From: Kordiimonas sp. SCSIO 12610
GTDB taxonomy: Bacteria > Pseudomonadota > Alphaproteobacteria > Sphingomonadales > Kordiimonadaceae
NCBI RefSeq assembly: GCF_024398015.1
Contig: NZ_CP073747.1
Location: 3,345,001-3,409,000, forward strand
Direction of reading: 5' to 3'
DNA length: 64,000 bases
Shown: piece by piece, positions 1-64,000 of the stretch
How the letters are laid out: each line of letters starts with the position of its first letter
How positions within the stretch are numbered: position 1 is the first letter of the stretch
Notes under the pieces: generated by a model
Databases searched by the model: none
Seen by the model: the letters and a program-made list of their open reading frames with translations, nothing else
Told to the model about the DNA's origin: nothing
Program-made: the position numbers and the translations under genes

Positions 1-379
1 TTTCACCCAATTCGTACAAAACCGTCACATACCATGGGTCGTGATCAGGCTCAGTCGGCGCAGGTGGCGGACACGCGGAAACGACATCAAGCAAGTTTTT
101 GTGTTGAGCAAGCACGCCCGTCAATATTGCAGATCCGGCGTCATCGACCGCCATAGCATATCTACGAACCAATAATGCTCCCGCTGTATCAAGGCCCTGT
201 ATGCTGGAACAATCCAAGACTGCTCCATTCTGGCATAACGAGGCTACTTTATTCATGTCTTTGTCAATTTGCTGGGCATTGTCGAGCACCCAGTCCCCCA
301 AGAGCGTAATCATGACACTAGGACCTGATGTATCGAGAGTAATAAAAGACGAAATTGTTATATTTTTACTACCAGCCAT
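1..379 (-). CDS. MlaE-type ABC transporter permease with N-terminal STAS domain (5' part only)
   Basis: The reverse strand is open from an ATG at 377-379 to the window edge, giving the first 126 residues of a longer protein. They read as a STAS-like domain: a beta-strand run ending GDW at residues 28-30, then LDCSS (55-59) and GLDTAGALL (62-70), the pattern seen just before the permease part of alphaproteobacterial MlaE/YrbE proteins. In that family the membrane part works with an MlaF ATPase and an MlaD substrate-binding protein in phospholipid transport between the envelope membranes. The membrane half lies outside the window, so the permease call rests on the STAS pattern alone. It is divergent from the MmgE/PrpD gene. 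Confidence 0.62.
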   Translation of the reverse strand, partial: MAGSKNITISSFITLDTSGPSVMITLLGDWVLDNAQQIDKDMNKVASLCQNGAVLDCSSIQGLDTAGALLVRRYAMAVDDAGSAILTGVLAQHKNLLDVVSACPPPAPTEPDHDPWYVTVLYELGE

Positions 380-584
380 CCATATTCCAGTTCTACAAAA
401 ATAGACATTTCTGCTTTAGGATATACTACAATGAAATAACTGCATATTGATATTAAATTTACAGCTTATCTATTGAGGCGCCATTTGAGTGCAAATCTCT
501 CCATCGTCACGCTTTTAGAAACTAAGCGCTGGACGCGTAACGTCGTTTTATTTAAGAAAGGCGTGATTATTTGAGGCATATATC

Positions 585-1982
585 ATGACAATGAACCCTA
601 ATAACCCGCTTCATGCTTTTGCCAAATGGACGAGCGAAACAAACTCTGATTGGTCAGATGTTGCTTTGGACAGGGCACGTAATGCATTTATTGATGTGAT
701 CGCAGTCATCATTCCAGGCACAGACGAACCTGTAACACGTAAAGTCTATGATCTTGCGACGGAGTGGGGGCGCGGCAATTGCAGTGCGATTGGTTTTCCT
801 GAAAAACTATCTGCACCCATGGCAGCTCTCGTCAATGGCACAGCGGCGCATGCGCTTGATTTTGACGATAATTTTGACCCGGCCAAGGCACACGCGACAG
901 CCGTACTAGCGCCTGCATTACTCGCACTTGCTGATCAAGAGAAATTATCTGGCACGCAACTTCTTGATGCCTATATTGTTGGGCTGCAAATGATCGGCCG
1001 TGTTGGACAAGGTGTAAATCCGTACCACAGAGCACGAGGCTGGCATGCAACGGCAACTGTTGGCGCTGTTGGGAGTGCCGCCGGATGTGCAAGACTACTG
1101 AGACTGAACCCAGAAGAAACAGCGCACGCTATTTCGCTGGCTACAAGCCTTGCCGGTGGATTTATGAGTCAATTTGGAACAATGACCAAACCCCTTCATT
1201 CCGGCCTTGCGGCAGCAGGGGCTGTACAGGCTGCACTGTTCGCCAAAGCTGGCATCACGGCAGGCACTGATACCCTTCATGGAACAACAGGAATGGGAAC
1301 ATTGATGGTCGGGCAAGATGTCGAAGAATTAAGGGAGGGCATGAAAGGAAAAGCGGAGCATGGTCAAACCGTTACTTTCGCAACAACCGATATCGGCAAC
1401 CCTCTTCAAATCGAAGAATATGGCCTCAAAGTTAAAAGATTCCCGAATTGCGGCAGCATACACCGCGCACTCGATGGTTTGTTGGCGTTAAAAGCAGAGC
1501 ACAAATTCGATAAAAACAATGTTAAAGAGATATTTGTCCGCGCTCCTGCAGCCCACCTTAGAAATCTTATGTATGAGAAACCACAAAACTCGATGGAAGC
1601 CAAGTTTAGCCTTGAGTTCAGCCTCGCTGCAGGCCTTTTAAATGGTAATGTTGGCCTTAAAGACTATGCCGAAAGCAATATTTCTAATCCCGAGATTCTC
1701 GAACTTTTACCGCTTATCCGTAAAGAATATGTGGAAAAATTGGAGACAGACTTCTATACACAGGTTCATGTGACCCTCGACAACGGTGAAACAGTATCAA
1801 CTGAAGTTGCTATGCCTGTTGGAAGTACAGCACGTCCACTAAGCAACGAACAGCTATGGGATAAGTTTGACGCGTGTGTCGAAGGGTATTTAGACAAGCA
1901 GATTAAAAGCACTGTAAAAAAGAAGTTAGAGCATTTAGCAGATGAAAATGATATCTCATCCCTAATGGCTGTACTCTCATAA
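585..1982 (+). CDS. MmgE/PrpD family protein
   Basis: A 465-residue protein of the MmgE/PrpD family, which includes 2-methylcitrate dehydratase and cis-aconitate decarboxylase. Visible family signatures are NGTAAHALDFDD (residues 84-95, substrate-pocket region), KPLHSGLAAAGA in the middle, and RFPNCGSIHRA further on. Length is normal for the family (about 450-480). The ATG at 585 has a GAGG about nine bases upstream. No prpB or prpC lies nearby, so a role in the methylcitrate cycle cannot be claimed; many family members have unknown substrates. The next gene on the same strand, a MobA-like nucleotidyltransferase, starts about 40 bases downstream, which suggests co-transcription. Confidence 0.88.
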   Translation: MTMNPNNPLHAFAKWTSETNSDWSDVALDRARNAFIDVIAVIIPGTDEPVTRKVYDLATEWGRGNCSAIGFPEKLSAPMAALVNGTAAHALDFDDNFDPAKAHATAVLAPALLALADQEKLSGTQLLDAYIVGLQMIGRVGQGVNPYHRARGWHATATVGAVGSAAGCARLLRLNPEETAHAISLATSLAGGFMSQFGTMTKPLHSGLAAAGAVQAALFAKAGITAGTDTLHGTTGMGTLMVGQDVEELREGMKGKAEHGQTVTFATTDIGNPLQIEEYGLKVKRFPNCGSIHRALDGLLALKAEHKFDKNNVKEIFVRAPAAHLRNLMYEKPQNSMEAKFSLEFSLAAGLLNGNVGLKDYAESNISNPEILELLPLIRKEYVEKLETDFYTQVHVTLDNGETVSTEVAMPVGSTARPLSNEQLWDKFDACVEGYLDKQIKSTVKKKLEHLADENDISSLMAVLS

Positions 1983-2022
1983 TTATAAGCATCGCTTTGA
2001 GGACAATGTGAAGGGCATAAAA

Positions 2023-2829
2023 ATGGCCAATAATAAAAAAGCAACAGCACTTATCCTAGCAGCTAGCAGACGTGGCCCTGAAGATGCGGTCGCAAAAATA
2101 CAGAATATCAGCCATAAATGCTTGGTGGTCATTGATGGTATGGTTATGCTGGAACGTGTCGTTCGAGAAATTAAAGAAGCAGACGACATTGGTGATATTT
2201 ATGTTTCCATCGAAAGTCGCGACCTCATCGAAAGTGTTCCTGCCTTAAAGGAAATGCTTGATAAAGAGGAAATTCATTACACCCCAAGCGCTGAAAATCT
2301 ATTCTTGTCCGTAAAATCAGCGATCGAACATATCGAAAGCCCTTGGCCGCTTGTTATTTCAACTGGCGACAATGCCCTTCATACCAGCGAAATGATCAAT
2401 CATTTTACTAATGAAATATTCTCTAACACTCCCGATGCAGCCATCGCAATGACACCTGCCTCGGTTATTCTGGAAGCATACCCGGATGGTAAGCGCGCAT
2501 TCCATGAATTGAAAGATGGGGGCTGGTCAAGTTGTAACCTCTATGCCTTAACAACGGCAAATGCCTTGACTGCTGCAAAAGTATTTGAAGGTGGTGGGCA
2601 ATTTGGCAAACAGCCAAAACGTATTTTAAAGGCGTTTGGGCTTATGTTCATGATGCTCTACAAATTCAAACTCGCTAGCAGTGCACAGTTAACCAATTTA
2701 CTGTCTAAACGTTGGGGCCTTAATATTCGGCTGATTAGCATGCCATATGCGGATGCACCAATCGACGTTGATAATCCTGGTGACTTTGTTCGCACGGAAG
2801 AAATTCTGAAAAAACGACGTGGTGCCTGA
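2023..2829 (+). CDS. MobA-like NTP transferase family protein
   Basis: About 268 residues with an NTP_transf_3 (MobA-like) Rossmann-type fold: a first strand TALILAAS, a modified nucleotide loop RRGPEDAVAK in place of the usual LAGGxSxRMGxxK, then VVIDGMVMLERVV and STGDNALHT, which matches the metal-binding D of the second motif. The ATG at 2023 is preferred because AAGGG lies seven bases before it; a GTG at 2008 in the same frame is an alternative. It follows the MmgE/PrpD gene by about 40 bases and ends 94 bases before the proline iminopeptidase. Substrate is unknown; molybdenum-cofactor guanylyl transfer is possible by family but nothing nearby supports it. Confidence 0.75.
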   Translation: MANNKKATALILAASRRGPEDAVAKIQNISHKCLVVIDGMVMLERVVREIKEADDIGDIYVSIESRDLIESVPALKEMLDKEEIHYTPSAENLFLSVKSAIEHIESPWPLVISTGDNALHTSEMINHFTNEIFSNTPDAAIAMTPASVILEAYPDGKRAFHELKDGGWSSCNLYALTTANALTAAKVFEGGGQFGKQPKRILKAFGLMFMMLYKFKLASSAQLTNLLSKRWGLNIRLISMPYADAPIDVDNPGDFVRTEEILKKRRGA

Positions 2830-2923
2830 GTAAAACAAGCACCTGATACTACTCAAGCCCCCCACTTGTAATACCAGTAGCCGCAATGTATGATTGCAAT
2901 CTTTTTTAATAAAGGGGCATAAT

Positions 2924-3892
2924 TTGCGCTCAACTGCTACATCCTCTTTCAGAGGGCTATATCCGCCGATCGAAACTTTTCATGAGGAATATCTGAATGT
3001 TTCCGATGGCCATAAGCTTTATGTGGAGCAGTCAGGGAATCCAAATGGTATTCCGGTAATATTTTTACATGGCGGACCCGGTGGTGGCACCAGTCCAACC
3101 CAGCGACGTTTTTTTGATCCGCAGAAGTTTCACATCATTCTTTTTGACCAAAGAGGTTGCGGCAAAAGTGAGCCCCATGCTAGCCTCGAGAATAATACTA
3201 CCTGGGACCTGATTAAAGACATTGAAGCCATTCGTGAACATTTGAATATCGAAAAATGGGCAGTTTTTGGAGGCTCCTGGGGCAGTACGCTCGCGCTTTT
3301 ATATGCAATTGTTCATCCCGAACGAACCAATGCACTGATCCTACGTGGAATATTCCTGATGCGAGAGAGGGAATTAGATTGGTTTTACGGGGGGGGAACC
3401 GGCGCATTATTTCCTGAAGAGTGGTCACGATTTAAAAACACAATACCACATCATGAACATAATGACCTGATTGCCGCTTATCACACGCGGCTAACCAGCG
3501 ATCAAATTCCGCAAAAAGAACAATTGATGTACGCAAAAGAGTGGAGTTTATGGGAAGCAAGCACTGTGACCCTTAATCCAGACCAGCATAGCCGTACATT
3601 ATCTGTTGATCCCCGGTTTGCTCTCGCGTTTGCACGCATTGAGGCCCACTATTTCAAAAACAAAGGATTTCTGGATAACTCCAACTACATTCTGGATAAT
3701 TGTCATAAATTACAAGGTATACCGATCACCTTGGTGCAGGGTCGATACGATGCCATATGCCCGCCTGTATCTGCTTATGAGTTAGCGAAAGAAATGCCAT
3801 GGACAACCCTTAAAATTGTCCCAGTGGCCGGGCATTCAGCCTTTGAACCAGCCATTACACACGAACTCATTTGCGCAACAGACGATTTGTAA
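2924..3892 (+). CDS. pip: Proline iminopeptidase
   Basis: An alpha/beta hydrolase of peptidase family S33 that releases N-terminal proline from peptides in the cytoplasm. About 322 residues. The oxyanion-hole motif HGGPGGG is at residues 49-55, followed by FDQRGCGKS. The nucleophile elbow GGSWGS carries the catalytic serine near residue 118; the acid is in GRYDAICP and the histidine in AGHSAF near the C-terminus. All three catalytic residues and the usual length (310-325) are present. The TTG at 2924 is preferred because AAAGGGG lies about six bases upstream; an upstream TTG at 2894 has no such site. An inverted repeat at 3937-3954 follows the gene. Confidence 0.9.
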   Translation: MRSTATSSFRGLYPPIETFHEEYLNVSDGHKLYVEQSGNPNGIPVIFLHGGPGGGTSPTQRRFFDPQKFHIILFDQRGCGKSEPHASLENNTTWDLIKDIEAIREHLNIEKWAVFGGSWGSTLALLYAIVHPERTNALILRGIFLMRERELDWFYGGGTGALFPEEWSRFKNTIPHHEHNDLIAAYHTRLTSDQIPQKEQLMYAKEWSLWEASTVTLNPDQHSRTLSVDPRFALAFARIEAHYFKNKGFLDNSNYILDNCHKLQGIPITLVQGRYDAICPPVSAYELAKEMPWTTLKIVPVAGHSAFEPAITHELICATDDL

Positions 3893-3936
3893 AGCACAAA
3901 GGAGACCATGAGCTATGACGCTAAATGCGGCATTCT

Positions 3937-3954
3937 ACCCACTCGACAGTGGGT
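3937..3954. repeat. Short inverted repeat after pip
   Basis: ACCCACT (3937-3943), four-base loop CGAC, AGTGGGT (3948-3954): a perfect 7-bp stem. There is no run of T on either side, so it is at best a weak transcription end for pip or an mRNA-stabilising hairpin. Confidence 0.4.
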
Positions 3955-4007
3955 GTAACCCCTTTTAATATACGCACTAACTATTGACCTGAATTAGGAA
4001 CAATTCT

Positions 4008-4472
4008 GTGAAAAAATTATTGTTGTCAACGCTCATCCTCATCGCAAACTTCTATACTCCTGCTGCGAGTATGCATGAAGGTGATGACCATGTGCACGGC
4101 TTGGAAATCAGTCAACCTTGGGCACGGCAGACAGGGAACAGGACCGTTTCCGCCGCAATTTATATGAATGTTGCAAACAAAGGGGCGTTTCTGGATCAAT
4201 TGATCGATGTTACGTCAGACGCCGCAGAGAGGGTACAGGTTCATCAATCATTAGAACAAGACGGTATTATGCGCATGCATCATGTCAGTGCGCTACCAAT
4301 CGCGCCCAATGAAAACTTAGCTTTTGAGCCCGGAGGATACCATATCATGCTGACCAGACTTGCCAGCCCTTTGAAGGAAGGTGATATTTTCCCGGTGACG
4401 CTAACATTTGAAAAAGCAGGAGACGTCACCGTGCATGTACTTGTAACAGGTATTGCCGGTTTGCAGGAGTAA
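4008..4472 (+). CDS. Copper chaperone PCu(A)C family protein
   Basis: A 154-residue exported protein. It begins with a signal peptide (KK, then a hydrophobic stretch to about residue 20). The family's copper-binding pattern H(M)x10Mx21HxM is present: VHQSLEQDGIMRM in the middle and GGYHIML later, with an extra histidine-rich start (HEGDDHVH) to the mature protein. PCuAC proteins hold Cu(I) in the periplasm and pass it to the CuA site of cytochrome c oxidase, often with Sco. Start is the GTG at 4008, with AGGA eight bases upstream. It converges with hemH, six bases away; the link to haem-copper oxidase assembly is an inference from the family and the neighbour. Confidence 0.88.
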   Translation: MKKLLLSTLILIANFYTPAASMHEGDDHVHGLEISQPWARQTGNRTVSAAIYMNVANKGAFLDQLIDVTSDAAERVQVHQSLEQDGIMRMHHVSALPIAPNENLAFEPGGYHIMLTRLASPLKEGDIFPVTLTFEKAGDVTVHVLVTGIAGLQE

Positions 4473-4478
4473 CCTTTT

Positions 4479-5498
4479 TTATATCCATCCCTGCAATTCG
4501 TTACGTACAATTGCCTCCAGCACATTCATACCATCATGTGAAGCATTAAGGCATGGGATATAATGGAAATGAGTACCGCCATTTTCAAAAAATGTTTCCC
4601 TGAGTTCTAAATTAATTTCTTCAAGGGTTTCAACACAATCAGCACTGAATGCAGGCGCGAGTACCGCGAGTTTTTTGATACCCTTTTGTCCCAAATCTTC
4701 AACGGTTTTATCACTATAGGGACCAACCCATTCTGTTGGCCCAACACGCGATTGGAAACTACTGATTAATTTCCCTTCAGGCAGAGATAATTTTTCATTC
4801 AGCAGCCTTGACGTCTTCCAACAATGGCAGGGGTATGGATCACCTTTGTCAAAATAGGCTTTCGGGATTGAGTGATAGGAAGCTAAGATATGTTCAGGTT
4901 CCCAGTCTAGGGATGCAAGCTCAGATGAAACACTGTTGGCCAAAGCATCAATAAAGCCAGGATTGTCATGATATGCAGGCGTGGTTCTAATTGCAGGTTG
5001 CCAACGCATTTTACCTAGAATTTCAAAAACCTTATCATAGGATGATGCAACTGTTGTTGCGCTATATTGTGGATACAAGGCAAATACTAAAATCCGGTCA
5101 CAGCCTTTTTCCTTTAGGCTATGCAGCCCAGTTTCAATTGACGGATTCCCATATCTAAAAGCCCATTCAATCTCTAATACATCGTCATTGAAACGTTCTC
5201 GCATTTTGTCAGCTTGATCCCGCGATATGGTTCTAAGCGGTGACTCGTTACGATCATTATTCCATATTTTCGCATATGCCTTTGCCGATTTTCCAGGACG
5301 GAACGTTAGGAGAGGCCCATATAATATAGGCAACCACAGTAACCTCGGCACTTCAATAACTCTTGGATCAGATAGAAATTCCGCTAAATACCTGCGCAGA
5401 GCTCTATAAGTTGGAGCATCTGGTGTACCAAGGCTGATCATCAACAACCCGGTTTTCCCATGTGAAACGGACGGATGTTTAGCAGGAAAATGATCCAT
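4479..5498 (-). CDS. hemH: Ferrochelatase
   Basis: Inserts Fe2+ into protoporphyrin IX, the last step of protohaem synthesis, at the cytoplasmic side of the membrane. 339 residues, usual for proteobacteria. Seen in order: GLLMISLGTPDAP at the N-terminus, LYPQYSATT, then the ferrochelatase signature LASYHSIPKAYFDKGDPY, which holds the catalytic histidine, then FQSRVGPTEWVGPYSDKT and CVETLEEI. All core motifs are intact. It is read away from the upstream secreted deacylase gene with 55 bases between, where a promoter-like pair is present (5529-5557). Convergent with the PCuAC gene. Confidence 0.96.
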   Translation of the reverse strand: MDHFPAKHPSVSHGKTGLLMISLGTPDAPTYRALRRYLAEFLSDPRVIEVPRLLWLPILYGPLLTFRPGKSAKAYAKIWNNDRNESPLRTISRDQADKMRERFNDDVLEIEWAFRYGNPSIETGLHSLKEKGCDRILVFALYPQYSATTVASSYDKVFEILGKMRWQPAIRTTPAYHDNPGFIDALANSVSSELASLDWEPEHILASYHSIPKAYFDKGDPYPCHCWKTSRLLNEKLSLPEGKLISSFQSRVGPTEWVGPYSDKTVEDLGQKGIKKLAVLAPAFSADCVETLEEINLELRETFFENGGTHFHYIPCLNASHDGMNVLEAIVRNELQGWI

Positions 5499-5528
5499 TG
5501 TTACTCTCTCTAATATGCTGGAAATGGA

Positions 5529-5557
5529 TATATGAACGCTATTCTATGATTGTTCAA
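5529..5557 (-). promoter_or_regulatory. Candidate sigma70 promoter for hemH
   Basis: On the reverse strand TTGAAC (5557-5552), a 17-base spacer and CATATA (5534-5529) lie about 30 bases before the hemH ATG. The -35 overlaps the end of the preceding gene. The -10 hexamer is identical to that of the SRP RNA promoter in this window. Sequence match only. Confidence 0.4.
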
Positions 5558-6624
5558 TATATTATACGGACCAACATCGCTCCCGGTTCTCGAACGGGAT
5601 CAGTTGCATGAGATAATATGTGTCCATTCACTGGAGAGAAATATTCCTTCTTTATTTGCCCAAATGCATCATATTGCGTCGCTACAAGATCGCCTTTTTG
5701 GACTTTGTCCATAAGATGTTTATGAACAACTACAATGCCCCCCTGCTCTGCATAAATATTTTTGTAACCACTCCCCACAATAGGCGGTGTGTTTGTCTGC
5801 AAACGTTCACCTTCCAGCATCTCATAATGCTGCATAACGTTTTTTATACCTGCAACCGCGCGGCTGATTAATTTTTTTTGAAAGCGCTTTGGGGCCCCAA
5901 TTTCAAATGTTACCGCAGGAACACCTGCTCGAACTAAGCTAGTTTCCAATGTCCCTTTTTCACCAACATCATTCTTGATGACGTCAGGCATTAACAGGTC
6001 AGCTATCTGCTTTGCTTCTTTGTTACGAAAGTCGGCAAACACGAATAAGGGATACACCGTTCCTCTGGTTTGAGTATGCAAATCGATGGCGATATCCGCC
6101 CGGCCTTTAATAACATTTGCCCATACTCTGTTCACATAAAGCGACGCGGCATTACCGTTTTGTTTGGTTCCGGGAAATAGCCTGTTCAGATCACTTTGAA
6201 AGCCACCGCCTGATGACGAAACAAAATACCGACTATTTGCGTTGATACCTGACTGATTAATTCCAGGCAGTGCAATAATCGTCCCTTTTAAGTCCCGATA
6301 ATTCAATTGCTCTAGTAACTGATGAATTACTCTAATACCATTAAGTTCATCACCATGTATTCCCGCTGTAAGTAGGATAGTTTTTCCTGGCTGCGTACCT
6401 TTGAGAACGATCAGAGGAATACGAACTGGCATACCCAGATTATCTGAGGAAACCTTTACGTAGAAGTGATGACGCCCTTGCTTTAATGCAGTAGTGTTTA
6501 AGCTATCAATGTATTTAGCAGCTATTTGTTGTTCATCGACGGCGAAAACAGGTGAAATTACAAAACAGAGACACAAACTCACTGTGATAATAGATTTTAC
6601 CAAGAAATCTCGACTTCGAATCAT
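5554..6624 (-). CDS. Secreted succinylglutamate desuccinylase/aspartoacylase-type M14 family protein
   Basis: About 356 residues from the ATG at 6624, chosen because a signal peptide (RSR, then a hydrophobic run ending FAVDE) begins there; a TTG at 6678 would add 18 residues. The zinc-binding motif of M14 deacylases is present: GIHGDE (His and Glu ligands), NSRYF for the substrate-binding Arg, DLHTQTRG for the third ligand, and VTFEIG for the catalytic Glu. The C-terminal part resembles the beta-sandwich of the AstE/aspartoacylase family. It probably hydrolyses an N-acyl amino acid or an amide in the periplasm; the substrate is not apparent and no arginine-succinyl pathway genes are nearby. 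Confidence 0.78.
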   Translation of the reverse strand: MIRSRDFLVKSIITVSLCLCFVISPVFAVDEQQIAAKYIDSLNTTALKQGRHHFYVKVSSDNLGMPVRIPLIVLKGTQPGKTILLTAGIHGDELNGIRVIHQLLEQLNYRDLKGTIIALPGINQSGINANSRYFVSSSGGGFQSDLNRLFPGTKQNGNAASLYVNRVWANVIKGRADIAIDLHTQTRGTVYPLFVFADFRNKEAKQIADLLMPDVIKNDVGEKGTLETSLVRAGVPAVTFEIGAPKRFQKKLISRAVAGIKNVMQHYEMLEGERLQTNTPPIVGSGYKNIYAEQGGIVVVHKHLMDKVQKGDLVATQYDAFGQIKKEYFSPVNGHILSHATDPVREPGAMLVRIIY

Positions 6625-6787
6625 ATTAAACCAATTTGAACTGATTATTTTTTCAATAGCCACAACTGTAATACTCAAAGTTTTTTATACCAATGAATAT
6701 TGTTACATAAGTTGAAATAGATTTATATATTTGAAAATTCACCTAAAAAAGGTTCTAATAGGCATAATAACTATTGGGAGTCGTAGA

Positions 6788-7423
6788 TTGAGTGCTGGAT
6801 GCGGATGTCACGAAGTAAACTTTGAGGGCTTAGACCCTGCATACAAACGCGCCCTTATTCTAGTTATTATAATCAATGCACTCATGTTTTTAGTTGAAAT
6901 GCCAATGGGCTTTGTTGGAAATTCGCAAGCCCTCAAAGCGGATGCTCTTGATTTTCTTGCCGATACCCTAACCTATGGTATTTCGCTTTATGTTATCGGT
7001 AAAGCAAATCACCTGCGAGCCAAAGTAGCCCTAATGAAAGGCTTTAGTTTATTTGCGATGGGTTTATGGGTGCTGGGATCCACCATATATTCGGTATTTT
7101 ATCTTCAGCAACCTACTGTACTTATAATGGGAAGCGTTGGTTTTGCCGCACTTTCAGCAAACTTGATTAGCGTCCTATTGCTTGTAAAATACAAAGACGG
7201 CGATGCCAACGTTCGCTCAGTTTGGTTATGCAGCAGAAATGATGCAATCAATAATGTCATGGTCTTGATCGCAGCATCAGGTGTTTGGGCAACCAACACG
7301 GGCTGGCCAGACATTATTGTTGCGGGGATAATGGCTTCAATTTTCATAAGCGGAGCCTTTTCGATCATTACACAAGCAAGACATGAATTGGAGCATATAA
7401 AATCACACTCTGCAGCTGAGTGA
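6788..7423 (+). CDS. Short CDF-type cation efflux transporter
   Basis: An integral membrane protein of the cation diffusion facilitator group, about 211 residues. The N-terminus carries a cysteine/histidine motif SAGCGCHEV, then about six hydrophobic segments with SQALKADALDFLADTLTYG in the second, which holds the Asp residues that bind the metal, and SRNDAINN with the second pair in segment five. It lacks the usual cytoplasmic C-terminal domain, as is typical for this subgroup. Likely exports a divalent metal such as Zn2+, Co2+ or Cd2+ in exchange for protons. The TTG at 6788 is preferred: GGGAG lies seven bases upstream and the protein then starts directly at the motif. Confidence 0.82.
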   Translation: MSAGCGCHEVNFEGLDPAYKRALILVIIINALMFLVEMPMGFVGNSQALKADALDFLADTLTYGISLYVIGKANHLRAKVALMKGFSLFAMGLWVLGSTIYSVFYLQQPTVLIMGSVGFAALSANLISVLLLVKYKDGDANVRSVWLCSRNDAINNVMVLIAASGVWATNTGWPDIIVAGIMASIFISGAFSIITQARHELEHIKSHSAAE

Positions 7424-7587
7424 AAAGGTTTGCAGCCTGACTAAACAGGGACTGCATGCACAGACGAAATGATAAACAACGGCAATATTACTGTTCATTT
7501 GCCATAAATAATCACAATTCTATCGTATGGTGTAAGTATAAAGACCAATCAGGACCAGCAAAGTTTCCATAGCTTACAGGGGGGAAT

Positions 7588-8304
7588 GTGCCAAACGGCC
7601 CTGTGAAAATATATAGGCCTCTACTTGAGACTATAGGGTATATAACCTTATCGTTGTCTTTGCTATGTGCTTGCTTGTACATGCTTAATGAGAATTTCTC
7701 ATTCAATGTACCACCTGTTATTCTAAAAACATCTTCATTTGCATTCATCGCTATGTTCATAGCGGTCAACACCAGAAATATTCACCATACTATTCTATTG
7801 TTGTCCGTCATCATAATAGCAGTAACCATGCTGCAAATATTTGATATAACAGCCCCGCCGGAGTTAGAGTTTTACGGCCTTCGCGCAGTTATTTTTGCGT
7901 TACTGACTGCTCTCTTTTTCCTGAATCGAATGCCTTTGATATCCATCAAAACAAGACGATTGAATATCTCAGCGGTCATCAGTTCCGTCATCATACTGGT
8001 CAGCTATTGGGTTTTCCCGAAACTTAATGAACATATCACCGCATATGCCTTATTCAATTTCGCGCTGTTGATAACCGCGACTATGGCTGTGTTAAGCCGT
8101 TTTGCCTTGAGGCTTGTCGGGTTCGGCATGACATTATTCTTTCTCGCTGAGCTCGCCAACTATGTTGCCTTTTTTGTGCCAACAACAGACGAGACCCTAT
8201 ATCTTTCCTGGGCTACTTTGTATCTAGGTACCTTATTCACGGTTGTTGGTGTGATGTTAGACGAAGGCTTCACATCTACGCGATACAGATACCACCATCA
8301 TTAA
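7588..8304 (+). CDS. Integral membrane protein, possibly YhhN (lysoplasmalogenase)-like
   Basis: 238 residues with about seven or eight hydrophobic segments and short loops; no signal peptide. The last third has GFGMTLFFLAELANYVAFF and then YLGTLFTVVGVM, which loosely follow the final helices of the YhhN/TMEM86 family (a glycine-rich helix with acidic residue, then a Y..AQ.LI helix). The match is only by eye and the key acidic residues of that family are not convincingly placed. The start is the GTG at 7588, with a G-rich run very close upstream; the true start may differ. It stands alone between the CDF transporter and argB. Confidence 0.5.
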   Translation: MPNGPVKIYRPLLETIGYITLSLSLLCACLYMLNENFSFNVPPVILKTSSFAFIAMFIAVNTRNIHHTILLLSVIIIAVTMLQIFDITAPPELEFYGLRAVIFALLTALFFLNRMPLISIKTRRLNISAVISSVIILVSYWVFPKLNEHITAYALFNFALLITATMAVLSRFALRLVGFGMTLFFLAELANYVAFFVPTTDETLYLSWATLYLGTLFTVVGVMLDEGFTSTRYRYHHH

Positions 8305-8378
8305 GTCGATTGCTTTCAAAATTTTATGGGTTCATAGTGCGGCATTCAACACTTTAGTCCGATGAAAGACATGAGGTT

Positions 8379-9287
8379 ATGATCGTCGTGGATCAAGATA
8401 AATCTAAACTACAAAAAAAAGCCGCAATCCTGGTCGAAGCTTTACCTTATTTACGAAAATATGCAGGGGACACCTTCGTTATTAAATATGGTGGACACGC
8501 GATGGGCGATGATATGCTTGCCCGACAATTTGCTGAAGATCTTACCTTATTAAAACACGTTGGCATCAACCCTGTTGTTGTTCATGGTGGCGGACCACAA
8601 ATTGGTGAAATGCTGGCGCGGCTTCAGATTGAAAGTGAATTTATTGACGGCCTGCGCGTTACAAACAAAGCAACCGTAGAAATCGCTGAAATGGTATTGT
8701 GTGGTTCAATCTGTAAATCGATTGTCGCAGACATTAACGCTGCGGGGGGTCGAGCCATTGGTCTTTCAGGTAAAGACAGTTCTATGGTCACAGCCAGAAA
8801 AGTAGAAAAGAGAAAAGCCGATCCAACCTCGAATATAGAACAGGTTATTGACCTTGGTTTTGTCGGTGAGCCCGAAGCAATTAATACGCATATCCTCGAA
8901 CAATGCATTGAAAGCGATATTATTCCAGTCATCTCACCGATCGCGCTCGGAGAGGACGGAAACACCTATAACATTAATGCAGATACAATGGCTGGTGCGC
9001 TAGCGGCTGCCTTAAAAGCTCGACGTTTCTTTTTACTGACAGACGTACCCGGTGTTCTAAGCAAAGACAAAGAACTCCTGACTGAAATGGACCGCGCTGA
9101 CATTGAAAGCCTAAAAAACGACGGCACTATCACCGGTGGCATGCTGCCGAAAGTCGATACTTGCCTCGAAGCAGTAGAAGCTGGGGTTAATGGTGCAGTT
9201 ATTATTGATGGCCGCGTAAAGCATGCGACTTTACTTGAAATTTTCACCGAACGTGGTGCCGGAACTTTAATCAGGTTATCAAGCTAA
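8379..9287 (+). CDS. argB: Acetylglutamate kinase
   Basis: Phosphorylates N-acetylglutamate with ATP, second step of arginine synthesis. 302 residues. Seen: VIKYGGHAM at the N-terminus (phosphate-binding Lys), VVVHGGGPQIGEML, the substrate-binding GLRVTN, NADTMAGALAAAL, and DGTITGGMLPKV near the C-terminus, all typical of the amino acid kinase fold. A GAGG lies seven bases before the ATG. In many alphaproteobacteria argB is followed closely by a HAD nucleotidase gene, dapD and dapE; here three reverse genes separate them. Convergent with the DUF2059 gene, with no clear terminator in the 37 bases between. Confidence 0.96.
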   Translation: MIVVDQDKSKLQKKAAILVEALPYLRKYAGDTFVIKYGGHAMGDDMLARQFAEDLTLLKHVGINPVVVHGGGPQIGEMLARLQIESEFIDGLRVTNKATVEIAEMVLCGSICKSIVADINAAGGRAIGLSGKDSSMVTARKVEKRKADPTSNIEQVIDLGFVGEPEAINTHILEQCIESDIIPVISPIALGEDGNTYNINADTMAGALAAALKARRFFLLTDVPGVLSKDKELLTEMDRADIESLKNDGTITGGMLPKVDTCLEAVEAGVNGAVIIDGRVKHATLLEIFTERGAGTLIRLSS

Positions 9288-9324
9288 CTAAAGAAATTGG
9301 CTCATTTACGGTTTGAGGGTTACA

Positions 9325-9828
9325 CTATTCTGATATGTCTTCTACTGCGCGCGCTCGTGCGCGCTTAGCCGCGTCAAGAGCTTCCTTCGCCATCCATTTT
9401 TGCCCGAGAGCCCCTATTTCCTGACTAAGTTCAATCGAACCGCTACTGTATCGCTGACCAACATCAGAAGTATAAAAGTCGAGAATAGCCTGCAAGTCAG
9501 TTACTGAAAACTTATTTGCATAAAGCTTCGCAACCTCAACCTTGAATGCAGGATATATGGATTCAAGTTCCTCATTTAAATATTTGAGCGTCAGGTTGAT
9601 CTCATTGCGCTTTTCATCAGTGATATCTGCAGAACCTTTGCTCAAGAAAACTCTCTTCTGCTGCTCAAGCATAATAGGGATGATGCGCCGTACAACATCA
9701 CCCGCATTGGTGACTTCAACAACCTCTTCCGCTAACGTCAGAGCCTTTTCATCAACCTCTGCCGTTTGAGGGAAAAGCGGAAAGGTTGAAATTACTAACA
9801 ACAACAAAGAAATATAAATACGATTCAT
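9325..9828 (-). CDS. Secreted DUF2059 domain protein
   Basis: About 167 residues from the ATG at 9828, with a signal peptide (NR, hydrophobic run, ending near PQTAEV). The rest is helical and carries the DUF2059 core: a region like KVEVAKLYANKFS and then ILDFYTSDVGQRY. The function of DUF2059 proteins is unknown; they are small periplasmic helical proteins. An in-frame start at 9897 would overlap the preceding gene and remove the signal peptide from the N-terminus, so 9828 is preferred. It is the last gene of the GGDEF-DUF2336-DUF2059 group. Confidence 0.8.
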   Translation of the reverse strand: MNRIYISLLLLVISTFPLFPQTAEVDEKALTLAEEVVEVTNAGDVVRRIIPIMLEQQKRVFLSKGSADITDEKRNEINLTLKYLNEELESIYPAFKVEVAKLYANKFSVTDLQAILDFYTSDVGQRYSSGSIELSQEIGALGQKWMAKEALDAAKRARARAVEDISE

Positions 9829-9877
9829 AATAGAATACCCATGCCTTTTAGGTAAAATACGCTCAAAAAATTGCCTG

Positions 9878-11146
9878 CTACTCGTCTTGATCGACAAAAT
9901 AACTCAAGTGCCAATCTAACTCGTCCTCATCAAGAGGGTAATCTTTACCGTCTTTAGCGCTTAACAACTGTGTTTTCGGCACCAGAGCGAAACGAGTTTG
10001 TAGGTAATATGCAGTCCGCATCGATAATTTAGCGCGCCAAGATAACGCCGTCACAGCGCGTCCGCTTTTAGAATGGATAATTTTCCTGATTGTTGTCGCG
10101 GGTAAATCAGCAATAACTGCCAAGCACTGGATAACAAACTCCCGGTGGTTATCGTCAACTTCCTTCATGAGGAATTTATCATCAATCAGGCCACGCTCGG
10201 CAAAATCAAGGGCTTTGGCAGCTAACTTTTGCTCTTCTTCATCCCCAATATCTTCTTCTTCCAGGCGATCGCGAACACGGTCCAAAAGCTCTTCAGCTTG
10301 ATCCTCCTCCAAGTCAGACTGTTCCATCATTGCATGAACAAGTGCTGACGCAACAAACCCCGCAATGCGTTTCATAGCGCGGATTGACAATTGAGGGCGA
10401 AGTGCCAGCGGTCGATGAAGGTCATCAACACTTTTTGCTTGATCAATAATCTGGTCGAGCGTTTCCTCCCGAATGTAGGCGCTTTCGTTTGTTAGCAAAG
10501 CAGCAATCGCAGGAACATCCAGTGATGCAGCTATGTCACCAGACACATTCTCCGAGAGGTTTTCACGCTTCGCAATCGCCGTTAATGCGCCAGAACTCGC
10601 ACCCGCAGCAATAATTTCACGAAGATCATCCTCATTCAAAAGCGGCGAATATTCAAGAATTGGTCCGCAGACAATATCAGCAACGTCACGCGCAAGCTTA
10701 TCAATGATTGACTTCGGCACAATCGTTGATTTTTTTATTTCCTCAGCAATGATTGCCCGTATCTTGGGTAGTTGATCCTGTGCCAACTGTTCCAGAACAA
10801 CTAAGGATTTGTCAGATAAAATACTTTGTTGATCTTCGTCCAAGGACGGTATCATTCGGCCAATTTTACGTGCAAGTTCACTTCGGACTTCTTCATCAAC
10901 ATCATTCGCCAGGATCGCGTCTGCCTGCACAGGTGTTTGCGGATTATTGGCAATCCTCTTACGGACATCCGCTGATTTATCTTCAGCCAGGTAATATAAA
11001 ACTTCAGGGCGCGCGTCTTCGCGGGCAGCCAAAGCAAGACGCTCTGTATCACTACCGTTTTTCAGGATTGCCTGTTCGTCATCGGTTGTTAGCACATCCG
11101 GTAATTTTTTTTGACCACCAAATATAGATTTTAATTTGCTAAGCAT
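9878..11146 (-). CDS. DUF2336 domain protein with HEAT-like repeats
   Basis: A 422-residue soluble helical protein. The first half has short helical repeats of the HEAT type (for example RPEVLYYLAEDKSADVRK, then PQTPVQADAILANDVDEEVR), the pattern seen in alphaproteobacterial DUF2336 proteins. An acidic stretch (EEEDIGDEEE) lies in the second half. The function is unknown; such repeats usually bind other proteins. Its ATG shares one base with the stop of the diguanylate cyclase gene upstream (TAATG at 11146), so the two are translationally coupled, which points to a partner or output role in c-di-GMP signalling. That link is inference. Confidence 0.8.
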   Translation of the reverse strand: MLSKLKSIFGGQKKLPDVLTTDDEQAILKNGSDTERLALAAREDARPEVLYYLAEDKSADVRKRIANNPQTPVQADAILANDVDEEVRSELARKIGRMIPSLDEDQQSILSDKSLVVLEQLAQDQLPKIRAIIAEEIKKSTIVPKSIIDKLARDVADIVCGPILEYSPLLNEDDLREIIAAGASSGALTAIAKRENLSENVSGDIAASLDVPAIAALLTNESAYIREETLDQIIDQAKSVDDLHRPLALRPQLSIRAMKRIAGFVASALVHAMMEQSDLEEDQAEELLDRVRDRLEEEDIGDEEEQKLAAKALDFAERGLIDDKFLMKEVDDNHREFVIQCLAVIADLPATTIRKIIHSKSGRAVTALSWRAKLSMRTAYYLQTRFALVPKTQLLSAKDGKDYPLDEDELDWHLSYFVDQDE

Positions 11147-12867
11147 TATCGCTCCCCAGTCGCTGTAGCGGCATAGTCGTTTTCAGGTTTTGCCTGCAAT
11201 TCATTTGCAAACCCAATATTGCCCTTACCTGTTGTTTTAACATTATAAAGCGCCTCGTCCGCCAAACTGGCCAATTTCTCAAAAGATCGTTCCGTAAGGT
11301 TTTTACATGAACATATACCGACAGATGCTGACAATTTAAGGTTTGAATTCCCTAACTTTTTTCTGATCGCAGGCATCACATTTATAAGTTCACGGGCTCG
11401 TTGGCTGGCGACATCTTCATTGGCAGCCTCTAGCCATATAATAAATTCATCACCGCCGTATCGCCCAGCAATATCAGCGGGTCTAATCATCGCTTTGATA
11501 AACTCTGCAACATATCTGATGGCATCATCACCCGCATGATGACCCAAGGTATCATTCACTTCCTTGAAATTATCCAGATCAACAAACAATAGCACACCGC
11601 CTGATGCTGGGTCTTTTATTTGGCTCAGTCTGGCATCCACAGTTTTCTCAAGCGCGCCACGATTAAGCAAACTTGTGAGCGCGTCTTCTGACGAAAGCTT
11701 TTGAAGCCTGCCTATCATGGTTGATTTTTCAAATGCGGCCGTCAGAACATTCGTGATCGACTCAACAAGTTCCACTTCCTGTGCTGACCAGGGGCTAATG
11801 GTTGTATCGCGCCCTATCACAAAGAAACCGGCTATTTCAGCGCCTCTCCGAACCTGAATAACCAAATATACTTGGTTCTCATGGTTTATCTTTATCAGGT
11901 TTTGAGCCGAGCTTTTATTGGCCTCTGATAAAATAGCCTTGGCATCAAGCGGCAAAACATCCTCGCTGTCCGAAGCTCGGGTGACCAAATCCCGCCCGAG
12001 TTTCTCAAGTAGCCATACAGAGTCAGCTCGAAGAACCTCCACAAGCGCCTTAGACGCTCGCGTCATCAAGTCTTCAGCTGTTTCAGCAGTGTTTAAAATA
12101 TTGGTAATACGCTCTTGCACTTTAAAGCGAAGATTCATAGCGCGCATCATACGCTCGCGCCTGACCTGCTGCGTAGTGTCAACCATCGTACCACGAACCG
12201 TAATGCTACCGTCATTGTTTCTATAGGGCTGCGAGACAATTTTAACCCAACGACGTTCCTCAGTACCTTGTATTTTCACCTGAACGGCATCAAATGTCTG
12301 TTCATTTTTTACTGAAAGCGGGCTTCTCGTTGGTCGTTCAACATCAGACCAAAAAATCTTATCTGCATTTTCACCAATCCAAACATCAGTTTCCACACCA
12401 AAAGCTTTAGCCGGTGAAACGAAAAGAATTTCACGATTCTTATCGACTTCAAACGCTAAATCAACCGCGTTATCGAGCAATTCCTTCAGCAAAATTCTAC
12501 TTTTCAGAAGTGCATCTGTAACTTGATCAGATAAAGTTGTGTCTCGCCCTGTCACATAAACAAGGTCACCTATCTTAACGACAGAAACCCAGAGCTTGAT
12601 CTGATCATGAAAGGACAATCGGTCTTCTAGCGGTATATTTGTTTCAGCAACTTTTTTAACGAGAACATGCAGACCTTCATGCCCTGCGTTCCAGCCAATC
12701 ATAAGATTTTCTGCGGACGGCGAAGAATCAACGACTATTCCCTTACTGTTAATGGCAATAACAGCGGCCTTTGACGTATCCAGTTTAGGTCTTTTATTTT
12801 TCAGTATATCCAATGTATGTTTGCCAACGTAAAATTTGATAGTTCTGTTCAAAGCATTATTAGGCAC
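11146..12867 (-). CDS. PAS/GAF-regulated diguanylate cyclase
   Basis: 573 residues making c-di-GMP from two GTP. The order is: a PAS-like region (about 30-110), a clear PAS domain (about 125-235, ending VRGTMVDTTQQ), a GAF-like domain (about 250-380), and a GGDEF domain (about 385-550). The active site is an exact GGDEF at 471-475, so the enzyme should be active, and RPAD at 462-465, five residues before it, matches the RxxD inhibitory site for product feedback. No membrane segment is seen, so sensing is cytoplasmic. The start is the GTG at 12867 with no strong ribosome site. It heads the reverse group with DUF2336 and DUF2059 and is divergent from the HAD gene. Confidence 0.92.
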   Translation of the reverse strand: MPNNALNRTIKFYVGKHTLDILKNKRPKLDTSKAAVIAINSKGIVVDSSPSAENLMIGWNAGHEGLHVLVKKVAETNIPLEDRLSFHDQIKLWVSVVKIGDLVYVTGRDTTLSDQVTDALLKSRILLKELLDNAVDLAFEVDKNREILFVSPAKAFGVETDVWIGENADKIFWSDVERPTRSPLSVKNEQTFDAVQVKIQGTEERRWVKIVSQPYRNNDGSITVRGTMVDTTQQVRRERMMRAMNLRFKVQERITNILNTAETAEDLMTRASKALVEVLRADSVWLLEKLGRDLVTRASDSEDVLPLDAKAILSEANKSSAQNLIKINHENQVYLVIQVRRGAEIAGFFVIGRDTTISPWSAQEVELVESITNVLTAAFEKSTMIGRLQKLSSEDALTSLLNRGALEKTVDARLSQIKDPASGGVLLFVDLDNFKEVNDTLGHHAGDDAIRYVAEFIKAMIRPADIAGRYGGDEFIIWLEAANEDVASQRARELINVMPAIRKKLGNSNLKLSASVGICSCKNLTERSFEKLASLADEALYNVKTTGKGNIGFANELQAKPENDYAATATGER

Positions 12868-12923
12868 TTTAGAACTGGCGCGTTAACAGGGGTTTAAAAT
12901 ATGCCTCTTCAGAAGGATTTTTT

Positions 12924-13631
12924 ATGAGTAATGATCAGATATCAGACAGGCCAGACGATAATAATTTTCAGCATGTAAAAACATGGGTCTTTGATCTGGA
13001 CAACACCCTATATCCAGCAGAGAACAATCTGTTTTCTCAAGTTGATATCAATATCACAAACTATGTATCCAAATTGCTGGATTTGCCTTTTGATGACGCA
13101 CGTAAAATTCAGAAAAAATACCTGTTGGAACATGGGACAACTTTAAATGGGTTAATTCATAACCACAGCGTCAACGCAGCACATTACCTAGATAGTGTTC
13201 ATGACATTGATTTTGCACCAATTGCCCGTGACCTTATTCTTGATCAGGCTCTTCAAAATCTTGAGGGAAGAAAAGTTATTTTCACAAATGCCGATACCCC
13301 CTATGCTGAAAAAGTACTGGAACGGATTGGTATTGCCCATCATTTTGACGGGATTTTTGATATCATTGCTGCCGATTTGGCACCCAAGCCCGAAGTATCG
13401 ACCTATGATCGATTTTTTGATGTTTTTGCCATCGATCCAAAACAATCTGTAATGTTCGAGGATATGGTTCGAAACCTGATCCCTGCAAAACAGGCGGGTA
13501 TGGGAACCGTTTGGGTAAATACAGGAAGCCCATGGGGCGAGGCAGATTATGATGCATCCGTTATCAATGTGGAAACAAAACAATTAACGCCGTGGCTTGA
13601 CGAATTTGTGAACCAAACGGCAAACCGCTAA
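12924..13631 (+). CDS. HAD-family pyrimidine 5'-nucleotidase
   Basis: 235 residues of the HAD superfamily, subfamily IA. Motif I is FDLDNTLYP (nucleophile Asp and general acid Asp), motif II IFTNAD, motif III Lys in APKPEVSTYD, motif IV FEDMVRN. The sequence resembles pyrimidine 5'-nucleotidases of the Sdt1/YjjG type, which dephosphorylate UMP/CMP-like substrates. In alphaproteobacteria this gene usually sits directly before dapD, as here (84 bases). AGAAGGA lies eight or nine bases before the ATG. Confidence 0.87.
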   Translation: MSNDQISDRPDDNNFQHVKTWVFDLDNTLYPAENNLFSQVDINITNYVSKLLDLPFDDARKIQKKYLLEHGTTLNGLIHNHSVNAAHYLDSVHDIDFAPIARDLILDQALQNLEGRKVIFTNADTPYAEKVLERIGIAHHFDGIFDIIAADLAPKPEVSTYDRFFDVFAIDPKQSVMFEDMVRNLIPAKQAGMGTVWVNTGSPWGEADYDASVINVETKQLTPWLDEFVNQTANR

Positions 13632-13659
13632 TTGACTCAGCATCATTAAACGCTATTTT
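13632..13659 (+). promoter_or_regulatory. Candidate promoter for dapD-dapE
   Basis: TTGACT (13632-13637), 16-base spacer, TATTTT (13654-13659), directly after the nucleotidase stop codon and about 57 bases before the dapD ATG. The hexamers are close to sigma70 consensus. It would allow dapDE to be expressed apart from the upstream gene. Confidence 0.45.
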
Positions 13660-13715
13660 CAGGCCAACTTTAATCCCGACCATTTAAGTATGGTTTTACA
13701 AAATAGAGAAACCCG

Positions 13716-14561
13716 ATGAATCAAAGCGAACTCGCCACAATTATCGACACAGCATTTGATAACCGTGACACCATCAATGCCCAAACCACCGGTGAAGTGC
13801 GGGACGCGGTAGATGCTGCACTTTTGATGCTTGACCGAGGGGAAGCGCGTGTTGCAGCCAAGTCTGAAAATGGCTGGGAAGTTCACCAATGGCTGAAGAA
13901 GGCAGTATTACTTTCATTCCGCCTGAATGACATGGAAATGATCGCTGGTGGCCCCGGTGAAAACACTGCCTGGTGGGATAAGGTACCAAGTAAGTTTGAA
14001 GGCTGGAGTGCACAGGATTTCTCACGCGCTGGTTTTCGCGCGGTACCAGGCGCTATTGTTCGCAGATCAGCGCATATTGCAAAGGGTGCGGTTCTGATGC
14101 CGTCTTTTGTGAACCTTGGTGCATATGTAGGCGAAGGCACCATGGTTGATACGTGGGCAACAGTTGGTAGTTGTGCACAAATCGGCGCAAATGTTCACAT
14201 TTCCGGTGGTGCAGGCATTGGCGGTGTACTAGAGCCATTACAAGCTGGTCCGGTGATCATCGAAGATAATTGCTTTATCGGTGCACGTAGCGAAGTTGCA
14301 GAAGGTGTCGTAGTCGAAGAAGGCTCTGTTCTTTCAATGGGTGTTTACCTCGGCGCTTCCACCAAGATTGTAGACCGTGAAACTGGCGAGATTTTCATTG
14401 GTCGTGTACCAGCATACAGCGTCGTGGTACCGGGTACCCTTCCAGGCAAGAAAATGGCTGACGGCAGTGAAGGCCCGGGTCTTTACTGTGCTGTGATCGT
14501 GAAACGCGTTGATGAACGCACACGCTCTAAAACTTCCATCAATGATCTCTTGAGAGACTAA
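13716..14561 (+). CDS. dapD: 2,3,4,5-tetrahydropyridine-2,6-dicarboxylate N-succinyltransferase
   Basis: Succinylates tetrahydrodipicolinate with succinyl-CoA in the lysine and diaminopimelate pathway. 281 residues, normal length. The N-terminal helical part is followed by a left-handed beta-helix of hexapeptide repeats (for example [20 protein letters not shown] and the following [21 protein letters not shown]), ending with [14 protein letters not shown]. It forms trimers in the cytoplasm. dapE follows after four bases, so the pair is an operon. Confidence 0.97.
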
Positions 14562-14565
14562 TTTT

Positions 14566-15723
14566 ATGACCAATTCACGTATCGTCCATGATCCTGTAGA
14601 ACTATCGCGTGCTCTTATTCGCTTTGAGAGCATCACACCTGATCAGGGCGATACACTGGATTATTTATCCAGTTTATTAGAGCCAATGGGCTTTACCTGC
14701 CATAAATTAGTGTTTGAAGAAGAAGGCACAGAGCCTGTCGCTAACCTTTATGCCAGGCGTGGCACCTCAAGCCCAAACTTCTGCTTCGCGGGGCATACTG
14801 ATGTTGTTCCTGTTGGTGCACAGGGGCTCTGGAGCGCTGATCCATTTGCCGCTGAAATCAGAGACGGTCAATTATATGGCCGCGGCGCTTCAGACATGAA
14901 ATCCGCTATCGCGGCCTTTGTATCTGCAATAGCACATACACTGGATGCCGCAGACACCGTCAACGGGTCAATATCGCTTTTAATTACAGGCGATGAAGAA
15001 GGCCCTGCGATCAATGGCACCACCAAAGTTCTTGATTGGATGCGCGAACGCGGGGAAAAGATCGATTATTGTCTCGTAGGCGAACCAACAAACCCTCATG
15101 AAATGGGGGACATGATTAAAATTGGTCGCCGCGGCAGTATGCATGGTTATGTTACCTGCACTGGTACACAAGGGCATGTTGCTTATCCGCATATGGCACA
15201 TAACCCGATCCCTGATCTCGTTAAAGTACTCGCAGAATTAAATAAAGAACCACTCGATAATGGTAACGAACATTTCCAGCCTTCCAATCTGGAAATTGTC
15301 GATATGCATGTTGGGAATGAGAGCCACAATATTATCCCGGCCGAAGCAAAAGCACGGTTTAATATTCGCTTCAATAATGAGTTTAGTCCCGAAAGCCTTC
15401 AGCAAGAACTGATTAGCCGGATGGACCGCGCGAATGTTCCCTATGATATTCATTGGTGGGTATCTGGTGATAGTTTCCTGACACCAATTTGTGCTCTATC
15501 TGATGCGGTATCAAAGGCAGTTGAAGCCCATACAGGACGCAAACCCGAACTATCGACAACAGGCGGTACATCCGATGCCCGGTTTATTAAAAACATGTGC
15601 CCTGTGGTTGAATTTGGCCTTGTAGGTGCCACCATGCATAAGGTCGACGAACATGTCGCGGTTAGTGATATTCAAATGCTGACCAACATTTACAAAGACA
15701 TTATCAAAGACTTGGCAAGTTAA
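14566..15723 (+). CDS. dapE: Succinyl-diaminopimelate desuccinylase
   Basis: Zinc enzyme that removes succinate from N-succinyl-LL-diaminopimelate. 385 residues of peptidase family M20. Metal ligands and catalysis are visible: CFAGHTDVVPVG (His77, catalytic Asp79), GRGASDMKSA (Asp110), TGDEEGP (Glu144 base, Glu145 ligand), and a C-terminal His in HKVDEHV. The dimerisation insert between is present. It starts four bases after dapD. A short weak hairpin (AGTTAT/ATAACT) follows the stop. Confidence 0.97.
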   Translation: MTNSRIVHDPVELSRALIRFESITPDQGDTLDYLSSLLEPMGFTCHKLVFEEEGTEPVANLYARRGTSSPNFCFAGHTDVVPVGAQGLWSADPFAAEIRDGQLYGRGASDMKSAIAAFVSAIAHTLDAADTVNGSISLLITGDEEGPAINGTTKVLDWMRERGEKIDYCLVGEPTNPHEMGDMIKIGRRGSMHGYVTCTGTQGHVAYPHMAHNPIPDLVKVLAELNKEPLDNGNEHFQPSNLEIVDMHVGNESHNIIPAEAKARFNIRFNNEFSPESLQQELISRMDRANVPYDIHWWVSGDSFLTPICALSDAVSKAVEAHTGRKPELSTTGGTSDARFIKNMCPVVEFGLVGATMHKVDEHVAVSDIQMLTNIYKDIIKDLAS

Positions 15724-15850
15724 GATAAGTTATGTGAGATAACTGCTAAGTTAATATATTTCATAGAGTAATTCAATTTTAGGTTTCTAAAAGTCGTCAT
15801 TCGGTGTATAGTCGCGGTAGTGTAGAGTATAGCGTCTGGGGACTTTTATC

Positions 15851-16207
15851 GTGCCAGAAGACACAAAGACTTATGAAATATGGCAAGATATCCATGGCAA
15901 AAATCAAATATGCCTTGGCTCGGTACCCGCACATTCAATCATAACAACCTTTCTGGATTTACACAGCCTTGTAATCATGGGTGAAATCACCTGCTGCGGC
16001 TCTGATATGCCAGATTATCTCAAAGATGCCTTTATCAACAGGCAGTATCTTAACCTTAAAATCTCAGATCATGAACATACATACCGCGGACGCTTTTACC
16101 TAAGCAGTTATGATAGTTTTTCAAACCACTGTGTTTTCCGCTCAACTGGCGAAGTGGTTTATGAAATCGCTGAAAATATAGGGCAAAACCATAATAGTTG
16201 CGCGTGA
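15851..16207 (+). CDS. Hypothetical protein
   Basis: 118 residues, not recognised. It has no signal peptide or membrane segment. It is mixed alpha/beta with a Cys-Cys pair (ITCCGSD) near residue 48 and a histidine/aromatic region (DHEHTYRGRFYLSSYD) near 75-90. The start is the GTG at 15851 preceded by GGGG; no better start is seen. It lies between dapE and the convergent GFA gene and is separated from dapE by 127 bases, so it has its own or no promoter. It may be lineage-restricted. Confidence 0.55.
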   Translation: MPEDTKTYEIWQDIHGKNQICLGSVPAHSIITTFLDLHSLVIMGEITCCGSDMPDYLKDAFINRQYLNLKISDHEHTYRGRFYLSSYDSFSNHCVFRSTGEVVYEIAENIGQNHNSCA

Positions 16208-16219
16208 ACGAACGGAACC

Positions 16220-16600
16220 TTATCGAATTTGATCGATATTTTTTTCCCAGTTTGCACCGTCAAATTCCTTAACCTTCACAGTATCAAAAGTAGTCTGGTC
16301 CAAAACATTCAGGTTTACAGACCAACCATGCGGGTGACTACGGGGTTTATAGAACGGTTTTACACCACATTTTTTACAAAACAGGTGCCGCGCGGTTTTC
16401 GTGTTGAAACGATATTCCGTAATGGCATCAGTACCTTCAAGCAATTGAAAATCTGCTTCGTCAACGATCAGATGAAGGTGCCCTGTCATGCTGCAAATAC
16501 TGCATGAACACCTTAAAACCTCAATATCCTTTGGGGCCTGAACCTCAAGCTTAACAGCGCCGCAGTGGCACCCCCCTTTATGAGTAATTTTAGTGTCCAT
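16220..16600 (-). CDS. GFA family (glutathione-dependent formaldehyde-activating/CENP-V) protein
   Basis: 126 residues with the zinc-binding cysteine pattern of the GFA fold: GGCHCGAVK (two Cys), RCSCSICSMTG (three Cys), and LFCKKCGVKPFY (two Cys). The family includes Gfa, which speeds formation of S-hydroxymethylglutathione, but most members have unknown roles. It starts nine bases after recR on the same strand, so it is probably the last gene of the dnaX-ybaB-recR group. Confidence 0.85.
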   Translation of the reverse strand: MDTKITHKGGCHCGAVKLEVQAPKDIEVLRCSCSICSMTGHLHLIVDEADFQLLEGTDAITEYRFNTKTARHLFCKKCGVKPFYKPRSHPHGWSVNLNVLDQTTFDTVKVKEFDGANWEKNIDQIR

Positions 16601-16609
16601 ACCCGCTTC

Positions 16610-17215
16610 CTACGTTACATCCCCGCGTGCCTTCAGGGCTGCGGCCAGCGTTCCATCATCCAGATAATCCAATTCACCGCCAACAGGGACACCATGGGCA
16701 AGCGCCGTTACTTTTATATCAAAATCGCTAAGTCGTTCCGCAAGATAATGGCTTGTTGTTTGCCCGTCTACCGTCGCGTTCAATGCCAGGATAACCTCTT
16801 TCACCCCGCCCGAAGCCGCACGCGCAACCAGGTTATCGATATTAAGATCATCAGGACCAATTCCATCAAGTGCGGACAAAGTCCCGCCCAGTACATGATA
16901 AAGACCGCGATATGTTTCCGAGCGATCAAGTGCCCAAAGGTCAGCAACATCCTCAACAACACAAACCGTTGTCTGATCACGCCGTGCATCAATGCAGACA
17001 TGGCATGGGTCTGATGTATCAATATTGCCACAATTTGTGCAGATACGGATCGAATCCGCAACGTTTCTGAGCGCATCAGAGAGTGGAAGCATCACACTCT
17101 CGCGCTTCTTCAAGAGTTGGAGCGTCGACCTACGCGCAGATCGCGGCCCAAGCCCCGGCAATTTTGCAAGCAACTGAATCAAAACATCAATATCGGAACC
17201 GTGGGATTTAGGCAT
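16610..17215 (-). CDS. recR: Recombination mediator RecR
   Basis: 201 residues. Part of RecFOR, which loads RecA on gapped DNA. The N-terminal helix-hairpin-helix is [11 protein letters not shown] (19-29), followed by a C4 zinc finger with Cys59, Cys62, Cys71 and Cys74, then a Toprim domain ([16 protein letters not shown]) and the C-terminal [16 protein letters not shown]. All features of the family are intact. In most bacteria it directly follows ybaB; here a 181-residue unknown gene is between them. Confidence 0.97.
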
Positions 17216-17316
17216 TTATCTCTCTTTTGAACATCTATTGCCCGTTTATATGATGGAAGAATGGGGGTCAGTAAATTATCAATCTCTTATATCTTAAAGT
17301 TACTATCCTATCATCT

Positions 17317-17862
17317 CTATTTGGTCGATAGGTATGCATGCGTCAAAACCCTATGATAGTTTTCTTTGCTGAAACCTGGGCACAATTCATGTATTTTTTC
17401 TGAAGCATTTTCCCAACCACCAATCTCGTTCCATGCTGAATTAGCTGCATCGTATGACACACTCAATAATTTACTGTATTTATTAGAGGCGCCGTCGATT
17501 TCGTACTTTGAATACAAATCGCCCAATGTTTCATACAAATCTATTTCCACGCTTTTCAATATGTTACCCCCAAGCGCATGCCTAACAAACAACAGGTCAA
17601 AAACGGCATCATTTATTGGCTTTTTCCTAGCGGTATCAATTAAGACTTCTAGTTCTTTCTCAAATAATTCAGCTTCTTTGGTACATTTTTCATCAGCATG
17701 AAAAGCTTGATCTTTATAATTCTGAGCCATCACATACTCATTGTATGGCATGCTTTCAGGTCTAATCTTAGAGTCATTACGGATACCAAAACGAATTACT
17801 TTGAATAATAAAATAAATGCTCCACAAAAGAAGAGAGTTATATAAAATTCAAGCAAACTCAT
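17317..17862 (-). CDS. Hypothetical protein with one N-terminal membrane segment
   Basis: 181 residues, not recognised. Residues 4-24 are a hydrophobic segment (LLEFYITLFFCGAFILLF), followed by a basic turn; the rest is charged and helical, probably cytoplasmic (KCTKEAELFEKELEVLIDT and later helices with SKYEIDGASNKYSKL). It lies between ybaB (three bases after this gene's start side) and recR (about 100 bases after its stop), a place normally empty in this conserved group. Its AT content looks higher than that of its neighbours, which would fit a later insertion. No partner gene gives a hint of role. Confidence 0.6.
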   Translation of the reverse strand: MSLLEFYITLFFCGAFILLFKVIRFGIRNDSKIRPESMPYNEYVMAQNYKDQAFHADEKCTKEAELFEKELEVLIDTARKKPINDAVFDLLFVRHALGGNILKSVEIDLYETLGDLYSKYEIDGASNKYSKLLSVSYDAANSAWNEIGGWENASEKIHELCPGFSKENYHRVLTHAYLSTK

Positions 17863-17865
17863 AAA

Positions 17866-18189
17866 TCAAAATGGCATTTTAAACCCATCAGGCAGCGGAA
17901 TGCCTCCCGTCAGGTCTTTCATACGTTCTTGCATCATATCGGCTGCGCGGGCCTTTGCCTGCGTGTGGGCTGCAACGATCAGGTCCTCCAAGACTTCCCT
18001 GTCTTCACTTGAAAACAGGCTATCATCGATCGAAAGCGATTTCATATCACCCTTGCCCGACAGCACAACCTTTACAAGGCCAGCACCTGCCACGCCTTCC
18101 ACTTCCATTTCATCCATCTGCGCCTGCATTTCGCCCATTTTGGACTGCATTTCCTGCGCTTTTTTCATCATCTCTGAAAGGTTTTTCAT
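17866..18189 (-). CDS. ybaB: YbaB/EbfC family nucleoid-associated protein
   Basis: 107 residues from the ATG at 18189, which has GGAG six bases upstream. Typical YbaB sequence: a helix MMKKAQEMQSKMGEMQAQM, a strand region VEGVAGAGLVKVVLSGKGDMKSL, then DREVLEDLIVAAHTQAKARA and a C-terminal glycine/proline end. The dimer binds DNA and packs the nucleoid. It follows dnaX by about 48 bases. Confidence 0.95.
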   Translation of the reverse strand: MKNLSEMMKKAQEMQSKMGEMQAQMDEMEVEGVAGAGLVKVVLSGKGDMKSLSIDDSLFSSEDREVLEDLIVAAHTQAKARAADMMQERMKDLTGGIPLPDGFKMPF

Positions 18190-18237
18190 CTTCCACTCCA
18201 AACCGAAACTAATTCGTATCTATAAATATCGTGTTGA

Positions 18238-20064
18238 TTAAAAATCAAAATCGGATGCTTCATCACTTTCTGTGCTGGCATCACTGATTTCCTGGTCATT
18301 TGCCATTCCCATCATAAGGTCATCACTGGCATCCATAAATTCTCGGACCGCTAATAATTCAGCCCCTTCAAAGGTTTCCATTAAGGCCTTCACGATAGGT
18401 TCCTCAAGCGCTTCATCGCGCATTTTCTTGTCGCGGGCGATTTCCTTATCCCGGATGGTGGTATCGCCGCCTTCTTTCTCGATCGCGATGATCCAATCTT
18501 CGCCAGTCCATTCCTTAAGGCATAGTTTAACCCGCATCACCAGATCCTGCGGTGCGCGCTTCGATGGGTTAATCGTTAACTTACCGGGTTGAAAGTCCAC
18601 CAGCCGCACATGATCCTTCAAGGAAACAGCAAGAACTCCTTCTTTTTCATGCCGAAACATCTCGACCATTTTTTCAAAACTGATTGGCATTGGGTATTTG
18701 GCGTGGTCACCCGCATCATTTTGCTTGAATGCAAGGACCTGCGCACCAGATTGCTGGGCGGATACCTGACTGGCTTGGGCCATCGTTGGCTGCATGCCAG
18801 CATTATGCGCTGAACCCGTTTGCATTCCTGCTATGCTAGCCTGCGGTGCCATATTACCCGTTTGCGCCATAGCACCTGTTGAACCCGAATTCGGTGCACC
18901 AGCACCAGCAGACTGAAGTTTTTTAACAAGATCAGCGGGACTAGGCCCATTCGCAGCATATCCAAGGCGGATTAAAACCATTTCGGCAGCAGCAATCGGG
19001 CTCGGTGCGATTCTGACTTCACCCAGTCCTTTTAGGAGCATCTGCCACGCACGTGTGAGGTGCGGCATGCCAAGCTTTTCGGCCATGGCACCGCCCTGTG
19101 ATTTCTCTGCTTCAGATACCAAGGTATCAACACCCGTATCAGGGGTTACCTTGAGGCGTGTTAGCCAATGCGCGACCTCAAGCAAATCATTAATCACCAC
19201 GCTTGGGTCTGCACCACGGTCGTACTGTGCACGTAGGGTAGTGATTGCAGCCTTGATATCCCCGCTCATAATCTGCTCAAACAGATCAAGGATTTGCGCA
19301 CGATCCGCAAGGCCGAGCATATCACGAACCTGCCCCTCGGTTACCTTACCGGCGCCGTGGGCAATCGCTTGATCAAGCAGTGACAGGCTATCACGCACAG
19401 ACCCCTCTGCAGCGCGTGCAATCAGCTTAAGGGCCCCTTCTTCTGCTTCACAGTTTTCGTTAGCAACCAGTTTTGCAAGATGCGCAATCAGGGTTTCAGC
19501 TTCCACACGCTTCAGATCAAATCGTTGGCACCGTGAAAGCACAGTCACAGGAAGTTTTCGGATTTCCGTGGTCGCGAAAATGAACTTAACGTGCGCTGGT
19601 GGTTCTTCAAGCGTTTTCAAAAGCGCATTAAACGCCGATTTGGATAACATGTGCACTTCGTCAATAATATAAATCTTAAACCGCGCAGATACGGGCGCAT
19701 AGCGCACACTTTCAATAATTTCGCGGATATCATCAACACCGGTTCTGGAGGCGGCATCCATCTCGAGAACATCAACATGACGCGATTCGGCAATCGAGGT
19801 ACAATTTTCGCATGTGCCACAGGGGTTAATCGACGGACCATCTGTATTCAGACAATTAAGCGCTTTTGCAATAATCCGGGCTGTTGTTGTTTTGCCGACA
19901 CCTCTAACGCCCGTCAGGATAAAAGCATGGGCGAGGCGGCCAGTATCAATCGCATTTGAAAGCGTTTGAACCATGGCTTCCTGACCAATAAGGCTATCAA
20001 AATCAGCAGGGCGATACTTCCGCGCGAGTACACGGTATTCCTGAGTATTTTGATCTTCTGCCAT
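18238..20064 (-). CDS. dnaX: DNA polymerase III subunits gamma/tau
   Basis: Clamp-loader ATPase of the replicative polymerase. 608 residues from the ATG at 20064, chosen because GGGAG lies about eight bases before it and YRVLARKYRPADF, the usual N-terminus, follows. The P-loop is GVRGVGKT (52-59), zinc Cys are 71, 82, 85 and 88, and the Walker B/DEVH region is at about 135-138. The C-terminal third is a low-complexity Gln/Ala/Gly/Met linker and then the tau domain. An A6 run in the linker (18910-18920) is not a convincing frameshift site. It is preceded by the SRP RNA gene. Confidence 0.96.
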   Translation of the reverse strand: MAEDQNTQEYRVLARKYRPADFDSLIGQEAMVQTLSNAIDTGRLAHAFILTGVRGVGKTTTARIIAKALNCLNTDGPSINPCGTCENCTSIAESRHVDVLEMDAASRTGVDDIREIIESVRYAPVSARFKIYIIDEVHMLSKSAFNALLKTLEEPPAHVKFIFATTEIRKLPVTVLSRCQRFDLKRVEAETLIAHLAKLVANENCEAEEGALKLIARAAEGSVRDSLSLLDQAIAHGAGKVTEGQVRDMLGLADRAQILDLFEQIMSGDIKAAITTLRAQYDRGADPSVVINDLLEVAHWLTRLKVTPDTGVDTLVSEAEKSQGGAMAEKLGMPHLTRAWQMLLKGLGEVRIAPSPIAAAEMVLIRLGYAANGPSPADLVKKLQSAGAGAPNSGSTGAMAQTGNMAPQASIAGMQTGSAHNAGMQPTMAQASQVSAQQSGAQVLAFKQNDAGDHAKYPMPISFEKMVEMFRHEKEGVLAVSLKDHVRLVDFQPGKLTINPSKRAPQDLVMRVKLCLKEWTGEDWIIAIEKEGGDTTIRDKEIARDKKMRDEALEEPIVKALMETFEGAELLAVREFMDASDDLMMGMANDQEISDASTESDEASDFDF

Positions 20065-20157
20065 TTTGTCTTGCTCCCTGAAACCTAGATACATGACTAG
20101 CAGGATCAAATGGCTGCGAAAAGACTTTTCACAAAAGAATACTGTTTTATTGAATTC

Positions 20158-20262
20158 TGGAAGGTGGGAGAACAAAACGACCCAAACCGGACTCGTTACG
20201 GCTGCTTCCTCTCGGACCTGACCGGATTGGCGAGGGGCTTGTCCGCCTGCTCTCCCGGACGG
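20158..20262 (-). ncRNA. ffs: Signal recognition particle RNA (4.5S type)
   Basis: On the reverse strand the conserved SRP domain IV is unmistakable: GGTCAGGTCC, tetraloop, GGAAGCAGCC (20223-20200), where the Ffh M domain binds. The ends pair as GGGAGA with TCTCCC (about 20256-20251 and 20165-20170), giving an RNA of about 95-105 bases like other alphaproteobacterial 4.5S RNAs (also CCCCTCGCCAA and GCCGTAACGAG). The tetraloop is GAGA rather than the common GGAA, still GNRA. It lies just upstream of dnaX, the usual place. Exact ends are estimated. It carries co-translational targeting with Ffh and FtsY. Confidence 0.93.
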
Positions 20263-20263
20263 G

Positions 20264-20292
20264 TATATGGCTTTTTTACAAGTATTTTGCAA
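20264..20292 (-). promoter_or_regulatory. Promoter of the SRP RNA
   Basis: Reverse strand: TTGCAA (20292-20287), a 17-base spacer, CATATA (20269-20264), then the RNA start about six bases on. Position relative to the RNA and the exact spacing support it. Confidence 0.65.
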
Positions 20293-20384
20293 GTAGAATC
20301 ATCAAAATATATTTTGAGAAACTATGGTCTTGCTATCGACCCGTAATCACTTAAGCTTCGGGCAGAAAAAATAAGGTAATTTAC

Positions 20385-21320
20385 ATGACCAATATCCCAT
20401 CCCCTGCATTTGCGGAAAACGCCCTTGACCGCGCAGATCACCTAAGAACCGATCCAGAGATTTTTGGTACTCATTTTCGGGCAGAAACCTCTAAATGCTT
20501 ATTGTTTGCAAGTGGTGAAATATTAGGCGATGAGGTTGGTGATATACATTGGGTTTCGCCGTCGAGCCTTCGGTTCTTGCCTGTGCTAGAGACCATTTTT
20601 CTAGGCCTTGAAAACAGTGAGATGCGCTATGCAGCAAGTTTGAACGGTGCCCCCGATGATTTTGACGGCATGTTTGAAGGCGGCAAGTTCCGTGATGTCC
20701 GGGCAACCGCAATGAAATTAACTGCCCTCGCTCACGGAACCAACAAGCAATCGCACCCATCACTTGGTATCATAGCACAAGCAAAATCAATGCTGTCCTG
20801 GCATGAAAGCCATGGATTTTGCGCCAAATGTGGAACAAAAACAGAAATAGTTAAAGCCGGGTATGAACGTAAGTGCCCGGCATGTGACACCAGTCACTTC
20901 CCTCGAACTGACCCTGTGGTCATTATGTTGATCACCGATGGTGACCGCGTTCTTATGGGGCGCGGTCCGCACTTCCCACCAGGGTTTTTCTCTGCACTTG
21001 CGGGGTTCATGGAGCCTGGTGAGACAATCGAAGCCGCAGTTGCGCGTGAAAGCTTTGAAGAAGCCAGTATTGAAACTGGCGATGTGCATTATATAACCAG
21101 CCAGCCTTGGCCCTGGCCTTCGAGTTTGATGATTGGGTGTATTGCGGAAGCAAAAACAACGGATATCAAAATCAATGACGGTGAGCTTGAAGATGTTAAA
21201 TGGTTTCATAGAGACGAGATTTTGAAATCTCGTTCCGGAGAAAATTTTGATTTGATGTTACCGCCGGAAATCGCCATTGCCCGAACCCTTATCGAACAAT
21301 GGCTTATTAATTCACCCTAA
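20385..21320 (+). CDS. nudC: NAD(+) diphosphatase, NudC type
   Basis: Hydrolyses NAD(H) to NMN(H) and AMP, and in E. coli removes NAD caps from RNA. 311 residues. N-terminal domain, then a C4 zinc ribbon (Cys146, Cys149, Cys164, Cys167), then the Nudix box GFMEPGETIEAAVARESFEEAS (about 208-228, split here by reading; all Glu ligands present), then the NudC-specific SQPWPWPSS (239-247) that defines NADH preference. Its stop overlaps the convergent phhB stop by four bases. Confidence 0.94.
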   Translation: MTNIPSPAFAENALDRADHLRTDPEIFGTHFRAETSKCLLFASGEILGDEVGDIHWVSPSSLRFLPVLETIFLGLENSEMRYAASLNGAPDDFDGMFEGGKFRDVRATAMKLTALAHGTNKQSHPSLGIIAQAKSMLSWHESHGFCAKCGTKTEIVKAGYERKCPACDTSHFPRTDPVVIMLITDGDRVLMGRGPHFPPGFFSALAGFMEPGETIEAAVARESFEEASIETGDVHYITSQPWPWPSSLMIGCIAEAKTTDIKINDGELEDVKWFHRDEILKSRSGENFDLMLPPEIAIARTLIEQWLINSP

Positions 21321-21607
21321 GCGGCAAAACCATTCATTGCGGTTGCCATCGTAATGTCCTTGAGGGTTACACCGTCTTCATCATGGGTTGTCATCGTGAC
21401 CTCAACCTTGTTGTAGACATTGAACCACTCAGGGTGATGGTCCATTTTTTCTGCAAGAAGTGCGGCCCTGTTCATAAACCCCCAAGCTTCAGAAAAGTTC
21501 TTAAAGAGAAATGTTTTTTTAATCGCTTTATCTTCAGCAACATATTCCCAACCCTTGAGCGTACTCAAGGCATCATTTATTTCTTGTTCTGTGAACTGAT
21601 TACTCAT
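21317..21607 (-). CDS. phhB: 4a-hydroxytetrahydrobiopterin dehydratase
   Basis: Pterin-4a-carbinolamine dehydratase, 96 residues, normal length. The active-site signature DHHPEWFNVYNKV is intact, with the two adjacent His plus the following His/Trp positions of the family. It recycles the pterin cofactor of phenylalanine hydroxylase, but no phhA is in the window, so its partner is unknown; some bacteria carry it for other pterin or molybdopterin needs. GGAAA lies seven or so bases upstream of the ATG. Confidence 0.92.
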   Translation of the reverse strand: MSNQFTEQEINDALSTLKGWEYVAEDKAIKKTFLFKNFSEAWGFMNRAALLAEKMDHHPEWFNVYNKVEVTMTTHDEDGVTLKDITMATAMNGFAA

Positions 21608-21648
21608 GGATTTTCCTTTATTACTGCTTAACCTGATCCCCAGCGGGC

Positions 21649-22356
21649 TTAATCTCGCATTATAATTTCATCAACAAGGTCTGGCAATAAATCCCCGGCC
21701 TTGCCGTGCCTGCATTCCGTGAACAAACTGGCTCCTTCACTTGGCTCCAGATTGACCTCGATGGTATGCGCATTCCCCAATCTCATGACTTCACTAACAA
21801 ACCCGGCAGCAGGATAAACATTACCACTTGTGCCGATCGATATGAATAGATCACAACTCCTTAACAATCCATATATTTCATCCATAAAAAACGGCATTTC
21901 ACCGAACCAGACAATATGGGGGCGAAGTGCGTTTTGGTCACAAGCAGGGCACGGTGTATCTATGAAACAATCTGTTTCCCAATCATGTACTGTCAAACAA
22001 ACATTGCAGCGCAGTTTTGAAAGTTCACCGTGCATATGAATGACATTTTGGGACCCAGCGCGCTCATGAAGATTATCAACATTTTGAGTAACAATTGTGC
22101 ACCCACCATCCAATTCAGCCTCTAGCTTCGCGAGGGCGAAATGCGCTGGATTGGGGTCGACATTTGGTAACTGCGCACGGCGCATATTATAAAAATTATG
22201 AACAAGTACTGGATCGGCTGCAAATGCCTCTGGGGTTGCAACCTCTTCAATTCTATGATTTTCCCATAGCCCCCCATTATCGCGAAATGTCGCGACGCCC
22301 GATTCCGCTGAGATACCTGCACCTGTTAGAATGACTATATTTCGATATTGCTGCAT
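21649..22356 (-). CDS. cobB: NAD-dependent protein deacylase (sirtuin)
   Basis: 235 residues. NAD-binding TGAGISAESGVATFR at 11-25, TQNVDNLHERAG at 90-101, catalytic His109 in HMHGEL, zinc Cys117, 120, 136 and 139, then IVWFGE and GTSGNVYPAAGF. The pair Tyr56-x-x-Arg59 (FYNMRR) is the one that in SIRT5 and E. coli CobB binds the acid group of succinyl- or malonyl-lysine, so desuccinylation as well as deacetylation is likely. It stands divergent from the phosphatase gene. Confidence 0.93.
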   Translation of the reverse strand: MQQYRNIVILTGAGISAESGVATFRDNGGLWENHRIEEVATPEAFAADPVLVHNFYNMRRAQLPNVDPNPAHFALAKLEAELDGGCTIVTQNVDNLHERAGSQNVIHMHGELSKLRCNVCLTVHDWETDCFIDTPCPACDQNALRPHIVWFGEMPFFMDEIYGLLRSCDLFISIGTSGNVYPAAGFVSEVMRLGNAHTIEVNLEPSEGASLFTECRHGKAGDLLPDLVDEIIMRD

Positions 22357-22448
22357 GGGTTCAACTTATCTATTGAGAGATTTTCCATTTTGGTTTTCAT
22401 TTCCTCTAAGGTACTTCTTATTTTGGAAATCACAAGCGGGAGCATCGG

Positions 22449-22925
22449 GTGATCAAGGTACTATTTGTTTGTATGGGGAATATTTGTCGTTCACCGATGG
22501 CTGAAGGGGCCTTTAGAAAAGCTGTTACTGATGCAGGCCTATCAAATCAATTTCACATCGATAGTGCAGGCACAATTGGTTATCATGCAGGGTCGCCGCC
22601 AGACCCGCGTGCGCAGGAAACTGCGCGTAAAAACGGTATTGATATTTCTGGGCAGCGCTCCCGCAAGGTAACAACATCAGACTTTGAAGAGTTTGATTAT
22701 ATCCTCGCGATGGATAATGAAAACATGCGCGACTTAAAATCACGCCGTGCCGGTGGCAAGGCAGCACTTAGCTTGTTTTTAAGTCACGCCAAAAACATTC
22801 CAATCAATGAAATGCCAGACCCATATTATGGGCACCACAGTCAATTTGACCAATGCTACGCCGCAGCTGTGGATGCTTCAAACGCGTTATTACAAACGAT
22901 CATTGATGCAAAACTGAAATCATAA
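22449..22925 (+). CDS. Low-molecular-weight protein-tyrosine-phosphatase
   Basis: 158 residues. P-loop V-C8-MGNIC-R14-S at the N-terminus gives the CX5R nucleophile and arginine; the general acid is in MPDPYYG near residue 124. The start is the GTG at 22449 with GGGAG seven bases upstream. LMW-PTPs remove phosphate from phosphotyrosine or phosphoarginine in the cytoplasm. No tyrosine kinase is nearby. The fructosamine-kinase-family gene starts 13 bases after it, so the two form an operon. Confidence 0.93.
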   Translation: MIKVLFVCMGNICRSPMAEGAFRKAVTDAGLSNQFHIDSAGTIGYHAGSPPDPRAQETARKNGIDISGQRSRKVTTSDFEEFDYILAMDNENMRDLKSRRAGGKAALSLFLSHAKNIPINEMPDPYYGHHSQFDQCYAAAVDASNALLQTIIDAKLKS

Positions 22926-22938
22926 AACAGGAAGAATT

Positions 22939-23811
22939 ATGGCTGGTACATTTGCAAAAAACCTTGAAAAAGCACTTGGGTCTCGTCCTGTTAAGTCTCG
23001 TTTTCTTGACGGCGGTGACATCGCAGACGTATCAAAAATTACGCTAGAAGATGGCAGGGAAATAGTTGCAAAACGCCCACGCATGGATCAACCAGACACG
23101 ACCAGAACCGAAGCCGCCATGTTAACACACCTTAGGGCGGTATCTGGCGTGCCTGTTCCAGCGGTTCTACATCAGGAAGCTGGTCTGCTCGTCATAGAAT
23201 TCATCGTTAATAACAAAGTTACTGACCCATCTGCTGCTGCAACCAGCGTTGCGGAGAACCTCAGCAAACTCCACATAGCCTCGAATACCAACGCAAAAGA
23301 ACCCTTTGGCTTTGACACCGATACTTTCATCGGACCGCTTGAACAAAGAAATAGTCAAAGTGCAAACTGGGTCGACTTCTTTGCCCAAAACAGACTATTT
23401 GCAATGGGCGATCAAATTGCACGAACGGGGCGAGTTAACAGTGACTTCATGCATAAACTGGATGCCTTGATCAAGAAACTTGCTGACTTTCTACCCACAA
23501 ATCCGAAATCATCGCTTCTGCACGGCGATGTTTGGCGCGGCAACTTACTTTTTCTAGACAACCAAATCGCAGGTTTTATTGATCCCGCTATTTCTTATGG
23601 GCATCATGAAATGGATTTGGCATTTGTTGATCTGATGGGCGGCCTCGATTCTATTTTCTTTGACGCCTATAACCAGTTTATCAAAATCGAAACGGGCTTT
23701 CACGAAGAGCGCAAAGCGATCTACCAACTATGGCCGCTATTGGTGCATATTAAACTGTTTGGCGGCGGTTATGTTCGTGATGCGGAGACTATTATGGATC
23801 ACTTTCTCTAA
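22939..23811 (+). CDS. Fructosamine kinase family protein
   Basis: 290 residues of the aminoglycoside phosphotransferase-like fold. Visible: EDGREIVAKRPRM (ATP Lys), the catalytic loop LLHGDVWRGNLLF, and the metal motif GFIDPAISYGHHEMDLAF. Fructosamine-3-kinase relatives phosphorylate ketoamines on glycated proteins so they fall off; pairing with an LMW-PTP gene, as here, is common in bacteria and fits a protein-deglycation role. The final codons and stop lie in a perfect 12-bp inverted repeat (23802-23837). Confidence 0.88.
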   Translation: MAGTFAKNLEKALGSRPVKSRFLDGGDIADVSKITLEDGREIVAKRPRMDQPDTTRTEAAMLTHLRAVSGVPVPAVLHQEAGLLVIEFIVNNKVTDPSAAATSVAENLSKLHIASNTNAKEPFGFDTDTFIGPLEQRNSQSANWVDFFAQNRLFAMGDQIARTGRVNSDFMHKLDALIKKLADFLPTNPKSSLLHGDVWRGNLLFLDNQIAGFIDPAISYGHHEMDLAFVDLMGGLDSIFFDAYNQFIKIETGFHEERKAIYQLWPLLVHIKLFGGGYVRDAETIMDHFL

Positions 23812-23837
23812 GTCTACACGGTATTACTTAGAGAAAG
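23802..23837. repeat. Perfect 12-bp inverted repeat over the stop codon
   Basis: CTTTCTCTAAGT (23802-23813), 12-base loop, ACTTAGAGAAAG (23826-23837). The stop codon TAA of the fructosamine-kinase-family gene is inside the left arm. No T run follows on either strand, so it is a hairpin at the end of the message rather than an ordinary terminator. Confidence 0.6.
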
Positions 23838-23848
23838 CGCTCAAACAA

Positions 23849-23867
23849 AAGTGATTTATCATCACTT
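23849..23867. promoter_or_regulatory. Operator-like inverted repeat at a candidate promoter
   Basis: AAGTGAT (23849-23855), five bases, ATCACTT (23861-23867): perfect 7-bp arms. It overlaps the first bases of a promoter-like TTGGTC (23866-23871), 16-base spacer, TATATT (23888-23893), which would serve the alpha/beta hydrolase gene starting at 23928. The position suits a repressor site. The regulator is not identifiable. Confidence 0.4.
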
Positions 23868-23927
23868 GGTCTTCGCACATATGTCCTTATATTTACAGAA
23901 ACAGGCCAAATAGCCCACAGCGAGCGA

Positions 23928-24893
23928 ATGATGAAATACAAAAACCCTTTAAGCTTATTAAAGAAGAAAAAAACCTGGGCACTTCTTGTTCCAATGCTCC
24001 TTGTTGCCTGCTCAAGCATTTTACCAGATTTTGAAAGTAGTTTTGACAGCAATGATCGCATTGACCGTAAAACTATAAAGGTAAATAGCGGTGTCCGCAA
24101 TTTTGACCTTAGTTACTTGATCAATGGTAATCCTGAAGGACAAAGGGTTATTTTTGTGCACGGAACACCCGGTGATGCCGCGGGATGGATTGAATATTTA
24201 TATAACGCACCCAAAGACATGGAGTTCATTTCCATCGACAGACCTGGTTTCGGCAAAACCCGGCCCAAGCGTGCTACCGTATCGCTTGATGAACAAGCAG
24301 CAGTATTACTGCCCTTATTAGAAAGCGGAAATGGCAAACCACCAATTTTAGTCGGCCATTCGCTCGGCGGGCCTATTGTAGCAGCAGCCGCGGCCAATTA
24401 TCCCGATAAGGTTGGAGCTGTTATTCAACTGGCCAGTGCCGTAGACCCCGGTCTTGAGGATGTATTATTCATACAGTATGTGGGAAATACGCCGCCGATT
24501 TCATGGTTACTTCCGAAAGCGGCCAGTAATTCAAACAAGGAGCTAATTTGGCTAGAAGGCGAACTGAACTTGCTTTCAACCAAGCTGGACAAAATCGTTC
24601 AGCCGGTAACCATCATCCATGCAACAGATGACAGCTTGGTTCCTTACGCAAATGTTCCCTATATGGAAAAAACATTTATCAATGCAGCACCGCTTGAGAT
24701 TGTAACACTGGAAGGTGTTGATCATTTCCTGCCATGGAACTCACAGCCAACTTTAATGAAGGAAATACGCAAGCTGTCTAATCGCTTAAACGGCATTGAA
24801 GATGCGAACGTTTCCGACGAAACACTGAATTGGGATCCTGTAAAAAGAAGCAGCGGCCCACCGCCTGGCGAAGTATTCAAAGAGCTGAAATAG
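23928..24893 (+). CDS. Alpha/beta hydrolase, putative lipoprotein
   Basis: 321 residues. A basic N-terminus with four lysines and a hydrophobic run ends in a lipobox-like LLVAC near residue 27, so it is probably a membrane-anchored lipoprotein. The hydrolase core has FVHGTPGDAAGW (oxyanion region), SIDRPGFGKT, the nucleophile elbow GHSLGG, an acid in HATDDSLVP and a histidine in GVDHFLPW. The substrate is unknown. The start may be either of two adjacent ATGs at 23928 and 23931. The gene stands alone with its own promoter-like sequence. Confidence 0.8.
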   Translation: MMKYKNPLSLLKKKKTWALLVPMLLVACSSILPDFESSFDSNDRIDRKTIKVNSGVRNFDLSYLINGNPEGQRVIFVHGTPGDAAGWIEYLYNAPKDMEFISIDRPGFGKTRPKRATVSLDEQAAVLLPLLESGNGKPPILVGHSLGGPIVAAAAANYPDKVGAVIQLASAVDPGLEDVLFIQYVGNTPPISWLLPKAASNSNKELIWLEGELNLLSTKLDKIVQPVTIIHATDDSLVPYANVPYMEKTFINAAPLEIVTLEGVDHFLPWNSQPTLMKEIRKLSNRLNGIEDANVSDETLNWDPVKRSSGPPPGEVFKELK

Positions 24894-24921
24894 TGTGGCC
24901 CTTATTGATTTCAGCTCGACT

Positions 24922-25467
24922 TTAAGAAACAGGAAAACCACCGAATTGCGCCTCAACAGCGTAATGAGCGCTTTCGCTGGTCAATTGGCTTGAAAATAAA
25001 GTAAAATTTGAAACTGTTTCCGGGCTACTGGTCAGGCAATCATTAGTGCTTAGCCAATCACCAATCCTAGCATCAGTGCCGCGTTTAAAACGCGCCAATG
25101 TGATATGCGGGGTAAATTTTCGCGTTTCCATATCCAAGCCAATTTGCATCAAAGCATGTGTTATCTTTTCATGTAGGTGCGCAACTGGCCTTTTATTTTC
25201 AATGCCGGCCCAAAGCGATTTTGGTTTTTTCGGTTTGCCGAAACACCCAACACCCTTAATGGCCATATCAAATGGTTCAAAGCGAATTTGCGATAAAGTA
25301 TCCACAATCTCACCCAATTGCTTATTTGGAATCTCGCCGATGAAAGCAAGCGTCAGATGCAGTTGATCATCCCTTTGCCAACGTGCGCCTTCAACCCCGC
25401 CCCGAACATGCTCTAAAGCATCTATCATCGATGCTGGTATTTCTAAACCAACGAATAAACGTAGCAT
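24922..25467 (-). CDS. thpR: RNA 2',3'-cyclic phosphodiesterase
   Basis: 181 residues of the 2H phosphoesterase family (LigT/ThpR). The two HxT/SxR motifs are HLTLAFIG near residue 41 and HITLARFKRG near 122, each with the His-x-Thr used for acid-base catalysis. The domain between is of usual size. It opens 2',3'-cyclic phosphate ends of RNA. It lies 34 bases upstream of the tesA stop side on the same strand, so the two may be co-transcribed. Confidence 0.9.
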   Translation of the reverse strand: MLRLFVGLEIPASMIDALEHVRGGVEGARWQRDDQLHLTLAFIGEIPNKQLGEIVDTLSQIRFEPFDMAIKGVGCFGKPKKPKSLWAGIENKRPVAHLHEKITHALMQIGLDMETRKFTPHITLARFKRGTDARIGDWLSTNDCLTSSPETVSNFTLFSSQLTSESAHYAVEAQFGGFPVS

Positions 25468-25501
25468 AAAACACCCCGAGGCTTATTGAGGCTGACCGAT
25501 A

Positions 25502-26206
25502 TTAAAGGCCCGCCTCCAGTTGTTCTTTGATCACCGGGCCCATTTTTTCAATGATAATAGCAACACCCTTTACATTGGGATGCAATCCATCATCCTGATT
25601 TAAGGCTGGGTCTGCTGCCACACCATCAAGAAAAAAGGGATAGAGCGGCACAGAATATTCCTGTGCTACATCAGGGAAAATAGTATCAAATTTCTGACCA
25701 TAATCTTTCCCCCAACTTGGTGTAGCGAGCATACCAGCGATTAACGTTGGAATACCACGTTCCTTAAGAACCTTGACCATAGCAAAGATATTCTCGCGGG
25801 TAATTTCGGGTGATACACCGCGCAAGGCATCATTTGCACCAAGCTCCAGAATGACCAGATCAGGTTTACCGCCCTTTATTGGGGCAATTGCCCAGTCCAT
25901 GCGTGAACGACCACCTGTTGATGTATCACCGGAAACACCCGCATTAATAACCTTCACAGGAACTTCCATATTTTCATTCAACCAATTTTGTAATTGATCA
26001 GTATATCCTTCACCTGGGCCCAGGCCATACCCTGCTGTCAGGCTGTCACCCAAGGCAACAATCTCAATAGGTTTTTTTTCAGCATTTCCTTGACCCACCG
26101 CACCAGCAGCACCAAATGACGCAAATGTGACCCATAATGCAAAAAATATCGTAAAGACTCTGCGATAAATGATTAAGGTACTGTTGTGTTTTAGTGAGTT
26201 ACGCAT
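25502..26206 (-). CDS. Periplasmic SGNH arylesterase/lysophospholipase (TesA-like)
   Basis: 234 residues from the ATG at 26206, which has AGGAG six bases upstream and is followed by a signal peptide ending near GAAGAVG. SGNH blocks: ALGDSLTAGYGL (Ser), a Gly in NAGVSGDTS, GANDALRG (Asn), and DGLHPN with Asp and His near the end. TesA-type enzymes hydrolyse acyl esters in the periplasm. It is divergent from the ybbA-ybbP-like pair, the same arrangement as in E. coli tesA/ybbAP, which suggests linked lipid functions. Confidence 0.9.
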   Translation of the reverse strand: MRNSLKHNSTLIIYRRVFTIFFALWVTFASFGAAGAVGQGNAEKKPIEIVALGDSLTAGYGLGPGEGYTDQLQNWLNENMEVPVKVINAGVSGDTSTGGRSRMDWAIAPIKGGKPDLVILELGANDALRGVSPEITRENIFAMVKVLKERGIPTLIAGMLATPSWGKDYGQKFDTIFPDVAQEYSVPLYPFFLDGVAADPALNQDDGLHPNVKGVAIIIEKMGPVIKEQLEAGL

Positions 26207-26346
26207 AAAAACTCCTACGGGGAACCACTGGGATATAAGCAAATAATAGCTACAGATAACGAGTAAGCACTATAAACGAATTTTCCAACAATAACAGTTT
26301 GCATTCAGTTTATAACAATAAGATGGCAGCGAAGGATAAAAATACA

Positions 26347-27084
26347 ATGCATAATCAAAAAACTATCATCAAACTTGAAGATGTCTCTTTAACGCTCGAG
26401 TCCGGGGCGGGCCCTGTAAATATTCTGAAGAGCCTCAGTTTTGATATCACGAGCGGAGAGACCATTGGCATCGTTGGCCCAAGTGGTTCAGGAAAATCAT
26501 CACTCATGAGCTTGATGACAGGCCTAGAGCAAGCAACAAGCGGAAACGTTTGGGTTGATGGGCTTAATCTTGGCGGCGCCGACGAGGACGATCTGGCGCG
26601 CCACCGCCTATCGCGCATTGGTATCGTGATGCAGGCATTCCATCTTATCCCAACCATGACAGCGCTTGAAAATGTTGCTGTGCCCCTCGAACTTGCAAAA
26701 GTGAATGACGCGTTTGACCGCGCAGCACATGAGTTGGAGGCTGTTGGCCTAGCGCACCGAATGGACCACTATCCCGCGCAATTATCCGGCGGCGAGCAAC
26801 AGCGTGTAGCCCTGGCCCGCGCTATTGCACCAGAACCCAGCATTTTGTTTGGTGATGAACCTACAGGCAATCTGGACGGCAAAACGGGCCATGATGTCAT
26901 TGACCTAATTTTTGACCTGTCCAACCGGCGTAAATCGACACTTATTCTGGTAACGCATGATCCTTCACTCGCGGACAAGTGTGATCGGGTAATTTCGATG
27001 GCAGACGGAAAAATTATTGATGACACCGGAAATACTCAATCGATCAACATCACGTCGTCACAGTCTTCTGGGGTGAACAGCTGA
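26347..27084 (+). CDS. ABC transporter ATP-binding protein (YbbA-like)
   Basis: About 245 residues. Walker A GPSGSGKSS, Q-loop in IVMQAFHLIPTMT, signature LSGGEQQRVALARAI, Walker B ILFGDEPTGNLDG and the switch His in LVTHDPS. The family is the LolD/MacB-type ATPase that works with FtsX-fold permeases. The ATG at 26347 is chosen because AAGGA is ten bases upstream; an ATG at 26323 and a TTG at 26299 are in frame. The stop TGA shares a base with the permease ATG (TGATG). Confidence 0.92.
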   Translation: MHNQKTIIKLEDVSLTLESGAGPVNILKSLSFDITSGETIGIVGPSGSGKSSLMSLMTGLEQATSGNVWVDGLNLGGADEDDLARHRLSRIGIVMQAFHLIPTMTALENVAVPLELAKVNDAFDRAAHELEAVGLAHRMDHYPAQLSGGEQQRVALARAIAPEPSILFGDEPTGNLDGKTGHDVIDLIFDLSNRRKSTLILVTHDPSLADKCDRVISMADGKIIDDTGNTQSINITSSQSSGVNS

Positions 27085-29642
27085 TGTTATCCAGATCAAT
27101 CAATTTACCGATCGCCATCAGATTTGCACTTAGGGAACTGCGTGGTGGCTTAAGTGGTTTTCGTATTTTTATTGCGTGCCTTACACTCGGTGTGGCCGCA
27201 ATTGCGACAGTTGCATCCCTTACAAAAGCAATTGAAGAAGGGTTGGAGCGCGAAGGTCAAACCATTCTCGGCGGTGACATGGAAGTCAACAGCTTCCAAA
27301 GTGACCCCGGCCCAGAACTATTAAAATGGGCACAAGATCAAGGTGAAGTCTCCGTTTCTGCCCGACTCAGAACCATGGCGCGCATTGAAGGGGACGAGTC
27401 ATTAACAGCAACTGGTGATACCTCAACGCTTGTGGAATTGCGCGCAGTTGATGAAGCTTATCCATTATATGGTACGCTGGACACGTCTCCACAGCTCGAT
27501 AATAAGGCACTGTTTGATAAGCGCGGCGAAACATGGGGCGCTGCCGTTGACCCACTTTTGGCAGAACGCTTGAATATTGGCCTTGGTGACACGCTAACTT
27601 TCGGGAATATTCAGGCCGATATCAGAGCCTTCATCGACCGCGAGCCAGATAAAGCCAATCAAGGCTTTCAACTTGGCCCATCAGTTCTTATCCGCAGGGA
27701 AGCAATGGATAAAACAGGGCTGATAACGCTCGGCAGTCTTGTTAATTACTATTATAAAATTCGTGTTGCACCAGAAACCGACCTTGAAGCAATGCGCGAA
27801 GAAATCAAGGAAACATGGCCAGATGAGCGTTGGCGCGTTCGCGACCGCAGTAATAGTGCGGCAGGCCTAAGGCGTTTCATTGACCGCATGGGCGAGTTTT
27901 TGGTGATCGTCGGCCTTGCAGCCCTTATTGTAGGCGGTGTTGGGGTTGGAAATGCGGTTAAAGGTTATATGGACCGTAAAACACGCACGATTGCAACGAT
28001 GAAAATTCTGGGTGCTGACGGGCAAACGATTTTTACCACCTATTTTATGCAGGTCATCTTCATTGGGATTCTTTCAATTATTCTTGGGCTGGCGATTGGT
28101 GCATTTATGCCGTCAATCCTTGCCTCCGTATTGCCAGATACACTCCCAATAAAACCTGAAGGCGGCATATATCCTGCGGCACTTTCTCTCGCATCTGCAT
28201 ATGGGCTGATGATTACAGTTGCCTTCACAGCATGGCCACTGGGCAAAGCCCGTGATTTGCCAGCCGTCCGCTTGTTCAGGGCACTCGTTGCACCCGAAAC
28301 AGGGCGACCAAGGCTAAGCTATTTATTGTTAATTTCCCTCGCCGTGGCAAGTGTGATCGCAATGGCCGTTGGCTTGGCTAACAATCCAGCTTTCGCATTT
28401 GGATTCTTACTTTCAGCGATGGCCGCTCTTGCGATTTTGTTGTTTACAAGCTGGCTATTGCAAAGGCTTGCTGCCCGGTTGCCACGCTCAAAAAATGCGC
28501 TGGTTAGAATGGCGATCGCAAACCTACACCGACCGGGGTCAGCTACCAGTGCTGTGGTAATCTCCCTTGGTCTCGGCCTAACACTATTTGCTACGATCAC
28601 CCTGATCGAAGGTAATTTACAGAGCCAACTAGGTACTGAAGTTCCTGAAGAAGCGCCTGCTTTCTTCATACTCGATATCCAATCCAATCAGGTTGATGCC
28701 TTTGAAGAAACTGCAAAAAGCATCAAAGGTGTTGAGGATGTAGAGACTATCCCATCACTTCGTGGTCGGGTTACTAAGGTGAAAGGCATCGATGCTTCTG
28801 AGTATGAAGTTCCAGATAGCGAGTATCGCTGGGTTCTAAGGGGCGATCGTGGATTTACCTATCAGTCTGATCTTCCAGAAAGCAACGAAATTGTTGACGG
28901 TGACTGGTGGCCAGCAGATTATGCTGGCGGCCCTGAAATCAGCCTTGGTAAAGAAGCCGCTGACGGACTTGGGTTATCAGTTGGGGATACGATGACCATC
29001 TCTATCCTTGGGCGTGAAATTACTGCAACCATTCGTTCAACACGTCAGATCAACTGGGGAACCTTCGGGTTTAACTTTGTTATACTATTTGACCCATACA
29101 CGTTAAAAGCCGCACCGCACACCTATACAGCAACACTGAAAGCTGACGGCGAAACAGAGAAGCTTGCCTATAGAACACTGACCCGCGAGTTTAGAAACAT
29201 CACAGCTATTCGCATGAAAGAAGTTTTATCGAGCGTGAACACGATTGTGTCTCAGGTCTCTATCGCTGTGGAAGCAACGGGTTTGGTTGCGATATTCTCA
29301 GGCGTGTTTGTGCTTGCAGGTGCGATCGCAGCAGGCTTTAGGCAGAGGGTTTACGAATCTGTTATTCTAAAGGTTGTTGGCGCCGTTCGAAGTCAGATTT
29401 TACGGGCATATTTACTCGAATATACCTTAATTGGGCTGATTACGGCTTTGATTGCCCTTGGCCTTGGTACCCTCGCCGGATGGCTGGTGATCACACAATT
29501 ATGGGAATCTGAATTCCGTGCATTACCAGGCCCTATGCTGACGATTGTGGCGGTTAGCCTGGCTGTCACCATCATCTTTGGTCTGGGTGCAAGCTTCCGC
29601 GCACTATCGATAAAACCAAACGAAGTGCTACGCAGCGAATAG
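27084..29642 (+). CDS. FtsX-like permease, YbbP-type, of an ABC transporter
   Basis: 852 residues, in the size range of YbbP. One N-terminal membrane helix (FIACLTLGVAAIATVASL), a large periplasmic domain, three helices around residues 275-400, a middle region with four more helices, a second periplasmic domain and three C-terminal helices (VEATGLVAIFSGVFVLAGAI and on), giving two FtsX domains. With YbbA it would form a mechanotransmission-type ABC system, perhaps extracting or presenting acyl compounds to the divergent TesA-like esterase. That role is inferred from the conserved neighbourhood. A 10-bp inverted repeat lies just after the stop (29656-29684). Confidence 0.9.
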   Translation: MLSRSINLPIAIRFALRELRGGLSGFRIFIACLTLGVAAIATVASLTKAIEEGLEREGQTILGGDMEVNSFQSDPGPELLKWAQDQGEVSVSARLRTMARIEGDESLTATGDTSTLVELRAVDEAYPLYGTLDTSPQLDNKALFDKRGETWGAAVDPLLAERLNIGLGDTLTFGNIQADIRAFIDREPDKANQGFQLGPSVLIRREAMDKTGLITLGSLVNYYYKIRVAPETDLEAMREEIKETWPDERWRVRDRSNSAAGLRRFIDRMGEFLVIVGLAALIVGGVGVGNAVKGYMDRKTRTIATMKILGADGQTIFTTYFMQVIFIGILSIILGLAIGAFMPSILASVLPDTLPIKPEGGIYPAALSLASAYGLMITVAFTAWPLGKARDLPAVRLFRALVAPETGRPRLSYLLLISLAVASVIAMAVGLANNPAFAFGFLLSAMAALAILLFTSWLLQRLAARLPRSKNALVRMAIANLHRPGSATSAVVISLGLGLTLFATITLIEGNLQSQLGTEVPEEAPAFFILDIQSNQVDAFEETAKSIKGVEDVETIPSLRGRVTKVKGIDASEYEVPDSEYRWVLRGDRGFTYQSDLPESNEIVDGDWWPADYAGGPEISLGKEAADGLGLSVGDTMTISILGREITATIRSTRQINWGTFGFNFVILFDPYTLKAAPHTYTATLKADGETEKLAYRTLTREFRNITAIRMKEVLSSVNTIVSQVSIAVEATGLVAIFSGVFVLAGAIAAGFRQRVYESVILKVVGAVRSQILRAYLLEYTLIGLITALIALGLGTLAGWLVITQLWESEFRALPGPMLTIVAVSLAVTIIFGLGASFRALSIKPNEVLRSE

Positions 29643-29655
29643 AACCATACGGATT

Positions 29656-29684
29656 TGGGTTGAAAAAAATCGGCTTTCAACCCA
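29656..29684. repeat. Inverted repeat after the ybbP-like gene
   Basis: TGGGTTGAAA (29656-29665) and TTTCAACCCA (29675-29684), a perfect 10-bp stem with a nine-base loop. Not followed by T residues; a transcription-end or stability hairpin between ybbP and the next gene. Confidence 0.5.
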
Positions 29685-29721
29685 TATTATAAAGAAATCT
29701 AACCATATTTAAGGAGCAGAA

Positions 29722-30438
29722 ATGGTCGATCGTTTTAATACTGCATATGGGGCAAGCACGGACGCACAAGCGAAAGAGTTTGATGCGGGTCTTCGTGCCT
29801 ATATGCTCAAAGTCTATAATTACATGGCGTCTGGTGTTCTTTTGACAGGCATCGTTGCAATGTTTGTTGGAAGTAGCCCTGCACTCTTACAAACCATTTT
29901 TGGAAGTAACCTTGCTTATATAGTAATGTTTTCGCCCTTAGCATTCGGGCTCGTCATGATCTTTGGTGTTAATAAATTATCATCTGGCGCGCTACAAATG
30001 CTTTTCTGGGCATATGCAGCTGCAGTAGGGCTTTCTCTGTCAGTAATTTTTATGGTTTATGCCCAAGAAAGTATCGCTAGAACATTTTTCATTACGGCCG
30101 CATCCTTCGGTGCCCTCAGCCTTTATGGATATACAACGAAGAAAAGCCTCTCTGGTTTAGGGACCTTCCTATATATGGGCGTGTTTGGCTTGATAATAGC
30201 CGGCGTTGTAAATTTCTTCTTACAATCAGACATGTTGTATTTTATTAAATCAGTCGCAGGTGTTTTGATTTTTGCTGGGTTAACAGCTTATGACACCCAA
30301 AAAATCAAGAACAGTTATTACCTAATGGCAACTGGTGAAACCCAAGCAAAGGGCGCAATTATGGGTGCCTTTGAATTGTACTTAGATTTTGTACTGCTAT
30401 TTCAGTATCTTCTATCTCTACTTGGTGATCGCGACTAA
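29722..30438 (+). CDS. Bax inhibitor-1/YccA family membrane protein
   Basis: 238 residues with seven hydrophobic segments. Family features are the N-terminal helix with YNYMASGVLLTG, a helix SALSLYGYTTKKSLSG-like turn, and the C-terminal GLTAYDTQKIKNSY with conserved Asp, the calcium/proton-gating site in the TMBIM family. In bacteria such proteins (YccA, YbhL) affect FtsH proteolysis or act as calcium leak channels; which applies here is unknown. AAGGAG lies seven or eight bases before the ATG. A strong terminator follows at 30466. Confidence 0.9.
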   Translation: MVDRFNTAYGASTDAQAKEFDAGLRAYMLKVYNYMASGVLLTGIVAMFVGSSPALLQTIFGSNLAYIVMFSPLAFGLVMIFGVNKLSSGALQMLFWAYAAAVGLSLSVIFMVYAQESIARTFFITAASFGALSLYGYTTKKSLSGLGTFLYMGVFGLIIAGVVNFFLQSDMLYFIKSVAGVLIFAGLTAYDTQKIKNSYYLMATGETQAKGAIMGAFELYLDFVLLFQYLLSLLGDRD

Positions 30439-30465
30439 AACTAGAATATGTAATTTACATTTCTT

Positions 30466-30493
30466 AAAAGCCCGGTTTGTCCGGGCTTTTTTA
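30466..30493 (+). terminator. Rho-independent terminator after the BI-1 gene
   Basis: AAAAGCCCGG (30466-30475), loop TTTGT, CCGGGCTTTT (30481-30490), then more T. A GC-rich stem with a T tail, placed 28 bases after the stop. Confidence 0.9.
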
Positions 30494-30524
30494 TTATGAA
30501 TGCCTTCAATATAACAACATTAAA

Positions 30525-30577
30525 ACTACATATGTAGTAATTATATATTGACAAAATATACACTCAATGATTTATTA
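30525..30577 (+). promoter_or_regulatory. Candidate promoter and palindrome upstream of the DUF547 gene
   Basis: A 14-bp perfect palindrome ACTACATATGTAGT (30525-30538) lies ten bases before TTGACA (30548-30553), a consensus -35. A 17-base spacer leads to TTTATT (30571-30576). The implied leader is about 130 bases and contains a TCTGGAC/GTCCAGA inverted repeat at 30602-30633. The palindrome could be an operator. Confidence 0.5.
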
Positions 30578-30714
30578 AATACATAATTGAGGATCAATAT
30601 ATCTGGACTTCTTGATAACATTCAGGGTCCAGAAATCCGGTACCACTGTCCCGACATATTCGTTGGACAACACTTATTGCAACCGATCAAGAGTAAATTT
30701 GTAAAGGCGGGATT

Positions 30715-31881
30715 ATGCGACAAGTCATCATATTTATAATTGCCATTTTAACCTCAGATTTGATGGTATCAGCACAATCTACAATACAAAATAATATCGA
30801 TAGTATCTTTACAATAAAACATAATCCTAAATCAGATATTACAATTGATTACGGTGACTGGGACAAGGTTCTAAAAATATCTGTGGTTGATTTCGGCCAA
30901 TCAGATCGGGTGCATGCAAGAAGGCCAAAAGGGCAATTTACACGAATAACTTTTGGCAACCCCAGTCGCACTAGATTAGAAGGAAATAGAGTTCAATTTG
31001 AAAAACTGACGGACGATCATAAAAAGTATATTTTCAATATCGAAAAAAAGCTTACTGATATCGTTTCAGGATTACAGCTTAGCGACTTAAGTAAAAACGA
31101 ACAATTAGCCTTCTGGCTCAACCTTCACAATGTAGCCGTCTATAACCGCATTGCTAAAATCTATCCCATTACCAACTTAAAGTCTGCTCTGTTTGGTTCG
31201 GAAACAGAAACCGGGATATTAAATAGCGCTGACATTGAACTTCTGGGGCAATTCATATCACCTACTGACATTAGACATTATGTAAATCAAAACTGGAGGG
31301 ACCATCGTGTAATGTATGGTTTCTTCTATGGAATTGTGGGTGGCCCCAATATTAGAAGAGATGCATACACAGGCGATACAGTATGGGAAAAACTGGATGA
31401 GAACACAGTAGAGTTTGTAAACAGCCTGAGAGGTACTCAAGTCTGGAACAACAAGCTCAAAGTGTCTTATTTCTATGAAATAAATAAAGCCTTATTTGAA
31501 AATTATGAGCAAGATCTGCTCAATCATTTATATCAGTACGCTAAACCCATATTGGCAAGAAAGATTGGCGCAATAAATTCCTTCAAGGCTAATATCACAG
31601 ATTGGCACATAGCAGATTTGTATAATGGCCACCTGGTTACACGAGGCGCAGGCCCTGACTCAGTCACTGTTATTAGGGGCGGAGCGTTATCAAATGCAGA
31701 ATTATTCGCTGCTAATTTAGCCGCCGGCAATGGCAGCACAAAAATACCTCCACATGTTGCTGAACTCATTGGTCAAGTTTTGCTTAAAAAACAAAGGCAG
31801 AAGAAACAAGGAACCGTTACTATTGAGGAGGTAAATAATAAAAAGGGCCTTCAAAATGAAAGGCCCAACTCCGAAGGTTAA
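30715..31881 (+). CDS. Exported DUF547 domain protein
   Basis: 388 residues with a signal peptide (hydrophobic run ending VSAQS, about residues 1-21). The DUF547 core is recognised by NEQLAFWLNLHNVAVYNRI and the spaced His/Asp positions after it (for example DIRHYVNQNWRD). DUF547 proteins have no assigned biochemical role; the fold may relate to cysteine or transglutaminase-like proteases, which I cannot confirm here. The C-terminal 25 residues are Lys/Gln-rich, and their codons contain a hairpin that on the other strand ends bioA transcription. The start has GGCGGGA nearby upstream. Confidence 0.78.
   Translation: MRQVIIFIIAILTSDLMVSAQSTIQNNIDSIFTIKHNPKSDITIDYGDWDKVLKISVVDFGQSDRVHARRPKGQFTRITFGNPSRTRLEGNRVQFEKLTDDHKKYIFNIEKKLTDIVSGLQLSDLSKNEQLAFWLNLHNVAVYNRIAKIYPITNLKSALFGSETETGILNSADIELLGQFISPTDIRHYVNQNWRDHRVMYGFFYGIVGGPNIRRDAYTGDTVWEKLDENTVEFVNSLRGTQVWNNKLKVSYFYEINKALFENYEQDLLNHLYQYAKPILARKIGAINSFKANITDWHIADLYNGHLVTRGAGPDSVTVIRGGALSNAELFAANLAAGNGSTKIPPHVAELIGQVLLKKQRQKKQGTVTIEEVNNKKGLQNERPNSEG
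31836..31866 (-). terminator. Terminator for bioB-bioA inside the convergent DUF547 gene
   Basis: Reverse strand GGGCCTT (31866-31860), eight-base loop, AAGGCCC (31851-31845), then TTTTATTATTT. It lies 35 bases past the bioA stop and within the last codons of the DUF547 gene. Confidence 0.7.
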
Positions 31882-31900
31882 AGTGTAAACTGCTCTTTTA

Positions 31901-33166
31901 TTATCCGTTCAGTGTCGAAAAAATAGTATTTGTTAAAATGCTAAGATCTTCTGCACTAATGGTAAGCGAAGGCGTTAGGTAAACAATATCCCTAAACGGT
32001 CGTATCCAAACGCCGGCATCAACGAACTTTGGTTTCAAAGCATCGATGTTTGAAGCGTCATGGAGTTGCACAACGCCAATCGCGCCCTTTACCCTTACGT
32101 CTTTAACGTTCGGTAAATCCCGGCAGGGGGCCAACTCGTCTTTCAACTGCTGTTCTATTTTAGCAACCTGACCTAGCCTGTCTTCGCGTTCAAATAAATC
32201 AAGCGACGCATTCGCCGCTGCACACCCGAGCGCATGTGCCATATATGTGGGCCCATGCATCAAGGCCTTGGTTGGATCTTCACTGAGGAAGGCATCAAAG
32301 ATATGATCGCGCGCGGCACATACCGACAAGGGCGATACACCGCCCGATAATGCTTTCGAAAGCGTAATCATATCCGGCACAATACCAGCCTGCTCAACCG
32401 CAAACATAGTTCCCGTACGGCAAAAGCCAGTGAATATTTCGTCGATGATCAACAATACCCCTGCCTCATCACAGGCGGAGCGCAACCATTTTAATGTTTC
32501 AGGTGGATAGAAAATCATGCCACCAGCCCCAAGAACCAACGGTTCAGTAATAACTGCGGCAATCGTATGTGCATTCTTTTTTAGAAAAATGGTGAATTTA
32601 GCGGCTTCGGCTTCAGTGCGCGGCAGATCACACAGAATATTATCTGCAATCACGTCACCAAACAGGTTATGCATTCCCTCTTCGGGGTCACATACCCCCA
32701 TAGTTCCAAGTGTATCACCGTGGTAACAACCGCGAAAATGAACAAATTTACTGCGGCTCTCTCCTTTATTCAGGAAATATTGAACCGCCATCTTCATTGC
32801 AACCTCAACTGAAACCGAGCCAGATTCAGCGATAAAGCAACGGTCTAGATCACCAGGTAACATTGCCGCCAATCGCTTAGAGAGCCTGAGTGCAGGTTCA
32901 TTCACCAAACCACCAAACATCACATGCGGCATTTCTTTAAGCTGTGTTTCAACTGCTTTCAAAACATGAGGATGATTATACCCATGTGCCGCAGCCCACC
33001 AACTTGCGATCCCGTCTACCAATTCTCGCCCGTCTGCGAGTGTAAGACGAACGCCGTCACTTTTTATAACAGGTAGCGGCGGTTTAGCGGTTTGCATCTG
33101 GGTATAAGGCAACCAGATATGATCGATACCATCATGGTACCAATCGGGAAGTTGGGTCTCAGGCAT
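31901..33166 (-). CDS. bioA: Adenosylmethionine-8-amino-7-oxononanoate aminotransferase
   Basis: PLP enzyme that converts KAPA to DAPA using S-adenosylmethionine as amino donor. 421 residues. The N-terminus has IWLPYTQM and GIASWWAAAHGYNHP (substrate pocket Trp and Tyr), the PLP Asp is in LIIDEIFTGF (about 240-247), and the Schiff-base lysine is Lys271 in ITLSKALSGG. PTYMAHALGCAAA follows. Length and motifs are normal. It follows bioB on the reverse strand with 37 bases between. Confidence 0.96.
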   Translation of the reverse strand: MPETQLPDWYHDGIDHIWLPYTQMQTAKPPLPVIKSDGVRLTLADGRELVDGIASWWAAAHGYNHPHVLKAVETQLKEMPHVMFGGLVNEPALRLSKRLAAMLPGDLDRCFIAESGSVSVEVAMKMAVQYFLNKGESRSKFVHFRGCYHGDTLGTMGVCDPEEGMHNLFGDVIADNILCDLPRTEAEAAKFTIFLKKNAHTIAAVITEPLVLGAGGMIFYPPETLKWLRSACDEAGVLLIIDEIFTGFCRTGTMFAVEQAGIVPDMITLSKALSGGVSPLSVCAARDHIFDAFLSEDPTKALMHGPTYMAHALGCAAANASLDLFEREDRLGQVAKIEQQLKDELAPCRDLPNVKDVRVKGAIGVVQLHDASNIDALKPKFVDAGVWIRPFRDIVYLTPSLTISAEDLSILTNTIFSTLNG

Positions 33167-33203
33167 AACAATATTCCGGAAGCGTTAGCTTTATGAATAA
33201 ACC

Positions 33204-34196
33204 TTAGGCTGGTGTGAGGCCAAGCTTATCAAACAGCTTCATATCTTTGTTGTTTTCAGGGTTTGGTGTCGTCAACAATTGCTCACCGTAGAAGATAGAG
33301 CTAGCGCCAGCCAAAAAGCACAAGGACTGAAGTTCTTCGCTCATGCTCTGGCGACCAGCGGACAAGCGCACCTCTGCTTGTGGCATGAGGATACGTGCAA
33401 CAGCAATTGTCCGCACAAATTCAAACGGATCTAGTTTATCCACGTTCTCAAGCGGGGTGCCCGGTACCGCCACGAGCATATTGATCGGCACAGACTGAGG
33501 GTGCTCTGGAAGATTGGCGAGGGTTTGCAGCATCCCAGCACGGTCTTCACGTTTTTCACCCAGGCCTACAATACCGCCCGAGCATACATTGATACCGGCA
33601 CTTCGCACATGATCAAGGGTGTCCAGGCGTTCCTGATAAGTGCGTGTTGTGATGATCTCACCATAAAATTCTTCGGATGTATCGACATTGTGGTTATAGT
33701 AATCAAGCCCCGCATCCTTAAGGCGCTCAGCCTGACATTTGTTAAGCATACCAAGCGTCATGCACGATTCTAGGCCAAGCTCTTTCACACCTTTGATCAT
33801 TGCTTCGATCTGATCAAGGTCACGGTCCTTCGGGCTGGTCCAGGCTGCCCCCATACAGTAACGTGATGCACCGCCCGCTTTTGCACGTTTCGCATCTTCA
33901 AGCACCCGTTCAACTTCCATCAGTTTCGTTGCTTGAAGGCCAGTACCTTCCTTATATTTCGCCGACTGTGAGCAATAACCGCAATCCTCAGCGCAACCAC
34001 CTGTTTTAATCGAAATCAGCTGTGATAGCTGTACTTTGTTAGGGTCATGGTACACGCGGTGAACGCTCTGCGCCTCAAATACTAAATCCATAAATGGCTT
34101 GTTAAACAGCTCCATAATCTCAGCACGGTTCCAATCATGACGTAGAGGAACAGCTGACTGAGTATCTTGTGTGGAAATAGTGGTTGGTGCATTCAT
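33204..34196 (-). CDS. bioB: Biotin synthase
   Basis: Radical-SAM enzyme that inserts sulfur into dethiobiotin. 330 residues. The CX3CX2C motif is Cys68, Cys72 and Cys75 in [13 protein letters not shown], binding the 4Fe-4S cluster; further family regions are [12 protein letters not shown] and [13 protein letters not shown], with the Arg that binds the 2Fe-2S cluster in the C-terminal barrel (VRLSAGR). The ATG has AGGAG about seven bases upstream. It is divergent from bioF with about 70-125 bases between, so both arms share one control region. Confidence 0.97.
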
Positions 34197-34321
34197 TTTT
34201 ATGACTCCTACATATCGGCTGCAACCTTGCCGCTCGACGTTCCTAAGTCAAGCAAAATCGCCTATCAGCCATGCAATTTGAAACCTTGACCCACTTAGAA
34301 TATCCCCCTATCCCACATGCC

Positions 34322-35497
34322 ATGAAAAACACAACAGTATATTATCAAAGTCTATTAGATTTCGCAGATAACAAGCTCCAAATTTTGGAAGATAAAAACC
34401 AACGCCGCAGATTACAGCCCAGCGCTCGTTCTTTGCATATGCAGGTTAATAATGGTCAAAATGAATGCACCAGCTTCACTGATAATGATTATCTGGGCCT
34501 TTCAACCCACCCTGCCGTGATCCAAGCATCAATGGAGGCGACAAAATTATACGGGGTAGGCGCAGGCGCCAGCCGATTGGTCACTGGAAACAACCCACTT
34601 TACGGCCAACTTGAAGAAAAAATCGCTAACTTTAAAGGATGTGAAGCCGCAATTGTATTCGGGTCTGGCTATCTGGCAAATATTGGTATTATTCCAGCAC
34701 TCGCTGGCCCAAAGGACCTGATTATTGCTGACGAACTTATTCATACATGCATCCATTCTGGTATCGCTCTCTCTCGGGCAACGTGCCATTATTTTAAACA
34801 CAATGATGTTGAGGATGCTCAGCGCCTTTTAGCTAAACATCGCGCGAACCATCCAAATACAATGATTATAGTTGACGGCGTTTATTCAATGGACGGTGAT
34901 ATTGCCCCCTTGGATGAATTAGGTATGCTCGCACGTCAATATGACGCGTGGCTAATGAGTGACGATGCCCATGCCCTTGGGACAATCGGTAATGGCACAG
35001 GATCAGCCAGCGCCTTGGGTGCTCATAACCTCGTACCCTTACAAATGGGCACCTTATCAAAAGCCATTGGCGCTTACGGTGGTTATCTTGCGGGACCTAA
35101 GCCTGTCATAAACCTAATGAAGAGCCGTGCACGTTCACTCGTTTATACAACAGGCTTACCGCCCGGCACATTAGCCGCTGCATTGAAAGCTTTTGAAATT
35201 ATTGAGGCTGAACCCGAGCGGGTAGCGCGCCCACTAAAATTAGCAAGTCAGTTTGCCTCTGCGTTAAACCTTAATCCACCACAGAGCCCGATTGTTCCAT
35301 TGATTATCGGGGATGAAACAGCCGCAATGAAAGCATCAGCCAATCTAGCAGCACAAGCGATAAAGGTTACAGCGATCAGACCACCGACTGTTCCAACAGG
35401 GACTTCGAGGCTTAGATTCACATTTTCAGCAACTCATAGTGACAGTGACATTGACAAACTTATCCGCGCGTGCCGAAATCTAAACCTAGGAAATTAA
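34322..35497 (+). CDS. bioF: 8-amino-7-oxononanoate synthase
   Basis: PLP enzyme joining pimeloyl-thioester and alanine to give KAPA. 391 residues from the ATG at 34322, which matches the family's usual length; an in-frame ATG at 34271 would add 17 residues and neither start has a clear ribosome site. Seen: FTDNDYLGLSTHP, GAGASRLVTGNNPLY, SDDAHALGTIG, and the PLP lysine in GTLSKAIGAYGGY. bioD starts four bases after its stop. Confidence 0.95.
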   Translation: MKNTTVYYQSLLDFADNKLQILEDKNQRRRLQPSARSLHMQVNNGQNECTSFTDNDYLGLSTHPAVIQASMEATKLYGVGAGASRLVTGNNPLYGQLEEKIANFKGCEAAIVFGSGYLANIGIIPALAGPKDLIIADELIHTCIHSGIALSRATCHYFKHNDVEDAQRLLAKHRANHPNTMIIVDGVYSMDGDIAPLDELGMLARQYDAWLMSDDAHALGTIGNGTGSASALGAHNLVPLQMGTLSKAIGAYGGYLAGPKPVINLMKSRARSLVYTTGLPPGTLAAALKAFEIIEAEPERVARPLKLASQFASALNLNPPQSPIVPLIIGDETAAMKASANLAAQAIKVTAIRPPTVPTGTSRLRFTFSATHSDSDIDKLIRACRNLNLGN

Positions 35498-35501
35498 AAC
35501 G

Positions 35502-36203
35502 ATGACTCAAAATTTTTTCATCACATCAACGGGCACCGAAATCGGCAAAACAATGGTCACGGCAACACTTGGGTTTCAGTTACGCGCCACAGGCAGTTCA
35601 GTTAATGCAATCAAGCCAATCATTAGCGGCATTCCTGCGAGTAAAAACCTTGCAGAAGATATGATTGGAACCGATACGGCTGCTATACTGGATAGCTTGG
35701 ATTTGCCCTTGAACCGAAAGGAAATCGATCAAACCTCCCCTCTCCGCTACAAGGCGCCGCTAGCCCCGTCGATGGCAGCCAAACTGGAAGGGAAACTACT
35801 GGATTATTCTGAAGTCCTAAGCATATGCAGAGCGGCAATAAATAAAAATGATACTACATTGATCGAAGGTGTCGGTGGCAGTTTTGTACCTTTAACCAAT
35901 GACAAACTCGTCGCGGATTGGATAGCAGACTTGCAAATCCCATCAATTCTTGTGGCAGGTAGTTACCTAGGCACCATTTCACACACAATTGCCACGGTGG
36001 ATGCCATGCGTATTCGCGGGCTTCCCATCAGGTCAATCGTAATCAGCGAAAGCGGGGGCGAAGATCATCCCGATCTTAATGAAACCGCTCGCGAGATAAG
36101 ACAGCACACAAATTTGAGAACAGTTCTATTGCCGCGTATAAATGGCGACTGCCCGTGGCGCAGGGCACCCAATATACTCTCAGCGCTTGAAAACAGCGAA
36201 TAG
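35502..36203 (+). CDS. bioD: Dethiobiotin synthetase
   Basis: ATP-dependent ring closure of DAPA to dethiobiotin. 233 residues. The P-loop is ITSTGTEIGKTMV at the N-terminus (Gly-x-Gly-Lys-Thr type), the substrate-binding Lys is in AIKPIISG, and ATP-site regions TLIEGVGGSFVPL and the later VAGSYLGTISHT match the family. It closes the bioF-bioD arm. No bioC or bioH is seen in the window, so the early pimeloyl steps are encoded elsewhere. Confidence 0.95.
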   Translation: MTQNFFITSTGTEIGKTMVTATLGFQLRATGSSVNAIKPIISGIPASKNLAEDMIGTDTAAILDSLDLPLNRKEIDQTSPLRYKAPLAPSMAAKLEGKLLDYSEVLSICRAAINKNDTTLIEGVGGSFVPLTNDKLVADWIADLQIPSILVAGSYLGTISHTIATVDAMRIRGLPIRSIVISESGGEDHPDLNETAREIRQHTNLRTVLLPRINGDCPWRRAPNILSALENSE

Positions 36204-36364
36204 GTAATTAACTCCATTGCCTATACTTAGGTAGGTAAATGTTATCCTGTCGTGGCTGGAAAATAATCTAACAGAAAATAACTCTCTGTTTTAAAAGGAC
36301 ATTTCAGACATTCAGTTTGGCACACCGGTTGCTTTATCAAATTCAAACATTATTTGAAATTGCA

Positions 36365-36601
36365 ATGAGTGTAACCATGCAACAGCCACTACCCTTTGAT
36401 CCAAATGTATATTTTGGTTATGTCGCCGAAAATTTGCTTAAAAACCTCGGTGACAAAGCATTGGTATACGCAGACCATGCCTTAAAAAAGATGCGATCCA
36501 TCGGTGACCACGAAGGGTTTGACCTATGGCTGTCAATTCATCAGCACCTGATTGAGCAATCTTGCACCGAAACGCGTGGAACTGATGTCACATTGCATTA
36601 G
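36365..36601 (+). CDS. Small conserved protein of unknown function
   Basis: About 78 residues. The start is uncertain: the ATG at 36365 is used, with another at 36377; a TTG at 36317 is also open in frame. The protein reads DPNVYFGYVAENLLKNLGDKALVYADHALKKM and looks like a short helical protein with amphipathic helices. I believe similar small proteins occur in other alphaproteobacteria, but I recognise no function. A strong terminator follows at 36686. It lies after bioD with no shared role apparent. Confidence 0.6.
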   Translation: MSVTMQQPLPFDPNVYFGYVAENLLKNLGDKALVYADHALKKMRSIGDHEGFDLWLSIHQHLIEQSCTETRGTDVTLH

Positions 36602-36730
36602 TGAAAATACCCTTTCGGGATAAGGGACACTCAGCATCCAACATCCAGTCTCTTATCCTTACCGGAAAATACCCAATTCCGGTCATAGGCCCACCCTCTA
36701 CCCAAGGGTGGGCCTAAATTGTTGTTTCAT
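36602..36730 (+). terminator. Hairpin series ending in a terminator
   Basis: Three hairpins follow the small gene: GGATAAG/CTTATCC with a wide loop (about 36617-36660), ACCGGAA/TTCCGGT (36661-36684 region, nine-base loop), and TAGGCCCACCCT (36686-36697), seven-base loop, AGGGTGGGCCTA (36705-36716), a perfect 12-bp stem followed by AATTGTTGTTT. The last is a probable terminator. The first two could be part of a structured 3' end or a small RNA. Confidence 0.65.
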
Positions 36731-36852
36731 CAGAAAATAATCGCTTAATTCAATTTTATCTATTAACTTGGTGTTGAGATTTTATTCTCATAATGGCGTC
36801 CATGAGAATATTTAATTACAGATCAACAAGTATATGCCTTGAGGATAGATTT

Positions 36853-37131
36853 ATGCCTTCAGAGGTCGTCACCGTTACACTTGATGCAACAGGGATGCTT
36901 TGCCCCTTGCCCGTTTTGCGCGCACGCCGGATATTGGACGATATGAATAACGGCGATATTCTAAAAATCACCGCAACAGACCCCGCAAGCGTCCGCGATA
37001 TTCCCGCTTTTTGTCAAATGTCTCGCCATACACTTGTAATGGCTGAAGCAAACGGTGATACATTTGTTTTTAAAATTCAAAAATGGTCCAATGAGAGCCC
37101 AAATAATGAAGCGAATGACAATATTCCATAA
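36853..37131 (+). CDS. TusA/SirA family sulfur-carrier-like protein
   Basis: 92 residues from the ATG at 36853, with GAGGA eight bases upstream; in-frame codons further up are not used. The family signature CPLPVLRARR follows a beta strand (VTVTLDATGML), with the sulfur-carrying Cys at the CPxP motif, then KITATDPASVRDIPAF and the C-terminal strand. TusA proteins carry persulfide sulfur for tRNA thiolation or sulfur oxidation. Its neighbour across a convergent junction is a TauE/SafE-TIGR02186 pair, which fits sulfur metabolism. Confidence 0.87.
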   Translation: MPSEVVTVTLDATGMLCPLPVLRARRILDDMNNGDILKITATDPASVRDIPAFCQMSRHTLVMAEANGDTFVFKIQKWSNESPNNEANDNIP

Positions 37132-37167
37132 GAGTCGGGCGGCTAACGCGGAACATTGCAGCGGCCT

Positions 37168-37944
37168 TTAAGACTTCTTCCCAACCACACCAGCAATCCA
37201 ACCAGCAACAAGTGCTATTGCAACTGCCATCAGGCCATACAAAAATGGCGATTCGTGCGCGAAACTAAAAACTGCGCGTTCAAATCCCTCTTTATCAACA
37301 GCCAAAGGGATACGTTCGCGAGCCTTAAATTCGCCGTTTTGGAATAGATAAGCGTCAATTTGAAATTCGCCTACAGGTACGTTCGCGGGCAAATGAACAT
37401 CCATACGGAACAATCCTTCACCAATCATTGTAACCGAATCTTCTTCTTGCCTGTAAAGGCCCTTTGATGTTCTCAGATCAAACAAGGCCTGTTTGAACTC
37501 AGGTAAGGCTTGTGCGCGCCCTGCACCACCTTCATACGCAAGGTGTAAATTCTCAAACCCTATCCCTGTAGCCAAAAACTCCTTCTGACCAGCGATTTCG
37601 CTGAGGGGTCTGTTCGCAGCTACAGCGTAATAACCTGGTGCCGCAGGAAACTCGAGGCTTGGCCCGTTCACCCAAATAAAGCCTAATTTTTCCTTACGCC
37701 GCACAACCATGGCTTCTTCGGGGCCACGAACGACAACAACGACATCAAAGGGATCATTAATGGACCCGTTAGCGGATGAACCAACCGTCCCAAACAAGAT
37801 AATGTCGGCACCATCAAAGCTGTAACGGATTTCAATTCGCTTGTTCGACAAATCGAGCACTAAGGCATGAACACCCGGTGCACATGTAAAACTCAGCATG
37901 AACAACAGCAGAGCAGCAGAGAATATTTTCCTAAACATGCCCAT
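37168..37944 (-). CDS. TIGR02186 family membrane-anchored protein
   Basis: 258 residues. A signal peptide (FRKIF plus a hydrophobic run ending GVHA), a large extracytoplasmic beta-rich domain (SNKRIEIRYSFDGADIILFG and on), and a single C-terminal membrane helix (LYGLMAVAIALVAGWIAGVV) with a basic tail. This is the layout of TIGR02186 proteins, which occur beside TauE/SafE permeases in alphaproteobacteria and have no proven activity. The ATG at 37944 shares one base with the permease stop (TAATG), so the two are coupled. Confidence 0.85.
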   Translation of the reverse strand: MGMFRKIFSAALLLFMLSFTCAPGVHALVLDLSNKRIEIRYSFDGADIILFGTVGSSANGSINDPFDVVVVVRGPEEAMVVRRKEKLGFIWVNGPSLEFPAAPGYYAVAANRPLSEIAGQKEFLATGIGFENLHLAYEGGAGRAQALPEFKQALFDLRTSKGLYRQEEDSVTMIGEGLFRMDVHLPANVPVGEFQIDAYLFQNGEFKARERIPLAVDKEGFERAVFSFAHESPFLYGLMAVAIALVAGWIAGVVGKKS

Positions 37945-38879
37945 TAATGCCCACCACCTTCAACGGTTGTTTCTGAATATAACTGCTCAGGTTCCACAAT
38001 CAGATCATACCCCATTTTCATACCAACAACGACAACCATCAAAGCAAGCAGGGCTCGTAATTGTTCACCTTTCAGTTTAGCACCAGCGCGCACACCAACC
38101 TGGGCCCCGATCACTGCACCCGTAAGCAATAGAACTGCGAGGAAAACGTCCACTGACTGTGTATTAATAGAGTGATTAATAGTTGCAAGCGACGTCACAA
38201 ATATAATCTGGAACAGCGACGTTCCAACAACAACATTCGTTGGCATACCTAAAATATAAATCATGGCTGGCACCATGATAAATCCACCGCCTACACCCAT
38301 AATACCCGAGAGGATACCAACCAACATGCCAATACCGATTGGTAAAAGAATAGAAATATAAAGGCGTGACTTTCTGAACCGCATCTTAAAGGGAAGCTTG
38401 TGTATCCACGCTTTATGCCGGTCCTCACGGTTAATAGGGGGCGGAATATATCCGGCGCGCTGACGAATAATCGCACGCACACTTTCCCAAAACATTAACG
38501 CCCCTACGGTGCCTAGAAATAAGAAATAGGCCAATTTAATTATCAGATCTTCCTGGCCTAACGACTTTAAAATCGTCAGTGTTTCAACACCGACAAGCGC
38601 ACCAACAGCACCGCCAAGCACGAGTATGATCCCCATTTTCATATCGACACCGCCGCGGCGATGATGGGCAAGCGCCCCTGAAACGGAAGCTGCTGTAATC
38701 TCATTTGATTCTGTTGCCACAGCAATAATTGGTGGAATACCAGAGAATATAAGGAGCGGGGTCATCAAAAAACCACCGCCAACACCGAACATACCAGACA
38801 AAAAACCAACAATCGCACCCATACCGATAATGAAGAATATATTCATCGATAATTCGGCAATGGGCAGATAAAGCGTCAT
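37944..38879 (-). CDS. TauE/SafE family sulfite/organosulfonate exporter
   Basis: 311 residues with about eight membrane segments and the family's glycine-rich repeats GFLSGMFGVGGGFLMTPLL near the N-terminus and GILSGIMGVGGGFIMVPAM in the second half, the two halves of a duplicated fold. Such permeases export sulfite, sulfoacetate or related anions. It is coupled to the TIGR02186 gene. An ATG at 38846 is an alternative start; 38879 is kept because it adds the full first helix. Confidence 0.9.
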   Translation of the reverse strand: MTLYLPIAELSMNIFFIIGMGAIVGFLSGMFGVGGGFLMTPLLIFSGIPPIIAVATESNEITAASVSGALAHHRRGGVDMKMGIILVLGGAVGALVGVETLTILKSLGQEDLIIKLAYFLFLGTVGALMFWESVRAIIRQRAGYIPPPINREDRHKAWIHKLPFKMRFRKSRLYISILLPIGIGMLVGILSGIMGVGGGFIMVPAMIYILGMPTNVVVGTSLFQIIFVTSLATINHSINTQSVDVFLAVLLLTGAVIGAQVGVRAGAKLKGEQLRALLALMVVVVGMKMGYDLIVEPEQLYSETTVEGGGH

Positions 38880-39001
38880 GGAACTTAGGCTCGCTAACTA
38901 ATGTATACTGTTTTACTCGTACCCGAGTTTATAACTGAATGCAAACGTCATAATTTCGAAGATTAACTAAACGTTGAAGCACTTCTTTACTGAAACTAAA
39001 T

Positions 39002-39349
39002 TCAATGCGCAGCTTTCCCATACTTGATGATCGCATCTCGTAAAACAGGACCTAGCTGACCAGTAAGGAAGAGATAAAGCATTTTATAATCGCCCATCAG
39101 CGACCAGCGGGGATAGTCAAATGTTGCAGGTCGGTTGCGCTCAAACTTGAAATGCCCGACCCAGGCAAACCCATACCCTATGATTGGATATAGTACCAAA
39201 AGCCACCATGTCTTTGATAGAACTGATATAATGAGAACCGCAGTCGCCAAAATCGTTCCAATGTAATGAAGGCGCCTGCAGGTGGGATTTGCGTGTTCCG
39301 CCAAATAATAGGGAAAAAACGCCTCAAACGTCTCAAACTTAGGGGCCAC
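39002..39349 (-). CDS. DUF962 (Mpo1-like) membrane protein
   Basis: 115 residues from the GTG at 39349, which has AAAGG seven bases upstream; an ATG at 39391 is in frame but has no site. Family landmarks: YYLAEHANPTCRRLHYIGT, two helices, GYGFAWVGHFKFERNRPATF and SLMGDYKM. DUF962 includes yeast Mpo1, an Fe2+-dependent dioxygenase in fatty acid alpha-oxidation; the conserved His residues are present. Its activity in bacteria is not established. Nothing nearby is in the same operon. Confidence 0.85.
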   Translation of the reverse strand: MAPKFETFEAFFPYYLAEHANPTCRRLHYIGTILATAVLIISVLSKTWWLLVLYPIIGYGFAWVGHFKFERNRPATFDYPRWSLMGDYKMLYLFLTGQLGPVLRDAIIKYGKAAH

Positions 39350-39502
39350 TGTATAACCTTTCCGCTGCTGATTCGCCGATAATGCTAGCACTACAAGCGT
39401 ACTGCAGCCAGCCTTCTTCTGTGTATATCATACTCAATCGTCCAATTTTTCCTTAATTCCTCAAAACTTACGTTTCATTCTGGGACATCAGCAATCTGTT
39501 AC

Positions 39503-39531
39503 TTGACGTTAACGTAAGCGTAACCTAAATA
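39503..39531 (+). promoter_or_regulatory. LiuR-type operator and promoter of the MerR gene
   Basis: TTGACGTTAACGTAAG (39503-39518) holds a perfect 10-bp core ACGTTAACGT (39506-39515). TTGACG also serves as a -35, with a 17-base spacer and TAAATA (39526-39531) as -10. The motif resembles that reported for LiuR regulators of branched-chain and fatty acid degradation, so the MerR product likely represses itself and the acyl-CoA operon here. Confidence 0.6.
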
Positions 39532-39560
39532 TGATGCAGAATTAATGGAAGTGATCAAAA

Positions 39561-40034
39561 ATGATAGAAAATGGCGAATTGAAAAAACATAATACCTTCA
39601 CCATTAAAGATCTGTCTGATGAGTTCGACATAACCCCCCGAACCTTACGCCACTATGAAGACCAGGGTTTAATTTCCCCTGAGCGAATTGGCCAAACCCG
39701 CGTTTATCATCAGGCCGACCGTGTGCGCCTTGCCTGGATATTACGGGGCAAGCGCGTTGGGTTTTCTCTCACCGAAATTGGTGAAATGCTTGACCTTTAT
39801 GATATCGGTGATGAGCGTGAAACCCAGCGCAGTGTAACGCTTACGCGCTGCGAAGACAGAATCAATGCCCTCAAGGCCCAAAAGGCCGATATTGATGCAA
39901 CAATAGAAGAACTCAGCGACTTTTGCGGTCTTCTCGAGAGTTTGGAATACTGCACAGAAACGCAAAAATGGGTCGAGCCTGAAACCGGCAAGCCTCCAAG
40001 CCTCGTACACATGCAACATGGTAATATCAGATAA
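39561..40034 (+). CDS. MerR-family regulator, LiuR-like
   Basis: 157 residues. The N-terminal winged helix has FTIKDLSDEFDITPRTLRHYEDQGLI with the RxLRHYE motif of MerR proteins, followed by the recognition wing and a coiled-coil dimer helix (RCEDRINALKAQKADIDATIEEL). A C-terminal Cys-containing end follows. Genes of this type sit at the head of acyl-CoA degradation operons and are called LiuR in several proteobacteria; the ligand is not known from sequence. The acyl-CoA dehydrogenase starts 33 bases later. Confidence 0.88.
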   Translation: MIENGELKKHNTFTIKDLSDEFDITPRTLRHYEDQGLISPERIGQTRVYHQADRVRLAWILRGKRVGFSLTEIGEMLDLYDIGDERETQRSVTLTRCEDRINALKAQKADIDATIEELSDFCGLLESLEYCTETQKWVEPETGKPPSLVHMQHGNIR

Positions 40035-40067
40035 CAAAAGATTATAAGACTTTTAAGGAACTATAAA

Positions 40068-41861
40068 ATGCCTACATACCGCGCCCCCGTCAAAGACATG
40101 CAATTTGTACTGAACGATGTATTAAACATTGCTCAATATTCAAATCTACCCGGATACGCCGAAGCAACCCCTGATCTAGTAAGCGCTATCCTCGAGGAAG
40201 GCGGCAAGTTCTGTGAAAACGAATTGCAGCCACTTAACCTTTCGGGTGATCACGAAGGATGTACACGCCACGAAGACGGCTCTGTAACCACACCAAAGGG
40301 CTTCAAGGAAGCCTATCAAAAATATGTTGAAGGTGGCTGGGTAGGCCTCACTGGACCAGAGGAATTTGGTGGTCAAGGCATGCCGCATGTGATTGGCATG
40401 TGCATGGAAGAAATGCTTGTATCATCGAATATGGCGTTTGCGATGTATCCCGGCCTTTCTCAAGGGGCGATGGCATCAATCATCATCGAAGGTACTGACG
40501 AACAAAAAGCTAAATACCTCCCTAATATGGTTGAAGGTAGCTGGACAGGGACAATGAACCTTACCGAACCTCATTGTGGTACTGATCTCGGCCTCTTGCG
40601 CACCAAAGCTGAACCAAATGATGATGGAACGTTCGCCATCTCCGGCACGAAAATCTTCATTTCGGCTGGTGAACACGATATGAGCGACAATATTATCCAT
40701 CTTGTACTCGCAAAACTTCCTGATGCACCAAAAGGTGTGAAAGGGATTTCACTTTTCATTGTTCCCAAGTTCCTGATTAACGAAGATGGATCGCTCGGCG
40801 AACGTAACGGCGTTACTTGTGGCTCTATCGAAGAAAAAATGGGTATCCACGGCAATTCTACCTGTGTGCTGAACTATGATGGTGCAACTGGTTATATGCT
40901 CGGTGAACCACACAAAGGTTTGCGTGCAATGTTCATTATGATGAATGCTGCCCGCCTCGGTGTCGGCGTTCAAGGTCTTGGTCTCTCTGAAGTAAGTTAC
41001 CAGAACGCTGTTGAATATGCGAATGACCGTGTTCAGGGCCGCTCACTTAAGGGCGCAACTGCACCAGACAAACCGGCGGACCCAATCATCGTTCACCCTG
41101 ATGTGCGCCGGAACCTATTGAATAGTCGTTCGTTTAACGAAGCTGCTCGCGCCGCTGCCAGTTGGGCCGCGCTTTTAGTGGATCTGTCCAGAAAAGCCGA
41201 AGACGAAAAAGAACGTGAATGGGCTGATGATATTGTTGGTCTTTTAACACCAGTGATTAAAGGTGTGTTCACCGACCGCGGATACGAAAATGCAACTGCT
41301 GCGCAGCAAGTGTTTGGTGGCCATGGCTATATTTCTGAATGGGGTATGGAACAATTTGTCCGTGACGCCCGTATTGCACAGATTTACGAAGGTACAAATG
41401 GTATTCAGGCACTTGACCTGGTTGGCCGCAAGTTAGGTGCAAACGGTGGCCGCGGTATCCAAGCCTTCTTCAAATATGTTTCTGAAATCATTGCTGAAAA
41501 TAAAGACAATGAAACACTGAATGATTTCACTGGCCCGCTAGAGAAAGCGATTGGCGACCTGCAAACCGCGACATTCTGGTTCATGCAAAATGCTATGACC
41601 AACCCTGATAACGCAGGCGCTGGGTCAGTTGCCTATATGCATCTTTTCGGTCATGTCCTGATCGGTCTAATGTGGACTAAAATTGCCAAGGTATCCGCAA
41701 ACGCACTCGCAAACGGTACAGAGGATCCTTCATTCCACGAAAATAAATTACTTGTCGGTCGTTACTATATGAAACGCCGCATCATTGAAACAAACGCGCT
41801 ATTGGCTGAAATTCAGGCAGGTTCTGATGAATTGATGGCACTGGACGCGGCAAACTTCTAA
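40068..41861 (+). CDS. Acyl-CoA dehydrogenase, long (DmdC-like) form
   Basis: FAD enzyme making the trans-2-enoyl-CoA, first step of beta-oxidation. 597 residues, longer than standard dehydrogenases, with the C-terminal extension of the DmdC/FadE-like group. It begins TYRAPVKDMQFVLND, has the FAD region WTGTMNLTEPHCGTDLG, a central VRDARIAQIYEGTNGIQALD with the catalytic Glu, and the extension domain after residue 465. AAGGA lies just upstream. It could act on long-chain, branched-chain or methylmercaptopropionyl-CoA; sequence alone does not separate these. Confidence 0.93.
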   Translation: MPTYRAPVKDMQFVLNDVLNIAQYSNLPGYAEATPDLVSAILEEGGKFCENELQPLNLSGDHEGCTRHEDGSVTTPKGFKEAYQKYVEGGWVGLTGPEEFGGQGMPHVIGMCMEEMLVSSNMAFAMYPGLSQGAMASIIIEGTDEQKAKYLPNMVEGSWTGTMNLTEPHCGTDLGLLRTKAEPNDDGTFAISGTKIFISAGEHDMSDNIIHLVLAKLPDAPKGVKGISLFIVPKFLINEDGSLGERNGVTCGSIEEKMGIHGNSTCVLNYDGATGYMLGEPHKGLRAMFIMMNAARLGVGVQGLGLSEVSYQNAVEYANDRVQGRSLKGATAPDKPADPIIVHPDVRRNLLNSRSFNEAARAAASWAALLVDLSRKAEDEKEREWADDIVGLLTPVIKGVFTDRGYENATAAQQVFGGHGYISEWGMEQFVRDARIAQIYEGTNGIQALDLVGRKLGANGGRGIQAFFKYVSEIIAENKDNETLNDFTGPLEKAIGDLQTATFWFMQNAMTNPDNAGAGSVAYMHLFGHVLIGLMWTKIAKVSANALANGTEDPSFHENKLLVGRYYMKRRIIETNALLAEIQAGSDELMALDAANF

Positions 41862-41909
41862 GTCGGTACATACTTTTGGGATTAATTGAGAGAGAAACAA
41901 GGAAATATC

Positions 41910-43115
41910 ATGACAGACGCTTATATTTATGACGCCGTCAGAACCCCACGTGGTCGCGGCCGCGCTGATGGCTCACTGAACGAAATTACTCCAGTGCAAC
42001 TGGCTACACAGGTTTTGGAAGCAATCAGTGACCGAAACGAACTGGATACAGCAAATGTGGATGATGTTATCCTTGGCTGTGTGTCTCCTGTTGGCGAGCA
42101 AGGCGCAAACATTGCACGTGTTGCAGCGATGAATGCCGGATACGCTGAAACAACAGCAGGCTTCCAGGTAAACCGTTTCTGTGCGTCTGGCCTGGAGGCA
42201 GCCAATATCGCTGCTGCAAAGGTAATGTCTGGTGAAGCCGACATGGCAATCGGCGGCGGCGTCGAGGCAATGTCTCGTGTTCCAATGGGCTCTGACGGTG
42301 GTGCATGGCCGGCTGATCCTAGCGTTGCCTTTGACACATATTTCGTACCACAAGGCATTTCTGCGGACCTTATTGCAACAAAATATGGTTACAGCCGCGA
42401 TGATGTGGACGCATATGCCGTTGAAAGCCAAAAGCGCGCGAAAGCAGCATGGGACGACAATCGTTTCGAAAAATCAATTGTTCCCGTAAAGGACGTAGCG
42501 GGCATGACAGCACTTGATCATGACGAATTTATGCGCCCTGAAACAACAATGCAGTCGCTTGGTGCGTTGAAACCATCATTCGTGCAAATGGGCGATCTTG
42601 GCTTCGATAATGTTGCTATTCAAAAATACCCTGAGATTGAAAAAATCAATCATGTTCACCACGCAGGAAACAGCTCTGGCATCGTTGACGGCGCTGCAGG
42701 TATCCTGATTGGTAACAAGGAAATTGGTGAAAAACTCGGTATCAAGCCACGTGCTCGTATTCGCTCAATGGCATCTGTTGGTTCAGAGCCAACAATCATG
42801 CTGACAGGTCCAAGCTTTGCTGCTGAAAAGGCGATGAAGCGCGCGGGCATGAGCACATCCGATATTGATGTTTGGGAACTTAATGAAGCCTTTGCTTCTG
42901 TTGTTCTTCGTTTCATGGAAGCGCTCAATATTGATCATAGCGATATCAACGTAAATGGCGGTGCGATCGCAATGGGCCACCCACTTGGTGCAACCGGCGC
43001 AATGGTATTGGGCACAGTTCTTGACGAACTTGAGCGCTCTGGCAAATCCACAGCACTTACAACGCTTTGTATCGGTGCCGGCATGGGTACAGCAACAATC
43101 ATCGAGCGCGTATAA
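41910..43115 (+). CDS. Acetyl-CoA C-acyltransferase (thiolase)
   Basis: 401 residues from the ATG at 41910, with AAGGA eight bases upstream. Catalytic residues: Cys91 in [10 protein letters not shown], His in [10 protein letters not shown] near 358 and the second Cys in CIGAGMGTA near the C-terminus. It cleaves 3-ketoacyl-CoA with CoA as the last step of beta-oxidation. It is placed between the dehydrogenase and the FadJ-type protein, with which it probably forms a complex. Confidence 0.94.
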
Positions 43116-43149
43116 AACGCCCCAAGACGAAGAAAAAAGAGAGATTACT

Positions 43150-45369
43150 ATGACTGATACAATTCGTTTTGAAGTAGATAGCGACGGTGTTGCGCTTCTG
43201 ACCATTGACCTTCCGAACGCAAACATGAATGTGTTTAACGCACAGCTTATTGATGACCTCGATACTTGCGTCGACCGTGTTCTCAGCGATGACGCGATCA
43301 AGGGTGCAGTGATTACATCAGGCAAACCTGCGTTCCTTGCGGGCGCAGACCTGAATATGCTCGGTGGGCAAGCGTCTGGTGCTGAAATTTCACTGGAAGA
43401 ACAGTTCGCTGGAACCTTCCGCCTAAACAGCATTCTTCGCAAAATGGAAACAGGCGGCAAACCTGCTAAAGTTTTGATGAAGGAAGGTACAAAGCCATTC
43501 GCAGCAGCAGTTAACGGCCTTGCACTTGGTGGCGGCCTTGAGCTCGTGCTCGCGTGTCATCACCGCGTTGTGGCTGACAATCCAAAAATCCAGCTTGGCC
43601 TTCCAGAAGTACAAGTTGGCTTGCTTCCTGGTGGCGGCGGCACCCAGCGCCTTCCACGCCTAATTGGTATTCAGGCTGCTGCTGGCGCAATCACTACAGG
43701 TAAGCCGTTTAACCCGGTAACTGCACAAGGCCTTGGTATCGTTCAGGCGGTTGTGCCGTTGGAAGATGTTGTGAAAACAGCGACCGATTGGGTGAAGAAC
43801 ACATCAAGCGCGATCGCACCTTGGGATAAGAAAGGTTTCAAATTCCCGGGCGGCGCTGGTGCAATGAACCCTGCTGCTGTTCAAACATTTGTCGGCGCGA
43901 ACGCAATGGCACAGAAGCAGACACAGCATAACTACCCAGCTATTCAGGCAATTCTTTCATGCCTCTATGAGGGTGGTATCGTAAACTTCGATACTGCGAT
44001 CAAAATCGAATCCAAGTATTTCCTCAAACTTCTGAAAGATCCAGTTGCTGGCAACATGATCCGCAGCCTCTTCATTAATAAGCAGGCCGTAGAAAAAGGC
44101 TCGCTTCGCCCAGACGGGTTTGAGCGTAAAACTGTTAAGCGTTTGGGTATGCTTGGTGCTGGCCTTATGGGTGCAGGCGTTGCTTATGTATCAGCCAAAG
44201 CAGGTATGGATGTTGTGCTTCTGGACCGTGATGTTGCTTCTGCTGAGAAAGGGAAGGACTATTCCCGCAAGCTTGTTGAAAAGGGCATCAGCCGCGGCAA
44301 GGTTACACAGGAAAAAGGTGATGCGCTATTGGAACGTATTCACACAACAGATTCCTATGATGACCTCAAGGACTGTGACCTGATCATTGAGGCTGTGTTC
44401 GAAGCTGATGACATTAAAAAGGATGTTACTGAAAAAACCGAAGCTGTTATCGGCAAGGATATTGTGTTCGCGTCAAACACTTCAACGCTTCCGATTACGG
44501 GTTTAGCCAAAAACTTCACGCGCCCACATCAGTTCATCGGTATCCACTTCTTCTCACCAGTCGACAAGATGCCTCTTGTTGAAATCATTATGGGTGAGAA
44601 AACTGATGACGAAACACTGGCGCTTGCCCTCGATTACGTTGCCCAAATCAAGAAAACACCAATCGTTGTGAACGATAGCCGTGGTTTCTACACAAGCCGC
44701 TGTTTCGGTACGTACGTCCAAGAAGGCTACGCGATGGTGCAGGAAGGCGTGAAACCCGCGCTTATCGAAAATGCTGGTAAAATGTCTGGTATGCCGGTTG
44801 GCCCGCTTGCCGTGGGTGACGAGGTTGCGCTTGATCTATCCTACAAGGTTGGTCTGGCAACCCGCAAAGCATTGGGTGATAAGTATGTACCTTCACCAGC
44901 AGACAGCTTTGTTGAAAAAATGGTTGTTGAGCTAGAGCGCTTTGGTCGTAAGAACAGTAAAGGTAACTATGTGTACCCGGAAGACGGTAGCAAGAAATAC
45001 TTGTGGTCTGGCCTTGGCGATCATTTCCCAGTAGCTGACGACCAGCCAACGCTTGATGAAGTTGAGTCCCGTTTGATGGTACGCCAAGCGGTTGAAGCGG
45101 CACGCTGCTTCGAAGAAGGCGTATTGATCGATGCGTCATCCGGTGATATCGGTGCGATCTTCGGTTGGGGCTTTGCACCGTTTACTGGTGGCCCATTCAG
45201 CTTTATTGACACAATGGGCGTTGCAGAATTTGTACGTGAAGCGGACCGCCTTGCGCAAGCCTACGGCCCACGCTTTACTCCACCACAAATGCTTCGCGAT
45301 ATGGCAGAAAAAGGCGAAACTTTCTATGCCAAAGGCGACACACGTGGCCGGTTAGCGAAAGCTGCTTAA
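43150..45369 (+). CDS. fadJ: Bifunctional enoyl-CoA hydratase/3-hydroxyacyl-CoA dehydrogenase
   Basis: 739 residues. The N-terminal crotonase domain has the oxyanion/catalytic segments [18 protein letters not shown] and [20 protein letters not shown], each with its Glu; the C-terminal NAD domain begins [20 protein letters not shown], has the His of [15 protein letters not shown], and two 3-hydroxyacyl-CoA dehydrogenase C-domains. It does steps two and three of beta-oxidation. GAGAG is upstream of the ATG at 43150; the frame is open far further upstream inside the thiolase gene, but that is not used. A terminator follows. Confidence 0.94.
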
Positions 45370-45395
45370 TCTTTTCATAAATACGAAATTAGAGA

Positions 45396-45420
45396 GGGCG
45401 GTATTACACCGCCCTTTTTT
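45396..45420 (+). terminator. Terminator of the beta-oxidation operon
   Basis: GGGCGGT (45396-45402), loop ATTAC, ACCGCCC (45108 offset in line; 45408-45414), then six T. It also lies just past the convergent hydroxylase gene. Confidence 0.85.
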
Positions 45421-45421
45421 A

Positions 45422-46294
45422 TTAAGGTTCTGATTTCCAGTCTGGCGGTAGGAAAATTGTTTTGATCTTATTTCCGAAACCTTTTTCTTCTTTAATCCGC
45501 TTGAACATCCAGATAAAACCGCAGAAGAAAACAATGATTGGATTTACGCTGTTGATTGGTTCGGTAACGCCGTAAACAACCTTTTCCTTTTCTTCCTCAA
45601 ATGTGCCGAACATTCGGTCCCAGATTATTAAAATACCGGCATAGTTTTTATCCAGATATTCTGGATTGGACCCATGATGCACTCGGTGATGGGATGGCGT
45701 ATTGAATATTCGCTCAATTATTTTTGGGAACTTGCCAATCACCTCGGTATGCAGGGCTGTTTGATACAGCTGGACAACGATTTCTGCGAACAAAATGAGG
45801 AATGGGTTAAACCCTAGCATCGCAAGAGGAATATGGAAGAAAACCGGAATAAAGCTATCAAGTGGGCCCAACCGGTAGGCGACCGATATATTGAAGTAGG
45901 GCGAACTGTGATGTACCGCATGTGTTGCCCAGCCAAAACCCACCCGGTGCATAAAACGATGTTCCCAGTAATAGATGAAATCGGCAAGAACGATACAAAT
46001 TATGATAGTCCAGCCGTTAATGGGTAGCTGTGTTAGGCTTACATTTTCATAGAAATAATAGAAGATTGAAAGATACAATAGCCCGATAGTGAAGTTAATA
46101 CCAATTGACGCCGCAAGCGTAACGAAATTAGCGACCGCATCACCAAGGATATTTAATTTCAAGGATTTTTTGATCATCAATCTGATGAATTCAAAAGCTA
46201 AAAAGATCAATGAAAGCCAAAAGAAATTATCACCAAGCCACAATTCAAGGCCGTAGATATCGGTTTCTGAAAACTCTATGGATAAGAACGACAT
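45422..46294 (-). CDS. Sterol desaturase/fatty acid hydroxylase family protein
   Basis: 290-residue membrane protein with about five hydrophobic segments. The di-iron histidine clusters of the family are visible: YYWEHRFMHR, THAVHHSSPYFN and SHHRVHHGSN. The family includes sterol C-5 desaturase, hydroxylases of fatty acids or sphingolipid-like lipids, and carotenoid hydroxylases; which lipid it uses is not decided by sequence. It starts eight bases after the DUF2141 gene on the same strand and its operon lies across a 34-bp palindrome from a TetR gene. Confidence 0.9.
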   Translation of the reverse strand: MSFLSIEFSETDIYGLELWLGDNFFWLSLIFLAFEFIRLMIKKSLKLNILGDAVANFVTLAASIGINFTIGLLYLSIFYYFYENVSLTQLPINGWTIIICIVLADFIYYWEHRFMHRVGFGWATHAVHHSSPYFNISVAYRLGPLDSFIPVFFHIPLAMLGFNPFLILFAEIVVQLYQTALHTEVIGKFPKIIERIFNTPSHHRVHHGSNPEYLDKNYAGILIIWDRMFGTFEEEKEKVVYGVTEPINSVNPIIVFFCGFIWMFKRIKEEKGFGNKIKTIFLPPDWKSEP

Positions 46295-46302
46295 ATGATG
46301 CC

Positions 46303-46758
46303 CTATCGATAATAATGTAATTTAACAGAAATGTGGGCCATTCCATCCTTTACGGTAACGGCAGCCTTATTGAAACTAGGTTGGTCAAGGCCGCGCAAAG
46401 CGCCCGAAGTGCCGTAACCCTCTAATGGTATTTCACCCTTAAAATCCATAACACCATTGTTGTTAGCGTCATGAAACAAAGCAACCGCATATTTGCCGTT
46501 CGGTACGGGCGACAAGATAATCTGCTGTTTTTTATCATTTGCTTGCACACTAATACTGGCGAAAGCGCGCTTTGTATCCTGTGCATCAAAGCTAGCCATG
46601 TCATTATAGACCACAAGCAATAGCTGCCCGGACTCTGCTTTAACATTATTAATTGCGATTTTCAGGCCGTTGTTTTCTTGCTGCCCGGTTTCCGCCGAAA
46701 CGGGCAATGAGAACATAAAACTTATGAGAAGACATTTGAGCACGGTGATTAATTGCAT
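46303..46758 (-). CDS. Secreted DUF2141 protein
   Basis: 151 residues from the ATG at 46758, with AAGGA eight bases upstream, starting a signal peptide (hydrophobic run ending VSAETG). The core strands VPNGKYAVALFHDANNNGVMD and FPLEGYGTS-type end match DUF2141, a small beta-sandwich of unknown function. It precedes the hydroxylase gene. In-frame codons back to 46827 would run into the operator and are not used. Confidence 0.85.
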   Translation of the reverse strand: MQLITVLKCLLISFMFSLPVSAETGQQENNGLKIAINNVKAESGQLLLVVYNDMASFDAQDTKRAFASISVQANDKKQQIILSPVPNGKYAVALFHDANNNGVMDFKGEIPLEGYGTSGALRGLDQPSFNKAAVTVKDGMAHISVKLHYYR

Positions 46759-46802
46759 TATGCTATTTCCTTTATGATCAAGTTTGACAATAAATAGGAG
46801 GA

Positions 46803-46836
46803 AATAATAAATTGTCAATACTGACAATTTATTATT
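46803..46836. promoter_or_regulatory. 34-bp palindromic operator between TetR and DUF2141 genes
   Basis: AATAATAAATTGTCA (46803-46817), ATAC, TGACAATTTATTATT (46822-46836): perfect 15-bp arms. Promoter-like pairs overlap it on both strands: forward TTGACA at 46784-46789, and reverse TTGACA within the right arm with a 17-base spacer to ATTTAT. The nearest gene is the TetR regulator. Confidence 0.75.
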
Positions 46837-46841
46837 GTGAA

Positions 46842-47426
46842 ATGGCTAGACCGAGTATCAAGCAAGAGCGTACTGAAGAAATTCTCGATGCATTTGAAAT
46901 ATGCGTTGCAAAATATGGTGTTGAAGGATCGACTCTTGAAAAAATTGCCGAACAAGCAGGCCTGCGTCGTAGCCTGTTACGTCATTATATTGGCAACCGC
47001 GAAGCGTTACTTTCGTCACTTGTGAAGCGATTCATTAACAAATCCCACCAACAATCTGACTATATGAAGTCCCTCACAATCAGCCAACCCGCACATGTGC
47101 TAATAGATTTTCTCTATAATCGGTCTGCAGAGCAAAATATGTTCGCCTTAACTGCCCAATCATTAATTATCGCAGCTAATGAACGAGATGACTTGAAAAA
47201 TACTTTGAAAATTTGGATGGAAGATTTTGTTGAAACACTCGAAGATATTTTAAGAACCATCCACAAAAATAACACGGACGAAAATTACAAATCTATTGCC
47301 GTTGGCATTGCAGGTATCTATTCGAACTATGCTTCCCTCGCTCCACTCGGGGGCTTATCCGGACTTGAAGGACCGTCACGAAAAGCGAGCGAATATTTAA
47401 TAAACAGCCTTGATGAGTCCCAATAG
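46842..47426 (+). CDS. TetR-family transcriptional regulator
   Basis: 194 residues from the ATG at 46842. N-terminal helix-turn-helix with GVEGSTLEKIAEQAGLRRSLLRHYIGNREAL, the classic TetR DNA-binding pattern, then a helical ligand domain of about 130 residues. It is probably a repressor that binds the 34-bp palindrome six bases upstream of its start. The likely target is itself and the divergent DUF2141-hydroxylase operon. The inducer is unknown; the neighbour suggests a lipid. Confidence 0.9.
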   Translation: MARPSIKQERTEEILDAFEICVAKYGVEGSTLEKIAEQAGLRRSLLRHYIGNREALLSSLVKRFINKSHQQSDYMKSLTISQPAHVLIDFLYNRSAEQNMFALTAQSLIIAANERDDLKNTLKIWMEDFVETLEDILRTIHKNNTDENYKSIAVGIAGIYSNYASLAPLGGLSGLEGPSRKASEYLINSLDESQ

Positions 47427-47480
47427 GCCTATTTACGTACCATAACATTCGCTTATCTATAAGGCAGCAAAGGAAATAGT

Positions 47481-48131
47481 ATGCAGTTAAAAATCGATCC
47501 AGCACTCGCTGACCTTGGAATAGCGCTAAACATTGGCATGCTGGATTATGATGTAAAGGTTGCGGCATCAACCGATAGCTTGTTCACGACAATGCGTGAA
47601 GCCATGAGCTTACGTATCGATGAATTAATGGGGGAAGCCGCGTCCAGTGACCCAGTGATCGCAGGCATTCGGGAAGCATTTAGAAAAACCGGCAAAGACC
47701 CAAGCCGCTACCGCCCTTCCTCTGAAGCAATCACAAGGCGCGTCCTTGCTGGCAAAGGGATATCAAGCATCAATAATGTTGTTGATTGCGGTAACCTTGT
47801 CTCCCTGATGACAGGGATTCCGGTTGGTTGTTATGATACCGATAAAATCAACGGCGATATAACCCTGAAAATCGCTGGGCCAGGTGAACTTTACGAAGGC
47901 CTTGGTCGCGGAGATGTAAACCTTGAAGGGCTACCCGTGCTTGCCGACGATACGGGCCCTTTTGGTACGCCCTATTCCGATAGTATCAGAACGCCTGTTG
48001 GGCCGGACTGTACTAAGCTTACCTTCATTTTATTTGGCCTAAACATCGATATCGAACATGTGGAAGCCGCAGCAGAAATAGCTGACACATTGATCACCAG
48101 TTTTTGTATCAACAATGGCGATGAGGTATGA
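47481..48131 (+). CDS. B3/B4 tRNA-binding domain protein
   Basis: 216 residues. The sequence matches the B3/B4 editing domain of phenylalanyl-tRNA synthetase beta: RKTGKDPSRYRPSSEAITRRV, VVDCGNLVSLMTGIPVGCYD and GPFGTPYSDSIRTPVGPD. Stand-alone copies occur in many bacteria and may clear mischarged tRNA or act on D-amino acids, but no activity is established. AAAGGAA is about seven bases upstream. A TTATCTATAA sequence at 47453-47462 lies in front. Confidence 0.85.
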   Translation: MQLKIDPALADLGIALNIGMLDYDVKVAASTDSLFTTMREAMSLRIDELMGEAASSDPVIAGIREAFRKTGKDPSRYRPSSEAITRRVLAGKGISSINNVVDCGNLVSLMTGIPVGCYDTDKINGDITLKIAGPGELYEGLGRGDVNLEGLPVLADDTGPFGTPYSDSIRTPVGPDCTKLTFILFGLNIDIEHVEAAAEIADTLITSFCINNGDEV

Positions 48132-48199
48132 CAGACTATCCCTTGCAAAAGCTCGCCTTGAGCTATAAACCTTCAGTAGTATTTTAGGGGGATATCTGC

Positions 48200-49600
48200 A
48201 TGCGTACATTCATTTTAGCACTATTTTTTATCATTATTTCAAAGGCTATAGCGGCACAGCAACAGCCTTTTCCGCTCGATATCAAAATGCAAAATATGCA
48301 TTTAACGATGGAGATGTTTCTAAGTAATCAGATCAAAAACAGGGGCATTAGTGCTGCTGCATGGTTGCGCTTTAGAAATACATCAGAGTTACCCATTCAA
48401 GACGTAACTCTCCTTCTTAATCCAGGCCTTAATGTTACAAAGGTTGTCGGAGTTAAAAACAGAAACTTATCATTTCAGTCTAACATTGGTGATGTATCCG
48501 GTGACACGTTCAACCTCAACGTCATTAAGGTAAAGTTAGCCTCGCCCGTTGCCCCCAATAACAGCACAGAATTCTCCGTGCAATATAAGGGGGATTTAAA
48601 ATCTCTGGCTTTATTTGCAGACCATCTTCCGAACGATATTCTGAAACCCGATTACACAATGGTGCGTTTCAACAGCTTTATCTATCCTGTTGTTGCCGCA
48701 CCCGACAAAAAGGCAATCAATAGCTACAAAAAGCATCAACGCTATACACCGACTGCTAAAATTACTGTACCTCAAGGTTACTCCTTAGCTGGAAATGCTA
48801 TTGAACGTAAAAGAGTATTATCTGGGACACGAGAACAGATCGAACTGCGCGGCAGTGAACCTTCATACGGGTTTATTTTAGGACTAAGTCAATTTACCAA
48901 ACTGACAACATCAAATACAACACACTATTTTCTACCCGAAAACCGTGATGCCGCAATGACAGCAAACGCTGAATTGTTAAACATTGCAGAGACATATAAC
49001 CAGTTATTAGGACCAAGTGGTTCAAATCGAAAATATATTGTAAGCGAGCTGAATAACGCATTCGCAGAGGAAAGCGGGCAAGGGTTTGATTTTATTTCTT
49101 TCGGTGACTACAGCAAAACCAATTTCCAAAAACAGTTAGCTTCGCTTTGGCAAATCAAAAACTACACAAGCAATGATCATGGTTGGCATATAGCACTAAC
49201 ACGTATGCTGGAAGACCATGACAAAATAGGCCCATTAGGCACAACCAGTCTTGATGTTGTAAGAACGGCATTTGAAACAAACCCCAAACTACAGAAATTG
49301 CCACTGAAAAAATACGCAGAAAAAGGAAACGCTGCCGTTTCAACAGCGAACTATACTTTAATGTTCGCTATGCTGCATGAATCACTAGGTGATCAAAGTT
49401 TCTGGCAACTTATGTATGGTTTTCGCAGTGAATTTGGCGACTTTGGAGCCAGCGACGAAGACCTGCTTGAATATTTGAAGGCAAATATTAAAGATAAAAA
49501 AGTTCGCAAATTGGTGATCGACTGGATGAACAAGGGCCGTATAATGAAGGCACTTGAAAAAGCTGATAGTTTCGCTTCCCTGGTCGAAAGCATTAAATAG
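48200..49600 (+). CDS. Secreted M1-family-like protein without zinc motif
   Basis: 466 residues with a signal peptide (FILALFFIIISKAIAAQ). The C-terminal part follows the M1 aminopeptidase layout: a region that should hold HExxHxW reads QLASLWQ at 312-318, then a Trp-bearing helix, then TANYTLMFAMLHESLGDQ and FWQLMYGF, as in the M1 family C-terminal segment. The zinc ligands are missing, so it is a probable inactive member with a substrate-binding or structural role. The start has an AGGGGG upstream. Confidence 0.65.
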   Translation: MRTFILALFFIIISKAIAAQQQPFPLDIKMQNMHLTMEMFLSNQIKNRGISAAAWLRFRNTSELPIQDVTLLLNPGLNVTKVVGVKNRNLSFQSNIGDVSGDTFNLNVIKVKLASPVAPNNSTEFSVQYKGDLKSLALFADHLPNDILKPDYTMVRFNSFIYPVVAAPDKKAINSYKKHQRYTPTAKITVPQGYSLAGNAIERKRVLSGTREQIELRGSEPSYGFILGLSQFTKLTTSNTTHYFLPENRDAAMTANAELLNIAETYNQLLGPSGSNRKYIVSELNNAFAEESGQGFDFISFGDYSKTNFQKQLASLWQIKNYTSNDHGWHIALTRMLEDHDKIGPLGTTSLDVVRTAFETNPKLQKLPLKKYAEKGNAAVSTANYTLMFAMLHESLGDQSFWQLMYGFRSEFGDFGASDEDLLEYLKANIKDKKVRKLVIDWMNKGRIMKALEKADSFASLVESIK

Positions 49601-49615
49601 CCCAAAGGACATAAA

Positions 49616-50443
49616 ATGGCATATGAAACGCTGAATGTAGCAATTGATGGCCACGTCGCTCATGTTGCACTTAATCGCCCCGATAAATTAAATGCGATGA
49701 ACAGCGTATTCTTTAAGGAAATTAAAGACGCCTTTGAAAACCTTGACCACGATCCCAATGTTCGGGCGATTATACTCTCAGGGAACGGCAAACATTTTAC
49801 CGCAGGTCTCGACCTCAAGGAAAATGATGCCGTTATGGGAACCAAAGATCAGGACCCAGCCCGAGAGCGCGAAAAACTGCGCCGCCATATCTTGTGGCTA
49901 CAAGACTGTTTTTCGGTCATTGAAAATGCGAATGCGCCCGTAATTGCAGCCATTCACGGCGCGTGCATTGGTGGCGGTATCGATTTGATTTCAGCCTGCG
50001 ATATTCGTGTAGCAAGCTCAGACACGTGGCTTTGCATTCAGGAAATCAACGTTGCAATTGTTGCTGACCTTGGCACCCTTCAGCGCATGAACGGCCTGGT
50101 GCCACAAGGGATTTTACGCGAATGGGCGCTGACCGGCAGAAAAGTAGCCGTTGAAGAAACACAGCACTTTGGCCTGATGAATTATGTCGAGCCTTCAAAA
50201 GATGAAGCGCTCGCCAAAGCTCAAGAAATCGCCGCAACAATCGCGAGCAAAAGCCCAGTTGCGGTTACAGGTACCAAAAAAGTACTTATTCATGCACGTG
50301 ATCATGATGTGCAGGACGGGCTCGACTATGTCGCGACCTGGAATAGCGGCATGCTACTGGGTAATGATTTGCCCAAAGCAGCGATGGCAGCCCTGAAAAA
50401 GGAAACACCTGAGTTTGAAAACCTCTTGGTTGACAAAGATTAA
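49616..50443 (+). CDS. Crotonase family protein, dienoyl-CoA isomerase-like
   Basis: 275 residues. Crotonase motifs: GKHFTAGLDLKEN, AAIHGACIGGGIDLISACDIR, and INVAIVADLGTLQRM. The Asp in ADLGTLQRM sits where delta(3,5)-delta(2,4)-dienoyl-CoA isomerases (ECH1) place their catalytic Asp. It would help degrade polyunsaturated acyl chains. It follows the M1-like gene by 15 bases; an operon is possible but no functional link is clear. Confidence 0.85.
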   Translation: MAYETLNVAIDGHVAHVALNRPDKLNAMNSVFFKEIKDAFENLDHDPNVRAIILSGNGKHFTAGLDLKENDAVMGTKDQDPAREREKLRRHILWLQDCFSVIENANAPVIAAIHGACIGGGIDLISACDIRVASSDTWLCIQEINVAIVADLGTLQRMNGLVPQGILREWALTGRKVAVEETQHFGLMNYVEPSKDEALAKAQEIAATIASKSPVAVTGTKKVLIHARDHDVQDGLDYVATWNSGMLLGNDLPKAAMAALKKETPEFENLLVDKD

Positions 50444-50550
50444 TCACCTTTAAGCGACCAGTACAAAAAAATCGTGCATAAACGATCAGGGCACTTTATA
50501 TAGCCGTACATTCCAATTGCAGACCCTAAGTTAGAGCGGGAAACCCAACC

Positions 50551-51195
50551 ATGTCTATACATGTGAAAATTTGTGGGATTACTGATGCCGAAACAGCAAA
50601 TATTGCTGCGAAGGCTGGTGCTCGCTGGCTTGGTTTTGTATTCTTTGAAGCATCCCCCCGTGATGTAAGCCTTCAAAACGCTATGAAAATGCGACCGCGG
50701 CTTCCGTCCAGTGTTGAACGTGTTGGTGTTTTTGTCGACGCGCCCTTCTCACGCATTGAAGCTGCTGTTGACGCACTTGACCTTGACTATGTTCAATTAC
50801 ACGGCCTTGAGTACCCGTCGGACGCAAAACGCATCAGGGACCAATTGGGCGTTTCAGTGATTAAAGCGTATGGAATTCGAGAGGAAAATGACCTCGATCA
50901 AGCGGCGCAATTCGACGATGTGACGGATCTTAGCTTATATGATGCGAAACCACCACGCGGTGCTAAACTACCGGGCGGTAATGCCATAAGTTTCCCCTGG
51001 CGAATCATGCAAACAAGGTCCATTTCAAAACCTTGGCTTTTGGCAGGCGGGTTGACCTCAGTAAACCTTCAGGAAGCAATTGAAGCAAGCGGCGCTGCCG
51101 CAGTTGATATTTCCTCCGGAGTAGAGAGCGCACCCGGCGTTAAGTCCCATGAGAAAATCCAAGAATTTTTAAATGCTGCCAAAGCAATCACTTGA
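50551..51195 (+). CDS. trpF: Phosphoribosylanthranilate isomerase
   Basis: 214-residue TIM barrel in tryptophan synthesis. Catalytic Cys8 in VKICGIT, the loop GFVFFEASPRDV, VQLHGLE, and LAGGLTSVNLQEAI and VDISSGVESAPGVKSHEKI at the C-terminal phosphate site. It is followed by trpB 87 bases later and trpA, a common alphaproteobacterial order, with trpC and trpD elsewhere. Confidence 0.96.
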   Translation: MSIHVKICGITDAETANIAAKAGARWLGFVFFEASPRDVSLQNAMKMRPRLPSSVERVGVFVDAPFSRIEAAVDALDLDYVQLHGLEYPSDAKRIRDQLGVSVIKAYGIREENDLDQAAQFDDVTDLSLYDAKPPRGAKLPGGNAISFPWRIMQTRSISKPWLLAGGLTSVNLQEAIEASGAAAVDISSGVESAPGVKSHEKIQEFLNAAKAIT

Positions 51196-51282
51196 ATAAA
51201 TGAATGAAGCAGATCAGTTTTGAGCAAAGATGGTAACTGGCATACCTCATTCAAAATTGACTGATGAAACAGGTACAAAACT

Positions 51283-52497
51283 ATGAATACTCAAGTTAAC
51301 AGCTTCACACAGGGACCAGATGAAAAAGGCCATTTTGGAAAATATGGCGGGCGTTATGTCTCTGAAACCTTGATGCCACTCGTCTTGAATGTAGAGAAAG
51401 CCTACAAAGAAGCCATCCAGGACCCAAGTTTTATCGAAGAACTGGATGAACTAAACCGCGTGTATGTTGGCCGCCCAAGCCCGCTTTACTTCGCAGAACG
51501 CCTTACAGAAGAATTAGGCGGCGCTAAAATCTATTTCAAACGCGAAGAATTAAACCATACAGGTGCCCATAAAATTAATCATGCGATTGGGCAAATTCTA
51601 CTTGCCCGCAGAATGGGGAAAACCCGCATTATCGCCGAAACCGGTGCTGGTCAGCACGGTGTTGCAACCGCAACGGTCGCAGCTCGTTTTGGCTTGAAAT
51701 GTACAGTCTTCATGGGTGCAACCGACATTGAACGACAAAAGCCAAATGTGTTCCGTATGAAATTATTAGGCGCTGAGGTTCGCCCGGTAACAAGCGGATC
51801 TTCAACGCTTAAGGACGCCATGAACGAAGCACTACGTGACTGGGTCACAAATGTTCATGACACCTTCTATATTATTGGCACTGTTGCAGGCCCCCATCCC
51901 TATCCAATGATGGTACGGGATTTCCAAAGCATTATTGGTCGGGAGACCAAAGTACAAATGATGGAAGCGGAAGGGCGCCTTCCCGATACGCTAATTGCCT
52001 GTGTTGGCGGCGGATCAAACGCTATTGGCCTTTTTCATCCATTTTTGAACGATACAAGCGTTCGCGCGATTGCAGTTGAAGCGGCAGGTTTCGGTGTCGA
52101 CACAGACAAGCATGCGGCCTCCATAACAGGTGGTACACCGGGTGTTTTACATGGAAACCGCACCTATTTGCTTCAAAACGAAGACGGACAAATTCAAGAA
52201 GCCCACTCAATTTCCGCCGGCCTTGATTATCCCGGCATTGGCCCGGAGCATGTCTGGCTTCATGAACAAAATCGCGTTGAGTATGTTGGTGCGACAGATG
52301 ATGAGGCCCTACAGGCATTTCAACTTTGCTGCAAAACTGAAGGGATTATCCCTGCCTTGGAGACAAGTCACGCGCTTGCACACATCAGTAAAATTGCACC
52401 TGATCTGCCAAAAGATCATATTATCGTTCTCAATCTTTCTGGCCGCGGCGATAAGGATATATTCACCGTCGCTGACGCCCTCGGCGAGGAGATATAG
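51283..52497 (+). CDS. trpB: Tryptophan synthase beta chain
   Basis: 404 residues. PLP lysine is Lys97 in [11 protein letters not shown]; other signatures are [45 protein letters not shown] and SGRGDKD. It condenses indole with serine. trpA starts two bases after its stop, so the alpha-beta complex is made from one message. Confidence 0.98.
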
Positions 52498-52499
52498 GC

Positions 52500-53327
52500 A
52501 TGAGTAGATTAGAAGCAAAATTCACTGAACTACGTGCAGCAAACAAGGCGGGCTTTGTCGCATTCATAACAGCTGGTGACCCCAATTATGACACTTCACT
52601 GAACGTACTAAAGGGCCTACCAAGCAAGGGGGTTGATATTATCGAGCTAGGTATGCCGTTTACAGATCCCTCTGCCGATGGTCCAGCGATTGACCGCGCC
52701 GCACAGCGTGCCCTCAAGGGCGGGATGTCACTCGCAAAAACCTTGGATATGGTTCGAAGCTTCCGTGAAGATGATCAGGATACCCCAATTGTGCTTATGG
52801 GGTATTTCAATCCGGTTTTCGCTTATGGGATTGAAAAATTCGCATCAGACGCAGCCAGAGCAGGCGTAGATGGCTTAATCATTGTTGATTTACCCCCAGA
52901 AGAAGACGAAGAACTAAGACTTCCTGCGAATGCGGCAGGCATTAACGTTATTCGTCTGGCCACACCAACATCAGATGATGTTCGCTTACCCAAGGTACTA
53001 GAGGGTGCAAGCGGATTTGTATATTATGTTGCTGTTGCAGGTGTCACTGGAGGAAAATCTGCGACAGAGGGTGACATTCAAAATGCAATTACCCATATAA
53101 GAAAGCATACCGATCTGCCAGTTGCGGTTGGCTTTGGCATTAAGACGCCTGAGCAAGCTGCTATCATGGCAAAATATGCGGACGGCGTTGTTGTAGGCTC
53201 GGCAATTGTTTCAATGATCGAAGATGGCATTGACCCTGATGGGTCAACAAAGACTGATTTGGTTGACGATGTGCTCGATTTTGTTAAAACGCTCTCAGAT
53301 GGGGCGCATTCTGGACGAAACGGCTAA
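52500..53327 (+). CDS. trpA: Tryptophan synthase alpha chain
   Basis: 275-residue TIM barrel. Catalytic Glu49 and Asp60 lie in [42 protein letters not shown] and [13 protein letters not shown] are typical of the family. Cleaves indole-3-glycerol phosphate and passes indole to TrpB. accD follows after 62 bases. Confidence 0.97.
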
Positions 53328-53389
53328 AACGCGCTAAAGACAAGATACAAACCAAACAGGCGTCGCGGTCTGAACAAGGGAGAAATGCA

Positions 53390-54265
53390 ATGAGCTGGCT
53401 CACCAATTATGTAAAGCCTAAGTTGCAGAAAGTGCTGAATTCCAAGGAAACTCCGGATAATCTTTGGCATAAATGTAAAAACTGTGGCCAAATGATTTTT
53501 CAGAAAGAGTTTGTTGCAAACCAATATGTCTGTGCACACTGCGACCATCATGATCGTGTACCACCGACAAACCGGTTTGACGCGCTGTTTGATAATAAAA
53601 ACTATGAACTTATTGAACTACCCTCGGTTAAACAGGACCCGCTTAAGTTCCGCGACACCAAAAAATATACTGACCGCCTAAAAAGCGCCCGTAACACCAC
53701 TGGTGATGAAGATGCCATCAAAGTTGCTGTGGGGAAAATTGGCGGTCAGGAAACCGTTGTTGCTATCCAGAACTTCTTCTTTATGGGGGGGTCAATGGGA
53801 ATGGCTGTTGGCGAAGGTATCATTGCTGGTGCTCGCCATGCGCTTAAAATCAATGCACCCTATGTGATGTTTACAGCGTCTGGCGGTGCTCGTATGCAAG
53901 AAGGTATTCTCTCCTTAATGCAAATGCCGCGTACAACAGTTGCTATTCAAATGCTCCGCGATGCTGGCCTGCCATATCTTGTTGTTCTAACTGATCCAAC
54001 ATCAGGCGGTGTCTCTGCTTCCTACGCGATGCTCGGCGATGTTCAGATCGCGGAACCAGGTGCCATGATTGCATTCTCTGGTCCGCGTGTTATCGAACAA
54101 ACGATACGCGAAAAATTACCGGATGGTTTCCAGCGCGCTGAGTATCTCCTTGAGCATGGCATGGTCGATATGGTTACCCATCGTCATCAATTACCGGAAG
54201 AACTGGGTAAAATATTGACACTTTTGATGGGCGGTCGCCATAGAGGGCTTAAGGCCGCTGAATAG
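53390..54265 (+). CDS. accD: Acetyl-CoA carboxylase carboxyltransferase subunit beta
   Basis: 291 residues. N-terminal C4 zinc ribbon in [13 protein letters not shown] and [11 protein letters not shown], followed by the carboxyltransferase domain with [19 protein letters not shown] and [18 protein letters not shown], the acetyl-CoA and carboxybiotin sites. First committed step of fatty acid synthesis with accA/B/C encoded elsewhere. folC follows by 48 bases, a frequent pairing. Confidence 0.98.
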
Positions 54266-54313
54266 CCGGACCACCCGGACAATAAATACCTGCCATTTAA
54301 TAAAGGCCTAGAA

Positions 54314-55633
54314 ATGACGGTTAACGACAGTGATGCTATTCTGGCGCGCTTGATGAAGTTGCACCCAAAGAAAATCGACCTGTCGCTTGACCGTTTATAC
54401 AAGTTGCTTGAAAAACTTGGGAACCCTCATAAAAAACTACCACCTGTTATTCATATAGCCGGTACCAATGGCAAGGGCTCAACAGTTTCAACACTGCGTG
54501 CAATCGCGGAGGCCGCTGGCCACAGGGTTCATGTCTATACATCGCCGCATCTGGTTCGCTTTAACGAACGTATCCGCGTTGCCGGTAGTTTGATAGATGA
54601 TGAGACATTGTCAGATATTCTCGCTGAATGTGAACGTGCGAACGGTAATGACCCAATTACTTTTTTTGAAGTAACAACGGCTGCCGCCTTCCTTGCTTTT
54701 TCACGGGTAGACGCTGACCTATGTATTCTGGAAGTTGGGCTTGGCGGGCGCCTTGACGCGACCAATGTTATCGAAAATCCGGCTGCAACCTGCATAACAC
54801 CTGTCAGTTTTGATCATGAACAATTTTTAGGTGACACAATAGAAGCTATTTCTGGTGAAAAAGCAGGGATTATTAAAAAAGGTGCCCCTGTCATCGTCGG
54901 ACCGCAGCTAGCAGCAGCAAAAAAAGTCATTAGTTCAAAAATAGCTGAAGAAAGCGCAACAGGGTATTTCTTTAAAGACGATTGGAATGTCGAACTTACG
55001 AACGACAGCGACTATTTCCTCTATAGCGACCAAAACACCAAACTGACGCTACCGAAACCAAATTTGATTGGTATTCATCAGGTTAGCAATGCGGGACTCG
55101 CAATTAAAATCGCGATGACCCAACAAGCAGTTCATATACCAGAAGCAGCCATCCGCGCAGGATTGGGCTGGGTCCGCTGGCCTGCCCGCTTGCAAAAACT
55201 AGATAACACGCCCCTAAACAATTTATTACCGGATAATTCACTTTTGTGGCTAGATGGTGGTCATAATCCAGCCGCCGCAGGGGTTATTCGTACATTTCTG
55301 CAAACAGTTGACCCCACGGAGCAACCCATTTTCCTTATTCTTGGTATGATGGGAACAAAAGACGTTGAAGGCTATCTGAAGCCGCTTGCAAATTTGTTGA
55401 CGAAAGTGATTGCTGTTCCAATTGAAGGAGAGGACGGGGCTGCCAAAGCAGCCGACCTGGCAGCAGCAGCAACGGACCTCGGATTAAACGGTGTTATTGC
55501 TAAAGACTTTGAAGCCGCACTATCTATGATCGACCTCCAATCATCGCGCACTGCACCACCCTTTGTTCTCATTGGTGGATCATTGTATCTGGCAGGCCAA
55601 GTTCTAAAACGCGCCAACATATTACCTGATTAA
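54314..55633 (+). CDS. folC: Dihydrofolate/folylpolyglutamate synthase
   Basis: 439 residues. P-loop IAGTNGKGSTV, then YTSPHLVRFNERIRV, ILEVGLGGRLDATN, and the carbamylated-lysine region ISGEKAGIIKKG; C-terminal WLDGGHNPAAA. Adds glutamate to folates and makes dihydrofolate. Last of the trp-accD-folC set. A hairpin near 55673 is its end. Confidence 0.95.
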   Translation: MTVNDSDAILARLMKLHPKKIDLSLDRLYKLLEKLGNPHKKLPPVIHIAGTNGKGSTVSTLRAIAEAAGHRVHVYTSPHLVRFNERIRVAGSLIDDETLSDILAECERANGNDPITFFEVTTAAAFLAFSRVDADLCILEVGLGGRLDATNVIENPAATCITPVSFDHEQFLGDTIEAISGEKAGIIKKGAPVIVGPQLAAAKKVISSKIAEESATGYFFKDDWNVELTNDSDYFLYSDQNTKLTLPKPNLIGIHQVSNAGLAIKIAMTQQAVHIPEAAIRAGLGWVRWPARLQKLDNTPLNNLLPDNSLLWLDGGHNPAAAGVIRTFLQTVDPTEQPIFLILGMMGTKDVEGYLKPLANLLTKVIAVPIEGEDGAAKAADLAAAATDLGLNGVIAKDFEAALSMIDLQSSRTAPPFVLIGGSLYLAGQVLKRANILPD

Positions 55634-55669
55634 TCTGTATAACCATCCAGAACGATCTTACACTCCAAC

Positions 55670-55697
55670 AAAAAAGGCGGCTAAATAGCCGCCTTTA
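55670..55697. terminator. Terminator shared by folC and trxA
   Basis: AAAGGCGGCTA (55673-55683) and TAGCCGCCTTT (55686-55696) make an 11-bp stem, with A residues before it. On the reverse strand these give a six-T tail, so it is strongest for trxA and may act for folC too. Confidence 0.8.
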
Positions 55698-55717
55698 TAG
55701 CCGATATAAATTTCCGA

Positions 55718-56035
55718 TTAGAGTGCGCTGTCAATCCACTGGGAAAGCTGCGCTTTTGGTTTCGCTCCCATTGTTGTCGCAACGCTCTCGCCGCCTTTAA
55801 AGATCAACAATGTTGGGATAGAGCGAACGCCAAATTTAGTCGGTGTTTCCGGGTTAGCATCAATGTCCATTTTTGCGATAATAACGTCATCACGCTCGCC
55901 AGAAATCTCTTCCAAAACAGGGCCAATCATTTTACACGGGCCACACCACTGTGCCCAAAAGTCCAAAACAACTGGCTTATCCGCATTTAAAACGTCCTGT
56001 TCAAATGTTTCATCAGTTACTGTAATCGTTGCCAT
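55718..56035 (-). CDS. trxA: Thioredoxin
   Basis: 105 residues. Active site Trp-Cys31-Gly-Pro-Cys34-Lys in AQWCGPCK, FDxD core, and cis-Pro in RSIPTLLIF. General cytoplasmic disulfide reductant, paired with thioredoxin reductase. It lies just after addA, as usual in alphaproteobacteria, but with its own promoter and 175 bases between. Confidence 0.98.
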   Translation of the reverse strand: MATITVTDETFEQDVLNADKPVVLDFWAQWCGPCKMIGPVLEEISGERDDVIIAKMDIDANPETPTKFGVRSIPTLLIFKGGESVATTMGAKPKAQLSQWIDSAL

Positions 56036-56111
56036 TTCTTATACTTTCTTTTCTAAAATACCTTAGCAAGTTGCTCAAATATTCATCTCTTGTTTTCCTA
56101 CATTGACACAT

Positions 56112-56140
56112 AAAGTAGGCAGCTATTATGCGAAGGTCAA
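56112..56140 (-). promoter_or_regulatory. Candidate trxA promoter
   Basis: Reverse strand TTGACC (56140-56135), 17-base spacer, TACTTT (56117-56112), about 77 bases before the trxA start. Only sequence match. Confidence 0.5.
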
Positions 56141-56182
56141 GGCCCACACACGCACGCGTGATTTTATTAATTAACTTGCAGT

Positions 56183-56221
56183 ATTTAGATTAGATTATCT
56201 AAACAATATTCTAATCTAAAT
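56183..56221. repeat. AT-rich inverted repeat over the addA stop
   Basis: ATTTAGATTAG (56183-56193) and CTAATCTAAAT (56211-56221), perfect 11-bp arms with a 17-base loop; the right arm includes the addA stop. Probable end-of-message hairpin. Confidence 0.55.
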
Positions 56222-59200
56222 GGGCAATCGATTGCATGATCAATTCATCAGGCAATTCCATTAATCGTGCTTCATTTGTCCATAAAAGGGCAGTTCTAAC
56301 CCTCTTTTCAGGATAGATAATTTTAAGTGCCTTAGAATATAAACCCATTTGCCTTAAATACCCGCCGGACACCATAGATATATGTTTTGGTGGAGGACGG
56401 TTGGTTTTATAATCTACGATCATAACGTCATCATCTGTCACCACCAACCGATCCACCTGCCCCGAGACAACACGCGCACCAACCAGCCCAGCAACCGAAA
56501 CCTCCGCCCGGCTTTCGGGCCCAAAAAGCGCGCCTAGATCAGGATGGTTAAGAATAGCTTCAACCTCTAGCCAATAGATATTGCGGTTTTTCTCGTTTAA
56601 ATCAGGATAATGCCTTGATAGGAACAGGTATGCTGATGCTTCACGCGCCTCAGGTACAACCTCAGGCAACCACTCAAGCAGGCTATGAATAATGCGTCCA
56701 CGCTCGAAGCGAGCATCTTCTGCTCCCATAAGCGGGCTATATGTTTCTTCATCTTCGTCAGGTTTTGAAGGTACAAGGGGCCTTGGAGGTGTGGGCTCCG
56801 CGGGCATTTCTTCATAAAGCCATGGTGGTGGATCTTGGAAGGTTGTTTGTATTTCTTCCGATATTGTTTCGGCAGTTATTGTTTTCAATTCGCTCGGTAC
56901 GCCGGAAGAGAAACGTTTTACAGGCTCACCAAACATACCCTCAACCTCAACAGCACCAATAAGGCCAAACCCGTTTTCAATTGATTTGAACCAGCTTTCA
57001 TCCTCTGGTTCCCGTGGCCCTTGCCAGCCAGCGATATATAATCTGTCCTCTGCACGGGTTAGTGCCACATACAAAAGCCGGTGATATTCGGCGAAAGTTT
57101 TTTTCTTCAGATTGGATTTCATCTCTGAAACCATATCCAGCGTCTTTCCTGGTGTGGTCCATAGCAAAAATTCGGCTGGCACACCTTCCGTGGCTTTGAA
57201 GGGCAAAATTCTGCTATCTTTCACGGTGTCTGGTGTCGCAACAATATCAGACAAAAACACGATGGGAGCCTGCAACCCTTTTGAGCTATGGACCGTCATA
57301 ATCCTGACGCTGTCGGTTTCGCTTTCCATATCACGTTTAATTTGAGTGTGGCCTTCTTCAATAGTTCGCAAGAATGCCTGCAAGGACGGTGCATTTCCTT
57401 CTTCATACTTTAAGGCTTGATCAATAAACTCATCAACAGCATCCTGAATATCCAGACCCAACCGCCCAATCATGGCTTTCCTGCCACCCAATTCATTGAG
57501 CACCAAACTATAAAACTCAAAAGGTGTCATCAGGTCGGCTGCGCTCAAGATACGGTCTAAATACTTCAAGGCTGTTTGATAAATCGAATAATATTTATGC
57601 GCTGTGTTGGCGGCATGTTTATTCAGTGCTTTCCATAAACTTGCATCACGCCCATATGCCAAATCAAAAAGCTCATCTTCTCCTAAGCCGATGAAAGGGC
57701 TTTTTAACACCGTTGCTAATGTTAGATCATCGTTTGGGGCGAGGGCAAAATGCCCGAGCGCAAGCAAATCCATCACAGGAAGCTCATCCGTCAAAACCAT
57801 CCGATCCCGTCCTGCAACAGGAACATTATAGTGCTTAAGTGATTTTACAAGATAATCAACAAATGGCGTTCTTCGGCGCACCAAAACCAGAATATCTGAC
57901 GCTTTGATTGGCCGGTCCTTTGCTTCCAATACTTCACCGTCATTCAGCATTTTATGAATACGTGCCGCGATTTTACGCGCGCATCTACCTTCCGCGTCAT
58001 CAATGGTTTCCTGACGAACAGGGGGTATCCATTCTTCTTCTTCAACCTGTAACTGTGGTCGCTCCAACGGCCACAATTCTACCAATCCAGCCTCGCCCGC
58101 ACGAATAAAATTATGACGCACGGGATCGCCGCCCATAATCAAACCATGATAGGGTGCACTATTCTGGTCAAATGTCGCATCAACAAGTGATAATACGGCT
58201 TCCGTTGATCGGAAAGAAAGGTCCAATGGCACATCACCTGCTGGTGCATCTGCATTGTGTGCCTGAGCAAAAATTCTATTCTTAGCCTTGAGAAACTCAG
58301 AAGGGTCAGCACGCTGAAATGAAAAAATCGACTGTTTGGTATCACCAACAGCAAATACCGTTCGCTCTTTATCATGTGCGCCCTCGCCAGCAAAAAACTC
58401 TGACGCAATTGCTTCCACAACTTTCCACTGATTTTCATTCGTATCCTGCGCTTCATCGATCAGAATATGATCGATAGAGCTATCAAGTTTAAACAGTATC
58501 CAAGGGGCGATACTTGCCTGATCCAGCAGGCCCACAGTGTCGCGGATCATATCATCAAAATCAACAAGACCTCGTTCGCGCTTGATGCCATTGTAATAAT
58601 CCAGTTGCATAAAACCAAGGCGCAGCAAGGCCGCTGTGGCTTCGGCCATACTGCATCGTTGAATGCGCTCTAGTATGCGGTGCAATCGATTTTGCTCTTT
58701 CACGATCACATCGTTCAAGGCATCATTGGCTGTGAGTATTTTCTTGGTCGCAACTGTTTTTCTTGGTTTATTATCGGTCTTGGTTAAAAAAACCTGTGTA
58801 TATTCATCAAATTTTTCCGCACGGCTTGCAACATCTGACGCTAAGAAATCTGTAACTATCTGTCCCTTTTTCGCATCATTAGCACTTCCGCCCAACATCC
58901 CAAGTGCCAGAGCCTGCAGGCCATTTCTGTCCAGCATATCATCCGTTACTGCACCGCGTTTAATGGTGGATGTGGTTTCACCGACATTAAGGCCCAGCGC
59001 CCTATAAAGGGCCGCAAAAATCACGTCTACATTACCAAAAATATGTTGGAGGCGATTGAGGGTCACCGCTTCAAACTCAAGTCGGCTCATAACCTCATCA
59101 AAAGTGCCTTCGGTAACAAGCCCCGCGACAATTTCGAGCGCCTTTCTATAGTCAAGGCCAGCAGGTTCCCGTGTGAGCGATAACATTTTATCGCGCGCTT

Positions 59201-59672
59201 CCTGCATAATTTCACGAGCAGCGCTTTCTTCAATGCCTTCGAACCCTGGCATCAACTGGGCCTCGAGGGGAAAGCGCCCCAAGAGGGACTGACAGAAACT
59301 ATGAAACGTCTGAATACTCAGGCCGCCTGTAAGCTCTAGGACCTCTGCAAATAACTGCCGCGCTCGAATAAGCATAAATTCGTCCGCAACCTCTTCGGTT
59401 CTGCGTTTTATCTCATCAGCTAATTCATCATCGGACATACCTGTCCAGCGGCCCAGTTCTTCAAAAATTCGGGTCTTCATTTCCGCAGCGCCAGCTTTGG
59501 TAAACGTTAGGCAAAGAATATTCTCTGGCCGGGTTCCCGTAAGCATAAGACGCAGGACACGTGCTGTTAAAACATGCGTTTTACCCGTCCCCGCACTTGC
59601 GCCAACCCACGCCGTCAGGTTCGGTGTGGTTGCAAGCGCCTGATCCGGTGTCATGCTGGGTTTACCTGCCAT
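56211..59672 (-). CDS. addA: AddA, helicase-nuclease subunit of the AddAB recombination enzyme
   Basis: About 1153 residues. P-loop GASAGTGKTHVLTARV close to the N-terminus, helicase motifs ILIDEAQDTNENQ (II), VGDTKQSIFSFQ (III), TVHSSKGLQAPIVFLSD (V), ALTRAEDRLYIAGW (VI), and a C-terminal RecB-type nuclease with VDRLVVTDDDVMIVDYKT. It processes double-strand breaks to ssDNA for RecA. Start is uncertain among ATGs at 59672, 59654 and 59690s; all overlap or follow the addB stop (59662). Confidence 0.96.
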   Translation of the reverse strand: MAGKPSMTPDQALATTPNLTAWVGASAGTGKTHVLTARVLRLMLTGTRPENILCLTFTKAGAAEMKTRIFEELGRWTGMSDDELADEIKRRTEEVADEFMLIRARQLFAEVLELTGGLSIQTFHSFCQSLLGRFPLEAQLMPGFEGIEESAAREIMQEARDKMLSLTREPAGLDYRKALEIVAGLVTEGTFDEVMSRLEFEAVTLNRLQHIFGNVDVIFAALYRALGLNVGETTSTIKRGAVTDDMLDRNGLQALALGMLGGSANDAKKGQIVTDFLASDVASRAEKFDEYTQVFLTKTDNKPRKTVATKKILTANDALNDVIVKEQNRLHRILERIQRCSMAEATAALLRLGFMQLDYYNGIKRERGLVDFDDMIRDTVGLLDQASIAPWILFKLDSSIDHILIDEAQDTNENQWKVVEAIASEFFAGEGAHDKERTVFAVGDTKQSIFSFQRADPSEFLKAKNRIFAQAHNADAPAGDVPLDLSFRSTEAVLSLVDATFDQNSAPYHGLIMGGDPVRHNFIRAGEAGLVELWPLERPQLQVEEEEWIPPVRQETIDDAEGRCARKIAARIHKMLNDGEVLEAKDRPIKASDILVLVRRRTPFVDYLVKSLKHYNVPVAGRDRMVLTDELPVMDLLALGHFALAPNDDLTLATVLKSPFIGLGEDELFDLAYGRDASLWKALNKHAANTAHKYYSIYQTALKYLDRILSAADLMTPFEFYSLVLNELGGRKAMIGRLGLDIQDAVDEFIDQALKYEEGNAPSLQAFLRTIEEGHTQIKRDMESETDSVRIMTVHSSKGLQAPIVFLSDIVATPDTVKDSRILPFKATEGVPAEFLLWTTPGKTLDMVSEMKSNLKKKTFAEYHRLLYVALTRAEDRLYIAGWQGPREPEDESWFKSIENGFGLIGAVEVEGMFGEPVKRFSSGVPSELKTITAETISEEIQTTFQDPPPWLYEEMPAEPTPPRPLVPSKPDEDEETYSPLMGAEDARFERGRIIHSLLEWLPEVVPEAREASAYLFLSRHYPDLNEKNRNIYWLEVEAILNHPDLGALFGPESRAEVSVAGLVGARVVSGQVDRLVVTDDDVMIVDYKTNRPPPKHISMVSGGYLRQMGLYSKALKIIYPEKRVRTALLWTNEARLMELPDELIMQSIAHLD

Positions 59673-62600
59673 CATGACCACCGTTGTTTTCATCATCACA
59701 TGATGATTGCCATTCTTTCACCCGCGCCAAATGATCATAATCTCCATAACCCGCTTGCTTGGGGCGAGGGTTCGATAGATACGGTGTTTCCTGATTGCCG
59801 AAGGCTTTTAAAAGCGCCATTAATCCTTGTTCCGCTTCCGTAATTATATTGTCTACCTCAGCAGGTTTGATTTTCTCCTGTATCTCTCCTGGCTGGGCAC
59901 CACCTTTGATTAACCAAAACAAAAGTCGTTCAACGGATGCAGCATCAATATTTTTAAAGGCACCTTTTCGCGCTAACACACCTTCAAGCGGTAGCTGTGG
60001 TGCATAGCCCGCGCGCATCCTTTTTTCGGTTGGGATATTGCCTGTTTTATAGTCGATAATAGCCAAATCGCCCGTTTCGCGGTTGCGATCAATCCGGTCA
60101 GCTGTCGCTGACAATATAAAACCTAGTTCAGCGAATTTATACTCAGCTTTTTCTTCCAGCAAAACTGTTTCATATTTTTGCTGCCAACGATCTTCATGAT
60201 CAACAAACCAGCGGGCTGCATCTTTAAATCGTGGCCACCAAAATGCATAAACTGTTGGCTGGTTCATAATCTCACTGAAAACATCACGCCCTATTTCAAG
60301 TAACTGTTCATAACCTGCATCCCCTTTTAAGCGCGTATCGAGCTTTAGATAGTTTTCAAATGCTTTATGGATCAAGGTTCCTTTCTGTGAAGCATTCGGT
60401 CGCTCGTCGATGTCCTCTAACTGTCTTAATTTCAGAATTTTATTCGCATAGATTGCATAGGGGTCGCGCATCCAGGTTTCAATTTGTGTCACAGATAACG
60501 CCTTGGGCCGAGCTTCAAGAGGCGGTGTTGGCTTCGGCGGCAAGGACGGTTTAATCCCATTGGTCCTTAGTAAAGCATTTGCCCAATCAATATAATGGTC
60601 AATCGTTGGTATTTCACGGCCAGCTAATGCTTCTATCCTAAATAGCCACCGGCTTGGAACTGCAGGAGCGCCGTCTATTTTTTCAGCACGCGTAAGAATA
60701 ACATTGGGTGCACAAGCAGCCTGTATAAAATCGTGTGCAGATTGACCGATCCGTCGCTCCAATGCAGGCAATCCAAACTCTGCGCGCATGGGTCTACTCA
60801 TCCAGGGGTCTGGTTTAATATCGGCTGGCCAAATATCCTCGTTTAATCCGCCCAAAATCATAAGATCAGTGTTCTGAAGCCGAGCTTCAAGCGGGCCCCA
60901 GATTGAAATACGCGGATGTTTTTGCCACTGGGGTCGCACCATAACATCTGTTAGCATTTCATCAAAAAGCGCAGCATACTCCTCTAGTGTTAGGGCGTTC
61001 TTTTCAGCAAATTCAATATCAGAATTCTCATTAATCAAATCACGAAGGCGATCAGCAATTGCGATACCCGCCTCGCCCTTCCATAAAACCTTATCGCCTT
61101 TTATTGTGTCTTCCACTTGAAGCACATCAGCCAGGTTCTCAGCTACAGTTAGATGAGTTTTAATCACTTCAGATAAGTTATTAAGCCCTAAGCCTTCAGC
61201 AGAAATCGGCGCTAAAATCTCACTTACAGCCTTTAGCGTTTTATAGTCATCTTCATTAAATTGGTTTTTCGGGTCATGTGCACAATTTTTTGCCCGCTCT
61301 AAAATACCAGCAAGGCCCGGCTTTGGCCGGGCGCCACGCATAACATGCATGTCCAACCGCCTGACAAAAGCAAGAAACTTGGTTCTGGTTAGGCCAGCGG
61401 CTACCATCGGATGCTGGAGTAATGACAAGAACGCAACTGGTTTATAGTCCGCGGCAGCAGTATGAATGATTAAACTCATCAAACGCCCTGTTGAACTGAT
61501 CAGCGCACGGTCACCACCAGAATCATCAATATCAATGTTCCAACGTTTCAATGCCATCCGCACATAACGGGCCAAGTAACGGTCAGGTGTTACAAGCGCA
61601 GCCGTTTTCTCGGGCGTTTCTAAAACCTCTCGCAGCATAACGGCAATTGCTTCCGCTTCTTCGCGGCGGGTCGGTGCGACAAGTTTAGAAACCCCTGTGA
61701 ACAATTCCGCGTCACTCATGTCACGGTACGGAAAATTAGGCCAAATATCAGTGTTTTTAGCCGGTCTCAGCGCATCAGAAATTAACTCATAACGAACTTG
61801 CTGGTTGTTTGATATAGGCGTGGGCAGTTCCCAATCCTGGACTTCGTGGCGATTAACCCCCATCGTCTCCAGTAGCGATTTCATGGCATTCTGTGGATGG
61901 GTTGGGTCAATATTCTGCCATGCATAATCGTCCATCGTGCCATCGAAGCCCGGCAGCACAACAGTCCCGTTTTCCATCTTTGAAATCAGTTTCAATAGTT
62001 CGGCAGTAACAGGAATAGACCCCGTGGAACCCGCTGCAATCACGTGTCCTTTCGGCGGGCGTTCCCGCCAAACATTACATAAATTCTGAATGAGAGCATC
62101 ACGGCGTACAACAGGATCAACCAAGCCCTGTGTTTTAAGAATTTTCGGCCATTCACCTGTGATAATTTGGAGGAACTCAAGGGTAACTTCCCAGTGATGA
62201 GCAAGTCCTTCAGGGACCAGTTTTGCCAAGTCCTTATACCTTAATCCTTCGGTTTGAACCTGATCCATAAACCTCGATAAATCACGGGCAAGGCGCCATG
62301 CCTGTGCAGCGGACGTCTTAGCAGGGAAAAACTCTCTCTCAACAAGAATTTTAGCGAGCAGCATCAATCGACGCGTATCGGATATAGCTGGCAAACTTTC
62401 TGCGTGATCAACAGCTGCAAGCCCTGCGCCTAGAAATCCAATTTCATCTTCGTCTACATCACCAATAGGGCGCATTAAAGGTAACAATAATGGCTTGTCG
62501 CCCGCCAGTCTCAGGAATGCTTCACGTAAGGTTTTCTGTGCACGGCGATTTGGCAGCAAAATGGTATAATCATTCAAATTGTTATTATGACGATTCGAAT

Positions 62601-62679
62601 GAGATAAAACCCCAAATGCCAGTGCGTCTACGAAACAAACGGTTGGCGGAATAGTGTAAATCGTGGGATGGCCAAGCAT
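59662..62679 (-). CDS. addB: AddB, nuclease subunit of AddAB
   Basis: 1005 residues, usual for alphaproteobacterial AddB. N-terminal inactivated helicase-like part (YTILLPNRRAQKTLR, VIAAGSTGSIP), a middle region with DLMILGGLNEDIWP, and the C-terminal nuclease motif DRNRETGDLAIIDYKTGNIP. Works with AddA. Its ATG shares a base with the stop of the nucleotidyltransferase (TAATG at 62679). Confidence 0.95.
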   Translation of the reverse strand: MLGHPTIYTIPPTVCFVDALAFGVLSHSNRHNNNLNDYTILLPNRRAQKTLREAFLRLAGDKPLLLPLMRPIGDVDEDEIGFLGAGLAAVDHAESLPAISDTRRLMLLAKILVEREFFPAKTSAAQAWRLARDLSRFMDQVQTEGLRYKDLAKLVPEGLAHHWEVTLEFLQIITGEWPKILKTQGLVDPVVRRDALIQNLCNVWRERPPKGHVIAAGSTGSIPVTAELLKLISKMENGTVVLPGFDGTMDDYAWQNIDPTHPQNAMKSLLETMGVNRHEVQDWELPTPISNNQQVRYELISDALRPAKNTDIWPNFPYRDMSDAELFTGVSKLVAPTRREEAEAIAVMLREVLETPEKTAALVTPDRYLARYVRMALKRWNIDIDDSGGDRALISSTGRLMSLIIHTAAADYKPVAFLSLLQHPMVAAGLTRTKFLAFVRRLDMHVMRGARPKPGLAGILERAKNCAHDPKNQFNEDDYKTLKAVSEILAPISAEGLGLNNLSEVIKTHLTVAENLADVLQVEDTIKGDKVLWKGEAGIAIADRLRDLINENSDIEFAEKNALTLEEYAALFDEMLTDVMVRPQWQKHPRISIWGPLEARLQNTDLMILGGLNEDIWPADIKPDPWMSRPMRAEFGLPALERRIGQSAHDFIQAACAPNVILTRAEKIDGAPAVPSRWLFRIEALAGREIPTIDHYIDWANALLRTNGIKPSLPPKPTPPLEARPKALSVTQIETWMRDPYAIYANKILKLRQLEDIDERPNASQKGTLIHKAFENYLKLDTRLKGDAGYEQLLEIGRDVFSEIMNQPTVYAFWWPRFKDAARWFVDHEDRWQQKYETVLLEEKAEYKFAELGFILSATADRIDRNRETGDLAIIDYKTGNIPTEKRMRAGYAPQLPLEGVLARKGAFKNIDAASVERLLFWLIKGGAQPGEIQEKIKPAEVDNIITEAEQGLMALLKAFGNQETPYLSNPRPKQAGYGDYDHLARVKEWQSSCDDENNGGHDGR

Positions 62680-63422
62680 TATGGTACAAATTCCATCTTG
62701 GCCAAGCGTGTTTCAGCCTCAAAAATTGCTGCTTCAGTCCCAACATGCATCCACAGGCCTTGGTGCCGGATACCATACAAACGACCAGCCTTCTGTGCTT
62801 TCTTAAATATTTCCCGATTAGACCAGGAACCGTTTGGCATATCATCATAGAGCGATGATTTGACGATCAAAACACCACCGTACATGAAAGGTGATGTCGC
62901 TGCTTCCTCCCGAAATCTGATTGGCCCCACACCAGCATCCTGCTCGTCTAAGAAAAAATCACCTACACCTTCATAGCCATAGGCAACGCCGGTCGGGATT
63001 AATAACAATAGAGCATCCATTTTCTCTGGATTCCAAGCCCCTTGCATAGACTTCAAACTATTCAACGAAGGGTTCAAGTCCTCCCATAATATATCGCTGT
63101 TGACGACAAAAAATTCACTATCAAGAAGCGGGATTGCTTTCTTTACTCCGCCGCCTGTCTCAAGTATTTCATCACACTCATCGGAAATACAAACATCCCC
63201 GCGCATAACATATGATGACAGATGACTTTCAATTTTATCGGCGAGATGATGAATATTGACAACAATCGGCGCCAAATCGAGATCTAACAGTTTCGCCAGA
63301 ATACGATCCAATAAAGATTTGCCCGCAACCATGGTGAGTGGTTTAGGTGTCGTTTTAGATAAATCCCCCATGCGACGCCCAAGACCAGCTGCAAGGACCA
63401 TTGCCTTTGCTAATTCAGCCAT
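62679..63422 (-). CDS. MurU-like nucleotidyltransferase
   Basis: 247 residues. N-terminal AMVLAAGLGRRMGDLSKTTPKPL is the NTP-transferase signature (GxGxR and Lys), with VVNSDILWE as the metal-binding Asp and HVGT near the end. Resembles N-acetylmuramate-1-phosphate uridylyltransferase MurU, which recycles cell-wall sugars together with kinase AmgK. Coupled to tsaE and addB by TAATG overlaps. The amgK gene that usually accompanies it is absent here. Confidence 0.88.
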   Translation of the reverse strand: MAELAKAMVLAAGLGRRMGDLSKTTPKPLTMVAGKSLLDRILAKLLDLDLAPIVVNIHHLADKIESHLSSYVMRGDVCISDECDEILETGGGVKKAIPLLDSEFFVVNSDILWEDLNPSLNSLKSMQGAWNPEKMDALLLLIPTGVAYGYEGVGDFFLDEQDAGVGPIRFREEAATSPFMYGGVLIVKSSLYDDMPNGSWSNREIFKKAQKAGRLYGIRHQGLWMHVGTEAAIFEAETRLAKMEFVP

Positions 63423-63919
63423 TATTGAGTCCCTTGAAAGGTGCGAGCATTTTCAAAACGCTCTAGCCAGTTATTACCACCAACTATTTGCAATTCACGG
63501 GCATCATTGTTTTTCACATCTGGTATTATTTTCAATAAAATGTGCAAAGCTTCTTCCTGCCAATCTTGTGGCAGTTTTTCGGGCCATTCTACCAAAAAAA
63601 TACCATTTTCCCTCATGTCCTCAAAACCCAACTCATACAATTCTTCTTCATCATTCAAGCGGTACAGGTCAGCATGACAAACCTCAGGGCCATTGGGAGC
63701 AGCATAGGTTTGTAATAAGGTAAAAGTTGGACTGGGCACTTCGAGGTTTGGTTCTAAAAACAATTTGCGAATTAAGGCCCTTACCAACGTGGTTTTACCC
63801 GCGCCCAGATCACCCGTGAATGTCACCACGTCACCGACACGCAATAGCGACGACAGCCATTCACCAAATTTCTCGGTATCTGACTGGCCAGAGAGCTGCT
63901 TGTTAAAGAGGACTTGCAT
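63422..63919 (-). CDS. tsaE: tRNA threonylcarbamoyladenosine biosynthesis ATPase TsaE
   Basis: 165 residues from the ATG at 63919, one base after the stop of the preceding gene; an ATG at 63937 is in frame. P-loop TGDLGAGKTTLVRALIRKL, then PSPTFTLLQTY and HADLYRL with the conserved acidic residues, and VEWPEKLP. It helps TsaB/TsaD make t6A37 in tRNA. Its stop shares bases with the nucleotidyltransferase start. Confidence 0.95.
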   Translation of the reverse strand: MQVLFNKQLSGQSDTEKFGEWLSSLLRVGDVVTFTGDLGAGKTTLVRALIRKLFLEPNLEVPSPTFTLLQTYAAPNGPEVCHADLYRLNDEEELYELGFEDMRENGIFLVEWPEKLPQDWQEEALHILLKIIPDVKNNDARELQIVGGNNWLERFENARTFQGTQ

Positions 63920-63920
63920 G

Positions 63921-64000
63921 TTATGCCCCCACAACATCCATACCGACCGCTAAAATAGCTTTGCGCGGTAAATCGCAGGCCAGCATTACCCCTTCTTGAC
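63921..64000 (-). CDS. C-terminal end of an unidentified upstream gene
   Basis: The reverse strand is open from the window edge to a TAA at 63923-63921, giving about 26 residues ending AVGMDVVGA. The stop is one base before the tsaE ATG, a spacing common in tight operons, so it is likely the end of a real gene. Too short to identify. Confidence 0.4.
   Translation of the reverse strand, partial: QEGVMLACDLPRKAILAVGMDVVGA

Follow-up and report, generated by a model that had tools for sequence, protein, structure and literature searches.

The locus lies in a window of 64,000 nucleotides from Kordiimonas sp. SCSIO 12610. On the forward strand a TetR-family regulator of 194 amino acids is encoded (46842-47426); on the reverse strand are the genes for a DUF2141 protein of 151 amino acids (PF09912; 46303-46758) and an FA_hydroxylase of 290 amino acids (PF04116; 45422-46294). 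An earlier sequence-only reading had assigned the genes in the same way, and these assignments held. The regulator was placed in its family by a domain match and by profile matches in the PDB. TetR_N scored 25.3 bits in the genome search (cut-off 24), but 22.8 bits when the protein was scanned alone with hmmscan. A profile search of the PDB (profile A1) matched TetR chains with a best E of 2.9e-7, which identifies the N-terminal helix-turn-helix of the TetR family. Two models of known subfamilies scored low: the NCBIfam equivalog model for BetI gave 37.1 bits (cut-off 201.3) and a FadR model 27 bits (cut-off 200). In the DUF2141 protein PF09912 scored 87 bits against a cut-off of 24.4. Its N-terminus resembles a signal peptide by eye, and it was modelled mostly as beta strands (mean pLDDT 84.2); the model had no match in the PDB at E≤0.001, the best being 2.8e-3. 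Further along the window, 3' of tetR (47481-49600), are genes for a B3/4-domain protein and a 466-amino-acid protein without a Pfam match, neither of which is beside tetR in the related loci L020 or L021.

The tetR start codon is located 5 bp past an inverted repeat, O1 (46803-46836). Its arms of 15 nt each (46803-46817 and 46822-46836) are 100% complementary and enclose a 4-nt centre; the core, TTGTCA-ATAC-TGACAA, is at 46812-46827. The arms had been located exactly in the sequence-only reading. The label of a 34-bp perfect palindrome given there is right for the arms, yet slightly loose, because the centre ATAC is not self-complementary; the element is a 15-4-15 inverted repeat. No other perfect inverted repeat in the window has arms of at least 13 and a spacer of up to 10. 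Forty dinucleotide shuffles of the window contained on average 0.05 repeats with arms of at least 13, and none reached 15. Longer, TTG-started reading frames for TetR and the DUF2141 protein extend into the repeat itself; the alignment of TetR starts favours the ATG start of the regulator.

A second, imperfect site, which had been missed earlier, is present at 46775-46790 (O2, TGATCA-AGTT-TGACAA), with one mismatch to TTRTCA-N4-TGAYAA. O2 is 37 bp from O1 on the operon side, a distance that does not correspond to full helical turns. The layout agrees with the two-operator arrangement of 42 of 49 related loci described below. Promoter-like sequences had been said to overlap the repeat on both strands, and this is plausible. 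On the forward strand a possible tetR promoter (46784-46813, TTGACA-18-TAAATT, a 10/12 consensus match only) has its -10 element inside the left arm of O1. The promoter scan returned 2 such sites compared with 1.4 in shuffles, a weak signal by itself. On the reverse strand a possible promoter of the DUF2141-hydroxylase operon (46791-46818) was read by eye and is absent from the output of the scan: its -35 element, TTGACA (46818-46813), inside O1, is separated by 16 nucleotides from TATTTA (46796-46791). O2 is just downstream of this pair.

Next we consider whether the site is kept where the regulator is kept. A scan of named genomes found 141 relatives, and the best 80 of them supplied the hydroxylase loci; a TetR of the subfamily (E<1e-20) was nearby in 46 of these loci and not in 34. 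Kordiimonas laminariae (L029), from the same family as the window genome, is among the related loci. The set for comparison consisted of 49 loci: the 46, the window and three further relatives, less a duplicate (L029 equals L020), with L019, which is the window, dropped. Within 200 bp upstream of tetR the motif TTRTCA-N3/4-TGAYAA, with at most one mismatch, was found in 48 of the 49 loci, L080 being the only one without it. Shuffled controls had a mean of 0.49 and a maximum of 4 of 49. Two or more sites were observed in 42 of the 49 loci, 35-43 bp apart; the distance was 43 bp in 21 of 22 N3 pairs and ranged from 35 to 43 bp across 20 N4 pairs. An argument from helical phase was not used, because of this variation among the N4 pairs.

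The motif was derived from the 49 loci prior to scoring them, and a hold-out set addressed this circularity. It comprised 17 additional tetR loci, drawn from 15 of 385 genomes of the class. The motif was present in 15 of 17 (shuffles: mean 0.065 of 17, maximum 1) and absent from L117 and L119. Two hold-outs, L110 and L112, repeat training loci, which leaves 13 of 15 outside the 49-locus set; these are partly non-independent, as several share a genus or genome and some are close relatives or paralogues. In 11 hold-out loci no hydroxylase was found in the 3.2-3.6 kb examined, and the operator was still there in 9 of them. Thus, the site tracks the TetR rather than the hydroxylase. Among the other TetR_N matches of the Kordiimonas genome, 1 of 18 (two of which fall in one 446-amino-acid frame) had a site, with one mismatch, in the 400 bp upstream (L002). 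Among the best 80 of 141, the 34 hydroxylase loci that lack a close TetR included five with an operator-like site in the 800 bp preceding the hydroxylase; in two of these five the site was free of mismatches. In L120-L125 the TetR subfamily and its operators were seen with no hydroxylase in the DNA examined; there a conserved gene containing a stretch like LFSGAEQYENFNRM follows tetR. Judging from these loci, the operator code may reach another target.

The earlier reading also held that the site surpasses usual TetR sites in length and exactness. This is correct for the window, in which the perfect repeat measures 34 bp; in L020 it is 24 bp long and in L021 26 bp. It does not hold for the subfamily: the conserved site is about TAAATTGTCA-N4-TGAYAATTTA, i.e. 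24 bp, and the outer bases are not kept. The N4 consensus of the site nearest tetR, about TAaATTGTCAA.a.TGAtAATtTA, likewise has 24 bp. L124, a relative, also has 15-bp arms, with different outer bases. By this comparison the operator is not characterized by the outer bases of the 34-bp repeat; perhaps these extend the consensus by chance or through the promoter overlap.

The spacer between the half-sites is N4 in 25 loci and N3 in 23. On the TetR tree the split corresponds to one change, on a branch that has support of 100/100 and recurs in all 200 bootstrap trees, although finer placements on the tree are unsure because of its long branches. None of 500 label shuffles required as few as one spacer change. 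N4 is shared by L046, where tetR and hydroxylase are on one strand, and L042, where they are divergent and the partner is protein X (see below). This indicated that spacer class is not simply a matter of gene layout. Together, the 48 of 49 loci, the 13 of 15 hold-outs and the spacer/TetR split strongly support the claim of a TetR operator, and the repeat is very probably where the neighbouring TetR-type repressor binds.

A search for the palindrome elsewhere in the genome had been proposed. The 20-bp core AATTGTCA-N4-TGACAATT is single-copy in mismatch-free form in the 3,501,651 bp of the genome (one contig). With up to three mismatches the 20-bp pattern occurred at 37 places per strand compared with 16 for a reversed-pattern control. 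Exact 16-bp cores, TTGTCA-N4-TGACAA, were found at at least three other places (2392612, 2652854 and 2661830) by a search that would miss cores with all four outer bases mismatched. One of these is inside a reading frame and two are in gaps near reading frames that look integrase-like by eye; because of these positions a genome-wide regulon is not claimed. The latter two (G000 C1:2652854 and C1:2661830; L026:3855 and L027:3831) share an identical short stretch with TTGTCAAAAATGACAA, about 9 kb apart, and possibly mark the end of a mobile element.

Among 98 related genomes, our own included, the TetR (E<1e-29) was present in four (G000, G007, G009 and G011). Weak matches of about 1e-9 in G046 and G069 were left out of this count. 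A hydroxylase above 470 bits was found in the same four and in G013; the next best scored 245 bits. G013 is Kordiimonas aquimaris (L034), which has the high-scoring hydroxylase without the TetR, a close upstream operator or an adjacent DUF2141 gene.

What does the hydroxylase do? PF04116 scored 101.9 bits (cut-off 31), the eight-histidine motif is present and its histidines are invariant in 82 aligned sequences. The only NCBIfam match was OlsE, the ornithine-lipid hydroxylase, at 63.3 bits and far below the equivalog cut-off of 475. A search of solved structures with the hydroxylase profile (A2) returned nothing meaningful; the best hit, at E 0.017, was a tagged chemokine-receptor construct. 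The active site resembles that of the alkylglycerol monooxygenase AGMO (TMEM195), an animal enzyme that cleaves ether lipids with tetrahydrobiopterin as cofactor. In the human enzyme, which is described as difficult to purify, nine histidines, Q162, D233, N235, Y236, W243 and D244 are listed as essential, and there are nine membrane segments, four of them beyond residue 334 (PMC7911779, in part). When mapped by spacing, without an aligned AGMO sequence and assuming one extra residue between H149 and H201 and another between H201 and H221, 14 of these 15 positions have counterparts in the 82 hydroxylases. Thirteen are kept in 82 of 82 and one in 81, the counterpart of D233 being N in one row. 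Conservation of several of these residues is probably a feature of the superfamily as a whole. The position of Q162 is occupied by F (59), H (22) or L (1). H207 of the hydroxylase corresponds to H225 of AGMO and is followed by 83 residues; judged by length only, the 290-amino-acid enzyme is too short for the last four membrane segments. Because of the loss of Q162 and the short length we call the enzyme AGMO-like, not AGMO. It further differs from AGMO in being bacterial and in having a partner gene. A tetrahydropterin cofactor is plausible for the hydroxylase here, since the genome encodes a pterin-4a-carbinolamine dehydratase and has two Biopterin_H matches. The gene for the dehydratase is in the same window (21332-21598, reverse strand, 113.7 bits).

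The genes next to the hydroxylase vary. Among the 80 loci (the best of 141) DUF2141 adjoins it in 14, and L040 has one more, distant match. In 51 of the same 80 a different protein, X, is encoded just upstream (e.g. L039, L045, L056 and L086); as far as can be told from the names, all these records are gammaproteobacterial. Both visual inspection and the model give protein X a membrane or signal segment at its N-terminus; in the four members tested no Pfam family exceeded its cut-off. Its model (mean pLDDT 81.3) matched ligand-binding folds of the GyrI/BmrR/SOUL type with a best E of 7.3e-6. With such a fold protein X does not look like a relative of DUF2141, which it would appear to replace. 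In many Vibrio loci (such as L057, L068, L087 and L108) a response regulator and a histidine kinase follow X and hydroxylase, and there is no close TetR. A Rieske oxygenase is encoded no more than about 4 kb away in 16 of 82 regions, and its placement among the other genes varies (L048, L054, L060, L100, L106 and others); the one member that was scanned was nearest to glycine betaine monooxygenase (GbcA-like, 133 bits, cut-off 670). A Rieske partner in the Kordiimonas genome was discounted: its one Ring_hydroxyl_A protein is located elsewhere, in a 3.6-kb locus that has no operator within one mismatch.

The association of operator and TetR, the doubled operators, the co-variation of spacer and TetR, the co-occurrence with the hydroxylase and the active-site residues, all read from sequence comparison, are in our judgement very likely explained as follows. 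O1 and O2 would be operators of the adjacent TetR, through which it controls itself and the DUF2141-hydroxylase operon, whose enzyme is AGMO-like. We infer that O1 is the main operator and O2 a weaker one. Bound to O1, a TetR dimer would overlie the -10 region of tetR and the -35 region of the operon; a second dimer, on O2, would overlie the start region of the operon. Occupancy of both sites would block the two divergent promoters, and TetR would repress itself together with the operon. A ligand, probably lipophilic, would release TetR and allow the operon to be made. The induced enzyme would be a membrane di-iron monooxygenase that oxidizes a lipophilic compound at an alkyl chain or ring, possibly helped by the DUF2141 protein, which is probably exported. 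The switch appears to be common to many bacteria, mostly marine as judged from their names. The earlier view of the locus as a regulated membrane-lipid modification unit gains from an FA_hydroxylase with an AGMO-like active site that co-occurs with the TetR; on these two points a lipophilic substrate is a reasonable inference.

Could the repeat serve something else? It might be the operator of another, global regulator with tetR among its targets, and the additional exact cores as well as the operator-like sites in five of the 34 TetR-free loci (best 80 of 141) would agree with this. Yet these cores are inside a reading frame or near ones that look integrase-like, the TetR clade is matched by spacer length, and the site goes with the TetR subfamily even where a hydroxylase was not found; we consider a global regulator very unlikely. 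An inverted repeat with 15-bp arms could also fold in RNA, as a hairpin or terminator, or be the end of a mobile element. Its position between two divergent start codons, the lack of any terminator-like site in 46600-47000, the single copy in the genome and half-sites whose position and sequence are conserved across distant genera make this extremely improbable.

Other alternatives concern the enzyme. The operator may be correctly read and the hydroxylase may tailor a specialized metabolite, as does PRUB680 of Pseudoalteromonas rubra, an alkylglycerol monooxygenase-like cyclase of prodigiosin that makes cycloprodigiosin (PMC6667630, in part). The likeness to this other bacterial AGMO-like oxygenase is by description, and the parts of the description seen mention no TetR or operator. 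The Rieske oxygenases nearby would suit such a role, too. However, the module occurs in many genera and its neighbours vary, which is more readily reconciled with a general or catabolic substrate, and no biosynthetic cluster was noted in 45000-50000 of the window; a tailoring enzyme is thus a possible, although rather unlikely, reading. A carotenoid ring hydroxylase came into consideration since many Sphingomonadales carry crtG together with a DUF2141 gene at one locus (PMC5989583, in part). There, as here, DUF2141 adjoins a hydroxylase gene, a likeness of gene position; the pathway there is that of carotenoids. The lycopene cyclase matches of the Kordiimonas genome span only the first 34-36 of 380 positions, with one of three over cut-off, so that no ring-forming enzyme is evident; the genome encodes one SQS_PSY protein. 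The carotenoid reading is not supported and highly improbable.

A TetR that represses itself and a divergent AGMO-like operon fits a known principle. Among lipid-related TetR regulators DesT/desCB, FabR and Bacillus FadR are local repressors with divergent targets. Likewise, they are TetR proteins with a palindromic operator in a shared divergent promoter and a lipid-active target. The locus differs from them in the sequence of the operator, in the AGMO-like target, in the doubled sites and in the low BetI and FadR scores of its regulator. The assignment to this principle is well supported by the comparison, and the novelty of the regulatory principle is modest. A search of open-licence papers found no description of this TetR-operator-hydroxylase regulon. 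Tentatively, and with much less confidence than in the operator itself, one may imagine a lipid-sensing TetR subfamily with paired operators as a widespread bacterial regulon. Its AGMO-like oxygenase, with an interchangeable exported lipid-handling partner (DUF2141 or the membrane-anchored GyrI/SOUL-like protein) and often a Rieske oxygenase, might then belong to a pathway for the degradation or remodelling of membrane lipids that are of the ether type or otherwise unusual.

The comparison provides a precise operator code for a TetR subfamily that occurs in Alpha- and Gammaproteobacteria, whose names in many cases point to a marine origin. It ties an AGMO-like oxygenase, for which no solved relative was found by sequence, to a regulator. 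DUF2141, a domain without assigned function, gains a genetic partner from the module, and the inducer of the TetR would indicate the substrate class of the hydroxylase.
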